A stretch of DNA of 64,000 bases from Rhizobiales bacterium 62-17 (lineage in GTDB: Bacteria; Pseudomonadota; Alphaproteobacteria; Rhizobiales; Beijerinckiaceae), in assembly GCA_001898965.1 (NCBI GenBank), contig MKVW01000001.1, positions 521,095-585,094 on the forward strand, read 5' to 3'. A program made the translations under genes and the position numbers. The stretch's first letter is position 1; each line of letters starts with the position of its first letter. The notes beneath the pieces were generated by a model that saw only the letters and a program-made list of their open reading frames with translations, was not told the origin of the DNA and did no database searches. Below are positions 1 through 64,000 of the stretch, piece by piece.

Positions 1-58
1 GATTGACGAAGTTCACAGAAGGGGTGCGGGCGCGACAGGCCGCCGGCCAAACTAATTC

Positions 59-1360
59 GTGTTCGAACTCATCATAGCGGTTGGGTTGATAGCCCTTAAC
101 GCACTGTTTTCCTTATCGGAATTCGCTATTGTCTCGGCGCGGAAGACGCGGCTGAGGACTTTGGCGGATATCGGCCGTTCTGGCGCCGCTCTGGCACTGG
201 AATTGGCCGAGAATCCCGGCCGTTTCCTATCGACGGTCCAAATCGGCATTACGCTGGTCGGTATTCTGGCCGGCGCTTTTTCTGGCGCCGCGCTGGGCGC
301 GGAAGCCTCAAGCTGGCTGCGCCAGCATGGCGTCTGGGAAGGAGCGGTCGATCCGCTCGGCTACGGCCTGGTGATTGGCGTCATCACTTATTTATCAGTG
401 GTCGTCGGCGAACTGGTGCCCAAGCAGATCGCTCTGCGTAATGCCGAGGGCATTGCCTGCACCATGGCGCCCGTCATGTACGGCCTGTCGAAATTGGCGG
501 CGCCGCTGGTTTATCTGCTCGACCTCTCGACGCGCACCATCTTCAAAGTGTTCGGTGTGACCGAATTGCAGGAGACCGCGCCGACGGAAGAAGAGATCAA
601 GACGCTTGTCGAGGAAGCGGCTGACGCCGGCGTCATCGAAAGCGACGAACAGCGGATGATCACCGGCGTGCTGCGCCTCGGCGATCGTCATGTCAGCGCG
701 GTGATGACGCCGCGCACCGATGTCGAATGGCTCGACCTTGAACTCGATGACGACGAAATCCGCACCGTGCTCGCCAATACCAAACATTCGCGTCTGCCGG
801 TGGGCGAAGGCTCGCCCGACCGCATGATCGGTGTATTGCAGGTGCGCGAACTGTTGGCGCCGATGCTGACGGGCGGCCGGTTTGATCCACGTGCCCACGT
901 GCGCAAGGCGCCGGAATTTCCCGACGTGCTCGATGCGCTCGATGCCTTGCAGGCCTTGCGTCAAGCGGAAGTGCCGATGGCACTGGTGCATGACGAACAT
1001 GGTCACTTCGACGGCATCGTGACGCCGGCCGATATTCTGGATGCGATTGCCGGCGCGTTTCGTTCCGACGAGGGTTCGAACGATCCCGAGGCGGTGCTGC
1101 GCGAGGATGGTTCGTGGTTGCTCGCCGGCTGGATGCCCGCCGACGAGGCGGCGGAGCTTCTGCACATCGGCCTGCCGGAGCGGCGCGAATATGAGACCGT
1201 GGCAGGCCTCATCATCAGCGCTTTGCAACGCCTGCCGACGACGGGTGAATTCGTCGAAGCACATGGCTGGCGATTCGAAGTGGTCGATCTTGATGGCCGC
1301 CGCGTCGACAAGATTCTCGCGGCCAAACTGCCTGATCCGAGCGAACAGGAAGACGGCTGA
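59..1360 (+). CDS. Hemolysin-family / CNNM-CorC type membrane protein
   Basis: A 433-residue protein starting at GTG. Residues 1 to about 190 form a DUF21 (CNNM) membrane domain with an N-terminal signal-anchor helix and further hydrophobic segments. Residues about 205-330 form a pair of CBS domains, with the motif VSAVMTPRTDVEWLDL at its start. The last 90 residues match the CorC_HlyC domain (GWMPADEAAELL onwards). Family members are inner-membrane proteins linked to Mg2+ or Co2+ homeostasis; the old name hemolysin (TlyC) is probably misleading. Length and domain order are normal. The gene lies 82 bp upstream of nhaA on the same strand, so joint transcription of two ion-handling membrane proteins is possible. 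The transported ion cannot be read from the sequence. Confidence 0.9.
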   Translation: MFELIIAVGLIALNALFSLSEFAIVSARKTRLRTLADIGRSGAALALELAENPGRFLSTVQIGITLVGILAGAFSGAALGAEASSWLRQHGVWEGAVDPLGYGLVIGVITYLSVVVGELVPKQIALRNAEGIACTMAPVMYGLSKLAAPLVYLLDLSTRTIFKVFGVTELQETAPTEEEIKTLVEEAADAGVIESDEQRMITGVLRLGDRHVSAVMTPRTDVEWLDLELDDDEIRTVLANTKHSRLPVGEGSPDRMIGVLQVRELLAPMLTGGRFDPRAHVRKAPEFPDVLDALDALQALRQAEVPMALVHDEHGHFDGIVTPADILDAIAGAFRSDEGSNDPEAVLREDGSWLLAGWMPADEAAELLHIGLPERREYETVAGLIISALQRLPTTGEFVEAHGWRFEVVDLDGRRVDKILAAKLPDPSEQEDG

Positions 1361-1442
1361 GGTGGTTCTGCGGTTGCCGCGTCACTAAACTCGTTTAGAT
1401 TGTCCGGCTCGTGAAGGAGTCAGACAAGCAGCGGGTGAAGCT

Positions 1443-2630
1443 TTGACCAAGGAAAACGTGCCGTCATCGCGTCCGAGACGCGCCGAAGCCTTGCGTCAGT
1501 TTCTGCGAAGCGAAGCGGCTGGCGGCGTCATTTTGATGATCGCGGCCGTACTCGCGATGATCGTCGCCAATTCGGCGTTATCGGCCACCTATTTTGATAC
1601 GCTGGCGCGCAAGCTTGGCGGTCTCTCGGTTTTGCATTGGATCAACGATGCGTTGATGGCCGTGTTCTTCCTGCTCGTCGGCCTTGAGATCAAACGCGAA
1701 TTCGCCGGCGGAGAATTGGCCACTTGGCCGCGACGTGCCCTGCCGGGCGTCGCTGCTGCCGGTGGCATGATCGTGCCGGCGCTGATCTATGTGGCGCTGA
1801 ACTGGCAAACGCCAGCGACGTTGCGCGGTTGGGCCATTCCCGCCGCCACTGATATTGCCTTTGCGCTGGGCGTGTTGGCATTGCTCGGCACGCGCGCGCC
1901 GCCATCCCTGAAAATTTTTCTCGCCGCCCTCGCCATTCTCGACGATCTCGGCGCGGTGGTCATCATCGCGCTGTTCTATACGTCGCAATTGGCGCTCTGG
2001 GCTCTGGCTGGCGTGGCCGTGACGATGATCGTGCTGGCGGCGCTGAATTATTTCGGCTTCAAGCAATTGTGGGCCTATCTGCTGCTCGGCGTCATCCTCT
2101 GGGTGTTCATGCATGAATCGGGTGTGCATGCGACCTTGGCGGGCGTGCTGTTGGCGCTGACCATTCCTGGCGGCGGTGAAGCAGGCGAGGAGCACACACC
2201 GTTGCAGGAGCTCGAACATCGTCTCCATGTGCCGGTGGCGTTTTTCATCGTGCCTTTATTCGGTTTTGCCAATGCTGGCGTGTCGCTGAGCGGCATTGGT
2301 TTCGATCAATTGTTTCATCCGGTTACGATCGGCATTGCGGCAGGTCTGTTCGTCGGCAAGCAAGTGGGTGTGTTCGCCGCGACCAAGCTCGCAGTTTGGC
2401 TCAAACTCGCTGAACCGCCGCAGAATGCCACGGCGATGCAGGTTTATGGTGTGAGCATTCTGTGCGGCATCGGCTTCACCATGAGCCTGTTCATCGGCTT
2501 GCTGGCCTTCCCCGGTGCAAACGATCTTGAAGCGGCGGTCAAAATCGGCGTGCTTGTCGGTTCCATCGCTTCCGGCATTCTTGGCACTGTGATTTTGATC
2601 GCGGCTGCCAAACCAGCGCGGGCCGTCTGA
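1443..2630 (+). CDS. nhaA: Na+/H+ antiporter NhaA
   Basis: A 395-residue polytopic inner-membrane protein that exchanges Na+ for H+ to control internal pH and sodium. The family hallmarks are present: [13 protein letters not shown] after the second helix, and the ion-binding aspartates D137, D167 and D168 (AILDDLG), equivalent to D133, D163 and D164 of the E. coli protein. About twelve hydrophobic segments can be followed. The start is TTG, with the GAAGGAG stretch about 25 bp upstream and no better placed ATG. The stop codon is one base from the following nnr start, so translational coupling is likely. Confidence 0.95.
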
Positions 2631-2631
2631 C

Positions 2632-4143
2632 ATGTTTCCGCCGGCGGCTGATCAACTCGAACTGTTGACGCCGGAGGAAATGGCCCAGGCTGACCGCCTG
2701 ACGATCGAAGCGGGCACGGCTGGCATCGTTCTGATGGAAGCGGCCGGCCAGGCGGTGGCCGATCAAGTGCAGCACATGTTGTCGGCAGGCGAACGCCGCG
2801 TCGTCATTCTCTGTGGGCCTGGCAATAACGGGGGCGACGGTTTCGTCGCTGCCCGTTTGCTGCGCGAAGCGGGGCTCGATGTCACCGTCGGTTTGCTCGG
2901 CGATCGCGCGAAGCTGTCGGGTGATGCGCGCTTGGCCGCCGAGGCGTGGACCGGGCGTTTGACGTCGGCCGCATTGGTAAAACTCGACGAGACTGACCTC
3001 GTCGTCGACGCTTTATTCGGCGCGGGACTGTCGCGAGATCTCGATGGTCGCGCGCGGTCCATCGTTGAACGATTGAACGCCTGGCGCGGCGCGCATGGTC
3101 GCAAGGTGATCGCCGTCGACATGCCTTCCGGCATCGATGGCGCCACAGGCGCGGTGCGCGGCGTCGCCGTCGAAGCTGATGCGTCGGTGACGTTCTTTCG
3201 CTTGAAGCCAGGCCATCTGTTGCTGCCAGGGCGGACGCTGTGCGGTAAAATCGTGTTGGCGCAGATCGGCATCGCGCCGCAGGTTTTGGCGGCGGTGCGG
3301 CCAACCGCTTATGTCAATCAGCCCGCTTTGTGGCATGCGGCTCTACCGTCCTTGCTGGCGACAGGCCATAAATACACACGCGGCCACGCTGTTGCTTTTT
3401 CGGGTGCGCCTCATCGTACAGGGGCGGCGCGTTTGTCAGCGCGGGCAGCTCTGCGGGCCGGCGCGGGGCTGGTCACTTTGCTGTCGCCGCGTGCCTCATT
3501 GGCGGTGAATGCCGCTCATCTCACGGCGGTGATGCTGACCCCTTGCGACAATGTGCATGAGTGTCGCGAAATTCTGGCGGATCCTCGCATCAATGCTTTG
3601 GTGCTTGGCCCGGCGATGGGCGTCACGCCGCTGACACGTGATCTCGTGTTGGCCGTGCTCGCCACCGCTGGCCGGCGCGCCATCGTTCTTGATGCGGATG
3701 CACTCACGGTGTTCGCAAGCGAACCGAACATTCTGTTCAAAGCGATCGCCGATCACGATGGTCCGGTCGTGCTGACGCCGCATGAAGGCGAGTTTGCTCG
3801 TCTGTTTGCGGTTGCGGGCAGCAAGCTGGAACGCGCGCGGTTGGCCGCGCGCCAAAGCAGTGCCATCGTGCTGCTGAAAGGCGCCGATACGGTCGTCGCG
3901 CATCCCGACGGGCGCGCTGCCATTGCCTGCGATCTGCCACCGACGCTCGCCACCGCCGGCTCAGGCGATGTTCTGGCTGGCTTGATCTGTGGATTATTGG
4001 CGCAAGAGATGGCGCCATTCGACGCGACATGCGCGGCCGTGTGGTTGCATGGCGCTGCAGCGCGCACGATAGGTCAGGGCCTCATCGCAGAAGATCTGCC
4101 CGAGGCCATGCCTGCCGTGTGGAAGGCGCTCGCCAGTCTTTAA
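2632..4143 (+). CDS. nnr: Bifunctional NAD(P)H-hydrate epimerase / ADP-dependent dehydratase
   Basis: A 503-residue metabolite-repair enzyme that restores damaged NAD(P)HX. Residues 1 to about 215 are the YjeF_N epimerase domain (GPGNNGGDGFVAARLL, VDMPSGIDG). Residues about 230-503 are the ribokinase-like dehydratase domain (VVLTPHEGEFARLF, LLKGADTVV, TAGSGDVLAGLICGLLA). The two-domain fusion and length are the usual bacterial form. It begins one base after the nhaA stop and its stop overlaps the stop of the convergent YciI gene by three bases. In many Rhizobiales this gene sits by glnB; here it does not. Confidence 0.95.
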   Translation: MFPPAADQLELLTPEEMAQADRLTIEAGTAGIVLMEAAGQAVADQVQHMLSAGERRVVILCGPGNNGGDGFVAARLLREAGLDVTVGLLGDRAKLSGDARLAAEAWTGRLTSAALVKLDETDLVVDALFGAGLSRDLDGRARSIVERLNAWRGAHGRKVIAVDMPSGIDGATGAVRGVAVEADASVTFFRLKPGHLLLPGRTLCGKIVLAQIGIAPQVLAAVRPTAYVNQPALWHAALPSLLATGHKYTRGHAVAFSGAPHRTGAARLSARAALRAGAGLVTLLSPRASLAVNAAHLTAVMLTPCDNVHECREILADPRINALVLGPAMGVTPLTRDLVLAVLATAGRRAIVLDADALTVFASEPNILFKAIADHDGPVVLTPHEGEFARLFAVAGSKLERARLAARQSSAIVLLKGADTVVAHPDGRAAIACDLPPTLATAGSGDVLAGLICGLLAQEMAPFDATCAAVWLHGAAARTIGQGLIAEDLPEAMPAVWKALASL

Positions 4144-4415
4144 CCGATGGTCTTTTCCCAGCGCATCAGGCGAACATCATTGTAGACGCCGCTCATGACA
4201 AAAGGATCGGCCGCGCTGAAAGCTTCCACTTCCGCGAAGTCTTTGGCATCGAAAACGATCAATGCGCCGACACGCTCGCCGTCCGCCGCATAGATCGGCC
4301 CTGATTGCAGCAGTTGTGCTTTGCCAGAGCGCAAGTGCGCCGAATGGGCGGCAAGGTTTTGCGCGCGTTCCTGGTCCTTGCCGGGCGCATTGTAAGCAAG
4401 TCTCACGATGAGCAT
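4140..4415 (-). CDS. YciI family protein
   Basis: A 91-residue protein of the YciI / ferredoxin-like alpha-beta fold. It shows the pattern of the family: an N-terminal beta strand MLIVRLAYNAPGKDQERAQN, a His in AHSAHLRS, the GALIVFDAKDFAEVEAF core and a C-terminal SGVYNDVRLMRWEKTI strand. The family lies near dehydrochlorinase-like proteins and stress proteins, but no reaction is settled. A strong AGGGAGG ribosome binding site precedes the ATG. It converges on the nnr gene with overlapping stop codons. Probably monocistronic. Confidence 0.85.
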   Translation of the reverse strand: MLIVRLAYNAPGKDQERAQNLAAHSAHLRSGKAQLLQSGPIYAADGERVGALIVFDAKDFAEVEAFSAADPFVMSGVYNDVRLMRWEKTIG

Positions 4416-4448
4416 GTGTCCTCCCTAAAGTCGTTGAATGCGGTGGCT

Positions 4449-4506
4449 AAAGCGTTTTCGAGCGAAGTGGTTTCCGGTTCGCGTGAAGAAAACGCGTAAA
4501 ACAAGA
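4449..4506. repeat. Rhizobiales-type intergenic repeat element
   Basis: The stretch begins AAAGCGTTTTCGAGCGAAGT and ends with GAAAACGCGT followed by AAAACAAG. I recognise this as a short element scattered in intergenic regions of many Rhizobiales genomes. Its ends GCGTTTTC and GAAAACGC are inverted, so the transcript can fold into a hairpin. It sits between the YciI start and the terminator of the oxidase-like gene. Only one copy is seen in this window. Confidence 0.6.
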
Positions 4507-4509
4507 GTC

Positions 4510-4550
4510 TGAAGTCTTTCGCCGTTTCAGTGAAACGGTGAAAGACTTCA
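4510..4550 (-). terminator. Near-perfect 41-bp palindrome, terminator of the oxidase-like gene
   Basis: Arms TGAAGTCTTTC and GAAAGACTTCA (11 bp), one G-T pair, then inner arms CCGTTTCA and TGAAACGG (8 bp) around a single G. The stop codon of the minus-strand gene forms the outer end of the stem. On the minus strand the stem is followed by GACTCTTGTTTTA, a U-rich tail, so it should act as an intrinsic terminator for the oxidase-like gene. Confidence 0.8.
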
Positions 4551-5945
4551 GGTCACTTCGAACCAGCCGCCAAGGCCAGCTACCGCATGATCGAGAATGC
4601 CGCTGCCGAGCCGCCAGCGGCCTGGATTGTCGGCGACGAACGCGATCCGCACCGTGCGTCCCGGCGCGACGATGACGCTGTCGCGCCAATATGGCTCCCA
4701 ACCATCGTCGAGCAGATGCAATTGACGCATCACGTGGCCATAGAGGCGCATCACATGGGCGACATTGGACTGGTTGAGAAAGCCCAACGTCACCGGCATG
4801 CCACGTTTGACGGAAAAGAGCGGCGGATCGTTGGCCCGCATGATTTTGCCATTGAGCCTCCATAGCGCCATATCCGGTGTCAGGCATTGGGCGTTGCGTG
4901 GCGCAGGAACCCGTTCGATGAAGAGATCGAGCCGTTTGGCGTTTTGCAACGGGATCACTGGGCGCACCAGCGGATTGACCGGCGCCGATTTGATTGGCGG
5001 CCGCGACTTTGCTTTTTCGCCCTTCGACGTGAAGGTGATGATGGCTCTGTCGGTCTCGCCGGCAAGGCCCAAAGCGCCGCCGCGCAGGATGACTTTCATC
5101 TCCTGACCTTCAGCCGGCATGTCGAACATGATGTCGAAACGCGCGCCGGGGCCGACTGGAATGCTGCGTTGAACCGGCTCGAATTCGTCGCAGTTCTGCC
5201 CATCGATGGCGGTGATGAAAGGCTGCGCACCTTCGAAGGTCAGTGCCATCAGGCGCGCCGTGGTCGCCGCTGCAAGGCGCAGCCAGACGCGCTCTCCCGG
5301 CGCGAAGCTATGCGCTTGCGGCGCCGGCTTGCCGTTGATGGTGATGAGTGCGCCGATGCGTCCCGCGCCACCGGCTTCCTCGACCGAGGTGAAGGCTTCG
5401 CGCCCTTTCGTCGTCGAACAGGCTGACAATTGCGCCGTGTTATCGAGTTTCCAATCGGCGATGACGGCGATCACTTCGTGATCGTGTTCGGGCGTATCCG
5501 GTTCGTCGACGATCAACAGGCCGTGCAGGCCACGCGCCGTCTGCTCAGCGAAACTCGCATCGGCATGCGCATGATAGAGAAAGACGCCAGCATCGGGCGG
5601 CGTGAAACGATAGTCGAACGATGCGCCTGGCGCGATGGCTTTCTGTGTGAGCGGCGCCACGCCATCGAAGGCATTGGGTCCGCGCATACCACGAAAATGC
5701 AGCGAGGTCGGCGCGTTCAATTTGTTGATGAGGCGCAGGCGCAATTCATCGCCACGTTTGAGACGCAGCAGCGGACCAGGCGATTGTCCATCGCCACCAA
5801 GAATGTCCGTTTCGGCTGTCTCGGTGAGGCGCAGCTTGCCGGCACGCGCTTCGACATTACGAAATTCATCTTGCGCGTGCGCATACGCAGGCAGCAGAGC
5901 GCTTGACGTGGCGCCGAGGAGAACGTGTCGCCGGGTGAGAGTCAT
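4548..5945 (-). CDS. Multicopper-oxidase-fold protein, Tat-exported, copper ligands degenerate
   Basis: A 465-residue protein with a twin-arginine signal (TLTRRHVLLGATSSALLPA, cleavage near AHA-QD) and three cupredoxin domains. Of the four copper motifs only the second (YHAH) is whole. The first reads LHFRG instead of HWHG, the third HVMRLYGH instead of HPxHLHGH, and the fourth GSGILDH instead of HCHxxxH, so the type 1 cysteine and its neighbours are lost. The protein is therefore probably not a copper oxidase. E. coli FtsP (SufI) is a known copper-free Tat-exported member with a divisome role, and this could be a counterpart, but that is inference. It is monocistronic, transcribed away from the TauD-like gene, and ends in a strong terminator. 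Confidence 0.85.
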   Translation of the reverse strand: MTLTRRHVLLGATSSALLPAYAHAQDEFRNVEARAGKLRLTETAETDILGGDGQSPGPLLRLKRGDELRLRLINKLNAPTSLHFRGMRGPNAFDGVAPLTQKAIAPGASFDYRFTPPDAGVFLYHAHADASFAEQTARGLHGLLIVDEPDTPEHDHEVIAVIADWKLDNTAQLSACSTTKGREAFTSVEEAGGAGRIGALITINGKPAPQAHSFAPGERVWLRLAAATTARLMALTFEGAQPFITAIDGQNCDEFEPVQRSIPVGPGARFDIMFDMPAEGQEMKVILRGGALGLAGETDRAIITFTSKGEKAKSRPPIKSAPVNPLVRPVIPLQNAKRLDLFIERVPAPRNAQCLTPDMALWRLNGKIMRANDPPLFSVKRGMPVTLGFLNQSNVAHVMRLYGHVMRQLHLLDDGWEPYWRDSVIVAPGRTVRIAFVADNPGRWRLGSGILDHAVAGLGGWFEVT

Positions 5946-6076
5946 GTGTTCTCTATAGAAGAACGAGTGCGACGCGGCGAGCCCGTTGCAATCGGTCTTT
6001 GTGTTGGCCTGATCCGGGAGTATGAAAACGCAAAACAGAAAAAGAAATCAAAACAGAAATGAGGAGAGGAAACACC

Positions 6077-6925
6077 ATGGCGATCTCGGTCAAGAAACTT
6101 CATCCAATAATCGGCGCGGAAGTGCAGGGCGTCGATCTGTCGAAGCCTGTGGATGGCGAAACCGCCGCAGCGATTCGCCGCGCCTTCGAGGATCACGTGG
6201 TTCTGGTCTTCCGCGACCAGCAGCTCGACGAACAGGCCCAGCTCGCCGCCGCTGGGCTTTTCGGCAAGGTCGCGATGCGCCGTCGGCCGATCAGCGGCGA
6301 CGGGCCGGGAGGGAGTTTCGACACCCCTTTCATGCTGGTCACCAATATTGTCGAGGACGGCAAGGCGATCGGCGCCTTCGGCGATGGCGAAATGTGGTTC
6401 CATCACGACACCAGCTATTATCCCGAGCCGCACCGGGCGACGCTGCTTTATGCCCTCAAGCTCACCTCCTGGGGCGGCGAGACCAGCTTTTCCAACCTCT
6501 ACCGAGCCTATGAGATGGTCCCACAACCCCTGCGTGACCGGCTGGAGGGGCGTAAGGTCCTGCAAATTCACGATTACAAGCGGCGGGAGCGGCTCGACCT
6601 CGAGGCCATCGATATTGCCAAGGTCAGGCATATGGAACAGCCGATTTTCATCACCCATCCCGCCACCGGACGCAAAGCGCTCTATGTCTCCCGGCTGATG
6701 TCGGCGCGGATCGAGGGACTGAGTCGGGAGGAGAGCGAGGAGGCTTTGGCCACGCTTTTCGACATTTCCGAGGATCCCTCAATCATTTACGAGCATAAAT
6801 GGCGGCTGGGCGACCTAGTGATCTGGGATAATTGGTGCTCGATCCACGCCCGTAAGGATTTTCCCCGCGAGGAGCCCCGTCTGATGCGCCGTTTGACCAT
6901 CGAAGGGCAGGCCATGAGGTTTTAG
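6077..6925 (+). CDS. TauD/TfdA family Fe(II)/2-oxoglutarate dioxygenase
   Basis: About 282 residues. The facial triad is visible: HxD in MWFHHDTSYYPEPHRATLL, and the distal His in WDNWCSIHARKDFP, followed by the 2-oxoglutarate-binding Arg in RLMRRLTIEG. Family members hydroxylate taurine, 2,4-D, alkyl sulfates and other acids; the substrate here is unknown. I chose the ATG at 6077 because GAGGAGAGGA lies just upstream; an in-frame ATG at 6059 is inside that site. The gene is isolated between a divergent oxidase-fold gene and tRNA-Leu, with no sulfonate transporter beside it, so a taurine role is not supported by context. Confidence 0.9.
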   Translation: MAISVKKLHPIIGAEVQGVDLSKPVDGETAAAIRRAFEDHVVLVFRDQQLDEQAQLAAAGLFGKVAMRRRPISGDGPGGSFDTPFMLVTNIVEDGKAIGAFGDGEMWFHHDTSYYPEPHRATLLYALKLTSWGGETSFSNLYRAYEMVPQPLRDRLEGRKVLQIHDYKRRERLDLEAIDIAKVRHMEQPIFITHPATGRKALYVSRLMSARIEGLSREESEEALATLFDISEDPSIIYEHKWRLGDLVIWDNWCSIHARKDFPREEPRLMRRLTIEGQAMRF

Positions 6926-7046
6926 CTTGCGGTTTTGAGCGCTGATCGGCCGCGATTTTTCCCTCGCGTCCGGGCGGACCCATTGCTATAGAGCCGCGAC
7001 CCGAACGGCGAAACTTTCGGGCCGTGAGGGCGCAGCCGCGTCCGGG

Positions 7047-7131
7047 GCGGGCGTGGCGGAACTGGTAGACGCAGTGGATTTAGGTTCCACCGCCGCAAGG
7101 CGTGGGGGTTCGAGTCCCTCCGCCCGCACCA
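7047..7131 (+). tRNA. tRNA-Leu (anticodon TAG)
   Basis: An 85-nt class II tRNA. Acceptor arms GCGGGCG (7047-7053) and CGCCCGC (7121-7127), discriminator A and encoded CCA. The anticodon stem GTGGA / TCCAC holds loop TTTAGGT, giving anticodon TAG. A long variable arm (CGCCGCAAGGCG) and the T-loop GGTTCGAGTCC are present. Confidence 0.97.
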
Positions 7132-7218
7132 CGCCGATTGGTCGCCGTTTCAAGAGAATTCCGTCGACCGTGGGATGCGAATCCCGGCCAGGTTGAAGTG
7201 TTAAGAAGGTATTTGAAC

Positions 7219-8577
7219 ATGCAAGTGACAGAAACCCTCTCCGAAGGCCTGAAGCGCGCCTATAAGGTGGTCCTTCCGGTCGACGACCTCGCCCGCCGGC
7301 TCGACAGCCAGCTCGTCGAGATGAAGGACAAGGTCCGCATCAATGGGTTCCGTCCGGGCAAGGTGCCGGTGGATCATCTCAAGAAGATGTACGGCCGCCA
7401 GGTCATGGCCGACGTGCTGCAGGACGCCGTCAACGAGGTGAACCGCAAGATCGTCGAGGACCACAAGATTCGCCTCGCCGGCGAACCCAAGATCGACATT
7501 GAGGGCGGCGACGAGGGCGTGAAGAAGGCCATCGAAGTCCAGGGCGACCTGGCTTTCACCGTCAATCTCGAAGTGCTGCCGAAGTTCGAAGTCGGCTCGT
7601 TCGACGACGTGGCCGTCGAGCGTCTGGTGGTCGAGCCGGGCGATGACGAGGTCAACGACGCTCTTAACCGCATGGCCGAACAGAGCCGTCCGTTCGTCGC
7701 CAAGGAAGGCGCCGCCGCCAAGGGCGACAAGGTCACTATCGATTTCGTCGGCAAGATCGACGATGTGCCGTTCGAAGGCGGCGCTGGCACCGACACGCCG
7801 CTGACGCTGGGTTCTGGCCAGTTCATCCCCGGCTTCGAGGATCAGCTCGAAGGCGCTGCCAAGGGCGACGAGCGCGCCGTCAAGGTGACGTTCCCGGCCG
7901 AATATCAGGCGCCGCATCTCGCCGGCAAGGAAGCCGTGTTCGATGTCACCGTGAAAGGTGTCGAAGCGCCGGGCGAGCTGAAGCTCGACGACGAATTCGC
8001 CAAGACCCTGGGCCTTGAGAGCCTCGACAAACTCAAGGAAGCCATCCGCGACAACATCAAGCGCGAATTCGACCAGATTTCCCGCGAGAAGCTGAAGCGC
8101 GAACTGCTCGACGCCCTCGACAAGAAGTACAGCTTCGAACTGCCGCCGGGCCTGGTCGAACAGGAATTCAACGGCATTTGGGGCCAGGTGAAGGCCGAAC
8201 AGGAACGCGCCAAGAAGACCTTTGAGGACGAAGGCACGACCGAAGAAGCCGCCAAGGCCGACTATCAGCGGATCGCCGAACGCCGTGTTCGCCTGGGTCT
8301 GGTGCTGGCGGAAGTCGGCGAGCAGGCCAAGGTCGAGGTTTCCAACGAGGAACTGTCGCAGGCGATCATCGAGCGCGCCCGCCAGTACCGCGGCCAGGAA
8401 AAGGCGATCTGGGACTACTATCAGAAGAACCCGGACGCCGTGGCCGCCCAGATTCGCGCGCCGCTGTTCGAGGAAAAGGTCATCGACGTGGTCGTTTCCA
8501 AGGCCAAGGTCACCGACAAGACCGTGTCCAAGGAAGAGCTGCTTAAGCCGGTCGAGGACGACGCCGCTAAGGCCTGA
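7219..8577 (+). CDS. tig: Trigger factor (ribosome-associated chaperone and prolyl isomerase)
   Basis: A 452-residue chaperone. Residues 1 to about 145 are the ribosome-binding domain, with the signature region [17 protein letters not shown]. Residues about 160-245 are the FKBP-type isomerase domain ([20 protein letters not shown]). The rest is the helical substrate-binding C-domain. The start at 7219 has AAGAAGG ten bases upstream; an open frame reaching back to 7102 overlaps tRNA-Leu and is not real. The order tig, clpP, clpX, lon is the classic protein quality-control string. A GC-rich hairpin separates tig from clpP. Confidence 0.97.
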
Positions 8578-8614
8578 CGCTTCGGCCGCAACCGGAAATT
8601 CACGCTGAATCAGA

Positions 8615-8649
8615 AAGGCCGGGGACCTGCGAACGCGGGCCCCGGCCTT
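8615..8649 (+). terminator. Hairpin between tig and clpP
   Basis: Arms AAGGCCGGGG and CCCCGGCCTT form a perfect 10-bp stem around a 15-base loop. There is no T tract (CCCATTG follows), so it may be a weak terminator or an mRNA-stabilising structure at the end of tig. Confidence 0.65.
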
Positions 8650-8717
8650 CCCATTGCACCAGCGGTTTCGATGACTATGTTGGGAAACCGAGTTGATTCC
8701 CCCAGACAGAGAGCCAC

Positions 8718-9350
8718 ATGCTGCGCGATCCCGTCGACGTCTATAATTCGTTTGTCATTCCGAGCGTGGAGGAAGTCACCTCGCGCGGCTCGTATCGCTA
8801 CGACATCTTTTCGCGCCTGCTGAAGGAGCGGATTATTTTCCTCGCCGGTCCGGTCGAGGATCAGGTGGCCACCCTGGTGGTGGCGCAGCTCCTCTATCTG
8901 GAAGCTGACAATCCCAAGAAGGACATTTCCTTCTACATCAATTCCCCCGGCGGGGTGGTGACGGCGGGCCTGTCGATCTACGACACCATGCAGTTCATCA
9001 AGCCGAAGGTTTCGACCCTGTGCATCGGCCAGGCGGCCTCCATGGGCTCGCTGCTGTTGTCGGCCGGTGAGCCAGGCATGCGTTTCAGCCTGCCGAATTC
9101 CCGCATCATGGTGCATCAGCCGTCCGGCGGTTTCCAAGGCCAGGCTTCGGACATCCAGCGCCACGCCGAGGACATACTCAAGGTCAAGCGTCGCCTGAAC
9201 GAAATCTACGTCAAGCACACCGGCCAGGATTATGATGCGATCGAGCGCGCGCTTGACCGTGACAATTTCATGTCGGCGGAAGAGGCCAAGAATTTCGGTC
9301 TGATCGATCAGGTCTTCGACAAGCGTCCGGACGAGATCGACGCCAAATAA
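8718..9350 (+). CDS. clpP: ATP-dependent Clp protease proteolytic subunit
   Basis: A 210-residue serine protease that assembles as a double heptamer and works with ClpX or ClpA. The catalytic triad is visible: S108 in [11 protein letters not shown]133 in [10 protein letters not shown] and D182 in [16 protein letters not shown] at 75-79 forms the oxyanion region. The short N-terminal stretch [16 protein letters not shown] is the usual alphaproteobacterial propeptide and axial loop. The start ATG follows the weak site CAGAGAG. It is followed by 340 bp and then clpX on the same strand. Confidence 0.97.
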
Positions 9351-9690
9351 TTGCCCCTGGCGCGGTTATTCCTGCAATCGCGCCAGGATCGGCCCCAGAT
9401 TAGCCAGAATGAGCGAAAATTGTTGCAATCATGCGACACCCCCCTTGTTCCGGTAGTGATCGTGGCTTCATCGCTTGATCGGTGGGCGATCGCATGATTG
9501 CATCGCAGCAATCGACGTTTTCTGCTTTGGGTCTGCATTTTGTGGACTTTTCGACCGGATTTTCGGTCATATATGAAGAAGTGTGCTCGGTTTCAGCCAG
9601 TTGCTGGCTACGCTTTGTTAGGACCGGCGCAGATATCGTTGACACTGGCCGAGTCGCGCGGAAACGGGCGCTGGCCTAACGGAGAACGAA
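9351..9690. other. clpP-clpX intergenic region (no gene)
   Basis: No convincing coding frame is present; short open frames here have no ribosome site. It holds the 13-bp inverted repeat listed separately, a run of six C at 9439-9445, and an A/T-rich stretch CATATATGAAGAA near 9570. The clpX ribosome site GGAGAACGAA is at 9680-9689. Its length suggests an independent clpX promoter, but I cannot place it with confidence. Confidence 0.6.
9425..9502. repeat. Perfect 13-bp inverted repeat upstream of clpX
   Basis: Left arm TGCAATCATGCGA (9425-9437) and right arm TCGCATGATTGCA (9490-9502) are exact reverse complements separated by 52 bases. They may be two sites for one regulator in opposite orientation or the stem of a long RNA hairpin. 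No known binding motif is recognised. Confidence 0.75.
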
Positions 9691-10953
9691 ATGAGCAAAG
9701 TCAGCGGCAGCGACTCGAAGAATACGCTCTACTGCTCTTTCTGCGGTAAGAGCCAGCACGAGGTCCGCAAGCTGATCGCCGGCCCGACCGTCTTCATCTG
9801 TGATGAATGCGTCGAACTGTGCATGGACATCATCCGCGAGGAGTCGAAATCCTCCCTGGTGAAGAGCCGCGAGGGCATTCCGACGCCGCGCGAAATCTGC
9901 AAGGTGCTCGATGACTATGTCATCGGCCAGGTGCAGGCCAAGCGCGTTCTGTCGGTGGCCGTCCACAACCATTACAAGCGGCTGAACCACTCCTCGAAGC
10001 ACAACGACGTCGAGTTGGCGAAGTCGAACATCCTGCTGATCGGCCCGACCGGCTCCGGCAAGACGCTGTTGGCGCAGACCCTGGCGCGCATCCTCGATGT
10101 GCCGTTCACTATGGCCGACGCGACGACGCTGACCGAAGCTGGCTATGTCGGCGAGGACGTCGAGAACATCATCCTGAAGCTGCTGCAGGCCTCCGACTAC
10201 AATGTCGAACGGGCGCAGCGCGGCATCGTCTACATCGACGAAATCGACAAGATTTCGCGCAAGTCCGACAATCCGTCGATCACCCGCGACGTGTCGGGCG
10301 AAGGCGTGCAGCAGGCGCTTCTGAAGATCATGGAAGGCACGGTTGCCAGCGTTCCCCCGCAAGGCGGCCGCAAGCATCCACAGCAGGAATTCCTGCAGGT
10401 CGACACCACGAACATCCTGTTCATCTGTGGTGGCGCCTTTGCCGGCCTGGAAAAGATCATCTCGCAGCGTGGCAAGAACACCTCGATCGGCTTCGCGGCG
10501 CGTGTCGAAGGGCCGGACGAGCGGCGTACGGGCGAAGTGTTCCGCAAGGTCGAGCCGGAAGATCTGCTGCGCTTCGGTCTCATTCCGGAATTCGTTGGTC
10601 GTCTGCCCGTCATCGCGACGCTCGAAGACCTCGACGAAGAAGCGCTGAAGAAGATCCTGTCCGAGCCGCGCAATGCGCTGGTCAAGCAGTATCAGCGCCT
10701 GTTCGAAATGGAGAATGTCGATCTGACGTTCCAGGACGAAGCGTTGAACGTGATCGCCCGCAAGGCCATCGAGCGCAAGACTGGCGCGCGCGGTCTGCGC
10801 TCGATCATGGAAGGTATCTTGCTCGACACGATGTACGAATTGCCCGGCCTCGAAGGCGTCGAGCAGGTCGTCATCGGACCGGAGGTTGTGGATGGTCGCG
10901 CGCGGCCGCTCTACATCTATTCCGACCGAGCGGAAAAGGGCGCCACTGCCTGA
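9691..10953 (+). CDS. clpX: ATP-dependent Clp protease ATP-binding subunit
   Basis: A 420-residue AAA+ unfoldase that feeds substrates to ClpP. The N-terminal C4 zinc-binding domain is complete (CSFCGKS and CDECVELC). The Walker A motif is GPTGSGKT, followed by the ClpX signature [10 protein letters not shown] and Walker [10 protein letters not shown]. The ClpP-binding IGF loop is present in the form [10 protein letters not shown]. Start ATG follows GGAGAACGAA. Length is standard. Confidence 0.97.
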
Positions 10954-11254
10954 TTTCGCGGTGGTTTCGTATCTGCGTCCGGCGTTTTGGCGTGTGCCAA
11001 TTGAGCTGTGGCGTGATCCCGGCGGCGGCTTGAAAGTCGCCGCCACAAGCGCCATCTCTTACCACAACGGAGGAGGGCGATTTTCGAATCATCCTTCCTC
11101 CCGATGCAAGAACAGCCGGAGCGCCAATGAAGGGCTCCAGGCGGGGACCAAGTCCCGATGAAGCAGTCGGCAACGAATTTGCTTCTCACCGGGAGAGGGT
11201 CCTGCAGAGGCCGCGGCCGTTAGGCGTGGTCTGTGCGAGGAAAGGAATGATGAA
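10954..11254. other. clpX-lon intergenic region (no gene)
   Basis: About 300 bp without a credible gene. It contains a hairpin at 11021-11044 (arms GGCGGCG and CGCCGCC), the putative heat-shock promoter at 11029-11057, and the lon ribosome site AGGAAAGGA near 11239. A second GC-rich stretch at 11200-11222 precedes the lon leader end. Confidence 0.6.
11029..11057 (+). promoter_or_regulatory. Putative RpoH (sigma-32) promoter of lon
   Basis: CTTGAA at 11029-11034 and CCATCT at 11052-11057 are separated by 17 bases, which fits the sigma-32 consensus (CTTGAA, 13-17, CCCCATnT counted with its two extra leading bases). The position, about 200 bp before a heat-shock protease gene, is sensible. The -35 lies in the loop and 3' arm of a hairpin, so the alternative reading is a clpX terminator. 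Confidence 0.55.
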
Positions 11255-13681
11255 ATGAGCTCAGAAAAGCGTACCCCCGCGAAGCCCGGCGAAGTGCATA
11301 CCTATCCGGTGTTGCCTCTCCGTGACATCGTCGTCTTTCCGCACATGATCGTTCCGCTTTTCGTGGGCCGCGAAAAATCCATTCGCGCTCTCGAAGAAGT
11401 GATGAAGAACGAGCGGTTCATTCTGCTGGCGACGCAAAAGAACGCCGCCGATGACGATCCGGCGACCGATTCCATCTTCACGACGGGTACTCTGGCGACC
11501 GTGCTGCAGTTGCTGAAACTGCCTGACGGTACCGTCAAGGTTCTGGTCGAGGGGCTGACACGCGCGCGCGTGAAGTCCTACTCCCACACCCAAGATTATT
11601 ACGAGGCCGAGGCCGAAGCGCTGGCGGATGACATCTCCAGCAAGGTCGAGGTCGAAGCCCTCGCGCGCTCCGCCGTCTCGGAGTTCGAAGGCTACGTCAA
11701 GCTCAACAAAAAGGTCTCTTCGGAAGTCGTCGCTGCCGTGACGCAGATCGAGGATTTCTCCAAGCTCGCCGATACGATCGCCTCGCATCTCGCGGTGAAG
11801 ATCAGCGACAAGCAGGAAATCCTTGAGATGGCCTCGGTCGCCAAGCGGCTGGAGAAGTGCCTGGGGTTGATGGAAAGCGAAGTCTCGGTTCTTCAGGTCG
11901 AGAAGCGCATCCGCTCGCGCGTCAAGCGCCAGATGGAGAAGACCCAGCGCGAGTACTATCTCAACGAGCAGATGAAGGCGATCCAGAAGGAGCTTGGTGA
12001 CGGCGAAGACGGCCGTGACGAAGCCGCCGAACTGGAAGAGCGCATCAAGAAGACCAAGCTGACCAAGGAAGCCCGTGACAAGGCGATGGCGGAGCTGAAG
12101 AAGCTGCGTCAGATGTCGCCGATGTCGGCGGAAGCCACGGTCGTTCGCAACTATCTCGATTGGTTGCTGTCGATCCCGTGGAAGAAGCCGTCCAAGGTCA
12201 AGAAGGATCTGAAGCTCGCCGAGGACATTCTCGACGCCGATCACTTTGGCCTCGACAAGGTCAAGGAACGCATCGTCGAATATCTCGCCGTGCAGCAGCG
12301 TGCCAATAAGCTGACCGGTCCGATCCTGTGCCTCGTCGGCCCTCCGGGCGTCGGCAAGACCTCGCTCGGCCGTTCGATCGCCAAGGCGACGGGTCGTGAC
12401 TTCGTGCGTATGTCGCTGGGCGGCGTGCGTGACGAGGCCGAGATCCGCGGTCATCGGCGCACTTATATCGGCTCGATGCCCGGCAAGATCATCCAGTCGA
12501 TGCGCAAAGCCAAGACGTCCAATCCGCTCTTCCTGCTCGATGAGATCGACAAGATGGGCCAGGACTTCCGCGGCGATCCGTCGTCGGCTCTGCTCGAGGT
12601 GCTCGACCCCGAACAGAACTCGTCCTTCAACGATCACTATCTTGAGGTCGATTACGATCTCTCGAACGTGATGTTCGTGACGACCGCCAATACGCTGAAC
12701 ATCCCCGGTCCGCTGATGGACCGTATGGAGATCATCCGTATCGCCGGTTACACCGAAGATGAGAAGGTCGAGATCGCGCGCAAGCACCTGATCCCGGCGG
12801 CCGTCAAGAAGCACGGCCTGACGGATAAGGAATGGTCGATCGATGACGCGGCTCTGCTGACCCTCGTGCGGCGATACACCCGCGAGGCTGGCGTCCGTAA
12901 TCTTGAACGCGAGATTTCCAACCTCGTCCGCAAGGCGGTGAAGGAAATCCTCAAGACCAAGAAGAAGAAGGTTGTCGTCACCGACGCAACGGTCTCCGAT
13001 TACCTGGGCGTGCCGAAATATCGCTTCGGTCAGGCCGAGACGGAAGATCAGGTTGGTGCCGTCACAGGCTTGGCCTGGACCGAGGTGGGCGGCGAGCTGC
13101 TGACCATCGAAGGCGTCATGATGCCCGGCAAGGGCCGCATGACCGTCACCGGCAACCTGAAGGACGTGATGAAGGAATCGATCTCTGCGGCGGCGTCCTA
13201 CGTCCGCTCGCGCGCTGTCGATTTCGGCATCGAGCCGCCGACCTTCGAGCGTAAGGACATCCACGTCCATGTGCCCGAAGGTGCGACACCGAAGGACGGT
13301 CCGTCCGCCGGTATCGCCATGGCGACGGCCATCGTCTCGATCCTCACCGGCATTCCGGTGCGCGCCAACATCGCCATGACCGGCGAAGTGACCTTGCGCG
13401 GCCGCGTGCTGCCGATCGGTGGCCTGAAGGAGAAGCTGCTCGCGGCTCTGCGCGGCGGCCTCACCAAGGTGCTGATCCCGGAAGAGAACGCTAAGGATTT
13501 GGCGGATATTCCGGACAACGTGAAGAACGCGCTGGAGATCGTGCCAGTGTCGCGGATGGACGAAGTCCTCAAACATGCGCTCGTGCGTCAGCCGACGCCG
13601 ATCGAATGGGACGAGGAAAAGGCAGCAGCCGCTGCCCGGGGTGCCAAGGGCGAGGATTCGCCCGGCCTGGTCGCCCACTGA
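11255..13681 (+). CDS. lon: ATP-dependent protease Lon
   Basis: An 808-residue LonA protease. The N-terminal substrate domain begins near [21 protein letters not shown] coiled region precedes the AAA+ module with Walker [11 protein letters not shown] and Walker [12 protein letters not shown]. The C-terminal protease domain carries the catalytic dyad: S684 in [12 protein letters not shown] and K727 in [14 protein letters not shown]. Length is close to E. coli Lon (784). A strong ribosome site AGGAAAGGA precedes the ATG. A perfect intrinsic terminator follows. It degrades misfolded proteins and several regulators in alphaproteobacteria, including cell-cycle factors. Confidence 0.98.
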
Positions 13682-13702
13682 TCGGACCTTCGCTGAACGG
13701 TT

Positions 13703-13735
13703 CGGGCCGCCTTCGGGCGGCCCGTTTCTTTTTTA
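13703..13735 (+). terminator. Intrinsic terminator of lon
   Basis: Nine-bp perfect stem CGGGCCGCC / GGCGGCCCG with a TTCG tetraloop, followed by TTTCTTTTTTA. This is a textbook Rho-independent terminator. Confidence 0.95.
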
Positions 13736-13838
13736 TCTGCTGTTTTCCAGAGGGTTGGGGGAACCTCGCCGGCTTCCAGGGGCGCGCCCTTGCGTCTCAG
13801 CACGCGGGTCCGTAGATAGGGGGCGCCTTGAGGCCTTG

Positions 13839-13914
13839 GGGCGGTTAGCTCAGTTGGTAGAGCGCCTGCTTTACACGCAGGATGTCGGCGGTTCGAGCCC
13901 GTCACCGCCCACCA
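13839..13914 (+). tRNA. tRNA-Val (anticodon TAC)
   Basis: 76 nt. Acceptor GGGCGGT pairs with ACCGCCC, discriminator A and encoded CCA. The anticodon stem CCTGC / GCAGG holds loop TTTACAC, giving TAC. The T-arm GGCGGTTCGAGCCCGTC is present with one non-canonical closing pair. Its 3' end is three bases from the stop of the convergent GST gene. Confidence 0.96.
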
Positions 13915-13916
13915 TT

Positions 13917-14552
13917 TCATTTCCCTGTCAGACTGACCGCAAAACCCCGCTGCACGCCCGGTCGCGCCATCATCGTCTCATACCAGCGTTTGACATGCGG
14001 GAAGGTGGCAAGGTCCACCTTGTGGCGCTCGTGCCGCCAGGCCCAGCCGAGAATGGCGAAGTCGGCGATCGAGACCGCATCGCCGGCAAAATAAGACACC
14101 TGCGCCAGCCGTCGGTCCATCACGCCATAGAGCCGTACCGTTTCCTTGCTGTAGCGTTCGAGGCCGTAGCGCCGATCCGCTTCATTGGTGACGGCGAGAA
14201 AGTGATGCACCTGTCCGGGCATCGGTCCGAAACCGCCCATCTGAAACATCAGCCATTCGAGCGTCGCGATCCGCGCGGCGCCGGCTTTCGGCAGGAACTG
14301 GCCGGTCTTCTCGCCGAGATAAATCAGGATCGCGCCGGATTCGAAGACGCTCACCGGCTTGCCGTCCGGCCCATCGGGATCGACGATGGCGGGAATGCGG
14401 TTGTTGGGGCTGATCTTCAGGAAGCCCGGCTCGAACTGGCCTTTGTTGCTGATATCGATCGGCTTCACCACATAGGGCAGGCCCATCTCTTCCAAGGCAA
14501 TGCTGATCTTGCGGCCGTTCGGCGTGTCCCAGGCATGCAATTCGATCGTCAT
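13917..14552 (-). CDS. Glutathione S-transferase family protein
   Basis: About 211 residues with an N-terminal thioredoxin-like domain (IELHAWDTPNGRKISIALEE, later NNRIPAIVDPDGPDG with the cis-Pro of the GSH site, then FESGAILIYLGEK) and an all-helical C-domain (MFQMGGFGPMPGQ, DFAILGWAW). This resembles the Nu-class YfcG/Ure2p-like group, which has disulfide-bond reductase activity on glutathione. I place the start at the ATG at 14552, preceded by GGAG; an in-frame ATG 18 bases upstream lacks a site. It may detoxify electrophiles from the aromatic region beside it, but this is only suggested by position. Confidence 0.9.
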   Translation of the reverse strand: MTIELHAWDTPNGRKISIALEEMGLPYVVKPIDISNKGQFEPGFLKISPNNRIPAIVDPDGPDGKPVSVFESGAILIYLGEKTGQFLPKAGAARIATLEWLMFQMGGFGPMPGQVHHFLAVTNEADRRYGLERYSKETVRLYGVMDRRLAQVSYFAGDAVSIADFAILGWAWRHERHKVDLATFPHVKRWYETMMARPGVQRGFAVSLTGK

Positions 14553-14634
14553 GAACACTCCATCAAGCAATCGTCTGTGTCGATGACGTTATCACGAGGT
14601 CTGTCGCGTCGCCCACTGTTGAGGCCGCAGTGTC

Positions 14635-14660
14635 ATCCCGGGCGCGCAGCGACCCGGGAT
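14635..14660. repeat. REP-like palindromic element
   Basis: Arms ATCCCGGG (14635-14642) and CCCGGGAT (14653-14660) around a 10-base loop, flanked by GTC on the left and CCAGGGG on the right. The phrase GTCATCCCGGG...CCCGGGATCCA is a common dispersed palindrome in Rhizobiales intergenic DNA. No second copy is seen in this window. Confidence 0.6.
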
Positions 14661-14691
14661 CCAGGGGCGAGTGGTACGACGTCTCATCGTA

Positions 14692-15816
14692 TTAGCCCCA
14701 TACTTCTCTCGCAGTATCGACCACCAGCCGCAGCTTCGCCTTCTCTTGATCGACGGTCAGTTTGTTGCCGCCGATCGTCGAAGCAAAGCCGCATTGCGGC
14801 GACAAAGCGAGACGTTCGAGCGGCACATATTTGCAGGCTTCGTCGATCCGCCGTTTCAGCAGATCCTTGCTCTCGAGCTCCGGCTTCTTCGACGTAACGA
14901 GGCCGAGAACGGCTGTCTTGTTCTTCGACATATGTTTTAGCGGCTCGAACGTACCGGCGCGTTCGGTATCGTATTCGAGGAAGAAGGCATCGATGTCGAG
15001 TTCGCCGAAAGCCACTTCCGCGACGAAGTCATAGGCGCCCGATGCCGCCCACGCGCTTTCATGATTGCCCCGGCACATATGCATGGCGATGGTGAGGTCG
15101 GCCGGGCGGTCCTTGGTGACCGCATTGATGAGGTTTTTGTACTTCACTTGCAGTTTGATCGGATCCTCGCCGATGCTGCGCACATGGTCGTGCATGTTGG
15201 GATCGCAGAGAAAAGGAAAATTCGTTTCGTCGATCTGGATGTAGCGGCAGCCGGCGTCATAGAGCGCCTTGATCTCGTCGCGATAGACCTGCGCGAGGTC
15301 GTGATAATATTCGGTAATGTCGGGATAGGCTTTCTTATCGACCCCGGGATCGCCGCTGCGGAAATGCACCAAGGTCGGCGAAGGGATCGGTTGCTTGGGC
15401 ATCAGCCCGGCCTTGTCGGCTAATGGTTTGAGGTCCTTGAAATCGTCGACGGCCAGAGATTGCGTGCGCCGCAGCTTGCCGGTGGTGATGACTTTCGGCG
15501 GCGAGAATTCGATGAAACCCGCCTCGGTCTGAAAGCGTGTCGGCAAGCCGCCCGCGAAACCGACGCCATCGATTCGCTCGACGAAATCCACGAACCAATG
15601 ACGACGATGATATTCGCCATCGGTGCAGACCTGGAGGCCAACCTCTTTCTGCAAACCCACGGCTTCGTCGACACTGTCAGTTTCGACCTTCCAGACATCG
15701 TCGCGGGTAGCGGAGCCTGCGGCAAGTTTGGAACGCGCTTCGTGGATTTTTGCCGGCCTGAGAAGACTGCCGACCACATCCGCCTTGAACGGGCCTCGCG
15801 ACGCGCTTGCCACCAT
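14692..15816 (-). CDS. Cobalamin-independent methionine synthase-like (MetE C-domain type) protein
   Basis: About 374 residues forming a single UROD/MetE-type TIM barrel, half the size of true MetE. The zinc ligands of the methyl-transfer site can be assigned: H246 and C248 in AMHMCRGN, E281 in FFLEYDTER and C342 in LSPQCGF. YIQIDETNFP is the conserved central strand. Stand-alone versions (YxjG/YxjH-like) move methyl groups to thiols, with unknown donors in many cases. The ATG at 15816 has AGGGAGG at good distance; a longer frame from 15837 starts inside that site's upstream region. It lies in an aromatic-catabolism region next to a VanA-like O-demethylase candidate, and a paralog occurs at 61745. 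Confidence 0.85.
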   Translation of the reverse strand: MVASASRGPFKADVVGSLLRPAKIHEARSKLAAGSATRDDVWKVETDSVDEAVGLQKEVGLQVCTDGEYHRRHWFVDFVERIDGVGFAGGLPTRFQTEAGFIEFSPPKVITTGKLRRTQSLAVDDFKDLKPLADKAGLMPKQPIPSPTLVHFRSGDPGVDKKAYPDITEYYHDLAQVYRDEIKALYDAGCRYIQIDETNFPFLCDPNMHDHVRSIGEDPIKLQVKYKNLINAVTKDRPADLTIAMHMCRGNHESAWAASGAYDFVAEVAFGELDIDAFFLEYDTERAGTFEPLKHMSKNKTAVLGLVTSKKPELESKDLLKRRIDEACKYVPLERLALSPQCGFASTIGGNKLTVDQEKAKLRLVVDTAREVWG

Positions 15817-15924
15817 GACATCCTCCCTTTCAGCCACAGCCGATGAGGGAGGATGCTAGGTTATTTGGACTGAAAGACAAAAGCGAAAAGGCTGCCCACT
15901 TTCGACGGAATATGTGGGCTGCGA

Positions 15925-16947
15925 TCAGCGTGCGCTGAGCTTGAGGCCCACTGTATCGAGCAGCGGTTCGTAGCGTTTGCGTTCCTTCTGAAGCTCCACC
16001 AGATGGCCTTTTCCGTCATAGCCGGCGGCTTCGGCGCCCACCACTTTCAGGCGCTGGACGACGTCGGGATCCTTGGCGATCGCCGCGATTTCCGTCGCGA
16101 TCTTGTCGAGGACGGCCTGCGGTGTTTGCGCATGGCTGAACAAGCCGATGATCGCCTTGTAGTCGTAGTCCGGAATGACTTCACTGATCGAGGGAAGGTT
16201 GGGTTCCAGGCTTGAGCGCGTGCCGCTCGCCGTTGCGAGGAGATTGACTTGCTTGGCTTCGGCGGCGCCGGACAGGGAAGGGTAGGCGGAGAAAAGAAGA
16301 TCGACATGTCCGCCCAGCAGTGCGGGAACGGATTCGCCGGTTCCCTTGAACGGCACATGCGTCATGTTCAGTTTGAGGGCCGTCAAGAAAGCGACCATGG
16401 AAAGATGATGCGCGCTGCCGACGCCGGACGAGCCGTAATTCAATTGTCCTTGATGTTCCCGTGCATAGGCGATCAGTTCCGGCAGAGTTTTTACGCCGAC
16501 TTTCGGATGTGCCGCCAGAAACAATGGCGAGATGGCAAGCAATCCAGCGGGTTTGATGTCGCTTTCCTTGTAGGAAATATTGGCCTGAATAAGTGGGTTG
16601 ACCGAATAAACGGCGCCATCGGTGACCACGAAGGCATATCCATCCGGCGGATAGGACAGCATGCTGTTGATCCCGATGGTACCGTTGCCGCCGCCACGGT
16701 TCTCGATGATGATTGGTTGGCCAAGGCGCTGTTCCAGATGTCGGCCATAGATGCGCGCCACCGTGTCGGGCAGGCCACCCGCCGGATTGGTGACGATGAA
16801 ACGAATAGGCTGGCTTGGATAAGTCGATTGGGCATGCGCGGGCGCGGAGAGCCCGATGTAGCTCAAAAGAAAGGCCGCGCCGATTAACGCGGCACTGATG
16901 CGAGGCCTGCTCCCAAGCCATTTTGATGTCCAAGATTGAACAGACAC
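15925..16947 (-). CDS. Bug (TctC) family substrate-binding protein
   Basis: A 340-residue periplasmic binding protein of the tripartite tricarboxylate transporter type. A signal peptide ends near SAPAHAQS. The family signature YPSQPIRFIVTNPAGGLPDTVAR, then LGQPIIIENRGGGNG, NYGSSGVGSAHHL and the FKGTGESVPALLGGHVD block are all present. Bug proteins bind carboxylates, including aromatic acids and nicotinate. No TctA or TctB membrane subunits are encoded nearby, which is common for orphan Bug proteins. The start is GTG, with GGGAGGG just upstream. It is on the same strand as the MetE-like gene that follows and the VanA-like gene before it. Confidence 0.93.
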   Translation of the reverse strand: MSVQSWTSKWLGSRPRISAALIGAAFLLSYIGLSAPAHAQSTYPSQPIRFIVTNPAGGLPDTVARIYGRHLEQRLGQPIIIENRGGGNGTIGINSMLSYPPDGYAFVVTDGAVYSVNPLIQANISYKESDIKPAGLLAISPLFLAAHPKVGVKTLPELIAYAREHQGQLNYGSSGVGSAHHLSMVAFLTALKLNMTHVPFKGTGESVPALLGGHVDLLFSAYPSLSGAAEAKQVNLLATASGTRSSLEPNLPSISEVIPDYDYKAIIGLFSHAQTPQAVLDKIATEIAAIAKDPDVVQRLKVVGAEAAGYDGKGHLVELQKERKRYEPLLDTVGLKLSAR

Positions 16948-17019
16948 ATATCCCTCCCTGTATCGAAAAATGTGACGGAAGCGCTCAACCCCTCATCGAG
17001 CGCATCCGCTTGATGTTTT

Positions 17020-18054
17020 CTATTCAGCCGCGGTCGCGGAGACGCCGCGCAGCATGGATTCAATCAGACGTCTTCCCCGGACGGCACCCGCATCGGCGCG
17101 CAAGGTGATAGGGAAGTGCGTGATCTTATGGTCGCCGAGCTTGCGTTGCTGCGCTTCCAGCACCAGTTTGTCTTCGTCGAACGTGCGCGCCACTTCGCTG
17201 CGGATATAGTCCGTCAGACCTACATTCTCGATGTCGTAACCGCGCGCGATACCCCAGAAATAATGGGAGGATGTTTCGGTTTCGGGCGTGATGAGATTGA
17301 GAACACGTCGCTCGCGCGCAATGCCTTTCGCGCGCGCTTCTTCCTTCGGCATCCCTGCGGGAACCGAGCCATTCTTGATGACGAGGAAGCCGGGCGGTGT
17401 GAAGATGGTCGTGTGCCAGCGATCGATCCGTGTCGAAAACCCAGCAGCCTGCACGTAGAACGGCGGCGGTTCGCAGTTCAGGATATCGCGATGGGCGATC
17501 ACCGTGCCTTCGCCTTCGGAGACGGTGAGCGGCGATTCCGCCACGGCGTGATTGCCGATCGTATGCGGATGGACGAAGGTCTCGTGGGAGAGATCGAGCA
17601 GATTGTCATTGATCAGTTGATAATGCGCGTCGATGTGGTGATAGCCCTCGCTCACCGCCCATTCCGGATTGGTCATCCAGTGGAAGTCGGGCACCTTGCT
17701 CTCGTCGGCCTTGGTGGCATCGCCAAGCCAGACCCAGATGAAGCCGTAACGCTCGACCACCGGAAAGACGGTGACCTTCGCCGTTGAGGGAATGCGATCC
17801 TGGCCTGGGATCTTCACGCAATCGCCGCGATGGTCGAAGCACAGCCCGTGATAGCCGCACTGAACGACATCGCCTGAGAGCTTGCCCATGGACAGGGGCA
17901 GGAAACGATGCGGGCAGGCATCGAGCATGACGACCGGCGCGCCTGCGCTGGTGCGATACAAAATCACCGCTTCGCCGGCCAAGGTGCGGGGCAGGATTTC
18001 GCGGCCGACTTCCTTGGCGAAAGCCGCCACCTGCCAAACGTCTTTCAGGAACAT
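17020..18054 (-). CDS. VanA-like Rieske oxygenase alpha subunit (O-demethylase type)
   Basis: About 344 residues. The Rieske [2Fe-2S] ligands are C47 and H49 in ACPHR and C66 and H69 in QCGYHG. The mononuclear iron site lies in INDNLLDLSHETFVHPHT (D, H, H pattern). The short C-terminal domain and overall likeness to vanillate O-demethylase oxygenase suggest an aromatic O-demethylase or related monooxygenase. The start at 18054 has AGGGAGGG seven bases upstream; an in-frame ATG at 18114 falls inside the palindromic operator and is rejected. No reductase lies directly beside it; the PDR-type reductase at 20647 is the nearest candidate partner. Divergent from the IclR regulator. Confidence 0.88.
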   Translation of the reverse strand: MFLKDVWQVAAFAKEVGREILPRTLAGEAVILYRTSAGAPVVMLDACPHRFLPLSMGKLSGDVVQCGYHGLCFDHRGDCVKIPGQDRIPSTAKVTVFPVVERYGFIWVWLGDATKADESKVPDFHWMTNPEWAVSEGYHHIDAHYQLINDNLLDLSHETFVHPHTIGNHAVAESPLTVSEGEGTVIAHRDILNCEPPPFYVQAAGFSTRIDRWHTTIFTPPGFLVIKNGSVPAGMPKEEARAKGIARERRVLNLITPETETSSHYFWGIARGYDIENVGLTDYIRSEVARTFDEDKLVLEAQQRKLGDHKITHFPITLRADAGAVRGRRLIESMLRGVSATAAE

Positions 18055-18084
18055 CGCGGCCCTCCCTAGATCTTGATGATCAGG

Positions 18085-18114
18085 AGCATAGGCGCGAAGA
18101 TTTGCATTAGTCAA
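18085..18114 (-). promoter_or_regulatory. Putative sigma-70 promoter of the VanA-like gene
   Basis: On the minus strand TTGACT (18114-18109) and TATGCT (18090-18085) are 18 bases apart. The start of transcription would fall near 18078, giving a leader of about 24 bases before the ATG at 18054. The -35 hexamer lies inside the palindrome at 18101-18134, so a bound regulator would control it directly. Confidence 0.6.
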
Positions 18115-18134
18115 TGTAAATTGACATATGCAAA
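18101..18134. promoter_or_regulatory. 34-bp palindromic operator between VanA-like and IclR genes
   Basis: The structure is TTTGCAT-N2-GTCAAT-N4-ATTGAC-N2-ATGCAAA, an exact dyad in 26 of 34 positions over both arm pairs. It lies midway between the two divergent genes and overlaps the -35 of the oxygenase promoter; the right arm also contains TTGACA for the regulator strand. It is the obvious binding site for the adjacent IclR regulator. Confidence 0.8.
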
Positions 18135-18206
18135 ACTACAGTAAGGCCCTGGCGTTGAGGCCGCCCCGTGTTTCAGCTAACGTCGCAACCTGTCAGGATG
18201 GGGTAG

Positions 18207-19022
18207 ATGGCTGATAAGCAAAGAAAAAAGCCTGCCGAGGCGCGAGGGATCCAATCCGTCGAAACGGCATTTCGGGTGATCGAGCCGTTTCTTGCCTCTT
18301 CGGGCCCTTTCACCTTGCGCTATTTGGCCGAGAAGTCGGGCATGAGCCCGACCAGCCTGCATTTCTATCTCGTGAGCCTGGTGCGCGTCGGCCTTCTGGT
18401 CCGCAACGAAACCGGCAACACGTTCGCGCTTGGCCCCACCGCTATTCATCTTGGGCTTGCCGCTCTGGCGAATATCGATGTCGTGCAGGCCGCGCGCGAA
18501 CCGATGCAATATCTGCGGGACGAATTGGGCGCGCCGGTCTGCCTGTCGGTCTGGTCCGACAAGGGGCCGATCATCGTGCTGCATTTGCCGGGGTTGCGAA
18601 CGAGCTATTGGGCACTTCAGGTCGGCGCCGTGTTGCCGCCCTTGAGCGCGGCAGGCCGTGCCATTCTCGCTTACTTTCCCGCACCTTTGCAGAAGGAAAT
18701 CATCGAGCGTGCGCTACAGGCCTCGCTGCCGGAAGATCCCTGGTATGGCTCTTCGCTCGACCAGATCCTCGATGTTCTGAAGGAAATCCGCCGTACGGGC
18801 TTGAGCCCGCGTAGCGGCGCGGTCGTGCCGGGCTTTCCAAGCATTGCCTCGCCGATCTTGAATTCGGAAGGCGCCGCGGTGGCCGCCTTGACGGTGATGG
18901 CGAATACGCGTGCCTTCGATGACAGCCTCAAAGGACGCAACGCCGAGGTCGTATTGCAGGTCGCGCAACAGATTTCGCATAACCTCGGCGCTTCGGCGCC
19001 CGTGAGCGCGATCAAATCCTGA
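18207..19022 (+). CDS. IclR family transcriptional regulator
   Basis: A 271-residue regulator. Residues about 15-75 form the winged helix (IQSVETAFRVIEPF, LRYLAEKSGMSPTSLHFYLVSLVRVGLL), and residues about 90-260 the IclR effector domain (AGRAILAYFP, GLSPRSGAVVPGFPSIASPI). IclR members control aromatic-acid and glyoxylate pathways, mostly as activators or ligand-relieved repressors. Divergent from the VanA-like oxygenase with the palindromic operator between them, so it probably controls that gene and the Bug and MetE-like genes after it. The ligand is unknown. Confidence 0.93.
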   Translation: MADKQRKKPAEARGIQSVETAFRVIEPFLASSGPFTLRYLAEKSGMSPTSLHFYLVSLVRVGLLVRNETGNTFALGPTAIHLGLAALANIDVVQAAREPMQYLRDELGAPVCLSVWSDKGPIIVLHLPGLRTSYWALQVGAVLPPLSAAGRAILAYFPAPLQKEIIERALQASLPEDPWYGSSLDQILDVLKEIRRTGLSPRSGAVVPGFPSIASPILNSEGAAVAALTVMANTRAFDDSLKGRNAEVVLQVAQQISHNLGASAPVSAIKS

Positions 19023-19096
19023 AGGTCCGCCAAAAGAATTGGCCACCATCGTGAGATGGTGGCCAAGCAATCGTTGGATCGCAGCGGGTTGATGCG

Positions 19097-20413
19097 TTAT
19101 TCGGCGGCCGTGGTGGTTGGCGCCGACAGGCCGCGCAGATCGAGCTCTTCCTGGGTCAGGCCGGCAATGCGCCAATCGGTTGTCTTCGGCGCGACGCCTT
19201 CGAAGGAGCGCAGCTTGTTGAGCGGGATATGCGGTGCGGTCCGTCCGATCACCGTTCCGTCGGCTTGATAAGTGCGTGCGGCTTCGACCATTTGCCGGCG
19301 GAACTCGACGATGGCAAGATCGCTCTGGCCGAGAACTTCCTTCGTCCGGTCGGTGATCTTGCCCATGGTGAGCCACATCACATAATCCTGATTGGGAATG
19401 CCAGGAATGCCGGTGAAGTTGCCGAGCTTCATTGCTTGCCGGTCCTGCTTGAAATTGTTCTCGAAGGTCCGGTAGCTGCGATAATTATCATCGACGTCGA
19501 TGCCGACCTGGGCATGCAGGAACTTGCGCCATTCTTCCGTGCCCGGCGTCGTCGCATTGTCGCCGAAGGCCAAGAAATAGAAGTCGGTATTCTCGTCATC
19601 GATCGGCACATGCATGATGACGACTTTGTAGTTGTTATTCGGTGGGATCAGCACCGAATAAGGCGCGATGAACAAAGTCGTGCGGATGTAGTCGTGGCTT
19701 TGCGCGTTCTGGATTGGCCGACGCACGGCGGCATAGCGGAAGCCGAACGGTGTACGCTGCGAATAAAGCCGTGGTGATTTATCGGTCGAAGGCCGCAGCC
19801 AGACCTGCTCATTGGCTTGCGCGCCCGCGACGCGGGCCGGCACCATGTCGGATGAATGCAGGGTGGAAGAATGCGATGAGTCGATCGCGCCTTCGAGAAT
19901 CTGCGCCCAATTCACCGGCACTTTGTATTTGGCGATGGAGATGCGCGTGTCCGGCGTGAGTTGAAATATTGGCGGTTCGAATTCCGGCATGGTTTCAACG
20001 GGGCCGAGATAGCACCACACGAAACCGCCAGCTTCGCGCACCGGATAAGAACGCGTCTTCATTTTCTTGAGAAGGCCGGTCTCGACAGGCTCGGAGTTCA
20101 TCTCCATGGCATTGCCGTTCACGTCGAATTTCCAGCCGTGATAAAGACAGCGCAGGCCGCAATCTTCATTGCGGCCATAGGCCAGCGATGCACGGCGATG
20201 CGGGCACAGCTCGTCGAGCATGCCGACTTGGCCATTGGTGTCGCGGAACACCACATAGTTTTCGCCACATAGGCGCACCTTCAAAGGATCGCAATCAGGC
20301 TCGGCCACTTCCTCGATCATGCAGGCGGGCAGCCAATGCTGGCGCATGATGTGGCCCATCGGTGCCTCGCCCTCGACGCGGCACAAGAGATCGTTTTCTT
20401 CCGGTGTCAGCAT
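19097..20413 (-). CDS. Phthalate 4,5-dioxygenase-like Rieske oxygenase alpha subunit
   Basis: A 438-residue oxygenase. Rieske ligands are C70 and H72 (CPHRRASLAYG) and C89 and H92 (CLYHGWKFD). The catalytic domain shows EGAIDSSHSSTLHSSD, which carries the D and H residues around the mononuclear iron. Overall it matches the oxygenase group that includes phthalate 4,5-dioxygenase (Pht3). Related proteins act on many aromatic and polycyclic substrates, so the true substrate is open. It is divergent from a PDR-type reductase gene and each gene has one copy of the TTAG-N4-CTAA box upstream of its start. The reductase is its likely electron donor. Confidence 0.9.
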   Translation of the reverse strand: MLTPEENDLLCRVEGEAPMGHIMRQHWLPACMIEEVAEPDCDPLKVRLCGENYVVFRDTNGQVGMLDELCPHRRASLAYGRNEDCGLRCLYHGWKFDVNGNAMEMNSEPVETGLLKKMKTRSYPVREAGGFVWCYLGPVETMPEFEPPIFQLTPDTRISIAKYKVPVNWAQILEGAIDSSHSSTLHSSDMVPARVAGAQANEQVWLRPSTDKSPRLYSQRTPFGFRYAAVRRPIQNAQSHDYIRTTLFIAPYSVLIPPNNNYKVVIMHVPIDDENTDFYFLAFGDNATTPGTEEWRKFLHAQVGIDVDDNYRSYRTFENNFKQDRQAMKLGNFTGIPGIPNQDYVMWLTMGKITDRTKEVLGQSDLAIVEFRRQMVEAARTYQADGTVIGRTAPHIPLNKLRSFEGVAPKTTDWRIAGLTQEELDLRGLSAPTTTAAE

Positions 20414-20455
20414 GGCGCCTTCTCCTCCAACCGGCTCCGGGGGCCAGTTCCCAAT

Positions 20456-20471
20456 TAATTAGGTCTCTAAG
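20456..20471. promoter_or_regulatory. MarR-type operator box 1 (oxygenase side)
   Basis: TAATTAGGTCTCTAAG contains the dyad TTAG-N4-CTAA (20459-20470). It is 42 bases before the oxygenase start. The same 16-mer with one change is found at 20584-20599. Confidence 0.65.
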
Positions 20472-20583
20472 AATTTACACCGTTCCGTCCCGCTTGTCGA
20501 GAGGTGGAGGGATTCTAAATCGACCAAAAGTTTTCGAACAGGTAGGGAGAGGCGAGATGCTATCGGACCGGGTTGAAATCAGA

Positions 20584-20599
20584 TAATTAGGTGTCTAAG
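20584..20599. promoter_or_regulatory. MarR-type operator box 2 (reductase side)
   Basis: TAATTAGGTGTCTAAG, 15 of 16 identical to box 1 in the same orientation, with the dyad TTAG-N4-CTAA (20587-20598). It is 47 bases before the reductase start. A two-box arrangement at near-equal distance from both divergent starts suggests one regulator, most simply the MarR protein encoded at 22804. Confidence 0.65.
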
Positions 20600-20646
20600 T
20601 ATTTTGGCGGAGCCGCCGCCCCGGGGAAAGGCCAAGGAACTTTACG

Positions 20647-21582
20647 ATGGATTTGCGCGTCACCAGCGCCGGGCAGATTGCCGAAGGCATATTCGGGTTC
20701 GAGCTGCGGGCCCCCGACGGCGGGGAGCTGCCGCCCTTCACCAGCGGCAGCCATGTCATCGTGCGCACGCCTGGCGGCGAGGAGCGCAAATATTCGCTGA
20801 GCAACGATCCCGCCGAACACGATCGTTATGTCATCGCCGTCAAACGCGAAGCCAACGGTCGCGGTGGCTCGATCAGCATGGCCGATCAATTGCGCGAAGG
20901 CGATACGATCTCGGTTTCGGAACCGCACAACGACTTTCCGCTCGTGCCATCCTCGGCCGGTTACGTGTTAATCGCCGGGGGCATCGGCATCACGCCGGTT
21001 CTGTCCATGGCGCGCCATCTGTTGAGCGAGGGTAGGGGCAATTTCCGCCTCTACTATCTGACGCGCGATGCCGGCTCGACCGCTTTCCTCGAAGATCTCA
21101 AGGCGCCCGAATTCACCGGCAAGGTGATCATCCATCATGATGGTGGCGATCCGGACAAGGGTTATGATCTTTGGCCGGTGCTCGAAAAGCCTAAAGGGCA
21201 CGTCTATTGCTGCGGCCCGCGTGGGCTCATGGACGCTGTGCGCGATATGACCGGCCATTGGTCGTCGAGCGCCGTGCATTTCGAAGCCTTCGTCGATGGC
21301 TCGCAGCCACAGCCCAATGATGAGCCCTTCACTGTCCGTATCGTGGACACGAATGAAGTGCTCGACGTGCCGGTTGGTACGAGTATTCTCGAAGCCCTTC
21401 GCCAAGCCGGCCATGAGGTGCCGTTCTCCTGCCAAAGCGGCTCTTGCGGCTCCTGCCGTACCAAACTTGTTTCCGGCGATGTGGACCATCGCGATTTCGT
21501 GCTGACACCCGACGAATATACGACCAACATCATGGTGTGCGTCTCGCGTGGGCGGGGCGGGGAAGTGGTGATCGATCTGTGA
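20647..21582 (+). CDS. PDR/VanB-type reductase (FMN, NAD, plant-type [2Fe-2S])
   Basis: A 311-residue one-chain electron donor for Rieske oxygenases. The order is FMN domain (residues 1-100, RKYSLSND), NAD domain (about 105-220, VLIAGGIGITPVLSMARHLL and YCCGPRGLMDAV) and C-terminal ferredoxin domain with the cluster ligands in CQSGSCGSCRTKLVSG and a distal VC near the end. This is the phthalate dioxygenase reductase / VanB layout. It probably serves the divergent oxygenase at 19097 and perhaps the VanA-like one at 17020. Seven bases separate it from the dehydrogenase gene that follows, so they form an operon. Confidence 0.93.
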   Translation: MDLRVTSAGQIAEGIFGFELRAPDGGELPPFTSGSHVIVRTPGGEERKYSLSNDPAEHDRYVIAVKREANGRGGSISMADQLREGDTISVSEPHNDFPLVPSSAGYVLIAGGIGITPVLSMARHLLSEGRGNFRLYYLTRDAGSTAFLEDLKAPEFTGKVIIHHDGGDPDKGYDLWPVLEKPKGHVYCCGPRGLMDAVRDMTGHWSSSAVHFEAFVDGSQPQPNDEPFTVRIVDTNEVLDVPVGTSILEALRQAGHEVPFSCQSGSCGSCRTKLVSGDVDHRDFVLTPDEYTTNIMVCVSRGRGGEVVIDL

Positions 21583-21589
21583 GTGCTCA

Positions 21590-22807
21590 ATGACCGTTCG
21601 TAAGCTGCGCCTTGGAATTGCCGGCCTTGGCCGGGCCTTCAGTCTGATGTTGCCGACTTTGGTGCAGGACGAGCGGATCGAAATTGTCGCGGGCGCCGAT
21701 CCACGTGCCGAAGCGCGTGAACGTTTCGCGCAGGATTTTGCCGGACGCGCTTACGAAAGCGTCGAGCAGATGTGCGCCGATCCGGCGGTCGAGGCGGTCT
21801 ATGTCTCGACGCCGCATCAATATCATCGCGACAATGTTCTGGCGGCGGCGAAGGCTGGCCGTCATATCCTGTGCGAAAAGCCGATGGCCCTGTCGGTGGA
21901 GGACAGTCTGGCGATGATCACGGCGGCGCGCGAAGCCGGCGTGGCGCTCGTCGTCGGCCACAGTCATTCTTTCGATGCACCGGTGCGCCGGACACGCGAA
22001 CTCATCGAGAGCGGCGCTTTCGGCCCGCTGCATATGATGAGCGCGCTCAACTACACCGACTTCATCTACAGGCCGCGCCGGCCGGAAGAGCTTGATACGT
22101 CAAAGGGTGGCGGGGTCATCTTTAATCAGGCGCCGCATCAGGTCGACAATCTGCGCTTCATCGGCGGCGGCATGGTCAAGTCCGTGCGCGCGGCGACGGC
22201 GGTCATCGATCCGGCACGCCGGACTGAGGGCGCTTATACCGCCTTTCTGACCTTCGACAGCGGCGTGGTCGCGACCATGACCTATAGCGGCTATGCCCAT
22301 TTTGATTCGGATGAATTGGTCGATTGGATCAATGAGGGCGGACTGCCCAAAAATCCGGATAATTATGGTGCCGCCCGCCGGGCACTTAAGGGCGCCAGCG
22401 AGGCCGACGAATTGGCCATCAAGGCCCAATCCAACTACGGCGGCGCGCGGTACGGGCAGGGGGATGCCCGGCTGTCGACCAAGCCGCAAACACGTTGGCA
22501 CCAGAATTTCGGCCTCCTCGTTGCCTCGTGCAGCCATGCCGATTTGCGCCCGACCTCAAAAGGCGTGATGATCTACGCCGACGACGAACGTCGTCTTGAG
22601 GACGTGCCGGTACGTGCCGTGCCGCGCATGGAGGTGATCGACGAACTGTATGCCGCCGTCGTCGATGGCGTGCCGTCGGTTCACGATGGAGTGTGGGGCC
22701 TGGCGACGATGGAAGTGTGCTTTGCGATTCTGCAATCCGCCCGGGAAGGCCGGGAAGTGACGTTGCGCCATCAAGTGCCGACGCCGGCCCTGTCGCGGGG
22801 TGCATGA
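21590..22807 (+). CDS. Gfo/Idh/MocA family dehydrogenase (dihydrodiol dehydrogenase candidate)
   Basis: A 405-residue NAD(P)-dependent oxidoreductase. The Rossmann start is LRLGIAGLGRAFSLMLPTL, followed by the family motif CEKPMALSVEDS and a C-terminal beta-sheet domain with NQAPHQVDNLRFIGG. In the Pseudomonas phthalate pathway the cis-dihydrodiol dehydrogenase (Pht4) belongs to this family and sits with the oxygenase and reductase genes, so that role is plausible here. The start follows the reductase by seven bases, and its last codons overlap the MarR start (ATGA). Confidence 0.88.
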   Translation: MTVRKLRLGIAGLGRAFSLMLPTLVQDERIEIVAGADPRAEARERFAQDFAGRAYESVEQMCADPAVEAVYVSTPHQYHRDNVLAAAKAGRHILCEKPMALSVEDSLAMITAAREAGVALVVGHSHSFDAPVRRTRELIESGAFGPLHMMSALNYTDFIYRPRRPEELDTSKGGGVIFNQAPHQVDNLRFIGGGMVKSVRAATAVIDPARRTEGAYTAFLTFDSGVVATMTYSGYAHFDSDELVDWINEGGLPKNPDNYGAARRALKGASEADELAIKAQSNYGGARYGQGDARLSTKPQTRWHQNFGLLVASCSHADLRPTSKGVMIYADDERRLEDVPVRAVPRMEVIDELYAAVVDGVPSVHDGVWGLATMEVCFAILQSAREGREVTLRHQVPTPALSRGA

Positions 22808-23316
22808 TGTCGAACCGGCAGGGAGCATCCGAGAACCAAGCCATCCTGCGCCGCTGGCGCGATGCGGTGCCCAACGATCGCCTGGCCCATCTGGTTCGTG
22901 ATGCAGCGCGCGGCCTCACCCGCATGATGCAGATCAGCCTGGCGCGCCATAACGTCTCCTTCGGCCATTGGGTGTTTCTGCGCATCCTGTGGGAGCGCGA
23001 AGGGCTGACCCAGCGCGAGCTGAGCGAAGAAGCGGGGCTGATGGAGCCGACCACTTTCTCGGCGCTGACCGCGATGGAGAAGTTTGGCTATATCGAGCGT
23101 CGTAAGCTGCCGCACAGCCGCAAGAACGTTTACGTGTTCCTCACGCCGGAAGGACGGGCGCTGAAGGAAAAGCTCGTGCCCATAGCCGAACATATCAATC
23201 TCGTCGCAGTTCGCGGTGTGACCGGAGCCGAAGTGGCGACGGCCCGCAAGGTTCTCCTGGCGATCATCGAGAACATGGCGCGCGAAGAAAGCGAAACGAC
23301 GCAACGAGACGACTGA
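22804..23316 (+). CDS. MarR family transcriptional regulator
   Basis: About 170 residues with the MarR winged helix: FGHWVFLRILWEREGLTQRELSEEAGLMEPTTFSALTAMEKFGYIERRK, of which the recognition helix is about EPTTFSALTAMEKFG, then the wing SRKNVYVFLTPEGRALKEKL. The start ATG at 22804 overlaps the stop of the preceding gene; a second ATG follows at once. It is the last gene of the reductase-dehydrogenase operon and probably controls it and the divergent oxygenase through the paired boxes at 20456 and 20584. MarR regulators of aromatic pathways are commonly relieved by pathway acids or CoA esters. Confidence 0.92.
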   Translation: MMSNRQGASENQAILRRWRDAVPNDRLAHLVRDAARGLTRMMQISLARHNVSFGHWVFLRILWEREGLTQRELSEEAGLMEPTTFSALTAMEKFGYIERRKLPHSRKNVYVFLTPEGRALKEKLVPIAEHINLVAVRGVTGAEVATARKVLLAIIENMAREESETTQRDD

Positions 23317-23329
23317 CGGCGCCTGCCTA

Positions 23330-24187
23330 TCAACCGATCTCGATATCGAGCCCGAGATCGAGGATCGGCGCGGAATGGGTGAGGGCGCCCGACGACAGCA
23401 TGTCAACGCCGGTTTCGGCGACCGCTTTCGCCGTCTCGCCCGAAATGCCACCGGAGGCTTCGATCTTCATCCGGCCGGCGACCATCTTCACGCCTTCGGC
23501 CATTTCAGCCAGCGACATGTTGTCGAACAGCACCACGTCAGCACCTTCCTCGATCACTTCCTTGAGCTGATCGAGGCCATCGACTTCGATTTCGATCTTC
23601 ACCAGATGACCGACCGAGGCCTTGGCGGCGCGCAATGCTGGCTTGATACCGCCGCAGACGGCGATGTGGTTGTCCTTGATCAGTACGGCATCGTCGAGAC
23701 CGAAGCGATGGTTCATGCCGCCGCCGCAGCGGATGGCATATTTTTCGAAGGCGCGCAGGTTCGGCGTCGTCTTGCGCGTGCAGATCACCTTCGCCTTAGT
23801 GTGCTTGGTCAACGCGACAAGTTTGGCGGTCATCGTGGCGATGCCGGACATGTGGCAGATGAAATTCAGGGCCGTCCGTTCGGCGGTGAGAATGGCGCGG
23901 GCATCGCCGGTGATGCGCGCCACCGGCGTGCGCGGCACGGTGATCTCGTCGCCGTCCTTGGCCAGATATTCATACTTGATCGTCGGATCGGTGAGCTTGA
24001 AAGCCGCTTCCGCCACCGACAGGCCGGAGATCGTGCCGGGCTTACGCGGCGCGAGGACGGCGCGGGCCTGAGTGCCCTCGGGGATACAGGCGTTGGAGGT
24101 GATGTCCCCGGCGCGGCCGCTATCTTCCTCCAGGGCGGCACGCACGACCTTGTCGATGAGGAGCGGATTCAGGAACAGACTGGTCAT
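23330..24187 (-). CDS. nadC: Nicotinate-nucleotide pyrophosphorylase (quinolinate phosphoribosyltransferase)
   Basis: About 285 residues. The enzyme makes nicotinate mononucleotide from quinolinate and PRPP in NAD synthesis. Family motifs: ALEEDSGRAGDITSNACIP, ERTALNFICHMSGIAT, CTRKTTPNLRAFEKYAIRCGGG and LIKDNHIAVCGG, with ASGGISGETAKAVAETGVD near the end. I choose the ATG at 24187 over the frame opening at 24304 because the family starts about ten residues before ALEED. It converges on the MarR gene with 13 bp between stops. nadA and nadB are not in the window. Confidence 0.95.
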   Translation of the reverse strand: MTSLFLNPLLIDKVVRAALEEDSGRAGDITSNACIPEGTQARAVLAPRKPGTISGLSVAEAAFKLTDPTIKYEYLAKDGDEITVPRTPVARITGDARAILTAERTALNFICHMSGIATMTAKLVALTKHTKAKVICTRKTTPNLRAFEKYAIRCGGGMNHRFGLDDAVLIKDNHIAVCGGIKPALRAAKASVGHLVKIEIEVDGLDQLKEVIEEGADVVLFDNMSLAEMAEGVKMVAGRMKIEASGGISGETAKAVAETGVDMLSSGALTHSAPILDLGLDIEIG

Positions 24188-24406
24188 GGATGCCTCGGCC
24201 GATCTCTTATTGGCAATTGCTTGCCGGATAGTCAGGATGGTTTCAGGTGGGCGTTTTAAGAGGGTTGTTCCCCCCTGTCGAGGAGGCTGGCAGGCTGTTT
24301 GCATTCCTTAACGACCGGCCGCGATAGCCGTCGCCAAGCCGGTTGGAAATGTGTAGCCTTTGTGTCGAAATGGATCGGAGCATCCAGAGTGGGAGTGGAG
24401 AAGCAG

Positions 24407-25087
24407 ATGGTAGGTCGAGCGGTATTGCGTGTCGTCGCCCTGGCCGGTGCTGTGGCCAGCGCTTTTTTCATGACAGCAGGCGCGGCTTCTGCCGCGATGT
24501 CGTTTCGTTTCGCCCAGGCGGGCGATCCGCAGACTTGCGGCGCCAAATGCCCGCAAATTATCGTGGCGGAAGGTGAAATCGTCGAAAATACCCCCCGGGA
24601 TTTTATTGACTTTCTACGCGCCTCGAAGCTCGGCAAAAATGTCTATGCCGTCGTTCTGATCAACTCCCCCGGCGGCCGCGTGGTCGCTTCGATGGAATTC
24701 GGCCGGCTGCTGCGCCGAGCCGGTGCGGCCGTCATCGTCGCCAAGCCGGTCGAGGCCGGTGGCGAAATGCGATTCGCGGCCGGGCGCTGCTATTCCGCCT
24801 GTGTCTACGCCTTGATGGGCGCCAAAAAGCGGGTCGTCCCGCCCCAGAGCCGGGTGGGCATCCACCGCATGTTTCTCTATGAGCGGGTGGGCCAGTTCGA
24901 CGGCACCACTAAGCTGACGAAAACCTTCGCCCAGAACGAAATGATCAATAAACTGGGCGATTACGCGGGAATGATGGGGGTGAGCCGCGAGCTGGTCTAC
25001 ACGGCGGAACAAACGCCGTCGGAGACTTTCCGGCTTTTGACGCCCTCGGAAATCCGCCGTTGGCATTTGGCTTCGGAGAAGTTTTGA
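24407..25087 (+). CDS. Secreted ClpP/crotonase-fold protein (COG3904-like)
   Basis: About 226 residues with an N-terminal signal sequence (hydrophobic run VALAGAVASAFFMTAGAASA). The core VVLINSPGGRVVASMEFGRLLR and GRCYSACVYALMGAKKR resemble the oxyanion strand and the serine helix of ClpP and SppA-type proteases; the serine in CYSACVY is at the nucleophile position and IHRM supplies a possible histidine. The family is uncharacterised; a periplasmic peptidase or a pseudo-enzyme is possible. Start at ATG 24407 follows GGAG; a longer frame from 24299 is less likely. No operon partner is evident. Confidence 0.75.
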   Translation: MVGRAVLRVVALAGAVASAFFMTAGAASAAMSFRFAQAGDPQTCGAKCPQIIVAEGEIVENTPRDFIDFLRASKLGKNVYAVVLINSPGGRVVASMEFGRLLRRAGAAVIVAKPVEAGGEMRFAAGRCYSACVYALMGAKKRVVPPQSRVGIHRMFLYERVGQFDGTTKLTKTFAQNEMINKLGDYAGMMGVSRELVYTAEQTPSETFRLLTPSEIRRWHLASEKF

Positions 25088-25172
25088 GAAGTGGCGAGAT
25101 GTCCTTGACTTAGATGTGGCCGTGTCCTATCCGGACGCTCTCCGCAGCGGCGCCTAGCGCCTGACGGTTTGC

Positions 25173-25249
25173 GGGGGTGTAGCTCAGTTGGTTAGAGCGT
25201 CGGCCTGTCACGCCGAAGGTCGCGGGTTCGAGTCCCGTCACTCTCGCCA
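25173..25249 (+). tRNA. tRNA-Asp (anticodon GTC)
   Basis: 77 nt. Acceptor GGGGGTG pairs with CACTCTC through two G-U pairs, discriminator G and encoded CCA. Anticodon stem TCGGC / GCCGA with loop CTGTCAC gives GTC. T-arm CGGGTTCGAGTCCCG is perfect. T6 follows the CCA and may terminate transcription. Confidence 0.96.
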
Positions 25250-25351
25250 TTTTTTCAATGGCATAGCTGAAAGTTGCCGCCGGCCGCCACAAGCGCCGGG
25301 CCGGTCAATTTCGGCCGCGGACGATAGGAATTTTGTCCAAGACCACTTCGT

Positions 25352-26605
25352 TCAGCCGGACGCATCATCAAAGGCCGCCCGATCCGCGAACAGGCGCACG
25401 ACGCCGTTCGGCTTGAGCCGCGCCGCGGGTAAAGCTTGGTCGTCGCCAAGCAGGCGGGCGAGGATGGTGCGTTTATCGGCGCCAGCCACCAGGAAGACTG
25501 TCTCCCGGCTGCTTTCGAGCAGGGGATAGGTCAAGGTGATGCGGTCGGATCCATCAGGAGCCATGCTTGGCCGCACCCAGGCCTGCCGCTCGTCGAGGGC
25601 GGGACTGCCGGGAAAAAGCGACGCCGTATGTCCATCGGTGCCCAGGCCCAGCAATGTCACGTCGAAAAATGGTCGGCTCGGATCGAGGCGATCGGAGCCG
25701 TAAAAGGCCTGTAATTCCTCTTCGTAACGTCCGGCGGCCTGGGCAGCGCTGGCTTCCTTCGTCGGCACCGGATGGAGGTTCTCGGGTGGGATGAAACGGG
25801 CCGCCTCGATCGCTTCCGCGAACATTCGATAATTGCTGGCTGGGCTCGTTGGCGGCACAAACCGCTCGTCGCCGAAGAACCAGTGGATGCGTTCCCAAGG
25901 CAGGCGGGCCTCACAAGGCGGTGTCGCCAGACATTGGTAGAAAGCTTTCGGCGTTGAACCACCGGCCACGGCCACAACAATCCGCCCACTTTTTGCCTGC
26001 AAGATCTCCACGAACCAATCGGCCAAGGCTTCGGCCAAAGCCCGTGGATCATCGGTGATTGTCGTGGATAGTGCCTGCGCCATGCCTCTCTCCTCCAAGC
26101 CCGTGAGAACAGCCGCGACGGCCTCGTGCGGCGCCCCTGAGATGGGCACCCAAATTGCATGCTCGTTCGGCGTCGGTTCTTCCAAAATCTCGAATTGGCT
26201 CGCCAGCAATTGGCCCGGCATGAAATGACCGGATCGCACCGCCAGCCGATCGGCGATGGCGGCCTTTGTGCCATGAAGATACACGAAGGTGACGTCATCG
26301 CGTCCACCTCGAATGACGTCGCGATAATGCCGTTTCAGCGCCGAACAAGCGATGACGCCGCCGTGCCCCTGGGCTCGCCAGTCCTCGATCGTTTGCGCCA
26401 CGCGTGCGAGCCACGGCTGTCGATCCTCATCGCTCAACGGCAGGCCGCGTCGCATCTTCTCGATACTGGCCGGCACGTGCAGGTCGTCGGCATCAGCGAA
26501 CGAACAGTGCAGATGAGCGGCGAGGAGCTGACCAGTCGTCGTCTTGCCGGCGCCGGACACGCCCATGACGACAATGAGGGCTGGCGCCCTTGTCGATGTC
26601 GGCAT
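25352..26605 (-). CDS. Gluconokinase / 6-phosphogluconolactonase fusion
   Basis: A 417-residue two-domain protein. Residues 1-172 are a GntK-type gluconokinase (Walker A GVSGAGKT at 15-22, IACSALKRHYRD, SGHFMPGQLLASQFEILE). Residues 175-417 are 6-phosphogluconolactonase of the Pgl/DevB type (AVAGGSTPKAFY, FGDERFVPP, LLGLGTDGHTASLFPG). Both halves make or feed 6-phosphogluconate: one phosphorylates gluconate, the other hydrolyses the product of Zwf. At the junction Met175 has a perfect internal ribosome site, so a free lactonase may also be made. It is the third gene of the gnd-zwf operon, starting one base after the zwf stop. Each half has full family length. Confidence 0.93.
   Translation of the reverse strand: MPTSTRAPALIVVMGVSGAGKTTTGQLLAAHLHCSFADADDLHVPASIEKMRRGLPLSDEDRQPWLARVAQTIEDWRAQGHGGVIACSALKRHYRDVIRGGRDDVTFVYLHGTKAAIADRLAVRSGHFMPGQLLASQFEILEEPTPNEHAIWVPISGAPHEAVAAVLTGLEERGMAQALSTTITDDPRALAEALADWFVEILQAKSGRIVVAVAGGSTPKAFYQCLATPPCEARLPWERIHWFFGDERFVPPTSPASNYRMFAEAIEAARFIPPENLHPVPTKEASAAQAAGRYEEELQAFYGSDRLDPSRPFFDVTLLGLGTDGHTASLFPGSPALDERQAWVRPSMAPDGSDRITLTYPLLESSRETVFLVAGADKRTILARLLGDDQALPAARLKPNGVVRLFADRAAFDDASG
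26083..26096 (-). promoter_or_regulatory. Internal ribosome binding site within the fusion gene
   Basis: On the minus strand GGAGGA (26096-26091) is followed by seven bases and the in-frame ATG of codon 175 (26083). These bases also encode LEERG at the domain junction. The site could yield a separate lactonase. Confidence 0.6.
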
Positions 26606-26606
26606 G

Positions 26607-28205
26607 CTAGCCTTTCGGCGATTTCAGAGGCTCGACCGGCCGCCATTGGCGTCCGCCGTCACGGGCGATCAATTCATCCGAGGCGGCTGGGCCGTCGCTG
26701 CCGGCTTTATAATTGGGGAAGTCCGACGGCGCACGCTCCCAGCCATCGAGGACAGGCTGCACGATGCGCCAGGCATGTTCGATCATGTCTGCGCGCATGA
26801 ACAATGTCGGATCGCCGATCATCACGTCATAGAGCAGGGTCTCGTAGCCGACATGCGGCTCCTTGGCGAACCAATCGGCATATTTGAATTCCATTCGCAC
26901 CGCCGACAGATCGACCACGGGGCCAGGGCGCTTGACCTCGAATTGCAGAGAAATGCCTTCCTCCGGGGCAATCGACAGCACCAACCAATTAGGTCGCAGC
27001 GCCTCCACCGGCGTATCCTGAAAGGCGAGATAGGGAGCTTGTTTGAATTGGATGGCGATTTCCGTATTGCGGCGCGACAGGCGTTTACCCGTACGGCAAT
27101 AGAACGGCACGCCCGCCCAACGCCAATTGTCGATCTCCAGTTTCACGGCGGCGAAGGTTTCGACATTCGAGGCTGGATCGACATTCGGTTCGTTCCGATA
27201 GGCAACGACTTCTTTGCCCAGCACACTGCCGGCATCATACTGGCCGCGCACGGCCCAGGCCGGATCGAGCGGCGGCATGGCCGCGAAGACGTCGGCCTTC
27301 TTGTTGCGGATCGATGTCGCATCGAAGCCCGTCGGCGCTTCCATCGCGACCATGGAGAGCAGCGAGAAGACATGGTTGGGCACCATGTCGCGCAACGCGC
27401 CCGTCTGTTCATAGAAACGGCCACGTCCCTCGACGCCGATCGTCTCGGCAACGGTGATCTGCACATGGTCGATCCGATCGCGATTCCAGATCGGCTCGAA
27501 CAGGCCGTTGGCGAAGCGAAAAGCCGTGATCGCTTGCACCGTGTCCTTGCCGAGGAAATGATCGATGCGAAAGATTTGATCCTCGTTGAGCGACGTCAAA
27601 ATCCGCTCATTCAGGTCGCGCGCCGATTTGAGGTCGTGGCCGAAGGGCTTTTCGATCACCACGCGCCGCCAGCACTTGGGCGCGCCTTCGTCAGTCCGTG
27701 TCTGCTTGACGAGGCCTGCCGCTCCGAGGCGGTCGATGATGGGGCCGAAGAAGCGGTCGGCAACAGCAAGATAGAAGATCGCATTGCCCTGCGTCTGGCC
27801 ATCGTGCTCGCAGGATTTCAACTGCGAAGCGAGCTGCTGGTAGAGAGCTGGATCGTTGAAATCGCCGCGCAGATAGGACATGCGCTCGCTGAGAAAGGAC
27901 CAGGCGCTTTCGTTGATCCTGTGCGCTTCAAAGGCGGCTGCTTTATCGCTAGCCATGCTCTTGATCTTGTCGAACAGGGAAGCACGCCAGCCATCCGTCG
28001 TGTTTTCACCATGGTCGATGCCGATCAGGCGGAAATCCTCCGGCAGCATTTTCTCGCGGAAGAGATTGTAGAGCGCCGGCACGACGAGGCGATGGGTGAG
28101 GTCGCCACGTGCCCCGAAAATCACCATGGTGCATGGCGCGGGCTGGATGGGACGGCGACGCGGCGGTGCCTCGATAATCTGCACGGGCTGTTGCGAAATG
28201 TTCAT
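26607..28205 (-). CDS. zwf: Glucose-6-phosphate 1-dehydrogenase
   Basis: A 532-residue enzyme that oxidises glucose 6-phosphate to the lactone, the entry to the oxidative pentose phosphate and Entner-Doudoroff routes. The coenzyme motif is IFGARGDLTHRLVVPALYNL, the active-site block RIDHFLGKDTVQAI, with EKPFGHD before it and KRLSRRNTEIAIQFK toward the C-terminus. The start at 28205 is chosen because CTGAAGG precedes it and it follows the gnd stop by four bases; an open frame continues upstream into gnd and is not used. The N-terminal extension of about 25 residues before the Rossmann fold is Pro/Arg-rich. Confidence 0.96.
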   Translation of the reverse strand: MNISQQPVQIIEAPPRRRPIQPAPCTMVIFGARGDLTHRLVVPALYNLFREKMLPEDFRLIGIDHGENTTDGWRASLFDKIKSMASDKAAAFEAHRINESAWSFLSERMSYLRGDFNDPALYQQLASQLKSCEHDGQTQGNAIFYLAVADRFFGPIIDRLGAAGLVKQTRTDEGAPKCWRRVVIEKPFGHDLKSARDLNERILTSLNEDQIFRIDHFLGKDTVQAITAFRFANGLFEPIWNRDRIDHVQITVAETIGVEGRGRFYEQTGALRDMVPNHVFSLLSMVAMEAPTGFDATSIRNKKADVFAAMPPLDPAWAVRGQYDAGSVLGKEVVAYRNEPNVDPASNVETFAAVKLEIDNWRWAGVPFYCRTGKRLSRRNTEIAIQFKQAPYLAFQDTPVEALRPNWLVLSIAPEEGISLQFEVKRPGPVVDLSAVRMEFKYADWFAKEPHVGYETLLYDVMIGDPTLFMRADMIEHAWRIVQPVLDGWERAPSDFPNYKAGSDGPAASDELIARDGGRQWRPVEPLKSPKG

Positions 28206-28209
28206 GCCT

Positions 28210-29205
28210 TCAGCCTTCCTTCTTGTCGGCTGGCTTCGTCTCCACATGTCCGCCGAAGCCAAGACGCATGGCGGAGAGCAGTTTGTCGGCATAGGACTTT
28301 TGGCGCGAGCGGAAGCGCGCGAACAGCGAAGCGGATAGCACATTGGCGGGCGTGGCCTGTTCGATGGCGGTCTCTATGGTCCATCGTCCTTCGCCGGAAT
28401 CGGCCACCTCACCGCTGAAGCTCTTGAGGTCCGGATCGCGGATCAGCGCGGTCGCACTCAGATCGAGCAACCAGGAGGTGACGACGCTGCCACGACGCCA
28501 CACTTCGGCAATGTCGGGCAGATTGAGGTCATAGCGCTCGCCTTCCGGAAGGTCCGATGAGGCGCGGCCGCGCAGAATGTCGAACCCCTCAGCATAGGCC
28601 TGCATCAGGCCATATTCGATGCCGTTGTGAATCATCTTGACGAAATGGCCGGCGCCGGTCGGCCCGGCATGAATGTAGCCTTGCTCGGCCTGGCTCGGTT
28701 CGCCCTCGCGGCCAGGGGTGCGTGGAATATCGCCAAGTCCGGGTGCCAGCGCGCGGAAGATCGGATCGAGATGGCTGACAGCGTCCTTCGGTCCGCCGAT
28801 CATCAGGCAATAACCGCGTTCGGCGCCCCAGATGCCGCCGGACGTACCGCAGTCGACATAGCGGATCTGTCTGGGCGCCAGTGCGTTGGCGCGGCGAATG
28901 TCATCCTTGAAATGGGTATTGCCGCCATCGATGAGGATGTCGCCGGGAGAGAGCAGTTCGGCCAATGTCGTGATCGCCTCATCGGTGATGCGTCCTGCTG
29001 GCAACATGAGCCAGATTACGCGTGGCGACTGATCGAAGGCTTTGACCAGATCTGCGAGCGAAGCAGCGCCCATGGCGCCTTCGCCGCGCGCGGTCGTCAC
29101 CGCGCTGGCATTCACGTCGAAAGCAAGACATTGATGGCCGGCCTTCATCAGCCGGCGCGTGATATTGAGGCCCATGCGGCCCAGACCGACGACGCCTATT
29201 TGCAT
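28210..29205 (-). CDS. gnd: 6-Phosphogluconate dehydrogenase, decarboxylating (short form)
   Basis: A 331-residue enzyme starting with the Rossmann motif [18 protein letters not shown]. The substrate-binding signature is [16 protein letters not shown], followed by [23 protein letters not shown] and the catalytic Lys in [21 protein letters not shown]. The length is that of the short, often NAD-preferring GndA type rather than the 470-residue E. coli form. It leads the gnd-zwf-(gntK-pgl) operon on the minus strand, four bases before zwf. The set supplies NAD(P)H and pentoses. Confidence 0.95.
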
Positions 29206-29320
29206 CGAGAACGACTCCAGGATTGAAGGATTCAGGCAAGATAGCTGACACTATCGGCCCAATCGCGTCGCAACTATGACTTTCGCCTATATTTGCTTTG
29301 GTTTTTGCCAAGCGCAATGA

Positions 29321-29348
29321 ATAAGGGCCGGCATCAGCCGGCCCTTAT
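29321..29348 (-). terminator. Terminator downstream of the [2Fe-2S] reductase gene
   Basis: Perfect 12-bp stem ATAAGGGCCGGC / GCCGGCCCTTAT with an ATCA tetraloop, 19 bases past the reductase stop on the minus strand. The tail is only partly T-rich (TCATTGCGCTT). It separates this operon from gnd downstream. Confidence 0.8.
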
Positions 29349-29367
29349 GGCGGGAGTGCGAAGTGAG

Positions 29368-30429
29368 TCAGGCGGTTGCGGCGTTGGCCTGAGGATTGTT
29401 GAGGTCGGCCTGGCTGAGGAAGGCATCGGCGAAGAAACTGTCTTCCGCCAATCCACCATCCTTGATGAAATCGCGGCGCGCCGCCTCGACCATCACCGGG
29501 GCGCCGCAAGCATAGACTTCGATCTCCTGCATCGACGGGAAATCTTGCAGCACGGCGAGATGCACGAAGCCGGTGCGGCCGCTCCAGGCGCAGGCCGGTG
29601 TCGCTTCCGAGAGCACCGGGATGAAATGGAAGCCCGGGAATTCCTTGGTCCAGCTTTCGGCCAGATCGGCGCGATAGAGATCCTGGCGCGTGCGTCCGCC
29701 CCAATACAGATGGATCGGCCGTTTGTTGTGGATGTTGCGACCGAATGCATGTTCGGCCATGGCCTTGATGGCGGAAAAGCCGGTGCCGCTGGCCAGGAAG
29801 ACGATCGGCTTGGTTGAATCTTCGCGCAACGCGAACGTTCCCAACGGCCCTTCGAAGCGCATCAATTCGCGCTCTTTCATCTTCGGCAGCATGCCGTCGG
29901 TGAAAAGCCCGCCTTGCATGCGACGAATGTGCAGTTCGAGCGCGGTGACACCGTCAACATTCGGTTTGGTGGCGATGGAATAACAGCGACGAACGTCACC
30001 CGGCAGAATGAGTTCAATATGCTGCCCGGCGACGAACATCATGTTTTCGTTCATCGGCAATCGCAGATGCACGATGGCGACATCGGGAGCCGGCTGCTCG
30101 ATCCGCGAAATGCGGCAGGGCACCTTGCGCACCTTGACGCCGGCAAGCCCTTCGAGTTCGCGGATTTCGATCGTGACATTCGACAGGGCGCTGGCTTGAC
30201 ACAGATGTGCAAAGCCGGCCGCGCGATCGGCCTCGTTTAAATAAGCCGGATGAACTTCGCCGAGATCGACCTGGCCTTCGACGATCTTGCCGCGACAGGT
30301 GCTGCACACGCCCTGGCGGCAGCTAAAAGGAATGGCGAACCCCGCCGCCTGACCAGCGCGCAGGATCGATTCGCCAGGCTCGACTTCGAACGTATGGCCG
30401 CTCGGCTGCAATGTAACCGTGTGTTTCAT
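29368..30429 (-). CDS. [2Fe-2S]/FAD/NAD(P) oxidoreductase, phenol hydroxylase P5 or AscD type
   Basis: A 353-residue electron-transfer protein in the order N-terminal ferredoxin (ligands in SCRQGVCSTCRGKIVEG and a distal C in AHLCQAS), FAD domain (RRCYSIATKP) and NAD domain (IVFLASGTGFSAIKAMAEHA, VYACGAPVMVEAARRDFI). This layout is found in reductases of phenol, toluene, benzoate-type oxygenases and in CDP-glucoseen reductase. No oxygenase is adjacent, so its partner is unknown. It follows the Liv-type binding protein gene, separated by a perfect 11-bp hairpin. Confidence 0.9.
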   Translation of the reverse strand: MKHTVTLQPSGHTFEVEPGESILRAGQAAGFAIPFSCRQGVCSTCRGKIVEGQVDLGEVHPAYLNEADRAAGFAHLCQASALSNVTIEIRELEGLAGVKVRKVPCRISRIEQPAPDVAIVHLRLPMNENMMFVAGQHIELILPGDVRRCYSIATKPNVDGVTALELHIRRMQGGLFTDGMLPKMKERELMRFEGPLGTFALREDSTKPIVFLASGTGFSAIKAMAEHAFGRNIHNKRPIHLYWGGRTRQDLYRADLAESWTKEFPGFHFIPVLSEATPACAWSGRTGFVHLAVLQDFPSMQEIEVYACGAPVMVEAARRDFIKDGGLAEDSFFADAFLSQADLNNPQANAATA

Positions 30430-30450
30430 GGCGGATGGCTCGCTCCCTAG

Positions 30451-30476
30451 GCGACGCGGGCCGGAGCCCGCGTCGC
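30451..30476 (-). terminator. Hairpin between binding-protein and reductase genes
   Basis: Perfect 11-bp stem GCGACGCGGGC / GCCCGCGTCGC with a CGGA loop in the 54-bp gap between two co-oriented genes. No T tract follows on the minus strand, so it may reduce rather than stop transcription, or protect the upstream mRNA end. Confidence 0.7.
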
Positions 30477-30483
30477 TCGACCA

Positions 30484-31749
30484 TTACTGCTTCTGATACG
30501 GATAGATGATATCAGCAGATTTATGCTCCGGCGGCCAGACGATCGTCCAATTGGCGAGATTGTTGAGCTGGTCGAGCGAATTGCCGGTGAGATTGCGCCA
30601 TTGCGTCATGATGGAGCGCGGTTTTGCCCATTCGCCGTTCTTGCCGAAACGGAACTCGCCGACGACGGTCGAAAAGCTGTTATTGCGCATATAATCGGCG
30701 ATCTTCGGGTGATCCAGCGATTTCGTGCCTTCGACCGCCTGGGCCAGCACCTGGCCGGCGGCATAGCCGAAGGGCACGAAGCCATAGCCGAACGGGTCGA
30801 TGCCCTGGCCCTTGGCGCGCTTCTGATATTCCTTCAACAGCGCATCGACGCCGGGGAAGTTGAAGCTCGGTGCCGGTATGAACATTTCGGCATTGTTGAC
30901 GTAGCCGTTCATCAGCGGCCCCATCTGCATTTTAAGCGGTGTCGCCAACAGGCCGATCATCGCACCGCCCATCATTTTCGCCGACAGCCCGGCTTCGGCC
31001 GCCGCGCGCACGAACAGCACTGTGTCGGTCGGGTAGGAGGCGACATAGACGATGTCCGGATTGAGCGCCTTGATGGCGCGCACGACGGGCGTGAGGTCCG
31101 CGGTGGTCGGCGGATAGCGCTGGTCGTAGACGATCTTGAGACCCGCCGCCTTGGCGTTGGCGCGGGCGCCGTCGGTGGAATTCTTGCCGAATTCAGCATC
31201 GGCGCCGACGATGGCGATGGTCTGCGGCTTGGGATTTTGCGCCATCGCCACTTCGAAGAAGCCGCGCGAGAATTCGCGGATCGGATTCTCGCCGAGCGAA
31301 ATCATCGAGAAATAGTTTTTGTATTGAACCTCGTGATTGGCGGCGGTGCCGAGAATGCCGATGGTGGTCAGATTGCGCTGCGCCAGGACGGGCAAGGCGG
31401 CGGTGATCTGATTGGTGCCATAAGGACCAAGCAGCAGATCGACCTTATCGACGTTGATCAGCTTGGTGTAGATCGGCGCCTCGTTCGGCGGCGAGGTTTG
31501 ATCGTCGTAATAGACCAGCTCCACCGGACGTCCGAGCAAGCCCCCCTTGGCGTTGATGTCGTCGCGCCAGATTTCCAGCGCCACCAGGAGTTGTTTGCCG
31601 TTGGGACCGTTGGCGCCGGTCAGGGCGATGCTGAAGCCGACTTTGATCGGGTCGGCGGCCATGGCTGTCGTCGCGACGGCTGCGAAAGCAGCGGCTGCGA
31701 CCAGTGTTTTGGCCAGGCGTCGGGCATATGCAATGCCTTGCACTATCAT
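30484..31749 (-). CDS. Branched-chain amino acid-type ABC substrate-binding protein
   Basis: A 421-residue periplasmic protein of the LivJ/K type (type 1 fold). A signal peptide runs to about residue 32 (VAAAAFAAVATTAMA-AD). Then IKVGFSIALTGANGPNG, LVYYDDQTSPPNEAPIYTKLI and AIVGADAEFGKNSTDGARANA match the family. Such proteins bind amino acids, amides, urea or aromatic acids. A strong GGAGGGAGAGG site precedes the ATG. It is divergent from, and probably belongs with, the LivHMGF-type genes from 32706. Confidence 0.92.
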   Translation of the reverse strand: MIVQGIAYARRLAKTLVAAAAFAAVATTAMAADPIKVGFSIALTGANGPNGKQLLVALEIWRDDINAKGGLLGRPVELVYYDDQTSPPNEAPIYTKLINVDKVDLLLGPYGTNQITAALPVLAQRNLTTIGILGTAANHEVQYKNYFSMISLGENPIREFSRGFFEVAMAQNPKPQTIAIVGADAEFGKNSTDGARANAKAAGLKIVYDQRYPPTTADLTPVVRAIKALNPDIVYVASYPTDTVLFVRAAAEAGLSAKMMGGAMIGLLATPLKMQMGPLMNGYVNNAEMFIPAPSFNFPGVDALLKEYQKRAKGQGIDPFGYGFVPFGYAAGQVLAQAVEGTKSLDHPKIADYMRNNSFSTVVGEFRFGKNGEWAKPRSIMTQWRNLTGNSLDQLNNLANWTIVWPPEHKSADIIYPYQKQ

Positions 31750-31794
31750 GTCCTCTCCCTCCTCTATGCAGTGCCTCGTCGGACACTGATCCGT

Positions 31795-32544
31795 TCAGCT
31801 CTTCGTTGGACTGCTCCCGGTTGGCTCGGCGAAGCGGAAGCCATGCGAGAGCGCGGCGTCCACGGCTTGAGCCGTCTTCTCGTAATGTTCGGTCAGGGCG
31901 GCGACGGCGCGATCGGCATCGCGGGCCATCACCGCATCGAAAATCGTCTGATGCTCGGCCTGAATGTCGCGCACCAAGGTTTCTTCTGGCGTAATGCTGG
32001 TGCGTACGATGCGATGGCGCTCGGCCTGATCGAACAGCAGGCCGGCGAATTCGAGCTGCCAGCGCGAGCCGCAAGCTGAAATCAGCGTCATGTGAAATTC
32101 GCGATGGAAATATTGCCAGCTTGCGCCGTTGTCGACGGGGGAGGGCAGGGAATGGCGCGCCAGCCCGTGGAAAGCAGCCACGACCGCCATCTCCCAATGG
32201 ACGTCGCCTTTCTCGATCGATTGCCGCAGCGCCTCGCGCTCGATCACCAGCCGCGTCGCGGCGGTGTCGCGAACATCTGCATTGGTGAGGCTGGCGACCC
32301 GGAAACCCTTTTGACCGACCGAGGTGACGAGACGCTCGCTTGCCAGGCGCGTCAGCGCCTCGCGCAGCGGACTGATGCCAATGTCGTAGCGCTTGCGCAA
32401 TTCGTCGAACCGCAGCGGCAGATCCGGTGGCAGGCGGCCCCACTGAATGTCGTCGCGGATCATCCAATAAGCCTGTTCGGCCACCGTGCGCGGTGTCGGG
32501 CGTCGATAATCGCCAATCGCCTCCGTGCCCAGCGCGCGTTTCAT
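31795..32544 (-). CDS. GntR family (FadR/FCD) transcriptional regulator
   Basis: About 249 residues. The N-terminal GntR winged helix is visible (TVAEQAYWMIRDDIQWGRLPP, FDELRKRYDIGISPLREALTRLASERLV), followed by the all-helical FCD ligand domain (HREFHMTLISACGS, EHQTIFDAVMARDADRAVAALTEHYE with the metal-site histidines). I prefer the ATG at 32544 with GGGG upstream over a TTG at 32592. It is upstream of the binding protein gene on the same strand and divergent from the transporter, so it likely controls both. Confidence 0.9.
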   Translation of the reverse strand: MKRALGTEAIGDYRRPTPRTVAEQAYWMIRDDIQWGRLPPDLPLRFDELRKRYDIGISPLREALTRLASERLVTSVGQKGFRVASLTNADVRDTAATRLVIEREALRQSIEKGDVHWEMAVVAAFHGLARHSLPSPVDNGASWQYFHREFHMTLISACGSRWQLEFAGLLFDQAERHRIVRTSITPEETLVRDIQAEHQTIFDAVMARDADRAVAALTEHYEKTAQAVDAALSHGFRFAEPTGSSPTKS

Positions 32545-32610
32545 GTTCCCCGGTCCTTCAACGAACGGCGCTTGACGCCTGCCCGAATTCAAATATCTTA
32601 AATCCAGATT

Positions 32611-32635
32611 TTGGAAATTAAAAGATTAATTCCAA
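32611..32635. promoter_or_regulatory. Inverted repeat upstream of the LivH-type gene, possible GntR operator
   Basis: TTGGAA (32611-32616) and TTCCAA (32630-32635) are inverted around an A/T-rich 13-base centre in the GntR/LivH divergent gap. The centre is only partly symmetric. Its position fits an operator of the neighbouring GntR protein. Confidence 0.5.
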
Positions 32636-32705
32636 AGCTTAACGATTCCGGAGGGAGGCGTCGCGGATTTCCGCGATGATCCGGCGCGGGGAGGGCGATC
32701 GGCAC

Positions 32706-33575
32706 ATGAGCGTCGAATTCCTGATCAATGCCCTGGCTGCGGGCCTGCTGATCGGTTGTTTTTACGCGGCAGTCACGATTGGGATCTCGATCTCCTTCGG
32801 CTTTCTCGACATCGCCAATATTTCGCATCCGGCCTTCGTCATCGCCGGATCCTATGCCGCTTACCTGCTGAACCAAGGGGTGGGCATTGATCCGCTGCTC
32901 AGCGGCCTGTTGCTGACGATCCCATTCTTCCTGCTCGGCTGCCTGTTCTACGACATCTATTTCCACGCCTTCGAACAGCATGGACGCGAAGGCTTGAGCG
33001 GCCTCGCCTTCTTCTTCGGTCTGATGTTCATCATCGAGGTGGTGCTGATCATGATCTTCGGCGTCGACTTCCGTTATGTCGAAGCCGGCTATCTCAATTC
33101 GACATGGCGCCTGGGCTTTCTTGATCTGCCGCTGCGGCTCCTGATCCCAAGTCTCGTCGCCGTTCTGCTCTTCGTCGCGCTACAGCTCTTCCTGTCGACG
33201 ACGTTTCAGGGCCGCGCCATCATAGCCGTCTCGCAGGATCCAAGCGCGTTGTCGCTGCTCAGCATCCGGCCGCGCCGGATCAAACGGCTGGCCTTCGGTC
33301 TGTCGGTCGCGAGCGCCGGGCTGGCCGGTGCGTTGCTCATCATGATCCAGCCGGTCGAGCCGTCGATTGGGCGCGAATATATCGGCCGGGTTTTCGCCAT
33401 CTGCGTGCTGGGCGGCATGGGCAGCCTGCCGGGCACGTTGATCGCGGCTTTGCTGCTTGGCGTCATCGAAAGCCTGACGTCCTCCTATTACGGTCCTGCC
33501 TGGGCGCCGGCAGTCTCGTTCACTTTCCTGCTGGCGACGCTAACGCTGCGCCCGCGCGGCCTGTTGGGGCGCTGA
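32706..33575 (+). CDS. Branched-chain amino acid-type ABC permease, LivH-like
   Basis: About 289 residues, with eight or so hydrophobic segments. The N-terminus SVEFLINALAAGLLIGCFYA and the later GRAIIAVSQDPSALSLLSI and GRVFAICVLGGMGSLPGTLI blocks are the LivH hallmarks. The start at 32706 is preceded by GGGAGGGCG; an upstream in-frame ATG at 32676 adds ten charged residues and is less likely. It is the first gene of a five-gene run and ends two bases before the LivM start. Confidence 0.92.
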   Translation: MSVEFLINALAAGLLIGCFYAAVTIGISISFGFLDIANISHPAFVIAGSYAAYLLNQGVGIDPLLSGLLLTIPFFLLGCLFYDIYFHAFEQHGREGLSGLAFFFGLMFIIEVVLIMIFGVDFRYVEAGYLNSTWRLGFLDLPLRLLIPSLVAVLLFVALQLFLSTTFQGRAIIAVSQDPSALSLLSIRPRRIKRLAFGLSVASAGLAGALLIMIQPVEPSIGREYIGRVFAICVLGGMGSLPGTLIAALLLGVIESLTSSYYGPAWAPAVSFTFLLATLTLRPRGLLGR

Positions 33576-33576
33576 C

Positions 33577-34605
33577 ATGCGGATGCCGATCTTCTCGCTT
33601 CTGGCGCTTGTCGTCGCCGCTGCGCTGTTCGCCGCCTTTCTGGCGATTGGCAACGAATATCTGTTCTTCGCCGGTTATGTCGTCGTGCAATATGTGGTCA
33701 TCGCCACAGCCTGGAACATTTTGGGCGGTTATTGCGGCTATGTGAATTTCGGCACGGGCGCCTTTTTTGCCGTCGGTGCTTACGCGACCGTGGCGCTGCA
33801 TAAATTGCAGAACTACAGCGAGAACAATTTCCCACCCGCCGTCGCGGAAGTGATCGCGGTGATTTTTCCGCTGCCCATTCCCGTGTTGATCCTCATCGGT
33901 GGCTTGCTGTCGGGTATCATCGGCCTGCTGATGGGCTATCTGACCTTGCGTCTGCGCGGCGTTTTCTTCGCCATCGCCACTTTGGCGCTGGCGGTGGTGT
34001 TGCAGACCCTGGTGGTCAATTGGGACTATGTCGGCGGCTCGCGCGGCGCCACCATTCTGCGACCGCCGACGACCAGCCTCTTCGGCATGGACTATATTCA
34101 CTATCTCTTCGCGCTCATGCTACTCTTGGCGGCGATCAGCATCATCATCGCGCGCGGCATCGAACGCTCGACCTTCGGCTATGGGCTGGCGAGCATTCGC
34201 GACGATGAACTCGCGGCGGAAGCCGCCGGCGTGCCGACCTTGCGCCTCAAACTGGCTTGCACGGCAATCAGCGGTGCCTTGATGGGCATGGCCGGCGCGC
34301 CATTCCCCTACTATGTCGGCTATGTCGAACCGGCCTCGACCTTCAGCCTCATCTATGCGGTCAATGCCATCGCCATGCCGATGGTGGGCGGCACGGCCGG
34401 CTGGCTGGGTCCGCTGCTTGGCAGCCTGACGCTCGGCTCGCTGCAGCAGATCGCTTCGGTGACCATCTCGTCGGAAGCAAGCCTGCTGTTGATCGGTGTG
34501 ATCCTTGTTGCGTTCGTCGTGTTGGCGCCGCGTGGCATGCTCGGTTGGTTCGATCGCTTGCGGCCGAAGCGCAAGGGCATGGTGGCCACTGGGGGAGGGC
34601 ACTGA
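33577..34605 (+). CDS. Branched-chain amino acid-type ABC permease, LivM-like
   Basis: A 342-residue membrane protein. The LivM pattern is present: WNILGGYCGYVNFGTGAFFAVGAY, LRLRGVFFAIATLALAVVLQ, FGYGLASIRDDELAAEAAGV and MVGGTAGWLGPLLGS. It pairs with the LivH-like subunit. Its TGA overlaps the ATG of the ATPase gene by one base. Confidence 0.93.
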   Translation: MRMPIFSLLALVVAAALFAAFLAIGNEYLFFAGYVVVQYVVIATAWNILGGYCGYVNFGTGAFFAVGAYATVALHKLQNYSENNFPPAVAEVIAVIFPLPIPVLILIGGLLSGIIGLLMGYLTLRLRGVFFAIATLALAVVLQTLVVNWDYVGGSRGATILRPPTTSLFGMDYIHYLFALMLLLAAISIIIARGIERSTFGYGLASIRDDELAAEAAGVPTLRLKLACTAISGALMGMAGAPFPYYVGYVEPASTFSLIYAVNAIAMPMVGGTAGWLGPLLGSLTLGSLQQIASVTISSEASLLLIGVILVAFVVLAPRGMLGWFDRLRPKRKGMVATGGGH

Positions 34606-35321
34606 TGACAGCCTTTCTCGAAATCGACGCCATCACCAAGAAATTCGGCGGCTTCACGGCGCTCGACAACATCACCATTTCGGTGGGTCGTGGCGAGCGC
34701 GTCGGCCTGATCGGCCCCAATGGCTCGGGCAAGAGCACGGTGGTCAATTGCCTGAGCGGTGTCTTTTCACCGGAACTCGGGGCGATTCGTTTTCGTGATC
34801 AAGATCTGCGGGGGCTGCGGGCCTTCGAACGCACGCGACTTGGCATCGCCCGTAGCTTCCAACTGCCAAAGCCGTTCCGTTCGCTCACCGTAGCCGAAAA
34901 TGTTCGCGTGCCGCTGCTCTATGCGGGGCGTGGCCGATCCAAGGCAATCGACGAACAATGTCATGATCTCCTCACGCGCGTCGCGTTGCACGATAAAGCC
35001 GATTGGCTGCCGGCGGCGCTCACGCAGGTCGAACTGCGCAAGCTCGAACTCATTCGCGCCGTGGCGACGGAGCCCGAACTCTTGCTGGCTGATGAAGCCA
35101 TGGCGGGCCTGTCCGGCTCCGAGGTCACCGAAATCGTCGCCTTCCTGCTTCAGCTCAGTGACGATGGCGTGACGATCATCATGATCGAACACATCATGTC
35201 GGCGGTGATGAGTTTTTCCAATCGCCTTGTGGTCCTCGTCTCGGGCAAGAAAGTGGCCGATGGCGATCCGCAGGTGGTGGTGAAAGATCCGATTGTAGAG
35301 AGTGCTTACCTTGGACAATAG
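34605..35321 (+). CDS. ABC transporter ATPase, LivG-like
   Basis: 238 residues. Walker A is GPNGSGKST, Walker B ELLLADEAMAGL, and the switch His lies in IIMIEHIM. The ABC signature is degenerate: where most have LSGGQ or LSYGQ, this reads LTQVELRKLEL, a variant seen in a LivG subgroup. The start at 34605 overlaps the LivM stop; a long open frame reaching back to 34257 is in a shifted frame of livM and is not used. Confidence 0.93.
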   Translation: MTAFLEIDAITKKFGGFTALDNITISVGRGERVGLIGPNGSGKSTVVNCLSGVFSPELGAIRFRDQDLRGLRAFERTRLGIARSFQLPKPFRSLTVAENVRVPLLYAGRGRSKAIDEQCHDLLTRVALHDKADWLPAALTQVELRKLELIRAVATEPELLLADEAMAGLSGSEVTEIVAFLLQLSDDGVTIIMIEHIMSAVMSFSNRLVVLVSGKKVADGDPQVVVKDPIVESAYLGQ

Positions 35322-36042
35322 GATCGCCATTCGAAATCTGTCGGCGGGATACGGCGCGGTCCGTGTCCTCGAGGACGTATCACTCGACGTTGCCTCCGGG
35401 CAGACGGCGGTGCTGCTTGGTGTCAATGGCAATGGCAAGAGCACGCTCATCAAATGCATCATGGGCATGTGCAAGCCGAGCGCCGGGGCGATTGAAGCCC
35501 ATATCGACGGCCAGCCGCATGACCTGTTGAAGTTGACGACGGAAGAGATCGTCGATCTTGGCATCGGTCTCGTGCCGGAAGGCCGCCGGCTGTTTCCGAA
35601 ACTGACCGTCGAGGAAAATCTGCTGCTGGGCGCCTATCGCCCGGCCGCGCGGGTTAAACGCCTTGCCAATCTCGACTTCGTCTTCGAGACTTTTCCGCGC
35701 CTGGCGGAGCGGCGCCGTCAGCCGGTGGCGCTGATGAGCGGTGGCGAGCAACAGATGGTGGCGCTCGGCCGCGCTCTGATGCTGGAGCCGAAGATCCTTA
35801 TCGTCGATGAACCCTCGGTGGGATTGGCGCCGATCTTCGTCGCGCGCACCATCGACGTTATCGATCAGCTCAAACGCGTGAAGAATCTCACTGTCTTGAT
35901 GGCGGAACAAAACTTCAATCAGGCAATCCGCGTCGCCGATACCGGCTATGTCATCGTTCACGGTCAGATCGCCTTCACCGGGCGCAGCCGTGACGAACTC
36001 AACAACAGCGAATTGATCCGCCGGCTCTACCTCGGCGCATAA
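35302..36042 (+). CDS. ABC transporter ATPase, LivF-like
   Basis: About 246 residues with Walker A GVNGNGKST, signature LMSGGEQQMVALGRALM and Walker B KILIVDEPSVGL. The GTG start at 35302 overlaps the LivG end by 20 bases; a TTG at 35311 is an alternative. Together with LivG it powers the transporter. Confidence 0.93.
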   Translation: MLTLDNRIAIRNLSAGYGAVRVLEDVSLDVASGQTAVLLGVNGNGKSTLIKCIMGMCKPSAGAIEAHIDGQPHDLLKLTTEEIVDLGIGLVPEGRRLFPKLTVEENLLLGAYRPAARVKRLANLDFVFETFPRLAERRRQPVALMSGGEQQMVALGRALMLEPKILIVDEPSVGLAPIFVARTIDVIDQLKRVKNLTVLMAEQNFNQAIRVADTGYVIVHGQIAFTGRSRDELNNSELIRRLYLGA

Positions 36043-36052
36043 GGGAACCGTC

Positions 36053-36979
36053 ATGGTCGATGTGATTGATGTCATCGCCTTTCCGGGCGGGTTCAACCTG
36101 CCGATCTGGGCGGCGATCGACAACGGCAGTTTCGCCAGACGCGATCTCGATGTGCGTCTGCACTACACCGCCAGTTCGGTGGAACAGGTGACGGCTCTGG
36201 TCAGCGGCAAATGCCAGATCGGCCTCACCGGCTTCGACAATGTCGTCGCCTATCAGGAAGGGCAGGGGGAAGCGAAGCTCGATCGGACGCCCGATCTCTT
36301 CGCCTTCATGGGAGGCGATAATGCATTCCTCAGTCTGGTGGCGACGAACGACATCGCCTCTTATGCCGATCTCAAAGGCCGCAAGATCGCCGTCGACGCG
36401 ATGACCACGGGCTTTGCTTTCGTCCTGCGCGAAATGCTCGAGCGCAACGGCATTGCCGCCTCCGATGTCACCTTCGAGCGGGCCGGCGGTGTGGTGGAGC
36501 GCTTCCAGGGGCTCAAGGAAGGCCGCTTCGCCGCCACTCTGGTGCTGACGCCCTTCGATCTGATGGCGCAAGCCGCCGGCTGCCGCGTCCTGCAAAGCGC
36601 CGCTTCGCTGATTCCCCACTATCAGGGCGTGGTCGGCTGCGCCGGCCGGGCTTGGGCGAGTGCGCATCGCTCCGAGCTTGAGCGGTTCATCGCGGGTTAT
36701 CGCGAGGCTTTGGACTGGTTGTTTGGCGAAGGTGGCATGCAGGGTGCGCATGGCTTGTTACAATCACGCTTGCCGCAAATGCCTCCAGCCATCGTCGCTG
36801 CGACCTGCGGCAAGCTATTGGCTGATGATGGCGGCTTTGAACGCAGCGCCAAGCTCGATCCGCAAGGCATGGATATGGTGCTGAGATTGCGCAGTAAATT
36901 CGCCATGCCGCCGAAGCAGATCAGCGATCACGGCAAGTTTATCGACGAAAGCTACTACCGGAATGCCGCGTCCGTCTGA
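36053..36979 (+). CDS. NMT1/THI5-like binding-protein-fold protein without signal peptide
   Basis: A 308-residue protein of the type 2 periplasmic-binding fold (VDVIDVIAFPGGFNLPIWAA, GKCQIGLTGFDNVVAYQEG, DLKGRKIAVDAMTTGFAFVL). Unlike nitrate/taurine-type binding proteins it starts directly at the first strand, with no signal peptide and no lipobox, and no start further upstream is possible without entering livF. It may thus be cytoplasmic. Cytoplasmic relatives include THI5 and, as far as I recall, 4,5-dihydroxyphthalate decarboxylase. It follows the LivF-like gene by ten bases with an AAGGG site. Confidence 0.8.
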   Translation: MVDVIDVIAFPGGFNLPIWAAIDNGSFARRDLDVRLHYTASSVEQVTALVSGKCQIGLTGFDNVVAYQEGQGEAKLDRTPDLFAFMGGDNAFLSLVATNDIASYADLKGRKIAVDAMTTGFAFVLREMLERNGIAASDVTFERAGGVVERFQGLKEGRFAATLVLTPFDLMAQAAGCRVLQSAASLIPHYQGVVGCAGRAWASAHRSELERFIAGYREALDWLFGEGGMQGAHGLLQSRLPQMPPAIVAATCGKLLADDGGFERSAKLDPQGMDMVLRLRSKFAMPPKQISDHGKFIDESYYRNAASV

Positions 36980-37072
36980 CGCGAACGGCCGTTAACCGGA
37001 AGGCGGGGCAGGGATTCGACTTCCGGCGAATCTGGGCTAGAGGAAGCGCACCCGCCGAACTGGATTCCTCCC

Positions 37073-37654
37073 GTGCAGCCCGATCAGCCCTCGTCCGAAC
37101 GCATCATTCCCCTGGGGGAATTGTTCGTCGGATTCATGCTCATCGGTCTCTTGGGGTTCGGTGGCATCGCCGCAAGCGCCAATTATGTGATCGTCGAGCG
37201 TAACCGCTGGATGACGCAGAAAGAATTCGTCGAATTGTTCGGCATTTCCTCGGTTCTTCCCGGTGGCAACATTCTCAACGCCTCGGTGATGGTTGGCGAC
37301 CGTCACCATGGCATTCTCGGCTCGGCGGTGTGCCTGTTCTCGCTGCTGCTGATGCCACTGATCATTCTTCTCATAATCGCAATCACTTACGACCATTTCT
37401 CCTACCTGCCTGACGTGCAGGCGGGGATCGCCGGCGGCGCCTCGGCGGTGGCGGGCCTGATCATCGGCACGGGCCTGAAAATGGCGCGTTCCGTCGATCG
37501 CACCGTGGCAGCCGCGATCTTCGGCCTGGCGACGTTCCTGGCCATCGGCATTTTCCGCCTGCCACTGGCAAGCGTGGTGCTTACTATCGTGCCGCTATCG
37601 GTCGCGACCGCGCTTTATATGCTGCGCCGGAACCAGTCGGGGAGGCGGCCATGA
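37073..37654 (+). CDS. Chromate transporter, N-terminal half type
   Basis: A 193-residue membrane protein of the CHR family, one of a pair of short proteins that together equal a full ChrA. Motifs: LFVGFMLIGLLGFGGIAAS, RNRWMTQKEFVELFGISSVLPGGNILNASVMVG. The start is GTG. It overlaps the second half by four bases (ATGA). Short-chain CHR pairs expel chromate or transport sulfate-like anions; the true substrate is not certain. Confidence 0.9.
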   Translation: MQPDQPSSERIIPLGELFVGFMLIGLLGFGGIAASANYVIVERNRWMTQKEFVELFGISSVLPGGNILNASVMVGDRHHGILGSAVCLFSLLLMPLIILLIIAITYDHFSYLPDVQAGIAGGASAVAGLIIGTGLKMARSVDRTVAAAIFGLATFLAIGIFRLPLASVVLTIVPLSVATALYMLRRNQSGRRP

Positions 37655-38199
37655 CCGTGGGCCTCGTCTGGCAGGTCGCTTTCACCTTCGTCAGCGTCGC
37701 TTTTTTGTCGATCGGCGGCGGCAGCACCCTGATTCCCGAGTTTCATCGCCAGATCGTCGAGGTGCACGGCTGGCTCAGCAACGCCGATTTCGCCCATGTG
37801 GTCACTTTGGCGCAGATTGCGCCTGGGCCGAATATGCTGGTCGTCAGCCTTTTGGGGCTGAAAATCGCTGGAATCAGTGGGCTTTTGGCCTCGACGGTGG
37901 CCATCGTCGGGCCTCCCAGCGTCCTGGCCCTGTTCGTCGGTCGGATGGCCGAGCGGCTGCGCGAGACCCATTGGCTGGGCGCCGTCAAACGGGCGCTGGC
38001 GCCCTGTGTCGTCGGTTTGACACTGGCTTCAGGTCTCATCACGGCCCAGGTGGCGGACAATGATTGGGTGGGTATTTTGATCACCGCCGCAGCGGCCATG
38101 TTCATGTTTTTCCTGAAGCGCAATCCCTTGTGGGTCATCGCTGGCGGCGCCCTGGCCGGAATCGCCGCTCATCGCCTGGGAGTCATGTCCATTGTCTGA
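37651..38199 (+). CDS. Chromate transporter, C-terminal half type
   Basis: A 182-residue CHR protein. It repeats the domain pattern: VAFLSIGGGSTLIPEFHRQIVE, the WLSNADFAHVVTLAQIAPGPNMLVVSLLG block and a final hydrophobic pair. It overlaps the first half by ATGA, so the two should be made in equal amounts and form a heterodimer. It ends 192 bp before nuoA. Confidence 0.9.
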   Translation: MTVGLVWQVAFTFVSVAFLSIGGGSTLIPEFHRQIVEVHGWLSNADFAHVVTLAQIAPGPNMLVVSLLGLKIAGISGLLASTVAIVGPPSVLALFVGRMAERLRETHWLGAVKRALAPCVVGLTLASGLITAQVADNDWVGILITAAAAMFMFFLKRNPLWVIAGGALAGIAAHRLGVMSIV

Positions 38200-38375
38200 T
38201 GGAAATCCAGCGGGTTGCGCACCGATTTGCCGCTGTTTGGATGCGAGGTTCATCTTGCGCCGCAACGAAGGCTGGGATAGTCCTCCGCCCGTATTACCGG
38301 TGAGGCGTGCGTGGGGCCGCACGTCGGGCGATGCGGCAAGCGTCGCGCCGGCCCCTGGCGCCCCTGGACAGACCC

Positions 38376-38407
38376 ATGTCTGAATTGATCAATGTCTGAG
38401 CTGATCA
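38376..38407 (+). repeat. Tandem duplication at the nuoA start with overlapping 7-codon leader frame
   Basis: Two adjacent 16-base units, ATGTCTGAATTGATCA (38376-38391) and ATGTCTGAGCTGATCA (38392-38407), match at 14 of 16 positions. The first ATG opens the frame MSELINV with a TGA at 38397-38399, overlapping the true nuoA start (38392) in another frame. No strong ribosome site precedes either ATG. Confidence 0.8.
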
Positions 38408-38757
38408 ACGCCTACCTACCCTTGGTCGTTTTCATCGCCGTCGCGGCCGTGATCGCGGGCGCGCTGCTGATCGCGCCCTTCCTGGTCGCCTATAAGTCGC
38501 CGGATCCGGAAAAGCTGTCGGCTTACGAATGCGGGTTCAACGCCTTCGACGACGCCCGCATGAAGTTCGACGTCCGCTTCTATCTCGTCTCGCTGCTGTT
38601 CATCGTCTTCGATCTCGAAGTCGCCTTCCTGTTTCCCTGGGCGGTCGCCTTTAAGGAAGTCGGCGTGTTCGGCTTCTGGTCGATGATGATCTTCTTGGGC
38701 GTCCTGACGATCGGCTTCATCTATGAATGGACCAAGGGCGCGTTGGAGTGGGATTAA
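38392..38757 (+). CDS. nuoA: NADH-quinone oxidoreductase subunit A
   Basis: A 121-residue membrane subunit of complex I with three helices. Conserved loop [50 protein letters not shown] carries the key Cys and the FDxRFY motif. It opens the complex I operon. Its N-terminus MSELIN is duplicated just upstream. The TAA stop overlaps the nuoB ATG by one base. Confidence 0.97.
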
Positions 38758-39326
38758 TGGCCAACCAAACCCTCGTTGCACAGAGCCCTAAGGGCATTAT
38801 CGACCCCGCGACCGGCAAGCCGGTCGGCTCGCGCGATCCGTTCTTCACTGAAATCAACGATCAGCTCGCCGATAAGGGCTTCATCGTCACGGCGAGCGAC
38901 GACCTCATTCAATGGGCCCGCACCGGCTCGCTGATGTGGATGACCTTTGGCTTGGCCTGCTGCGCCGTCGAGATGATGCAAGTGTCCATGCCGCGTTACG
39001 ACGTCGAGCGCTTCGGCTTCGCGCCCCGCGCCAGCCCGCGCCAATCCGACGTGATGATCGTGGCCGGCACGCTGACCAACAAAATGGCCCCCGCGCTGCG
39101 CAAGGTCTACGACCAGATGCCGGAGCCGCGTTACGTTATCTCCATGGGATCGTGCGCAAACGGCGGCGGCTATTATCATTATTCTTATTCAGTTGTGCGC
39201 GGCTGCGACCGTGTGGTGCCGGTGGACATCTATGTTCCCGGCTGCCCGCCCTCGGCCGAGGCACTGCTCTACGGCGTGCTGCTTCTGCAAAAGAAGATTC
39301 GGCGCGTCGGAACGATTGAACGCTGA
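38757..39326 (+). CDS. nuoB: NADH-quinone oxidoreductase subunit B
   Basis: A 189-residue subunit holding cluster N2. The cluster ligands are visible in [27 protein letters not shown] and [15 protein letters not shown]. The start at 38757 overlaps the nuoA stop. The N-terminal 35 residues are a less conserved extension. Confidence 0.97.
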
Positions 39327-39365
39327 GGCTGCGCCTGCCCCCGCGGGCGTAAACCGGAGCTGGTT

Positions 39366-39971
39366 ATGGACGATGGTTTGAAATCCCTCGGCGACAGTAT
39401 CGCCGCCGCGCTGCCGGGCGCCGTCGAGCGTGTCTCGGTCGATTTCGGTGAGTTGAACGTGGTCGCCAATGCGGCGCAAATTCTCGATGTCTTGAAATAT
39501 CTGCGCGACGCGCCCGACTGCCTGTTCATCAATCTGATCGACATCACCGGCGTCGACTATCCGCAGCGCGAGAAGCGTTTCGATGTCGTCTATCACGCGC
39601 TGTCGCCGCGCCATAACAAGCGCATTCGCGTCAAGGCCGCCGTTGGCGAGGACGAAACGATCGCTTCCGCCATTCCGGTCTGGCCGTCAGCCAACTGGTT
39701 CGAGCGCGAAGCCTACGACATGTTCGGCATTCTCTTCGCCGATCATCCGGATCTGCGCCGCCTGTTGACCGACTATGGTTTCGACGGTCATCCGCTGCGT
39801 AAGGATTTTCCGATGACCGGCTATGTCGAGGTTCGCTACGACGACGCGCAGAAGCGCGTGGTCAACGAGCCGGTCAAACTGACTCAGGAATTCCGCCAGT
39901 TTGACTTCCTGTCGCCCTGGGAAGGCCAGCCGGACTATGTGCTGCCCGGTGACGAAAAGGCGAAGGGGTGA
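39366..39971 (+). CDS. nuoC: NADH-quinone oxidoreductase subunit C
   Basis: A 201-residue peripheral-arm subunit (30 kDa type). Conserved block [46 protein letters not shown]. Separate from nuoD, unlike the fused NuoCD of E. coli. The stop overlaps the upstream GTG of nuoD. Confidence 0.97.
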
Positions 39972-39979
39972 GCGGCGCC

Positions 39980-41203
39980 ATGAGCGATCAGACAATGAAC
40001 GATCAGGTTACGGCGAACGACCCCGCCGTCCGCAATTTCTCCATCAACTTCGGCCCGCAGCATCCCGCCGCCCACGGCGTGTTGCGTCTCGTGCTGGAAC
40101 TCGACGGCGAAATCGTCGAGCGCGTCGATCCGCATATCGGCCTGCTGCATCGCGGCACCGAAAAGCTGATGGAAGCGCGCACCTACTTGCAGAACGTGCC
40201 TTACTTCGATCGGCTCGACTATGTCGCGCCGATGAATCAGGAGCACGCCTTCTGTCTTGCGATCGAGAAGCTGCTCGGCATCGAAGTGCCATATCGCGCG
40301 CAGCTCATTCGCGTCTTGTTCAGCGAAATCGGCCGTCTGCTCTCGCACTTGCTCAACCTGACGACCCAAGCGATGGACGTCGGCGCGCTCACCCCGCCGC
40401 TGTGGGGCTTCGAGGAGCGCGAGAAGCTGATGGTGTTCTATGAGCGCGCGTCAGGCGCGCGCATGCACGCCAACTATTTCCGTCCGGGCGGCGTCGCCCG
40501 TGACTGTCCGCCGGAGCTGATCGAAGACATCGGCAAGTTCTGCGATCCGTTCCTCAAGGTCTGCGACGACCTGACGACACTATTCCTCGACAACCGCATC
40601 TTCAAGCAGCGTAACGTCGACATCGGCGTCGTCACTCTGGAAGAGTGCTGGAAGTGGGGCTTCTCCGGCGTGATGGTGCGCGGCTCGGGCGCACCCTGGG
40701 ATCTGCGTAAGTCGCAGCCCTACGAGTGCTACGAAGAAATGGAATTCGACATTCCCATCGGACGCAATGGCGACAACTACGATCGCCAGGTCATCCGCAT
40801 GGAAGAGATGCGCCAGTCGGTCCGTATCATGAGGCAATGTGTCGAGCGGCTGATGAGCCCGCAGGGGCAGGGGCCGATCGCTGCCGTCGATCACAAGATC
40901 GTCGCGCCGACACGCCCCGAGATGAAGCGCTCGATGGAATCGCTGATCCATCACTTCAAGCTCTTCACCGAAGGCTTCCACGTGCCGGCCGGCGAAGTCT
41001 ATGCCGCCGTCGAAGCGCCGAAGGGCGAATTCGGCGTCTATCTCGTCGCCGACGGCACCAACAAGCCTTACCGCTGCAAGATCCGCGCGCCGGGTTTTGC
41101 TCACCTGCAGGCGATGGACTTCATGTGCCGCAAGCACATGCTGGCCGACGTCAGCGCTATCCTTGGATCTCTCGACATCGTGTTCGGGGAGGTGGACCGC
41201 TGA
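39980..41203 (+). CDS. nuoD: NADH-quinone oxidoreductase subunit D
   Basis: About 407 residues, the 49 kDa subunit lining the quinone site. Signature [22 protein letters not shown] with [12 protein letters not shown], and the C-terminal [10 protein letters not shown]-like end ([13 protein letters not shown]). Start is set at the ATG 39980, eleven bases after AAGGGG; a GTG at 39968 overlapping the nuoC stop would add four residues. Confidence 0.96.
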
Positions 41204-41219
41204 TCGGTCCAGGAAAACC

Positions 41220-41945
41220 ATGACAGTCCGCCGTCTCGCAGAACAGCAACCCGACAGCTTCGAATTCACGCCGGAAAACCGCGCGTGGTGCGATGCTCAG
41301 ATTTCCAAATATCCGCTTGGTCGCCAGGCTTCGGCCGTCATTCCGCTTTTGTGGAAGGCGCAGGCGCAGAACAATTACTGGCTGCCGCAGAAAGCGATCG
41401 AAAAGGTCGCCGACATGCTGGCCATGCCCTATATCCGCGTGCTCGAAATCGCCACCTTCTATTCAATGTTCAATCTCGAACCGGTTGGCCGTCATTTCGT
41501 TCAGCTCTGCGGCACGACGCCTTGCGCTTTGCGCGGCGCCAACGACATCAAGGCCGTGCTCGAAAAGCGCATCGGCGAGCAACGTCATGTCTCCGCCGAC
41601 GGCAAGTTCGCCTGGCTGGAAGTCGAATGCCTGGGCGCCTGCTGCAACGCGCCGATGGTGCAGATCAACGACGACTACTTTGAGGATCTGACGCCGGAAC
41701 TGATGGAAAAGCTGCTCGACGATCTTGCCGCCGGTCGCCCGGTGAAGACCGGATCACAGATCGGCCGTATCGGCTCCGAGCCGGAACCCGGCAAGAGCGA
41801 CACCCTGACAGACGCGACTTTGTACGACGGCTCGGTCGTCGGCAGTTGGAAGACGCGTTTCGACGAAGCGCGCGTGGCCGAGAAGCTTGCTGCCGAAAAA
41901 GCTGCGGCCGAGAAAGCCGCCGCCGAAGCGGCCAATAAGAGTTGA
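41220..41945 (+). CDS. nuoE: NADH-quinone oxidoreductase subunit E
   Basis: About 241 residues, the 24 kDa thioredoxin-like subunit with the N1a [2Fe-2S] cluster (CGTTPCALRGA and CLGACCNAPM). The ATG at 41220 has AGGA upstream; the open frame before it lies inside nuoD. The last 70 residues are an extension, ending in an Ala/Glu/Lys-rich helix with the repeat AAEK (four times), typical of alphaproteobacterial NuoE tails. Confidence 0.96.
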   Translation: MTVRRLAEQQPDSFEFTPENRAWCDAQISKYPLGRQASAVIPLLWKAQAQNNYWLPQKAIEKVADMLAMPYIRVLEIATFYSMFNLEPVGRHFVQLCGTTPCALRGANDIKAVLEKRIGEQRHVSADGKFAWLEVECLGACCNAPMVQINDDYFEDLTPELMEKLLDDLAAGRPVKTGSQIGRIGSEPEPGKSDTLTDATLYDGSVVGSWKTRFDEARVAEKLAAEKAAAEKAAAEAANKS

Positions 41946-41954
41946 AGGTGAACC

Positions 41955-43256
41955 ATGCTCGCTGACAAGGATCGCATCTTCACCAATCTTTACGGCTTCC
42001 ATTCGCCCTCTCTGAAAGAGGCGCGGATGCGCGGCGCATGGGATGGCACCAAGACACTCATCGATCAGGGTGCTGGCTGGGTCATCAACGAGATGAAAGC
42101 CTCGGGCCTGCGCGGGCGCGGTGGCGCCGGCTTCCCGACCGGCCTGAAATGGTCGTTCATGCCCAAGCCCGATCCGATGCGGCCGTCCTATCTCGTCGTC
42201 AATGCCGACGAGTCCGAGCCGGGCACCTGCAAGGATCGCGAGATCATGCGCAACGATCCGCATCTGCTGATCGAGGGCTGCCTGATCGCGTCCTTCGCCA
42301 TGGGTGCGCACGCCTGCTACATCTACATTCGCGGCGAATATATCGCCGAGCGCGAAGCGCTGCAGCGCGCCGTCGATGAGGCCTATGAGGCCAATCTGAT
42401 TGGCCCCAACAACGTTCACGGCTGGCCGTTCGACCTCTACGTTCACCACGGCGCCGGCGCTTATATCTGCGGCGAAGAGACCGCGCTGCTCGAAAGCCTT
42501 GAAGGCAAGAAGGGCATGCCGCGCATGAAGCCGCCGTTCCCGGCGAACATGGGCCTCTATGGCTGCCCGACGACGGTGAACAACGTGGAATCGATCGCGG
42601 TCGCGCCGACCATTCTGCGCCGTGGCGCCAACTGGTTCCTCGGCTTCGGCCAGAAGAACAATGCCGGCACCAAGCTGTTCTGCATTTCCGGCCACGTCAA
42701 CAAGCCGTGCAATGTCGAAGAGGCGATGAGCATTCCGTTCCGCGAACTCATCGACAAACATTGCGGCGGCATCCGTGGCGGCTGGGACAACCTGCTGGCG
42801 GTGATCCCCGGTGGCTCGTCGGTGCGCTGCGTGCCGGCCGATCAGATCATCGATTGCCCGATGGATTTCGACAGCCTGTCGAAACTGCGCTCCGGCCTCG
42901 GCACGGCGGCTGTGATCGTGATGGACAAGTCGACCGACATCGTCCGCGCCATCGCCCGCATCTCCTATTTCTACAAGCACGAGAGCTGCGGCCAGTGCAC
43001 GCCGTGCCGTGAAGGCACCGGCTGGATGTGGCGCGTCGTCAACCGCATGGCCGAAGGCCGCGCCCAGAAGCGCGAAATCGACATGCTGCTCGACGTGTCG
43101 AAGCAGATCGAAGGTCACACCATCTGCGCGCTCGGCGACGCGGCGGCTTGGCCGATCCAGGGTCTCATCACCCATTTCCGGCATGAGATCGAAAAGCGCA
43201 TCGACGATTATTCCGCCAATCCGCACAGCGATCCTGTGCGCATGGCGGCGGAATAA
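41955..43256 (+). CDS. nuoF: NADH-quinone oxidoreductase subunit F
   Basis: A 433-residue subunit that binds NADH, FMN and cluster N3. NADH/FMN site: [20 protein letters not shown] and [16 protein letters not shown], with [17 protein letters not shown]. Cluster ligands: [17 protein letters not shown] plus a distal C in TICALGD. Normal length. Confidence 0.97.
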
Positions 43257-43324
43257 GAAACGGGTTTTGGCATTTGCGCAGTGGATGACCGCGGCGTGAA
43301 ACAAGAAAGAGACAGGAAGACACG

Positions 43325-45373
43325 ATGACCAAGATCATCGTTGACGGTTCGGAAGTCGATGTCCCGGCGGAGTACACACTCCTGCAGGCGTGCGAAGCCG
43401 CGGGCGCGGAAGTGCCGCGTTTTTGCTTCCACGAACGTCTGTCGATCGCCGGCAACTGCCGCATGTGCTTGGTCGAGGTGAAGGGTGGTCCGCCGAAGCC
43501 GGCCGCCTCTTGCGCCATGGCTGTGCGCGATCTGCGCCCGGGTCCCAACGGCGAGGCACCGCAAGTCTTCACCAACACTCCGATGGTGAAGAAGGCGCGC
43601 GAAGGCGTGATGGAATTCCTGCTCATCAATCATCCGCTCGACTGCCCGATCTGCGATCAGGGCGGCGAATGCGATTTGCAGGACCAGGCCATGGGCTTTG
43701 GCCTCGACTCTTCGCGCTATGCCGAGAACAAGCGCGCCGTCGAGGACAAATACATTGGTCCGCTCGTCAAGACCTCGATGAACCGCTGCATCCATTGCAC
43801 GCGCTGCGTCCGCTTCACGGCGGAAGTGGCCGGCACCGGCGACATGGGTGCCATCGGCCGCGGCGAGGACATGGAGATCACCACCTATCTCGAAACGGCG
43901 ATGACCTCCGAATTGCAGGGCAACGTCGCTGATCTGTGCCCGGTCGGCGCGCTGCTGCCCAAGCCGCAGAATTTCAAGGCGCGGCCGTGGGAAATGCAGA
44001 AGACGGAATCGGTCGACGTGATGGACGCGCTGGGTTCGGCGATCCGCGTCGACACGCGCGGCCGTGAGGTCATGCGCATTCTACCGCGCGTCAACGACGC
44101 GGTGAACGAGGAATGGATTTCCGACAAGACGCGCCAGATCGTCGACGGTCTGCGCACTCAGCGTCTCGACCGTCCCTATCTGCGTGAAAACGGCAAGCTG
44201 CGTCCGGCCAGTTGGCAGGAAGCCTTCGCCGCGATCGCCGCGAAAGTGAAAGCCACGAGCCCTGCGAAAATCGGCGCCATTGTCGGCGATCTCGCCGCCG
44301 TCGAAGAAATCTATGCGCTCAAGACGCTGATGCAGAAGCTCGGCACGAGCAATGTCGACTGCCGCCAGGACGGCGCCAAGCTCGATCCGAAGTTCGGCCG
44401 TGGCTCGTATCTGTTCAACGCGACGATTGCCGGCATCGAGGAAGCCGATTCGATCCTTATCGTTGGCGCCAATCCGCGCAAGGAAGCGCCGGTGCTCAAC
44501 GCGCGCATCCGCAAGCGTTGGTTGCGTGGCGGCCTCAAGATCAGCGTCATCGGCGAGCGCGCCGATCTGACTTATGTTTACGACTATCAAGGAGCCGGTC
44601 CGGAATCCCTGGCCAATCTGGTCGAATATCCGCCGCAGGCCGGCGAGAAGCCGATGATCATCGTCGGGCAGGGCGCGCTGGCCCGTCCCGATGGCGCGGC
44701 CATCCTCGCGATGGCGGCGAAATATGCGCAGGCCGTTGGCGCGGTGAAGGACGGCTGGAATGGCTTCTGCGTGCTGCATACGGCGGCGGCCCGTGTCGGC
44801 GGCCTCGATCTTGGCTTCGTGCCGGGCGAAGGCGGCCTCGATGCGGCGGCCATGGCCAATGGCGGCGTCGACGTGCTGTTCAATCTCGGTGCCGATGAAA
44901 TCGACATCAAGCCGGGTGCTTTCGTGATCTACCAGGGATCGCATGGCGATCGCGGTGCGCATCGCGCCGACGTCATCCTGCCGGGCGCGGCCTACACTGA
45001 AAAGTTCGGCACCTATGTGAACACGGAAGGCCGTGTGCAGATGGGCGCGCGCGCCGCATTCCCGCCGGGCGATGCCCGGGAGGACTGGGCGATCCTGCGG
45101 GCGCTGTCGGATGTACTCGGCCAGCGTCTGCCGTTCGATTCATTCGCCGCGCTTCGCAAGGCGCTCTACGGAGAATATCCGCACTTTGCCCGCATCGAGC
45201 AGATCGCGCCGGGCGCGACGTTGAACGTCACCGCGACGGGCAATGCCGGCAAGGAGGCTTTCGCCTCCACCATCACGGATTTTTACATGACGAACCCGAT
45301 CGCGCGCGCGTCCTCGGTCATGGCTGAATGTTCGGCCCTGGCGCGTGGGCGCATGCAGCAGGCGGCGGAGTAG
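43325..45373 (+). CDS. nuoG: NADH-quinone oxidoreductase subunit G
   Basis: A 682-residue 75 kDa subunit. The N-terminal ferredoxin-type domain carries N1b ([19 protein letters not shown]), then His-Cys N5 ([19 protein letters not shown]) and N4 ([13 protein letters not shown]). The C-terminal molybdopterin-oxidoreductase-like domain has no cofactor role. The Cys set of N7 is absent, as in mitochondria and other alphaproteobacteria. Preceded by a 68-bp gap after nuoF. Confidence 0.97.
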
Positions 45374-45377
45374 GGAT

Positions 45378-46391
45378 ATGGATTGGGTTCTGCCTCTTCT
45401 CATCATCATCGGCAAAAGCCTGCTGCTGGCTGTCGCGCTGCTGATCTACGTCGCCTTCATTCTCTACGGCGATCGCAAGGTATGGGCGGCCGTGCAGCTT
45501 CGTCGCGGCCCCAATGTCGTGGGTCCGTGGGGTTTGCTGCAATCCTTCGCCGACTTGCTGAAGTTCGTCTTCAAGGAGCCGGTGATTCCGGCCGGCGCCA
45601 ACAAGGGCGTGTTCCTGCTGGCGCCTTTCGTCACCGGCCTGCTGGCCCTGTCGACCTGGGCGGTCATTCCGCTGGCCGATGGCTGGGCGATTGCTGACCT
45701 GAACGTCGGCATTCTCTACGTCTTCGCGATTTCGTCGCTCGGTGTCTACGGCATCATCATGGGCGGCTGGGCGTCGAACTCGAAATATCCGTTTCTCTCG
45801 GCGCTGCGCTCGGCCGCGCAAATGGTGAGCTACGAAGTCTCGATCGGTTTCGTCATCATCACCGTGCTGCTCTGCGCGGGCTCGCTCAATCTCAACGACA
45901 TCGTCAAGGCGCAGGACACGTCCTACGGTCTGCTCGGCTGGTATTGGCTGCCGCTGTTCCCGATGTTCATCATCTTCTTCATTTCGGCCCTGGCGGAAAC
46001 CAATCGTCCGCCGTTCGATCTGGTGGAAGCGGAATCCGAGCTCGTCGCCGGCTTCATGGTCGAATATTCGTCGACGCCGTATCTGCTGTTCATGCTCGGT
46101 GAATATGTCGCCATCGTCGGCATGTGCGCGATGACGACGGTGCTGTTCCTCGGCGGCTGGCTGTCACCGCTGCCGTTCGCGCCCTTCACCTGGGTGCCGG
46201 GCATCATCTGGTTCATCCTCAAGGCTACCTTGGTCTTCTTCATGTTCGCCATGGTGAAGGCTTTCGTGCCGCGCTACCGCTACGACCAGCTGATGCGTTT
46301 GGGCTGGAAAGTGTTCCTGCCGATCTCGCTGTTCATGGTGGTTCTGGTCGCGGCCGTCCTGCAGTTCACCGGATGGGGAGGGCGCGTATGA
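45378..46391 (+). CDS. nuoH: NADH-quinone oxidoreductase subunit H
   Basis: A 337-residue membrane subunit with eight helices that completes the quinone chamber. Signatures: [21 protein letters not shown], the loop [18 protein letters not shown], and [20 protein letters not shown]. The ATG at 45378 has GTAGGGAT upstream and lies four bases after the nuoG stop. It overlaps the next small gene by ATGA. Confidence 0.97.
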
Positions 46392-46651
46392 ACGTCGATC
46401 TTTCCAATGCCGGCCTGGTCGGCGCGCTGCTCGGCCTCGCTTTTGGTCTGTTTCAGTTCTCGCTGATCCAGCGCGTCATCAGGCGCATGCTGACGAACGA
46501 GGCGAAGCAGGAACAGCCGGCACCCGAAGCCATCGCCCATGTCGAACGCTTGATGAAGCCGATTCGCTACGCCCTGTTGGTCGCCGCGCTCATCATCTAT
46601 CCCTTGGCCGGCTATATCGTTGGCGCGCCCTACGCCACGCAAAGCAGATGA
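46388..46651 (+). CDS. Small two-helix membrane protein inserted between nuoH and nuoI
   Basis: An 87-residue protein not belonging to the fourteen core complex I subunits. Two hydrophobic segments (about residues 8-28 and 61-82) flank a charged middle [20 protein letters not shown]. Its ATG overlaps the nuoH TGA and nuoI begins nine bases after its stop, so it is translated with the operon. I do not recognise the family. It may be an assembly factor or an accessory subunit. Confidence 0.75.
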
Positions 46652-46659
46652 GTTAAGCC

Positions 46660-47148
46660 ATGAAACTCGACCGCGCCGCAAAAGCCCTGTTCCTCTCCGA
46701 GTTCGTCGGAGCCTTCGTGCTGTCGATGCGCTATTTCTTCAAGCCGAAGGCGACGCTGAACTATCCGCACGAGCGCAATCCGCAGTCGCCGCGTTATCGC
46801 GGTGAGCACGCGCTGCGCCGCTATCCCAATGGCGAAGAGCGCTGCATCGCCTGCAAGCTCTGCGAAGCCATCTGCCCGGCGCAGGCCATCACCATCGAGG
46901 CCGGCCCGCGCGGCAATGATGGCACCCGCCGCACCACCCGTTACGACATCGACATGGTGAAGTGCATCTACTGCGGCTTCTGTCAGGAAGCCTGTCCGGT
47001 GGACGCCATCGTCGAGGGACCGAACGCCGAATTCGCGGTCGAAACCCGCGAAGAGCTCTACTACGACAAGCAGCGCCTGCTCGATAACGGCGCGCGCTGG
47101 GAACGCGAGATCGCGCGCAACATCGCGATGGACGCACCCTACAGGTAA
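46660..47148 (+). CDS. nuoI: NADH-quinone oxidoreductase subunit I
   Basis: A 162-residue subunit with clusters N6a and N6b. The two CxxCxxCxxxCP motifs are [16 protein letters not shown] and [16 protein letters not shown]. The N-terminal amphipathic helix [19 protein letters not shown] docks to the membrane arm. Confidence 0.97.
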
Positions 47149-47189
47149 TTGCTCTTTCCGCTTGCGGAGAGATTGATGAGGACGAAACG

Positions 47190-47795
47190 ATGACCGTGGC
47201 TGCCGCCTTCTTTTATCTGTTCTCGATTATCATGCTCGCCTCCGCGTTCATGGTGATCGCGGCGCGCAATCCCGTTCACTCGGTGCTGTTTCTCATCCTG
47301 GTCTTCGTCAACGCGGCCGGTCTGTTCATTCTGGCCGGCGCCGAATTCCTGGCGATGATCCTTGTGGTCGTCTATGTCGGCGCGGTGGCGGTGCTCTTCC
47401 TCTTCGTCGTTATGATGCTCGACGTCGACTTCGCCGAATTGAAGCAGGGCTTCTTGCAATATCTGCCGCTGGGCGCGCTCATCGGCATTGTCGTCGCGAT
47501 TGAACTCATCATGGTGCTGGGCGGCTGGACAGCTGCGCCTGGTATCAAGGCGACCAATGCGCCGCAGATCACCGCGTTGAGCAACACCGAGGCCCTCGGC
47601 CTCGTGCTCTACACGCGCCACGTCTATTTCTTCCAGGCCGCCGGTCTCGTCCTGCTGACCGCCATGATCGGCGCGATCGTACTGACCCTGCATCACAAGC
47701 CCGGCGTCAAGCGCCAGGACATTTCACAACAGAATGCGCGCACGCGCGAGGAAGCCGTCGAGGTCCGCAAGGTTCCCTCGCGGACCGGCGTCTGA
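47190..47795 (+). CDS. nuoJ: NADH-quinone oxidoreductase subunit J
   Basis: A 201-residue membrane subunit with five helices. Conserved: [59 protein letters not shown]. The C-terminal tail is basic. A 41-bp gap with GAGAG separates it from nuoI. Confidence 0.96.
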
Positions 47796-47806
47796 CAGAG
47801 GATCGC

Positions 47807-48115
47807 ATGGAAATCGGTCTCACCCACTATCTGATCGTCGCTGCGATCCTGTTCACCATCGGGATCGCCGGCATCATCCTCAACCGCAAGAACATCATCA
47901 TCATCCTGATGTCGGTGGAATTGATCCTGCTGTCGGTGAACATCAACTTGGTCGCCTTCTCGACCTTCCTGGGCGATCTGACCGGCCAGGTCTTCTCCCT
48001 GTTCATTCTGACGGTTGCCGCTGCCGAGGCAGCGATCGGTCTGGCCATTCTCGTCACCTATTTCCGCAACCGCGGCTCCATCGCGGTTGAAGACATCAAT
48101 ATGATGAAGGGCTGA
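47807..48115 (+). CDS. nuoK: NADH-quinone oxidoreductase subunit K
   Basis: A 102-residue subunit with three helices. Conserved acidic residues for proton transfer lie in [16 protein letters not shown] and [20 protein letters not shown] with AGAGGAT upstream; eleven bases after nuoJ. Confidence 0.97.
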
Positions 48116-48121
48116 GGGCGC

Positions 48122-50145
<2,024 letters not shown>

Positions 50146-50146
<1 letters not shown>

Positions 50147-51657
50147 TGTTCGGCTTCGGTCTTCTCTCCGGCCTGATTTTCCTGCCGCTCGTCGGCGCGG
50201 CCTTCATTCTGCTGCTGCGTGGCGAGAGTGAAGCGACGCTCAGCAACGTCCGTTGGGCGGCGCTGCTGACGACGGTCGTCACCTTCCTTCTGTCGCTCTA
50301 TGCCTGGAGCCTGTTCGATACGAATTCCTCAGCCTTTCAGCTCGTCGAGGAGAAGAGCTGGCTCGGCAGCGGCCTGATCTACAAGCTCGGCGTCGATGGC
50401 ATGTCCATGCCCTTCGTCCTGCTGACCACCTTCCTGATGCCGTTCTGCATCCTGGCGTCGTGGGAATCGATTACTTTCCGCGTCAAGGAATATATGATCG
50501 CCTTCCTGGTGCTCGAGACGCTGATGATCGGCGTCTTCTGCGCTCTCGATCTGGTGCTGTTCTATCTGTTCTTCGAAGGCGGCCTGATCCCGATGTTCCT
50601 CATCATCGGCATCTGGGGCGGCAAGCGCCGCATCTATGCGAGTTTCAAGTTCTTCCTCTACACGTTGCTCGGTTCGCTCCTGATGCTGCTCGCCATCATG
50701 GCGATGTATGGCGTCGCCGGCACCACCGACATCACCGTTCTCCTGAAGACGACTTTCCCGTCGTCAATGCAGAAGTGGCTGTGGCTTGCCTTCTTCGCTT
50801 CTTTCGCGGTGAAGATGCCGATGTGGCCGGTCCACACCTGGTTGCCCGATGCGCACGTCGAGGCGCCGACGGCCGGTTCGGTCATTCTGGCCGGCATTCT
50901 CCTGAAGATGGGCGGGTACGGTTTCATCCGTTTCTCGCTGCCGATGTTCCCGGAAGCGTCGCAATATTTCGCGCCGTTCGTGTGGACCCTGTCGGTCATC
51001 GCCATCGTCTACACGTCGCTGGTGGCGCTGGTGCAGGAGGACATGAAGAAGCTCATCGCCTATTCGTCCGTGGCGCATATGGGCTTCGTCACCATGGGCC
51101 TGTTCGCCATGAACCAGCAGGGCGTGCAGGGTGCCATCTATCAGATGATCAGCCATGGCCTAGTCTCGGGCGCGCTCTTCCTTTGCGTCGGTGTCGTTTA
51201 CGATCGCCTGCACACCCGCGAGATCGCCGCCTACGGCGGTCTGGTGCGCAACATGCCGCTCTATGCGGTGGCCTTCATGATCTTCACCATGGCCAATGTC
51301 GGCCTGCCGGGCACCTCGGGCTTCGTCGGTGAATTCCTGACCCTGATTGGTACCTTCTTCGCCAATGCTTGGGTGGGCCTCATCGCCACCACTGGCGTCA
51401 TCCTCTCGGCCGCTTACGCGCTTTATCTCTATCGCCGCGTGATCTTCGGCGTGCTCGACAAGCCGTCGCTGATGAAGATGCAGGATTTGAACGCCCGTGA
51501 GATCGCCTGTCTAGCTCCGCTCGCTTTGCTGGTCATCTATTATGGCGTCCAGCCGGGCCCGATCCTGAGCGCCTGCGCGGCCTCAGTCGATCTACTCATC
51601 AAGAACTATCAGACGGCGCTCGGCCTGACCAAGGCCGCCACGCTGGCGCTGCACTGA
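50146..51657 (+). CDS. nuoM: NADH-quinone oxidoreductase subunit M
   Basis: A 503-residue antiporter-like proton-pumping subunit. Conserved: [56 protein letters not shown] and [13 protein letters not shown]. Its ATG overlaps the nuoL TGA. Normal length. Confidence 0.97.
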
Positions 51658-51661
51658 GGAT

Positions 51662-53101
51662 ATGGACATGACCCCGCTTTCCTTCGCGCTGGCCCATTCG
51701 CTTCCGGAGATCGTTCTGGCGATCGGCGCGCTCGTCCTCTTGATGATGGGCGCTCTGCGCCGTCCGAAGGGCGATTGGATCATCAGCGAATGCGCTATCG
51801 CGCTGCTCGGTCTTGCCGCGCTCAGCATGTTGTTTCAGGTCGGCCCCACCGCCATCATCTGGGACGGTGCCTTCATCGACGACGCCTTCGCCCGGTTCAT
51901 GAAGTTCCTGGCGCTCGGTGGCGCCATGGTGTCGCTGATCTTGTCACGTGAATTCATGGCGCGCGAGCAAATCGACTTCTTCGAGTTCCCGATTTTGGTC
52001 TTGCTCGCCACGCTCGGCATGCTGATGCTGATCTCGGCCCAGAGCTTGATCGCGCTCTATCTCGGCCTCGAGCTGATGAGCCTGGCGCTCTATGTCATCG
52101 CCGCTTTCCACCGCACCAATCTGCGTGCGTCGGAAGCCGGCCTGAAATATTTCGTCCTCGGCGCGCTGTCGTCGGGCATGCTGCTCTATGGCGCTTCGCT
52201 GCTCTATGGCTTCGCCGGCACCGTGTCCTTCACCGGCATTGGCGAAGCTCTCAAGGGCGGCCCGTCGATTGGCGTCGTCTTCGGCCTGGTCTTCGTCATG
52301 GCCGGTCTCGCTTTCAAAATGTCGGTCGTGCCATTCCACATGTGGACGCCGGACGTTTATGAAGGCGCACCGACTCCGGTGACGACCTTCTTCGCCTCGG
52401 CAGCGAAAATGGCAGCCGTCGCCATCACCGTGCGCATCGTCATGACCGCTTTCCCGGGCATGAAGCTGCAATGGCAGCAGATCGTCGTCTTCATCTCGAT
52501 CCTGTCCATGGCCATCGGTGCCTTCGGCGCCATCGGCCAGACCAACATCAAGCGGCTGATGGCCTATTCGTCGATCGGTCACATGGGCTTCGCGCTGGTC
52601 GGCCTCGCCGCCGGCACGGAGCAGGGCGTGTTCGGCGTATTGGTCTATATGGCGATCTATCTCGCCATGACGCTCGGCACCTTCGCCGTCATCCTGTCGA
52701 TGCGGGTAGGCAACACCTATGTCGAGAACATCGGTGACCTCGCCGGCCTGTCGCGCAATCACAAGTTCATGGCTTTCGTGATGGCGATGATGATGTTCTC
52801 GCTGGCTGGCATTCCGCCGCTCGCGGGTTTCTTCGCCAAATGGTATGTCTTCCTGGCGGCTATCAAGGCGAACCTTTACTGGCTGGCCGTCATCGGCATG
52901 CTCGCCAGCGTGGTTTCGGCCTTCTACTATCTGCGCGTCATCAAGATCATGTATCTCGACGAGCCGGCGCGGCCCTTCGAAAAGGCCAATTGGGAAGTCA
53001 GTGCGATCGTCGCGCTCGGCGGCCTGTTCGTTGTCCTGTTCTGGGTTTATCCGGCGCCGCTGGTAAACGCCGCGAGCCTCGCCGCCAAATCCTTGTTCTG
53101 A
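51662..53101 (+). CDS. nuoN: NADH-quinone oxidoreductase subunit N
   Basis: A 479-residue antiporter-like subunit. Conserved: LYLGLELMSLALYVIAAFHR, FKMSVVPFHMWTPDVYEGAPTPVTTFFASAAKMAA and SSIGHMGFALVG. It is the last core complex I gene; the downstream genes follow at short distance on the same strand. Confidence 0.97.
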   Translation: MDMTPLSFALAHSLPEIVLAIGALVLLMMGALRRPKGDWIISECAIALLGLAALSMLFQVGPTAIIWDGAFIDDAFARFMKFLALGGAMVSLILSREFMAREQIDFFEFPILVLLATLGMLMLISAQSLIALYLGLELMSLALYVIAAFHRTNLRASEAGLKYFVLGALSSGMLLYGASLLYGFAGTVSFTGIGEALKGGPSIGVVFGLVFVMAGLAFKMSVVPFHMWTPDVYEGAPTPVTTFFASAAKMAAVAITVRIVMTAFPGMKLQWQQIVVFISILSMAIGAFGAIGQTNIKRLMAYSSIGHMGFALVGLAAGTEQGVFGVLVYMAIYLAMTLGTFAVILSMRVGNTYVENIGDLAGLSRNHKFMAFVMAMMMFSLAGIPPLAGFFAKWYVFLAAIKANLYWLAVIGMLASVVSAFYYLRVIKIMYLDEPARPFEKANWEVSAIVALGGLFVVLFWVYPAPLVNAASLAAKSLF

Positions 53102-53133
53102 TCCCAAGTCCTGTTCTGACCCAAAGCTCCTCA

Positions 53134-53913
53134 TTGTCCATCGCCGCATTCCGTTTCGAACATTTCTCCGAAATCGCTTCGACGAATGATGCGGCGATGG
53201 CGCGGGCACGCAGCGGTGACGCCGGCCACCTCTGGCTCTCGGCCGATGTGCAGACATCAGGCCGCGGGCGCCACAATCGGCCCTGGACTTCGCCGTCGGG
53301 CAATCTCTACGCCAGCCTGCTGCTGATCGATCCCTCGGTTCCAGCCAAGGCGCCGCAGCTTGGCTTCGTCGCCGGTGTTGCACTCGTCGATGCGCTGCGC
53401 GATTTCGCGCCCGATATCAAATTCGCTCTGAAATGGCCCAACGACATTCTTGTTGGCCAGGCGAAGCTCGCGGGCATTCTCCTCGAAGGCTCGTCCTTGC
53501 CGGACCAGCGATTTGCCTGCGTGCTCGGCTGCGGCATCAATTGTGCCAACCATCCTGATGGTCTCGCTTATGCCGCGACCGATCTGAAGGCGCTGGGCCT
53601 TGAAGTGGCGCCCTCCATGCTTCTCCAGGCGCTTGCCATCACCTTCACGCGCTGGCTCGATGTGTGGGCGGCGGGGGAGGGCTTTGCCTTCATCCGCGCC
53701 GCTTGGCTCGAACGGGCCGCCGGTCTGGGTGGGCCAGTGCGGGTCAATCTTGGCGGGCAGATGCACGAGGGCCGTTTCGCCGATATGGATGCCGCCGGCC
53801 GTCTCATTCTCGATAAGCCGGATGGGCGCGTGACAATCGACGCGGGGGATGTATTTCTGGGACCGGTCAATCGGCCGCCAAACGAAAATGGACAAGGAGC
53901 GCCCGGCAGATGA
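53134..53913 (+). CDS. birA: Biotin--[acetyl-CoA-carboxylase] ligase
   Basis: About 259 residues, a catalytic-only (group I) biotin protein ligase without the DNA-binding domain of E. coli BirA, so it should not act as a repressor. Signature TSGRGRHNRPWTSPSGNLYASLLL binds biotinyl-AMP, and LKWPNDILVGQAKLAGILLEG carries the catalytic Lys. No ATG is well placed; I propose the TTG at 53134, just before the first conserved strand, with no clear ribosome site. The gene overlaps RNase J by four bases. Confidence 0.9.
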   Translation: MSIAAFRFEHFSEIASTNDAAMARARSGDAGHLWLSADVQTSGRGRHNRPWTSPSGNLYASLLLIDPSVPAKAPQLGFVAGVALVDALRDFAPDIKFALKWPNDILVGQAKLAGILLEGSSLPDQRFACVLGCGINCANHPDGLAYAATDLKALGLEVAPSMLLQALAITFTRWLDVWAAGEGFAFIRAAWLERAAGLGGPVRVNLGGQMHEGRFADMDAAGRLILDKPDGRVTIDAGDVFLGPVNRPPNENGQGAPGR

Positions 53914-55580
53914 CCGATAGCAACACCGATCTGGTTTTTGCCCCGCTGGGTGGCCTTGGCGAGATCGGCATGAATGCGGCGCTCTACGGCTTTGGTCCGA
54001 AGGGGCGGCGCAAATGGCTGATGGTCGATCTCGGCGTCGCCTTCGCCGGGCCGGAACTGCCGGGCATCGATCTCGTTCTGCCCGATCTTGCCTTCATCGA
54101 ACGCAATCGCAAGGATCTCGTCGGCCTCGTTATCACCCATGCCCATGAAGATCATATTGGTGCGGTGGCGCGGCTGTGGCCGCGCATCGGCTGCCCACTT
54201 TATGCGACGCGTTTCGCCGCCGGTCTGCTCGAAGTGCGGCGTTTGGGCGAGGATGGTGCGCCGAAAGTGCCGATCCATATCGTTCGCCCCGGCGAGCGCA
54301 TCGATCTTTCGCCTTTCGAGGTGGAGATGGTACCTGTCGCCCATTCGATCCCCGAGAGCACCGCGCTTGCCATCCGCACGCCGCTTGGCACGGTGCTGCA
54401 TTCGGGCGATTGGAAGATCGATCCGACGCCCGTCGCCGGGTGGGCGACCGACGAGGCGCGGCTGCGCGCCATCGGCGATGAAGGCGTGTTGGCGCTGATC
54501 AGCGATTCCACCAACATCCTGCGCGATGGCGAAAGCCCGTCCGAAGCCGACGTGGCCGCCAATCTGGAAAATCTCATCGCCGAAGCGCCGAACCGTGTGT
54601 TGGTGACAACCTTCGCGTCGAATGTTGCCCGTATGCGTGCTGTAGCCTTGGCGGCGGCACGTGCCGGACGCCACGTCGTCATCGCTGGCCGTGCCATGGA
54701 CCGGGTTTCGAACGTGGCGCGCGAATGCGGCTATCTCGACGGCGTGCCGGATTTCCTGCCGGCGGAAAGCTTTGCCAATCTGCCGCGCAGCAAGATCGTC
54801 ATCATGGCGACCGGCAGCCAGGGCGAGGGCAGGGCGGCCATGGCCCGCATCGCCAACGACGATCATCCGCAGGTGCGCCTCGCGTCCGGCGATCGCGTCA
54901 TCTTCTCGTCGCGGCCGATCCCTGGCAACGAGCGGGCCATCAACGACATCGTCAATGGTCTGGTGCGCCAGGGCATCGAGGTCATCACCGACCGCACCAA
55001 CCTCGTTCATGTCTCCGGCCATCCGCGCCGCAGCGAAGTGAAACACCTTTATGAGTGGATCCGTCCACGTATCGCCATTCCCGCTCACGGCGAGGCGCTG
55101 CATCTGAGCGAACACGCCCGCTTTGCCCGCGAACAAGGCGTCGCCGAGACGCTCGTCGTCAACAATGGCGATCTCGTTCATCTGGCACCGGGCGTTGCCG
55201 GCATCATCGATCAGGTCGATCATGGCCGTCTCTATACCGATGGTGATCTGATTGTTCCCTCCGATGACGAGGCGCTGCGCGAACGTCGTGGTCTCTCCTT
55301 TGCCGGCATTATTTCGGTTGGCGTTGCGATGACGGCCAAGGGCGATCTTGCTGGCGATCCCGATGTGGTGATCTCGGGTATTCCCCAACGCACGCGCGAC
55401 GGTCGCGCCATGGATGCGATCATCGACAAAGCGGTGTTTGAGGTGTTGGAAGGCTTGCCACGCGCCCGCCGCCGCGATCCCGATGCAGTAGAATCGGCGG
55501 TGGAACGAGCCGTGCGCAGCGCCGTCCGCGCTGTGTGGGGCAAACGCCCGACGGTGCACGTGCTGGTGATGGAGGTCTAG
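53910..55580 (+). CDS. rnj: Ribonuclease J
   Basis: A 556-residue metallo-beta-lactamase/beta-CASP ribonuclease with 5'-to-3' exonuclease and possible endonuclease activity. The metal motif is THAHEDHIGAV, then MVPVAHSIPEST and LHSGDWKID; the beta-CASP part includes TFASNVARM and TGSQGEGRAAMARI, and a C-terminal HVSGHPRRSEVKHLYEWIRP. RNase J is used for rRNA 5'-end maturation and mRNA decay in Rhizobiales. ATG overlaps the birA stop. Confidence 0.95.
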   Translation: MTDSNTDLVFAPLGGLGEIGMNAALYGFGPKGRRKWLMVDLGVAFAGPELPGIDLVLPDLAFIERNRKDLVGLVITHAHEDHIGAVARLWPRIGCPLYATRFAAGLLEVRRLGEDGAPKVPIHIVRPGERIDLSPFEVEMVPVAHSIPESTALAIRTPLGTVLHSGDWKIDPTPVAGWATDEARLRAIGDEGVLALISDSTNILRDGESPSEADVAANLENLIAEAPNRVLVTTFASNVARMRAVALAAARAGRHVVIAGRAMDRVSNVARECGYLDGVPDFLPAESFANLPRSKIVIMATGSQGEGRAAMARIANDDHPQVRLASGDRVIFSSRPIPGNERAINDIVNGLVRQGIEVITDRTNLVHVSGHPRRSEVKHLYEWIRPRIAIPAHGEALHLSEHARFAREQGVAETLVVNNGDLVHLAPGVAGIIDQVDHGRLYTDGDLIVPSDDEALRERRGLSFAGIISVGVAMTAKGDLAGDPDVVISGIPQRTRDGRAMDAIIDKAVFEVLEGLPRARRRDPDAVESAVERAVRSAVRAVWGKRPTVHVLVMEV

Positions 55581-55985
55581 GTGATCGGACGGCTCAACCA
55601 TGTCGCCATCGCTGTGCCCGATCTGACCGCCGCCGCGCGGACCTATCGCGACACGCTCGGCGCCAAGGTATCGGAGCCGCAGGCGCTGCCGGAGCATGGC
55701 GTCATGGTCGTCTTCGTCGAATTGCCGAACACCAAGATCGAACTGCTCGAGCCGCTGGGCACCTCGTCGCCCATCGCCAAGTTTCTCGAGAACAATCCGT
55801 CCGGCGGCATGCATCATGTCTGCTACGAGGTCGATGACATTCTGGCTGCGCGCGACCGTCTGAAAGCGGCAGGCGCCCGCGTGCTGGGCGATGGCGAGCC
55901 GAAGATCGGCGCCCACGGCAAGCCGGTGCTTTTCCTGCATCCCAAGGATTTCTGCGGCACCCTGGTCGAGATCGAACAGGTTTAG
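55581..55985 (+). CDS. mce: Methylmalonyl-CoA epimerase
   Basis: A 134-residue enzyme of the vicinal oxygen chelate fold that interconverts the R and S forms of methylmalonyl-CoA. Metal ligands can be placed at H7 (LNHVAIAVPDL), the His in MHHVCYEVDD and the Glu in GTLVEIEQV; NTKIELLEPLG is also conserved. The start is GTG directly after the RNase J stop. Position after rnj is common in Rhizobiales. Confidence 0.94.
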   Translation: MIGRLNHVAIAVPDLTAAARTYRDTLGAKVSEPQALPEHGVMVVFVELPNTKIELLEPLGTSSPIAKFLENNPSGGMHHVCYEVDDILAARDRLKAAGARVLGDGEPKIGAHGKPVLFLHPKDFCGTLVEIEQV

Positions 55986-56066
55986 CGGCCTTACGAGACA
56001 TCCCGCCGCCTTGATGTGCTGGCCGGCCCGTGCGACCTCTTGGCGAGAAGTCAGCGAGGGGCGGAC

Positions 56067-56714
56067 ATGGATAGTGTGGCTGTGGCATGCGGTTGGGCCG
56101 GCACGGCGCTTGCCGTCGCGGCGTTCTGGCCAAAGACGATCATGCCGTTGCGCTGGCTGATGGTGGCCGCCAGCCTGTTCGCGATCATCTATTTCGCCTG
56201 GGAGCGGAGCTGGCTGCCTCTTGGCGCTAATGTGCTGATCTTGTTTCTCAACCTGTGGCGGCTGCAGGAAATGCGCAAACTGATCGCCGACGCGGAAAAG
56301 GCCAATCGTGAGGACCTGAATTTCGACTGGCTTACGCCGTATATGCAGGCGGTCTCATTCGAGGCCGGCGAAACCCTGTTCAACAAGGATGACGAGGCCG
56401 ACGCGGTCTATGTGCTGGCCGAAGGCCAGCTCAACCTGCCGGAACTGGGCATTATTATCGGTCCGGGGGCCTTGATCGGCGAAATGGGCCTGTTCTCTGT
56501 GGGCAACCGCCGCCTGTCCGGTGCCCGGGCCATGGGCCCGGTACGGGCCTACCGTATGGCCTATCGCGATTTCGAGCAGCATTATTTCCAGAATCCGCAA
56601 TTCGGCCTTTATCTGGTCCGCCTGATGGTGCGCCGGCTGGAAAGCAATCTGTCGCGCTATTCCGGTGGCAAGGCCGGACCAGCCGGCGCCGCCACGCCTC
56701 GTCCACAGCACTAA
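56067..56714 (+). CDS. Membrane protein with cyclic nucleotide-binding-like domain
   Basis: About 215 residues. Residues 1-70 contain two or three hydrophobic helices (VAVACGWAGTALAVAAFW, LRWLMVAASLFAIIYFAW), a layout like Popeye-domain proteins. Residues about 90-190 form a cNMP-binding domain (FEAGETLFNKDDEADAVYVLAEG, GALIGEMGLFSVGNRRLSGARA). The phosphate cassette keeps the GE and an Arg but is not a perfect consensus, so ligand binding is uncertain. The ATG at 56067 has GCGAGGGG upstream. Function unknown; it follows the epimerase by 81 bp. Confidence 0.8.
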   Translation: MDSVAVACGWAGTALAVAAFWPKTIMPLRWLMVAASLFAIIYFAWERSWLPLGANVLILFLNLWRLQEMRKLIADAEKANREDLNFDWLTPYMQAVSFEAGETLFNKDDEADAVYVLAEGQLNLPELGIIIGPGALIGEMGLFSVGNRRLSGARAMGPVRAYRMAYRDFEQHYFQNPQFGLYLVRLMVRRLESNLSRYSGGKAGPAGAATPRPQH

Positions 56715-56752
56715 ACAGTTAAGGTCAAGAAAGAAGGACGCGAAAGCCCGTT

Positions 56753-56977
56753 ATGTCGATACCGCTCGCAATTGCCCTCTTCATCACCATCTGGTGGACG
56801 GTTTTGTTTGCCGTTCTGCCTTTTGGCGTGCGTTCCCAGCACGAACAGGGCGATATGGTCGCCGGCACCGACCCAGGCGCCCCTGTAGCGCCCCGCCTGC
56901 TGATCAAAGCACTCTGGACCACCGTCATTTCGGCGGTCATTTTTTGCGGCTTTCTGGCTTATGTCGAATTCGCCTGA
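56753..56977 (+). CDS. DUF1467 family protein
   Basis: A 74-residue membrane protein with two helices (LAIALFITIWWTVLFAVLPFG and LWTTVISAVIFCGFLAYV) joined by a loop VRSQHEQGDMVAGTDPGAPVAP. This is the pattern of the DUF1467 family, which is found next to the epimerase gene in many Rhizobiales. Function unknown. A hairpin follows ten bases after the stop. Confidence 0.88.
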   Translation: MSIPLAIALFITIWWTVLFAVLPFGVRSQHEQGDMVAGTDPGAPVAPRLLIKALWTTVISAVIFCGFLAYVEFA

Positions 56978-56986
56978 GCCAGCCCA

Positions 56987-57007
56987 AGAGGCGGCGGAAC
57001 CGCCTCT
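56987..57007 (+). terminator. Hairpin after the DUF1467 gene
   Basis: Stem AGAGGCGG / CCGCCTCT (8 bp) with loop CGGAA, ten bases after the stop. No T tract follows, so termination strength is uncertain. It would end the long run that starts at nuoA. Confidence 0.6.
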
Positions 57008-57017
57008 AAAGGGAGCC

Positions 57018-57040
57018 GCTGACTCTTAATCAGCAGGTCT
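57018..57040 (+). other. tRNA-Lys(CTT)-like anticodon-arm remnant
   Basis: GCTGA-CTCTTAA-TCAGC (57018-57034) is a perfect 5-bp stem with a 7-base loop and the Lys anticodon CTT, followed by AGGTC as in a variable region. No D-arm or T-loop consensus can be found around it, so it is a decayed fragment, about 100 bp before intact tRNA-Lys(TTT). The rest of 57041-57141 shows nothing more. Confidence 0.55.
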
Positions 57041-57141
57041 GGTAGGGGATTAGCACCTCCAGCTATTGACCCCAGGGGCCCCGGCGGATACTCAGGCCCC
57101 GCCTCGTTTATTCGAGGCCCCGCATCGGCCTTTGGCCACGG

Positions 57142-57217
57142 GAGCGCGTAGCTCAGCCGGTAGAGCATCTGACTTTTAATCAGGAGGTCCTGGGTTCGAG
57201 TCCCAGCGCGCTCACCA
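57142..57217 (+). tRNA. tRNA-Lys (anticodon TTT)
   Basis: 76 nt. Acceptor GAGCGCG pairs with CGCGCTC, discriminator A and encoded CCA. Anticodon loop CTTTTAA gives TTT. T-arm CTGGGTTCGAGTCCCAG is perfect. Its 3' end (57191-57221) is repeated at 60809-60839. Confidence 0.97.
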
Positions 57218-57221
57218 CTTA
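57191..57221. repeat. Left direct repeat (attL-like), 3' end of tRNA-Lys
   Basis: 31 bases covering the T-arm, acceptor 3' strand, CCA and four bases beyond. It matches 60809-60839 in the same orientation at 29 of 31 positions. Confidence 0.65.
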
Positions 57222-57236
57222 GGGTGGTGATTTTAT
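57213..57236 (+). terminator. Terminator of tRNA-Lys
   Basis: CACCAC (57213-57218) and GTGGTG (57224-57229) form a 6-bp stem with loop TTAGG, followed by ATTTTATT. The 5' arm is the tRNA CCA end itself. Confidence 0.75.
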
Positions 57237-57301
57237 TATAGAAATCGACGAGACGCTTCGGGCGCGTGGAGGCTGGATCGCGCTGCGAGTTCCGCCGTGC
57301 G

Positions 57302-58099
57302 TCATCGCGTCCAATTCACGCTTGCCGCAAGAAAGGCCGTGCGCAACGCAGCGGCATTCTCGGGCTCGAACAGCGTCTCGTGATTGCCCGGAATATCGAT
57401 GATGCGAAGGTCGGGGCAGCGTCTACGCCAAAGGCTGTCGGCCGACGTAGTCACGCGCGTGCGCAACAGAACGGTCGGTGCTCGCAGAACGGCGGGGTGA
57501 TCATCGAGGCTTCCCATCCACGTGGCTGCCATGCGGATTCGCAGCCGCATGCTCAATTCTTCCGCAAAGGTCGGATCGATCATGCCAATCCGATGAAACG
57601 GCGCGGCGTGACCCCGCGCCAGCGCGGGCAATCCATCTCCGGCAAGGCGAAACAAACCGCGCCAGGCGAGATGCCGAGCGTGGAGTGCAAGTGCGCCGGG
57701 ACGTCCGCGCCGCAGGAGGTCTAGCGCGTGGGAGGTCAGCCGCGCCTTCCACTGTGCTGATCGCGCTGCTGTAATGGTTCCGGCGTCGATGATGCACAAG
57801 CCCGCGACACGGTGGCCTAGGCTTTCGAGACGAAGAGCGGCCGCATGGGCGAAATGGCCGCCGATCGAAACACCGACCAGCACGACCGGCATCTGAGGAG
57901 CGCGGCGCAGGATCTCCGCCGTGAGAGTTCCGACCAGTGCTTCTCCGGAGAGTCCGGCGTCGACATGGTTCTGCCAAGGTGGATAGCGAAGCGCGACGAC
58001 ACGATCCCGGTCCGCCGCGTCGGCAGAGAATAATGCTCTATCAGGCGCGTGACCGCTCGCGCCCGGCAGGACGATGATCGGCGGGCGCACGGCGTTCAT
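57302..58099 (-). CDS. Alpha/beta hydrolase, thioesterase-like
   Basis: A 265-residue protein, last gene of the three-gene cassette. The nucleophile elbow is GVSIGG with S78, and the C-terminal block DIPGNHETLFEPENAAALR with H240 closely resembles the thioesterase domains of nonribosomal peptide and polyketide synthases; TWMGSLDDHPAV may supply the acid. It begins VLPGASGHAPDRALF, a typical oxyanion strand and loop. Its start overlaps the stop of the FAD gene (ATGA), so the two are coupled. A role in releasing or cleaving a product made by the ligase and oxidase is inferred from context. Confidence 0.85.
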   Translation of the reverse strand: MNAVRPPIIVLPGASGHAPDRALFSADAADRDRVVALRYPPWQNHVDAGLSGEALVGTLTAEILRRAPQMPVVLVGVSIGGHFAHAAALRLESLGHRVAGLCIIDAGTITAARSAQWKARLTSHALDLLRRGRPGALALHARHLAWRGLFRLAGDGLPALARGHAAPFHRIGMIDPTFAEELSMRLRIRMAATWMGSLDDHPAVLRAPTVLLRTRVTTSADSLWRRRCPDLRIIDIPGNHETLFEPENAAALRTAFLAASVNWTR

Positions 58100-59298
58100 G
58101 TGTAGGCCGCGCTGGTGCGGGACAACGCCGTGGCGATCGTGCGAGCGGTGTACTCGGCGCCGGCGACGAACCGGAACACCGGGCCGAAGCTCATCGACGA
58201 TGCGGGGCCGACGAAGCGCAGGCCCGGGACGGAGGACTGGAAGGACGCATCGAGCCGTGGCGCGGTGCCTTGCCGGGCAATGGCATGACGCAGATCGGGC
58301 TCCAGAAACGGGATGCGCTCGACGTTCACCTCGTAGCCCGTGCCGGCGATCACACGATCCACGAGCAACTCGCGATCGCTCTTGTTTCCGCCCCGCCGCA
58401 AGCGCAGCGATACGCGATGGCCGTTCTCCCGGGCCTCGACGACGGTTGTATCATGTTCGACCGGTACGAGTGTCTCGACCCGCTCACGAAGCCACCATGC
58501 CCCTTCTGGTGGCAGCAGGTTTTCAATGAAGCGCGCGCGCAAGCAGGGTGGCAGCCGGTGAAACGCACCGGGCAACTGCGACAGCGCCCATGCCTTCGGA
58601 CTGCCGCCCAGCGCGGAAATTGGCCAACGGATCCGCTGCCAGGGCGTCCGCGTGCGGCTGCCCTGGATCATCCATAGGGTCGACGGTTTGCGGATCAGCA
58701 ATCGCGGCGCAGCACCGGCTTCACGGAGCAAGGCAGCCGCTTCGAGCGCGGACTGGCCGGAACCGATGACTGCAACTTCGAGGCCTTGAAAGGCAGCGAA
58801 ACTCTCGATCCAGGCGCTGTGCATGGCGGCTGTTCCAGGCAGCGCCTGCAAGGCCTGCGGCATCCTCGCGAAGTTTGCGAGTCCCGTGGCGACGATGACA
58901 TCCGACGCTTCGACCTCCTCACCATTGTCGAGCGTCAGGACGAAGCTCTGACGACGCCAGGACACGTTCGCGACGTCCACGGGCTCGGTCCAATCGACGT
59001 TGTGCTCCTGAAACCAAAGGCCGTATGATGCAAAATTTTCGATGGAACATGGCTCGAATGTCTCCAGGCCACGCGGTCCGTTGTAGTCAGCGAATGTCGA
59101 GCCCGGGTGCGGCGACGAGATGTTCGTGCCGAAGCAGTAGGACTTGAGATAGCGTCGCGACCCGGCACGGGCGATCTGACTCCAGAAGGCCATGGGCCGG
59201 CCGAAAATCCGGTGCGCGACATTGCGAGCTGCGAGATGGCTCGCGAGCGACAGCCCGTAAGGGCCGCCGCCGATGATCGCGACGCATGGCTTGCTCAT
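58096..59298 (-). CDS. FAD/NAD(P)-binding monooxygenase-like protein
   Basis: A 400-residue flavoprotein with two nucleotide motifs: FAD site VAIIGGGPYGLSLASHLA (G10-G15) and NAD(P) site VAVIGSGQSALEAA (G179-A184), plus VIAGTGY near the end, the layout of flavin monooxygenases and ornithine/lysine N-hydroxylases. SRRYLKSYCFGTNISSP resembles the COG2072 group. The typical FMO fingerprint FxGxxxH is not exact (LPGTAAMH). The ATG at 59298 is two bases after the ATP-grasp stop; a longer frame reaching 59478 is inside that gene. Second gene of the cassette. Confidence 0.87.
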   Translation of the reverse strand: MSKPCVAIIGGGPYGLSLASHLAARNVAHRIFGRPMAFWSQIARAGSRRYLKSYCFGTNISSPHPGSTFADYNGPRGLETFEPCSIENFASYGLWFQEHNVDWTEPVDVANVSWRRQSFVLTLDNGEEVEASDVIVATGLANFARMPQALQALPGTAAMHSAWIESFAAFQGLEVAVIGSGQSALEAAALLREAGAAPRLLIRKPSTLWMIQGSRTRTPWQRIRWPISALGGSPKAWALSQLPGAFHRLPPCLRARFIENLLPPEGAWWLRERVETLVPVEHDTTVVEARENGHRVSLRLRRGGNKSDRELLVDRVIAGTGYEVNVERIPFLEPDLRHAIARQGTAPRLDASFQSSVPGLRFVGPASSMSFGPVFRFVAGAEYTARTIATALSRTSAAYT

Positions 59299-59300
59299 GG

Positions 59301-60608
59301 TCACAGCCCACGCGCGATCGGGGGAGCGGATGGGAGCATGGTCCGCACGAAGCGCGGCGCTGCCCGAAATCCGAGATAGAGCTCGGAGAGGATATGGACG
59401 ATGCCCGGCATCGGATCTTGGCGATTGGAAGCGAAATGGACCATGTGCGCGCGGTTCTGCCGCGCCCAGCGTCGCCAATGTGCCAGATCCTCGAGACGTA
59501 TCCGCATGCAGAGCGTCTGCGCGAGCAGGATCGCATGAAGGGTGAAATTGTCACAGAAAGCGGTTTTTTCGGTTGGGTCTTCGTGCTGCGCCTCGGCCGC
59601 AAGCGCTCGCACCGCGTCGGTCTCGCCGAGGGCGTCCAAGTAAGCCAGCATCGGCAGTGGCAGCCCACGGCGCAGGTCGAGGCCAATCTGGTTGAACAGG
59701 CGCGGGTTGAAATCGATGACCGTCCAGGCGCCGTCATGCAGGATGAACTCGACCTCGAACAATCCAAAATAGCCGAGTTCTCGACACAGGCGGTAGACGG
59801 CCTGCGACAGTGCGGGATCGGCCGCGCACGACTCGTAGCAGACGCCCACCCCTACCGGTCGCGACCGCTGAAGGATTTTGGTCGAACGTCGCGTCACGAA
59901 CACATCGGCGCTCCGTCCGATGAAGCCGGAGATGGAAACCACGCCTTCGCGCCCGACATCGACAAATTTCTGAATCACCGGACGCACCGCGCTGGGCGCG
60001 CGCGCCGTGTCGTCAAAACCGTGCCGCTCGCGAGCCAGGAAGCGTGGATATTCCGCAGCGAGTTCGTCCGGAGAATGCACGACCATGCCCTTGTCGTTTC
60101 GCAGACGATGGACATGGGTGCGGGGCTTGATCAGCACCGGATAAGGCAGATGCGGCGCCAATTCGGCAAGTTCGTCGGTGTTCTGCGGATCCCAGCTCGG
60201 CAGGACCGCGACGCCGGCGATTGTTGCAGCCTTTTCAAGCAGCGCCTTGTCGAGGATGCGTTTGATCGTCTCGACCGGAGGTTGATACAGGCGGAAATAG
60301 CGATCGAGGAGCGGTGCGTTGAAGGTATAAAGCCAGACCAATTCATCTGAAGTCGGCAGCAGCAGCTGCCCGGGATCGCGCTTTCCGATCGCGAGCAGCC
60401 CATCAAGATAGCGTATATTGTCGCTTTCGACCGGCCCGGCGTAACGGCGCCCGGCGAAGCGCGACCAACCAGCCACGCAAAAAGGGTGGTCGACGATCAC
60501 GTTGACGCCGACGCCGAAACGGGCGAGGTGGCGCATGGCCGCGATCGTTCCCCCCGAGGATGCCGATCCCAACAGTACGGGGGGCCGCTTCAGATTGGGT
60601 CCGCTCAT
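59301..60608 (-). CDS. ATP-grasp family carboxylate ligase
   Basis: A 435-residue enzyme. An N-terminal preATP-grasp domain (VLLGSASSGGTIAAMRHLARFG) precedes the ATP-grasp core: K161 in YPVLIKPRTH for ATP, and the magnesium and phosphate residues E285/E287, D299, N301 and R303 in LFEVEFILHDG and VIDFNPRLFNQIG. The C-terminal 90 residues are not recognised. Such enzymes join a carboxylate to an amine or thiol through an acyl phosphate. It is first in the cassette, followed by the FAD gene after two bases. Substrates are unknown. Confidence 0.88.
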   Translation of the reverse strand: MSGPNLKRPPVLLGSASSGGTIAAMRHLARFGVGVNVIVDHPFCVAGWSRFAGRRYAGPVESDNIRYLDGLLAIGKRDPGQLLLPTSDELVWLYTFNAPLLDRYFRLYQPPVETIKRILDKALLEKAATIAGVAVLPSWDPQNTDELAELAPHLPYPVLIKPRTHVHRLRNDKGMVVHSPDELAAEYPRFLARERHGFDDTARAPSAVRPVIQKFVDVGREGVVSISGFIGRSADVFVTRRSTKILQRSRPVGVGVCYESCAADPALSQAVYRLCRELGYFGLFEVEFILHDGAWTVIDFNPRLFNQIGLDLRRGLPLPMLAYLDALGETDAVRALAAEAQHEDPTEKTAFCDNFTLHAILLAQTLCMRIRLEDLAHWRRWARQNRAHMVHFASNRQDPMPGIVHILSELYLGFRAAPRFVRTMLPSAPPIARGL

Positions 60609-60808
60609 GCCGACCGTCCTCGCAAGTGGAACGCTGCCCTATAAACGCACCACTATCGCGCCGCGGCGCCGCGCTCCGGGGAATATTTTCAGCCGGTTCA
60701 CGCGATCCTGCGTCCAATCGAAAAGCGCAACCGGTTGCGCGGACAAGAATATTTGTCGCTTTCCGAGCGAAAACGCTCTTCGAGCACCTTCGGACGTGAG
60801 AAAGGCTT

Positions 60809-60839
60809 TGGGTTCGAGCCCCAGCGCTCTCACCACTTA
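60809..60839. repeat. Right direct repeat (attR-like), tRNA-Lys 3' fragment
   Basis: Matches the tRNA-Lys 3' end (57191-57221) with changes only at positions 11 and 20. It is followed by a decayed copy of the tRNA terminator (CACCAC, TTAAA, GTGCTG). The 5' part of a tRNA is missing. The rest of the gap 60609-60877 has no gene; 60715-60765 holds a Lys/Arg-like AT-richer stretch of no clear meaning. Confidence 0.65.
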
Positions 60840-60877
60840 AAGTGCTGGTTTCAGATCAGCAGCCTAGGATAGGGACC

Positions 60878-61669
60878 TTATTTTATCCTGGCTCGAATCC
60901 TCTGAGCATTGTCATGAACAAAGCGAAGCAAGGCTTTCGCGCCCTTGCTCTCGGGCTGCGTCGTGAAGGTTTCCGATATCCCGAATACCGTCACCGCAAG
61001 AGGCGGGGCCTGACCGCCGCTGTCGACCATTCCCGTCATCGAGCTGATGCCCTTGATGTGATCGCCATCGGTGAAGGCAAGCGGCGAACGTTGAAGACTA
61101 TCGAGTCGATTGAGGAAGTTTGTTCGCAGGGTTGCAAGTGCGCGGGGCGCATGGCCCAAGGCGCGCAAGCGCTTCTGCTCCTTCGCGATGAAGGCCAGCA
61201 TTTTTTCTTCTGGCAGGCGTGACAGGAACATCTTGCCGGTTGAGGAGCTGAAGGCAGCGAGATGCCCAGCCTGCTTCGGCCTGACGGAGATCGGTTCATC
61301 CGATTCTTCCACATGCAGAATCTTCGGCCCGGCATCCTGCCATTCGGAAATGAAGGTCGTGTGGCCAACCTCTTTCACGAACTGGGGGAGACGCTCGCGA
61401 ATGATGTCGAGCGCGATCGCTTTGGCCGAGGCCTGCGCGCTCGATCCATCTGCATAGCGATAGGACCCGCGGCCTTCCTGCACGGCAAAGCCTGCGCGCA
61501 CCAGGCTGATGCAGTAGCGATGCAATTTGCTGGGCGCCATCCCGCATTTGTCGGACAGATCGCCGAGCGCAATCGGACCGGGCTCATCCCGCAGTAGACG
61601 CAGAATGGCGAGACCGTTCTCCAGCGACCCGATCCCTCGCGCCTCGTCGTTCGCCATGCGGTTTGACAT
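60878..61669 (-). CDS. IclR family transcriptional regulator
   Basis: A 263-residue regulator. Winged helix: IGSLENGLAILRLLRDEPGPIALGDLSDKCGMAPSKLHRYCISLVRAGF. Effector domain: AFSSSTGKMFLSRLPEEKMLAF and IKGISSMTGMVDSGGQAPPLAVTVFG. The start is placed at 61669; a second ATG four codons later is possible. Divergent from the MetE-like gene at 61745, with an inverted repeat between them. It resembles the IclR protein at 18207 in layout and neighbourhood. Confidence 0.92.
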   Translation of the reverse strand: MSNRMANDEARGIGSLENGLAILRLLRDEPGPIALGDLSDKCGMAPSKLHRYCISLVRAGFAVQEGRGSYRYADGSSAQASAKAIALDIIRERLPQFVKEVGHTTFISEWQDAGPKILHVEESDEPISVRPKQAGHLAAFSSSTGKMFLSRLPEEKMLAFIAKEQKRLRALGHAPRALATLRTNFLNRLDSLQRSPLAFTDGDHIKGISSMTGMVDSGGQAPPLAVTVFGISETFTTQPESKGAKALLRFVHDNAQRIRARIK

Positions 61670-61682
61670 CCTATCCGTTTTA

Positions 61683-61720
61683 TTTCACCATTAGATAAAT
61701 AAATTTTACTATAGGTGAAA
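61683..61720. promoter_or_regulatory. Inverted repeat between IclR and MetE-like genes
   Basis: TTTCACC (61683-61689) and GGTGAAA (61714-61720) are exact inverted arms around a 24-base A/T-rich centre. They are bracketed by near-repeats ATCCTATCC (61668-61676) and ATCCTATTC (61721-61729). The position fits an operator of the divergent IclR protein. Confidence 0.55.
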
Positions 61721-61744
61721 ATCCTATTCAAGTGGAGGACGTTC

Positions 61745-62800
61745 ATGGCTGCGGAGATATTGCTGGTCGGAAGCATTCCCTATGACACGAATGAAGAAGT
61801 GTTCCGGGAATTCGGGCCGGCATTGGCATCGTCTCTGGTGGCGATGCCGGATGGTGAGGTCGGTCCACGTAGCCATTGGATCAGCCGCGTTCATTATGCG
61901 GTGTTTGCCAACCATCCTGACCTTGAAACGCTGCGACAGCCTGCGAAAGAAGGCGGTGTCGAACGTCTTCATCCACGTGATGCCGGCGACAGTTGGCAAT
62001 TCAGAGTGCGCGACGGGATCGAGACGGTCGCTTTCGGCGACAAGGGATGGCGTCTGGGTTATGCCCGCGATGCGATCAACTCCTATTTCATCTTCAAAGC
62101 CTTGCGTGCTGAGGGCTTATATCCGGCTGGAATGCGCTTTCAGGTGTCGGTGCCTTCGGTCAACAGCGCCGTGCCTTACCGGATATTTCCCGATCAGGAT
62201 GACGTCGAGAAAGTTCGTCGCGGCTATGTCGAAGCGTTGAAAGCTGAATTGGAGACCATCGTCCGCCACATTCCAGCGCGCGATCTTGCCATCCAGCTCG
62301 ACTGCGCGAGCGAAGTGCAGGATGCCTATGGCGCTATTGCCGGGCAGCCAGCTGCAACTGCCATTGATCGCAATACACCGCAAATCCAAGCGTTACTGTC
62401 TTGGATACCGCATGACGTCTTGGTGGGCTTCCATATGTGCTTTGGCACCCTCGGAGGCTGGCCGCGCTTCGAGCCGGAGGACATTTCCGGTGCCGTTTTG
62501 ATGGCGAATGCCTTCGTCCGCGCAGCCGGTCGTCCGGTCGGCTGGATGCATATCCCGCTCTTGGCGCGCATGGACGAGGCCTTCTATGAGCCCCTGCGTG
62601 GGCTCGAACCGAACGGCGCGCGTGTTTTTCTTGGCATGGTGCACAGTATGGAGAGCTATCCGGCGCGCCTCGCGATTGTGAGGAAGTTGGTGCCTGATTT
62701 CGGCGTCGCTGCCTATTGCGGGTTCGGCCGCCTCAATCCTTCGCAATTGCCAGCGATCCGTCAACAGCATCTCGATGCGCTACGCCTTCTCCACGGGTGA
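61745..62800 (+). CDS. MetE/UROD-like TIM-barrel protein
   Basis: A 351-residue protein. It is not an obvious member of a named enzyme family, but it keeps the pattern of the MetE C-domain: LAIQLDCASEV (central strand), H230 and C232 in GFHMCFGTLGG, E303 in VHSMESYP and C325 in AAYCGFGRLN, which match H, C, E and C of the methionine-synthase zinc site and the paralog at 14692. A thiol methyltransferase activity is thus possible. The ATG at 61745 has GTGGAGG upstream. First gene of a divergent pair with IclR, followed by a Bug protein. Confidence 0.75.
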   Translation: MAAEILLVGSIPYDTNEEVFREFGPALASSLVAMPDGEVGPRSHWISRVHYAVFANHPDLETLRQPAKEGGVERLHPRDAGDSWQFRVRDGIETVAFGDKGWRLGYARDAINSYFIFKALRAEGLYPAGMRFQVSVPSVNSAVPYRIFPDQDDVEKVRRGYVEALKAELETIVRHIPARDLAIQLDCASEVQDAYGAIAGQPAATAIDRNTPQIQALLSWIPHDVLVGFHMCFGTLGGWPRFEPEDISGAVLMANAFVRAAGRPVGWMHIPLLARMDEAFYEPLRGLEPNGARVFLGMVHSMESYPARLAIVRKLVPDFGVAAYCGFGRLNPSQLPAIRQQHLDALRLLHG

Positions 62801-62852
62801 TGCCCGAGGTGTGAAGGCATAGCGACATCGTTATCTTGGGGAGGAAGAAACG

Positions 62853-63815
62853 ATGAAGGCACTTGTTTATGCAGGGCTCCTAGCTTTGATGGCGACGGGC
62901 TACGGACAGGCCCAGGACTATCCAACCAAGCAGGTAACGATCATCACCCCCGGCACGCCAGGGAGTACGTCCGATCTGATGCCACGCGTCATCGCCGACG
63001 AACTCACGCCGCGCCTGGGAAAACCCGTGGTGGTCGAGAATCGATCGGGTGGCAGCGGATTGGTATCGGCCAATTCGGCGCTGGGCCAGCCGGCTGATGG
63101 CCATACTCTATGGTTCGGGACGATGGGCACGACGACGATCAATCCTTTCGTCATGGACGATATGCCGTTTGACTCCTTGAAAGCCTGGACACCGATCGCC
63201 GAGGCGGGCTCGATGCCGCTCGTCCTGGTGGTCAATCCCGAGAAGACCCCCGTCAAGGACCTGGCGGAATTGATCGCCTATGCCAAAAGCCATCCAGGAA
63301 AGGTGACGTTTGGTTCAGCCGGTATCGGTTCGTCTTATGCGATCACGATGTTTCTTCTCGGCAACGAGGCCGGCGTGCAGTTCACTCACGTCCCCTATAA
63401 GGGAACTGCACCGGCCGTGAGTGATGTGCAAGCTGGAGAGTTGACGGTGATGGTTCCCGACGTCGGCCTCGTGCGGTCGCAAATCGAAAGCGGCAAGCTG
63501 CGCGCTCTGGCGGTCACGACGGCGAAGCGGCTCGACATGCTGCCGAATGTCCCGACCTTCAAGGAAGCGGGCTATAATATTGAAGTTTCGCTCTGGTACG
63601 GCTTCTTCGTCCGCTCCAATACGCCAGAGCCAATCGTCAAGAGGTTGGTCAGCGATCTCAAGGTCGCAATCCAAAGCCCGAACGTGAAGAAACGTTACGA
63701 GCCGTTGGCGCTCATCGTCGGCGATAAATTTGGCGATGATTTCGTGCGATATTATCGGTCGGAATATGAGCGCTGGGGCGCATTGGTGAAACCACTCAAC
63801 ATCCGCGCAAACTAG
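62853..63815 (+). CDS. Bug (TctC) family substrate-binding protein
   Basis: A 320-residue periplasmic binding protein. Signal peptide residues 1 to about 20 (ALMATGYGQA-QD). Family blocks: YPTKQVTIITPGTPGSTSDLMPRV, LGKPVVVENRSGGSG, VTFGSAGIGSSYAITM and VPYKGTAPAVSDVQAGELTV. ATG with GGGGAGGAAGAAA upstream. As at 15925, no TctA or TctB genes are adjacent. It probably binds a carboxylate related to the MetE-like gene before it. Confidence 0.93.
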   Translation: MKALVYAGLLALMATGYGQAQDYPTKQVTIITPGTPGSTSDLMPRVIADELTPRLGKPVVVENRSGGSGLVSANSALGQPADGHTLWFGTMGTTTINPFVMDDMPFDSLKAWTPIAEAGSMPLVLVVNPEKTPVKDLAELIAYAKSHPGKVTFGSAGIGSSYAITMFLLGNEAGVQFTHVPYKGTAPAVSDVQAGELTVMVPDVGLVRSQIESGKLRALAVTTAKRLDMLPNVPTFKEAGYNIEVSLWYGFFVRSNTPEPIVKRLVSDLKVAIQSPNVKKRYEPLALIVGDKFGDDFVRYYRSEYERWGALVKPLNIRAN

Positions 63816-63823
63816 CTACGCGG

Positions 63824-64000
63824 CTACCACGAATGATCGCGGCTGGCGGGCGGCGTCCAGATGCCCGCCTTCTGCAATTGCGAGAGCACGGGCGCAAGGC
63901 GTTTGGCCTCTTCCGGGCCCCACAGCAGCATGCGAAACGCAAAGCCGCCCATCAGATCGCAGTCGCGATGCAGTTCGATGATCTGCTCGACGATTTCGTT
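63824..64000 (-). CDS. C-terminal end of a gene cut by the window edge
   Basis: 58 codons open to the window end. The visible C-terminus reads EQIIELHRDCDLMGGFAFR followed by MLLWGPEEAKRLAPVLSQLQ. This vaguely resembles the end of luciferase-like (LLM) flavin monooxygenases, which often carry a similar WG-EEA stretch, but the piece is too short to be sure. It converges on the Bug gene with eight bases between stops. Confidence 0.5.
   Translation of the reverse strand, partial: NEIVEQIIELHRDCDLMGGFAFRMLLWGPEEAKRLAPVLSQLQKAGIWTPPASRDHSW

Follow-up and report, generated by a model that had tools for sequence, protein, structure and literature searches.

An apparently mobile three-gene operon beside tRNA-Lys extends a wider pair of flavoprotein and ATP-grasp genes that may serve glycan amidation

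We describe an apparently mobile operon of three genes, found in a stretch of 64,000 nucleotides (the window), which seems to be built on a wider two-enzyme module of a flavoprotein and an ATP-grasp protein. Our leading, though tentative, explanation of its role is the amidation of a cell-surface or exported glycan.

The trio fills positions 57302-60608 of the window and all its open reading frames lie on the minus strand. P0001 (59301..60608, 435 aa) is an ATP-grasp ligase-like protein assigned from its ORF, Pfam and AlphaFold2/Foldseek; P0002 (58096..59298, 400 aa counted from its ATG, the stored sequence carrying an extra leading T before that start) is an FAD/NAD(P)H flavoprotein monooxygenase-like protein assigned by Pfam and AlphaFold2/Foldseek; and P0003 (57302..58099, 265 aa) is a thioesterase-like alpha/beta hydrolase assigned by Pfam PF00975 and a putative triad. 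Two bases separate the P0001 and P0002 genes (tga-cc-atg) and those of P0002 and P0003 overlap by four (ATGA), which bears out the sequence-only reading of three tightly packed genes as one operon. Its claim that no transporter or regulator lies inside also stood, the nearest regulator being an IclR gene outside the cassette (60878-61669, Pfam), upstream and on the same minus strand. Between this gene and the trio there is a terminator-like consensus match at 60740-60725, from a scan that gave 7 matches in the region against 3.7 in shuffles. The arrangement is not a matter of chance, because the same three genes occur in the same order in three further loci (L050, L051 and L052). All three genes are under purifying selection, with dN/dS of 0.14-0.32 in 9 of 9 gene comparisons between the window and these loci.

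The cassette lies between a tRNA-Lys (TTT) gene (57142..57217, plus strand; ARAGORN, Rfam RF00005 75.8 bits), which forms the near border, and a 43-bp copy of the 3' end of that gene, and we therefore regard it as an island, with the insertion beside a tRNA 3' end and the flanking duplicate that mark tRNA-associated islands. The first copy of this 43-nt, att-like direct repeat (57191..57233, plus strand) comprises the tRNA-Lys 3' end and a terminator-like hairpin (57212-57230, followed by TTTTATT), while the second (60809..60851, plus strand), a displaced tRNA-Lys 3' end at the far border of the cassette, shares 86% identity with the first and 88% with the end of tRNA-Lys in G022. In G022, the nearest relative found, similarity to the window ends at 57244, just past tRNA-Lys, with no match beyond, and the trios of two Bosea genomes occupy unrelated sites, where DNA similarity stops at the cassette edges. 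The trio looks like a rare, mobile extension of the wider pair. The cassette does not stand out as foreign by its base composition, and no integrase was seen among the 12 of 18 ORFs in the 19.6 kb to its right that were searched by Pfam, the other 6 being read by eye. Plasmid relatives of the flavoprotein amounted to 6 records at E 1e-30 (35-41%), with no plasmid match to the thioesterase at E 1e-5, and viral carriage to one IMG/VR contig (L130, 34%), used in counts only. A role in anti-phage defence was rejected, as none of the three proteins had a PADLOC match.

Relatives were taken as the best 80 loci (1.37 Mb) of at least 499 stretches encoding the flavoprotein, a sample biased to close relatives, many of them mutually related. 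Six-frame profile searches, with ORF clusters as profile seeds, placed an ATP-grasp gene of this type together with the flavoprotein gene in 64 of the 80; the distance between the two was never more than 1.7 kb and in 57 cases less than or equal to 600 bp, with no match farther away. The ATP-grasp profiles came from ORF clusters of these loci, with position left out of account. The pair spans Pseudomonadota, Actinomycetota and Acidobacteriota. Besides the window, 4 of the 80 loci yielded the thioesterase, all within one flavoprotein clade, so that the complete trio is present in four other genomes, two of Bosea and two of Bradyrhizobium; in one of the latter, Bradyrhizobium sp. STM 3843 (L053), a methyltransferase-like gene is interposed. 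As these comparisons have it, the conserved unit is the flavoprotein and ATP-grasp pair and the thioesterase is a clade-specific addition. The three-gene cassette, which had been proposed as the unit, is real and recurrent, but the unit itself is smaller; equally, the genes are not scattered where all three exist (together in 5 of 5 loci), but the pair mostly goes without the thioesterase. All our results are compatible with the first reading in its enzyme classes, its operon and its synthetase-free amide chemistry. Nor did a named pathway with this trio emerge, in line with the same reading: we found no open-access paper on the pair or the full combination, and no NCBIfam model reached its cut-off for P0001, P0002 or P0003 among the matches listed (for P0002, the best 25 of 66).

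P0001 matches Pfam CPSase_L_D2 with 24.7 bits (cut-off 19.8), and its AlphaFold2 model (pLDDT 89.7) is consistent with an ATP-grasp fold. In Foldseek, 49 of the 50 PDB matches listed were biotin-dependent carboxylases and 1 was a PurK-type enzyme (TM to query 0.46-0.63), and by profile the best matches among solved structures were carbamoyl-phosphate synthases; because of these neighbours, class alone leaves amide-forming against carboxylating activity undecided. All 5 trio loci have the same VEF and DFNPR motifs, and likewise the same E285/E287 and D299-x-N301, which we take to be the acidic and Asn metal-binding residues of ATP-grasp enzymes. For P0003, the Pfam thioesterase match (PF00975) reached 39.6 bits (cut-off 26.4), and the S, D and H of the putative S78-D105-H240 triad are identical in the same five loci. 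Its nearest relatives outside the trio are thioesterase domains, one of the two examined lying behind AMP-binding and carrier domains, a setting that would suit carrier-bound small-molecule chemistry.

P0002 matches Pfam Pyr_redox_3 (57.4 bits, cut-off 30) and Lys_Orn_oxgnase (PF13434; 47.4 bits, cut-off 21.3). With its AlphaFold2 model (pLDDT 94.1), all 50 PDB matches listed by Foldseek were N-hydroxylating monooxygenases (TM to query 0.69-0.77, best E 1.8e-22), and hhalign in global mode gave 99.95% against canonical Lys_Orn_oxgnase proteins. Across 60 aligned flavoprotein-family members, G11, G13, P14, G16, G180, G182, S184, T321 and G322 are invariant and Y323 is kept in at least 90%. The family thus carries GxGPxG/N, GxGxS and TGY, aligned to canonical N-hydroxylases; we take these, after the motif names used for N-hydroxylating flavin monooxygenases, as the FAD motif, the NADPH motif and the TGY motif, although such FAD/NADPH motifs are also common to FMO-type relatives. 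In PvdA and SidA a lysine contacts the substrate carboxylate. A conserved LKS of the flavoprotein lies near the position expected for this lysine; hhalign puts a gap there, and a sub-profile search gave no PDB match.

The preference for a glycan target comes from the neighbourhoods of the relatives. With seven glycan-biosynthesis profiles, made from ORF clusters of which one protein each was checked by Pfam, at least one profile matched in 40 of the 80 loci and in 37 of the 64 pair loci, and 33 of the 80 matched at least two when overlapping glycosyltransferase profiles were merged, which left five classes; the glycan-rich loci are not independent, since they come mostly from related actinomycetes. 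Bac_transf was present in 9 of 39 loci, where 0.23 would be expected if it occurred at the density of these 39 genomes as a whole (94 matches in 268.5 Mb), a comparison that takes in the even-numbered loci except L074 (39 of 40) and sets our own profile for the loci (E 1e-10) beside PF02397 for the genomes (E 1e-20). On annotated plasmids of Bradyrhizobium barranii, Granulicella (pACIX902) and Mesorhizobium, the flavoprotein gene is accompanied by an ATP-grasp or carboxylate-amine ligase gene, and these pairs stand among sugar transferase, glycosyltransferase, Wzz, flippase, export or asnB genes. Within 19 kb, the Bradyrhizobium trio locus L053 has Poly_export and WecG, and L052 has GT2 and Asn_synthase. 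The other 40 loci match none of the seven profiles, L053 among them despite its other glycan genes. A Pfam count of 98 neighbouring proteins from 25 loci (23 of these 40, together with L099 and the viral contig L130) gave a mixed picture among the 25 listed of 143 families, with four polyprenyl synthetase proteins and two each of GT2, Wzz and GDP-mannose dehydratase. The matches in 40 of 80 loci lead us to think that amide-type modification acts on a glycan more probably than that it yields a free small molecule. No glycan profile matched in the window (48001-64000) or at the two Bosea cassettes, and the window's cassette does not belong to an exopolysaccharide cluster: its neighbours are tRNA-Lys, IclR, an unnamed 361-aa protein and TctC, and the nearest glycan-type gene seen in this genome, a polysaccharide deacetylase, lies about 9 kb past the far border. 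As no glycan genes adjoin it, our preference is a tentative one.

Under the glycan explanation, the ATP-grasp enzyme would join an ATP-activated carboxylate to an amine, as its class suggests, so that a uronic acid or other acid group of the glycan would become an amide, with the Campylobacter jejuni capsule as precedent. The N-hydroxylase-shaped flavoprotein would oxidise either the amine partner or the product, at a nitrogen or another heteroatom, and the thioesterase, added in one clade, would probably release, transfer or edit an acyl group. In the window's genome, an island at tRNA-Lys would have brought in the operon, whose enzymes would act in trans on the host's own glycan.

The sequence-only reading had proposed a small amide-type natural product, and a self-contained route to a free small molecule (an N-oxidised amide, a hydroxamate or a dipeptide-like compound), in which the thioesterase would serve for release or editing, is a possibility that we consider real if less probable. 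The trio is isolated and sharply bounded in the window, as it is in both Bosea genomes, the thioesterase is of NRPS/PKS type with its triad intact and a relative behind carrier domains, and many of the N-hydroxylases nearest in fold to the flavoprotein come from siderophore pathways. The amide chemistry of that proposal still fits, but the cassette has no carrier protein or transporter, the pair mostly lacks a thioesterase and more than half of the pair loci carry glycan profiles, so the free product is not the likeliest outcome.

It is unlikely, to our mind, that the flavoprotein acts as a reductase or as a C-/S-oxidising enzyme instead of an N-hydroxylase, the amide being made and then reduced, desaturated or oxidised elsewhere. 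By sequence, its family gives better scores with YpdA, FMO and thioredoxin-reductase-type proteins than with N-hydroxylases, FNR/TrxR-type chains rank first in a profile search of PDB sequences, and no counterpart could be assigned to the substrate-binding lysine of N-hydroxylases. At E 1e-10, the NCBIfam models YpdA and ArsO match 57 and 28 of the 60 family members, although P0002 itself falls far under both cut-offs (37 against 339.9 bits and 29.3 against 425 bits). Against this stand the uniform Foldseek result and the conserved GxGxS and TGY motifs, and a thioredoxin reductase was rejected since P0002 has no CxxC motif. Very improbable is a decaying passenger of the tRNA-Lys island with no current function: the lack of an integrase among the ORFs searched by Pfam, the drift of the second tRNA copy and the absence of a close ATP-grasp copy from the other 50 same-genus genomes searched would agree with it, but the dN/dS values, and frames and catalytic motifs intact in 5 of 5 trio loci, speak against it.

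Taking glycan amidation as the preferred reading, a bolder version, to which we give little credence, is that the module of three phyla puts N-oxidised amides, for example metal-binding hydroxamates, on exported polysaccharides, and that a Hyphomicrobiales clade carries it as a self-contained mobile cassette with an added thioesterase. If polysaccharide modification is true, the module would bring oxidised amide chemistry to bacterial glycans. Conserved enzyme pairs outside named pathways are a good source of new chemistry, and here the flavoprotein relatives are numerous, most of the best 80 stand beside a ligase gene, and the chemistry is directly testable; the trio is a compact form of it, and a laboratory host could express all three genes together.

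Among known systems, the N-hydroxylating flavin monooxygenases (PvdA, SidA, KtzI, SsDesB; PF13434) provide the nearest solved folds to P0002, over nearly its whole length, and share with it two dinucleotide-binding motifs, the second being GxGQSA in consensus, and the TGY motif. Identity to those of known structure is only 14-20%, the PF13434 match covers residues 88-193 whereas canonical members match in full, and siderophore assembly genes are absent from the cassette; a canonical PF13434 member at E 1e-60 was absent from G000 and present in 10 of 120 genomes of the phylum. With type II/NRPS thioesterases P0003 shares an above-cut-off PF00975 match and the Ser-Asp-His triad, but the cassette has no synthetase or carrier protein. 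The ATP-grasp families of the sugar-transfer associated type (PF14397) and ATPgrasp_Ter (PF15632) match 3 and 5 of 58 P0001-family members, respectively, at E 1e-5; P0001 itself is below the PF15632 cut-off (14.1 against 29.1 bits) and PF14397 is absent from its listed matches, while PF13535 had no match in the source genome. The last comparison, made by description only, is with Cj1438 of the Campylobacter jejuni capsule, whose C-terminal domain is described as TupA-like, whose partner is a phosphatase and whose amines are serinol or ethanolamine phosphate instead of the product of a flavoprotein (PMC11800379). What it has in common with P0001 is the ATP-grasp fold of this domain, Cj1438C, which amidates glucuronic acid of the capsule, an example of uronic-acid amide chemistry within a polysaccharide gene cluster (PMC11800379).

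The three genes (G000:C1:521095-585094 being the window's position in the genome) lie on the minus strand and are transcribed in the order ATP-grasp protein P0001 (435 aa, 59301-60608), flavoprotein P0002 (400 aa, 58096-59298) and thioesterase-like hydrolase P0003 (265 aa, 57302-58099). These limits coincide exactly with the cassette coordinates proposed in the sequence-only reading, and the spacing it described was confirmed, with 2 bases between the ATP-grasp and flavoprotein genes and an ATGA overlap between those of the flavoprotein and thioesterase. Both Bosea loci, L050 and L051, have the 2-base gap too, and they share with Bradyrhizobium L052 the ATGA overlap ahead of the thioesterase gene. 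Between the trio and the IclR gene upstream of it stands a terminator-like consensus match (60740-60725), such matches numbering 7 in the cassette region versus 3.7 in shuffles, while a consensus scan of 57100-61000 gave no sigma-70-type promoter match. By base composition the cassette is not distinct (GC 0.62-0.64 in 2-kb bins over 56001-60000, versus 0.59-0.64 in the whole window).

Genome contigs were scanned with six flavoproteins as query, and of the relatives, at least 499 in number, the 80 best were retained. A thioesterase of the P0003 family lies near the flavoprotein in 4 of these 80 loci, the window being the fifth: L050 (a metagenome-assembled genome) and L051 in Bosea, and L052 (from a metagenome) and L053 in Bradyrhizobium. 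The five flavoproteins form one clade on a long branch (support 100/100, tree of 60), and dN/dS was 0.14-0.32 for all three genes when the window was compared with each of L050, L051 and L052 (9 of 9 comparisons). The trio recurs in these four loci beyond the window, but it is the rare form of a larger pair of flavoprotein and ATP-grasp genes. Methyltransferase-like genes recur near the flavoprotein in four Hyphomicrobiales loci (L053:10184-11038, L032:8582-9442, L049:8877-9740 and L047:12153-12857); that of L053, on the opposite strand, separates the flavoprotein and thioesterase genes. Only the L047 gene passes a Pfam cut-off, the L049 gene is without any Pfam match, and none was found near the window trio.

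Six-frame searches of the 80 loci (1.37 Mb) with ATP-grasp gene profiles at E 1e-10 found this partner in 64, in 54 within 200 bp of the flavoprotein gene, in 3 more within 600 bp and in 7 more within 1.7 kb, with no match farther away. The other 16 loci comprise three short stretches (4.6-9.1 kb), one Mycobacterium and 12 Streptomyces (L061, L070, L072, L073, L097, L104, L106, L121, L123, L124, L126 and L128); the tree includes 8 of these 12 Streptomyces flavoproteins, which group as one clade (100/99). The Streptomyces group of 12 has perhaps lost or relocated the partner. When viral contig L130, L032, L047, L048, L049 and the window were added, 69 of 86 loci had a nearby ATP-grasp gene, and in 54 of these 69 the two genes share a strand. 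Outside the trio clade, flavoproteins are 37-44% identical to P0002, and the ATP-grasp partners, being less conserved, only 13-24% identical to P0001, which suggests that ligase substrates may vary around a constant oxidation step.

P0001 exceeds the Pfam cut-off for CPSase_L_D2, and its predicted structure (mean pLDDT 89.7) is nearest to biotin-dependent carboxylases, which make up 49 of the 50 PDB matches listed by Foldseek (TM to query 0.46-0.63); among PDB sequences, carbamoyl-phosphate synthases rank first for the family profile. Pyr_redox_3 and Lys_Orn_oxgnase are among the Pfam models whose cut-offs P0002 exceeds, and all 50 Foldseek matches listed for its model (pLDDT 94.1) are N-hydroxylating monooxygenases. 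Against this class, FNR/TrxR-type chains rank first in profile searches by sequence, and NCBIfam YpdA matches 57 of 60 members of the flavoprotein family. No CxxC motif occurs in P0002, and the family aligned globally, profile to profile, with 11 of 12 canonical Lys_Orn_oxgnase proteins taken from other genomes (L202, lacking a usable frame, was left out) at 99.95% probability over 368 columns. P0002 is here termed an N-hydroxylase-like flavin monooxygenase of putative chemistry. P0003 is above the cut-off of PF00975, and Ser78, Asp105 and His240 are invariant across the five trio loci.

DNA similarity of the window to L050 and L051 (79%) is confined to the trio (window 60611-57324 and 60611-57310), the sole match beyond it at E 1e-5 being one 54-base stretch in L050; the cassette therefore stands at unrelated sites in the three. 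Its flanks in the window are a tRNA-Lys (57142-57217) on one side and on the other a direct repeat (60809-60851) of the 3' end and hairpin of this tRNA (57191-57233), 86% alike over 43 nt. The nearest relative found, G022, shares sequence with the window up to 57244 and then has no window match in the remaining 15.6 kb compared. Because G022 carries different genes after the tRNA-Lys (TctC-, aldolase- and adhesin-like ORFs, named by eye), the site at 57142-57244 looks like an insertion hot spot. No ATP-grasp match to P0001 better than E 1.5e-6 occurs among 50 other genomes of the genus, and flavoprotein matches at E 1e-15 (weakest 1.4e-52) occur in 6 of 397 genomes of the order, its own counted. 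The trio is real, under selection and mobile. No integrase was found among the 12 of 18 ORFs right of the cassette searched with Pfam. Between cassette and minC, about 18 kb of accessory genes (G000:C1 about 582000-600300; L212:1-18427), including a luciferase-like monooxygenase, a class III aminotransferase, LysR, a polysaccharide deacetylase and ABC transport, are possibly more island. A 361-aa protein (61715-62800) with no Pfam or NCBIfam match has matches in 21 of 51 genus genomes, its own counted; identity outside its own genome reaches 63%, some genomes have several copies, and it represents a conserved unnamed family.

What the module does was weighed from its neighbours. Representatives of recurrent neighbour groups are a bacterial sugar transferase, glycosyltransferases, a UDP-glucose dehydrogenase, a polysaccharide deacetylase and GH18 proteins. 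Of the 80 loci kept from at least 499, 40 matched one or more of seven glycan profiles; when overlapping profiles were counted together, as five classes, 33 of the 80 had at least two and 21 at least three. Among the 64 pair-bearing loci 37 match, and Bac_transf occurs in 9 of 39 loci versus 0.23 expected from genome-wide density. Six plasmid records matched the flavoprotein and five regions were read, one of two Bradyrhizobium barranii records being left out. Flavoprotein and ligase genes sit amid polysaccharide genes on plasmids of B. barranii, Granulicella (pACIX902) and Mesorhizobium; on Granulicella pACIX904 such genes are fewer around the pair, and in the Streptomyces mirabilis region the annotation shows no ATP-grasp gene within 12 kb of the flavoprotein. 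L031, a more distantly related ATP-grasp gene, adjoins flippase-, sulfotransferase- and acetyltransferase-like genes (named from their sequences by eye). We tentatively read the module as one of glycan modification, a function that falls somewhat short of an even chance.

Against this, the other 40 of the best 80 loci have no glycan profile match, although one of them, L053, carries Poly_export and WecG genes; no Pfam family dominates 98 neighbour proteins from 25 loci, 23 of them among those 40. The window, L050 and L051 have zero matches, and the polysaccharide deacetylase about 9 kb past the cassette's far border (L212:9315-10184) is too distant to belong to it. That the module instead makes a free small molecule, as in the amide-type product first proposed, is in our view only a little less probable. 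P0003 has matches in 8 of 249 sampled genomes of the order at E 1e-6, its own counted; the remaining 7 genomes have 9 matches (L181-L189) of 27-31% identity, 8 of which lie within long frames of 747-983 aa. Of two examined, L182 joins AMP-binding, carrier and thioesterase domains and L187 is a thioesterase domain only.

The trio belongs to a larger pair for which we found no description in the open-access literature; that search, with most subscription papers outside its scope, returned no paper on either pair or trio. A siderophore cluster is described that contains an ATP-grasp enzyme of unclear role (PMC12305651). The best mechanistic precedent is the Campylobacter jejuni capsule, in which glucuronic acid is reported to be amidated by an ATP-grasp domain (PMC11800379).
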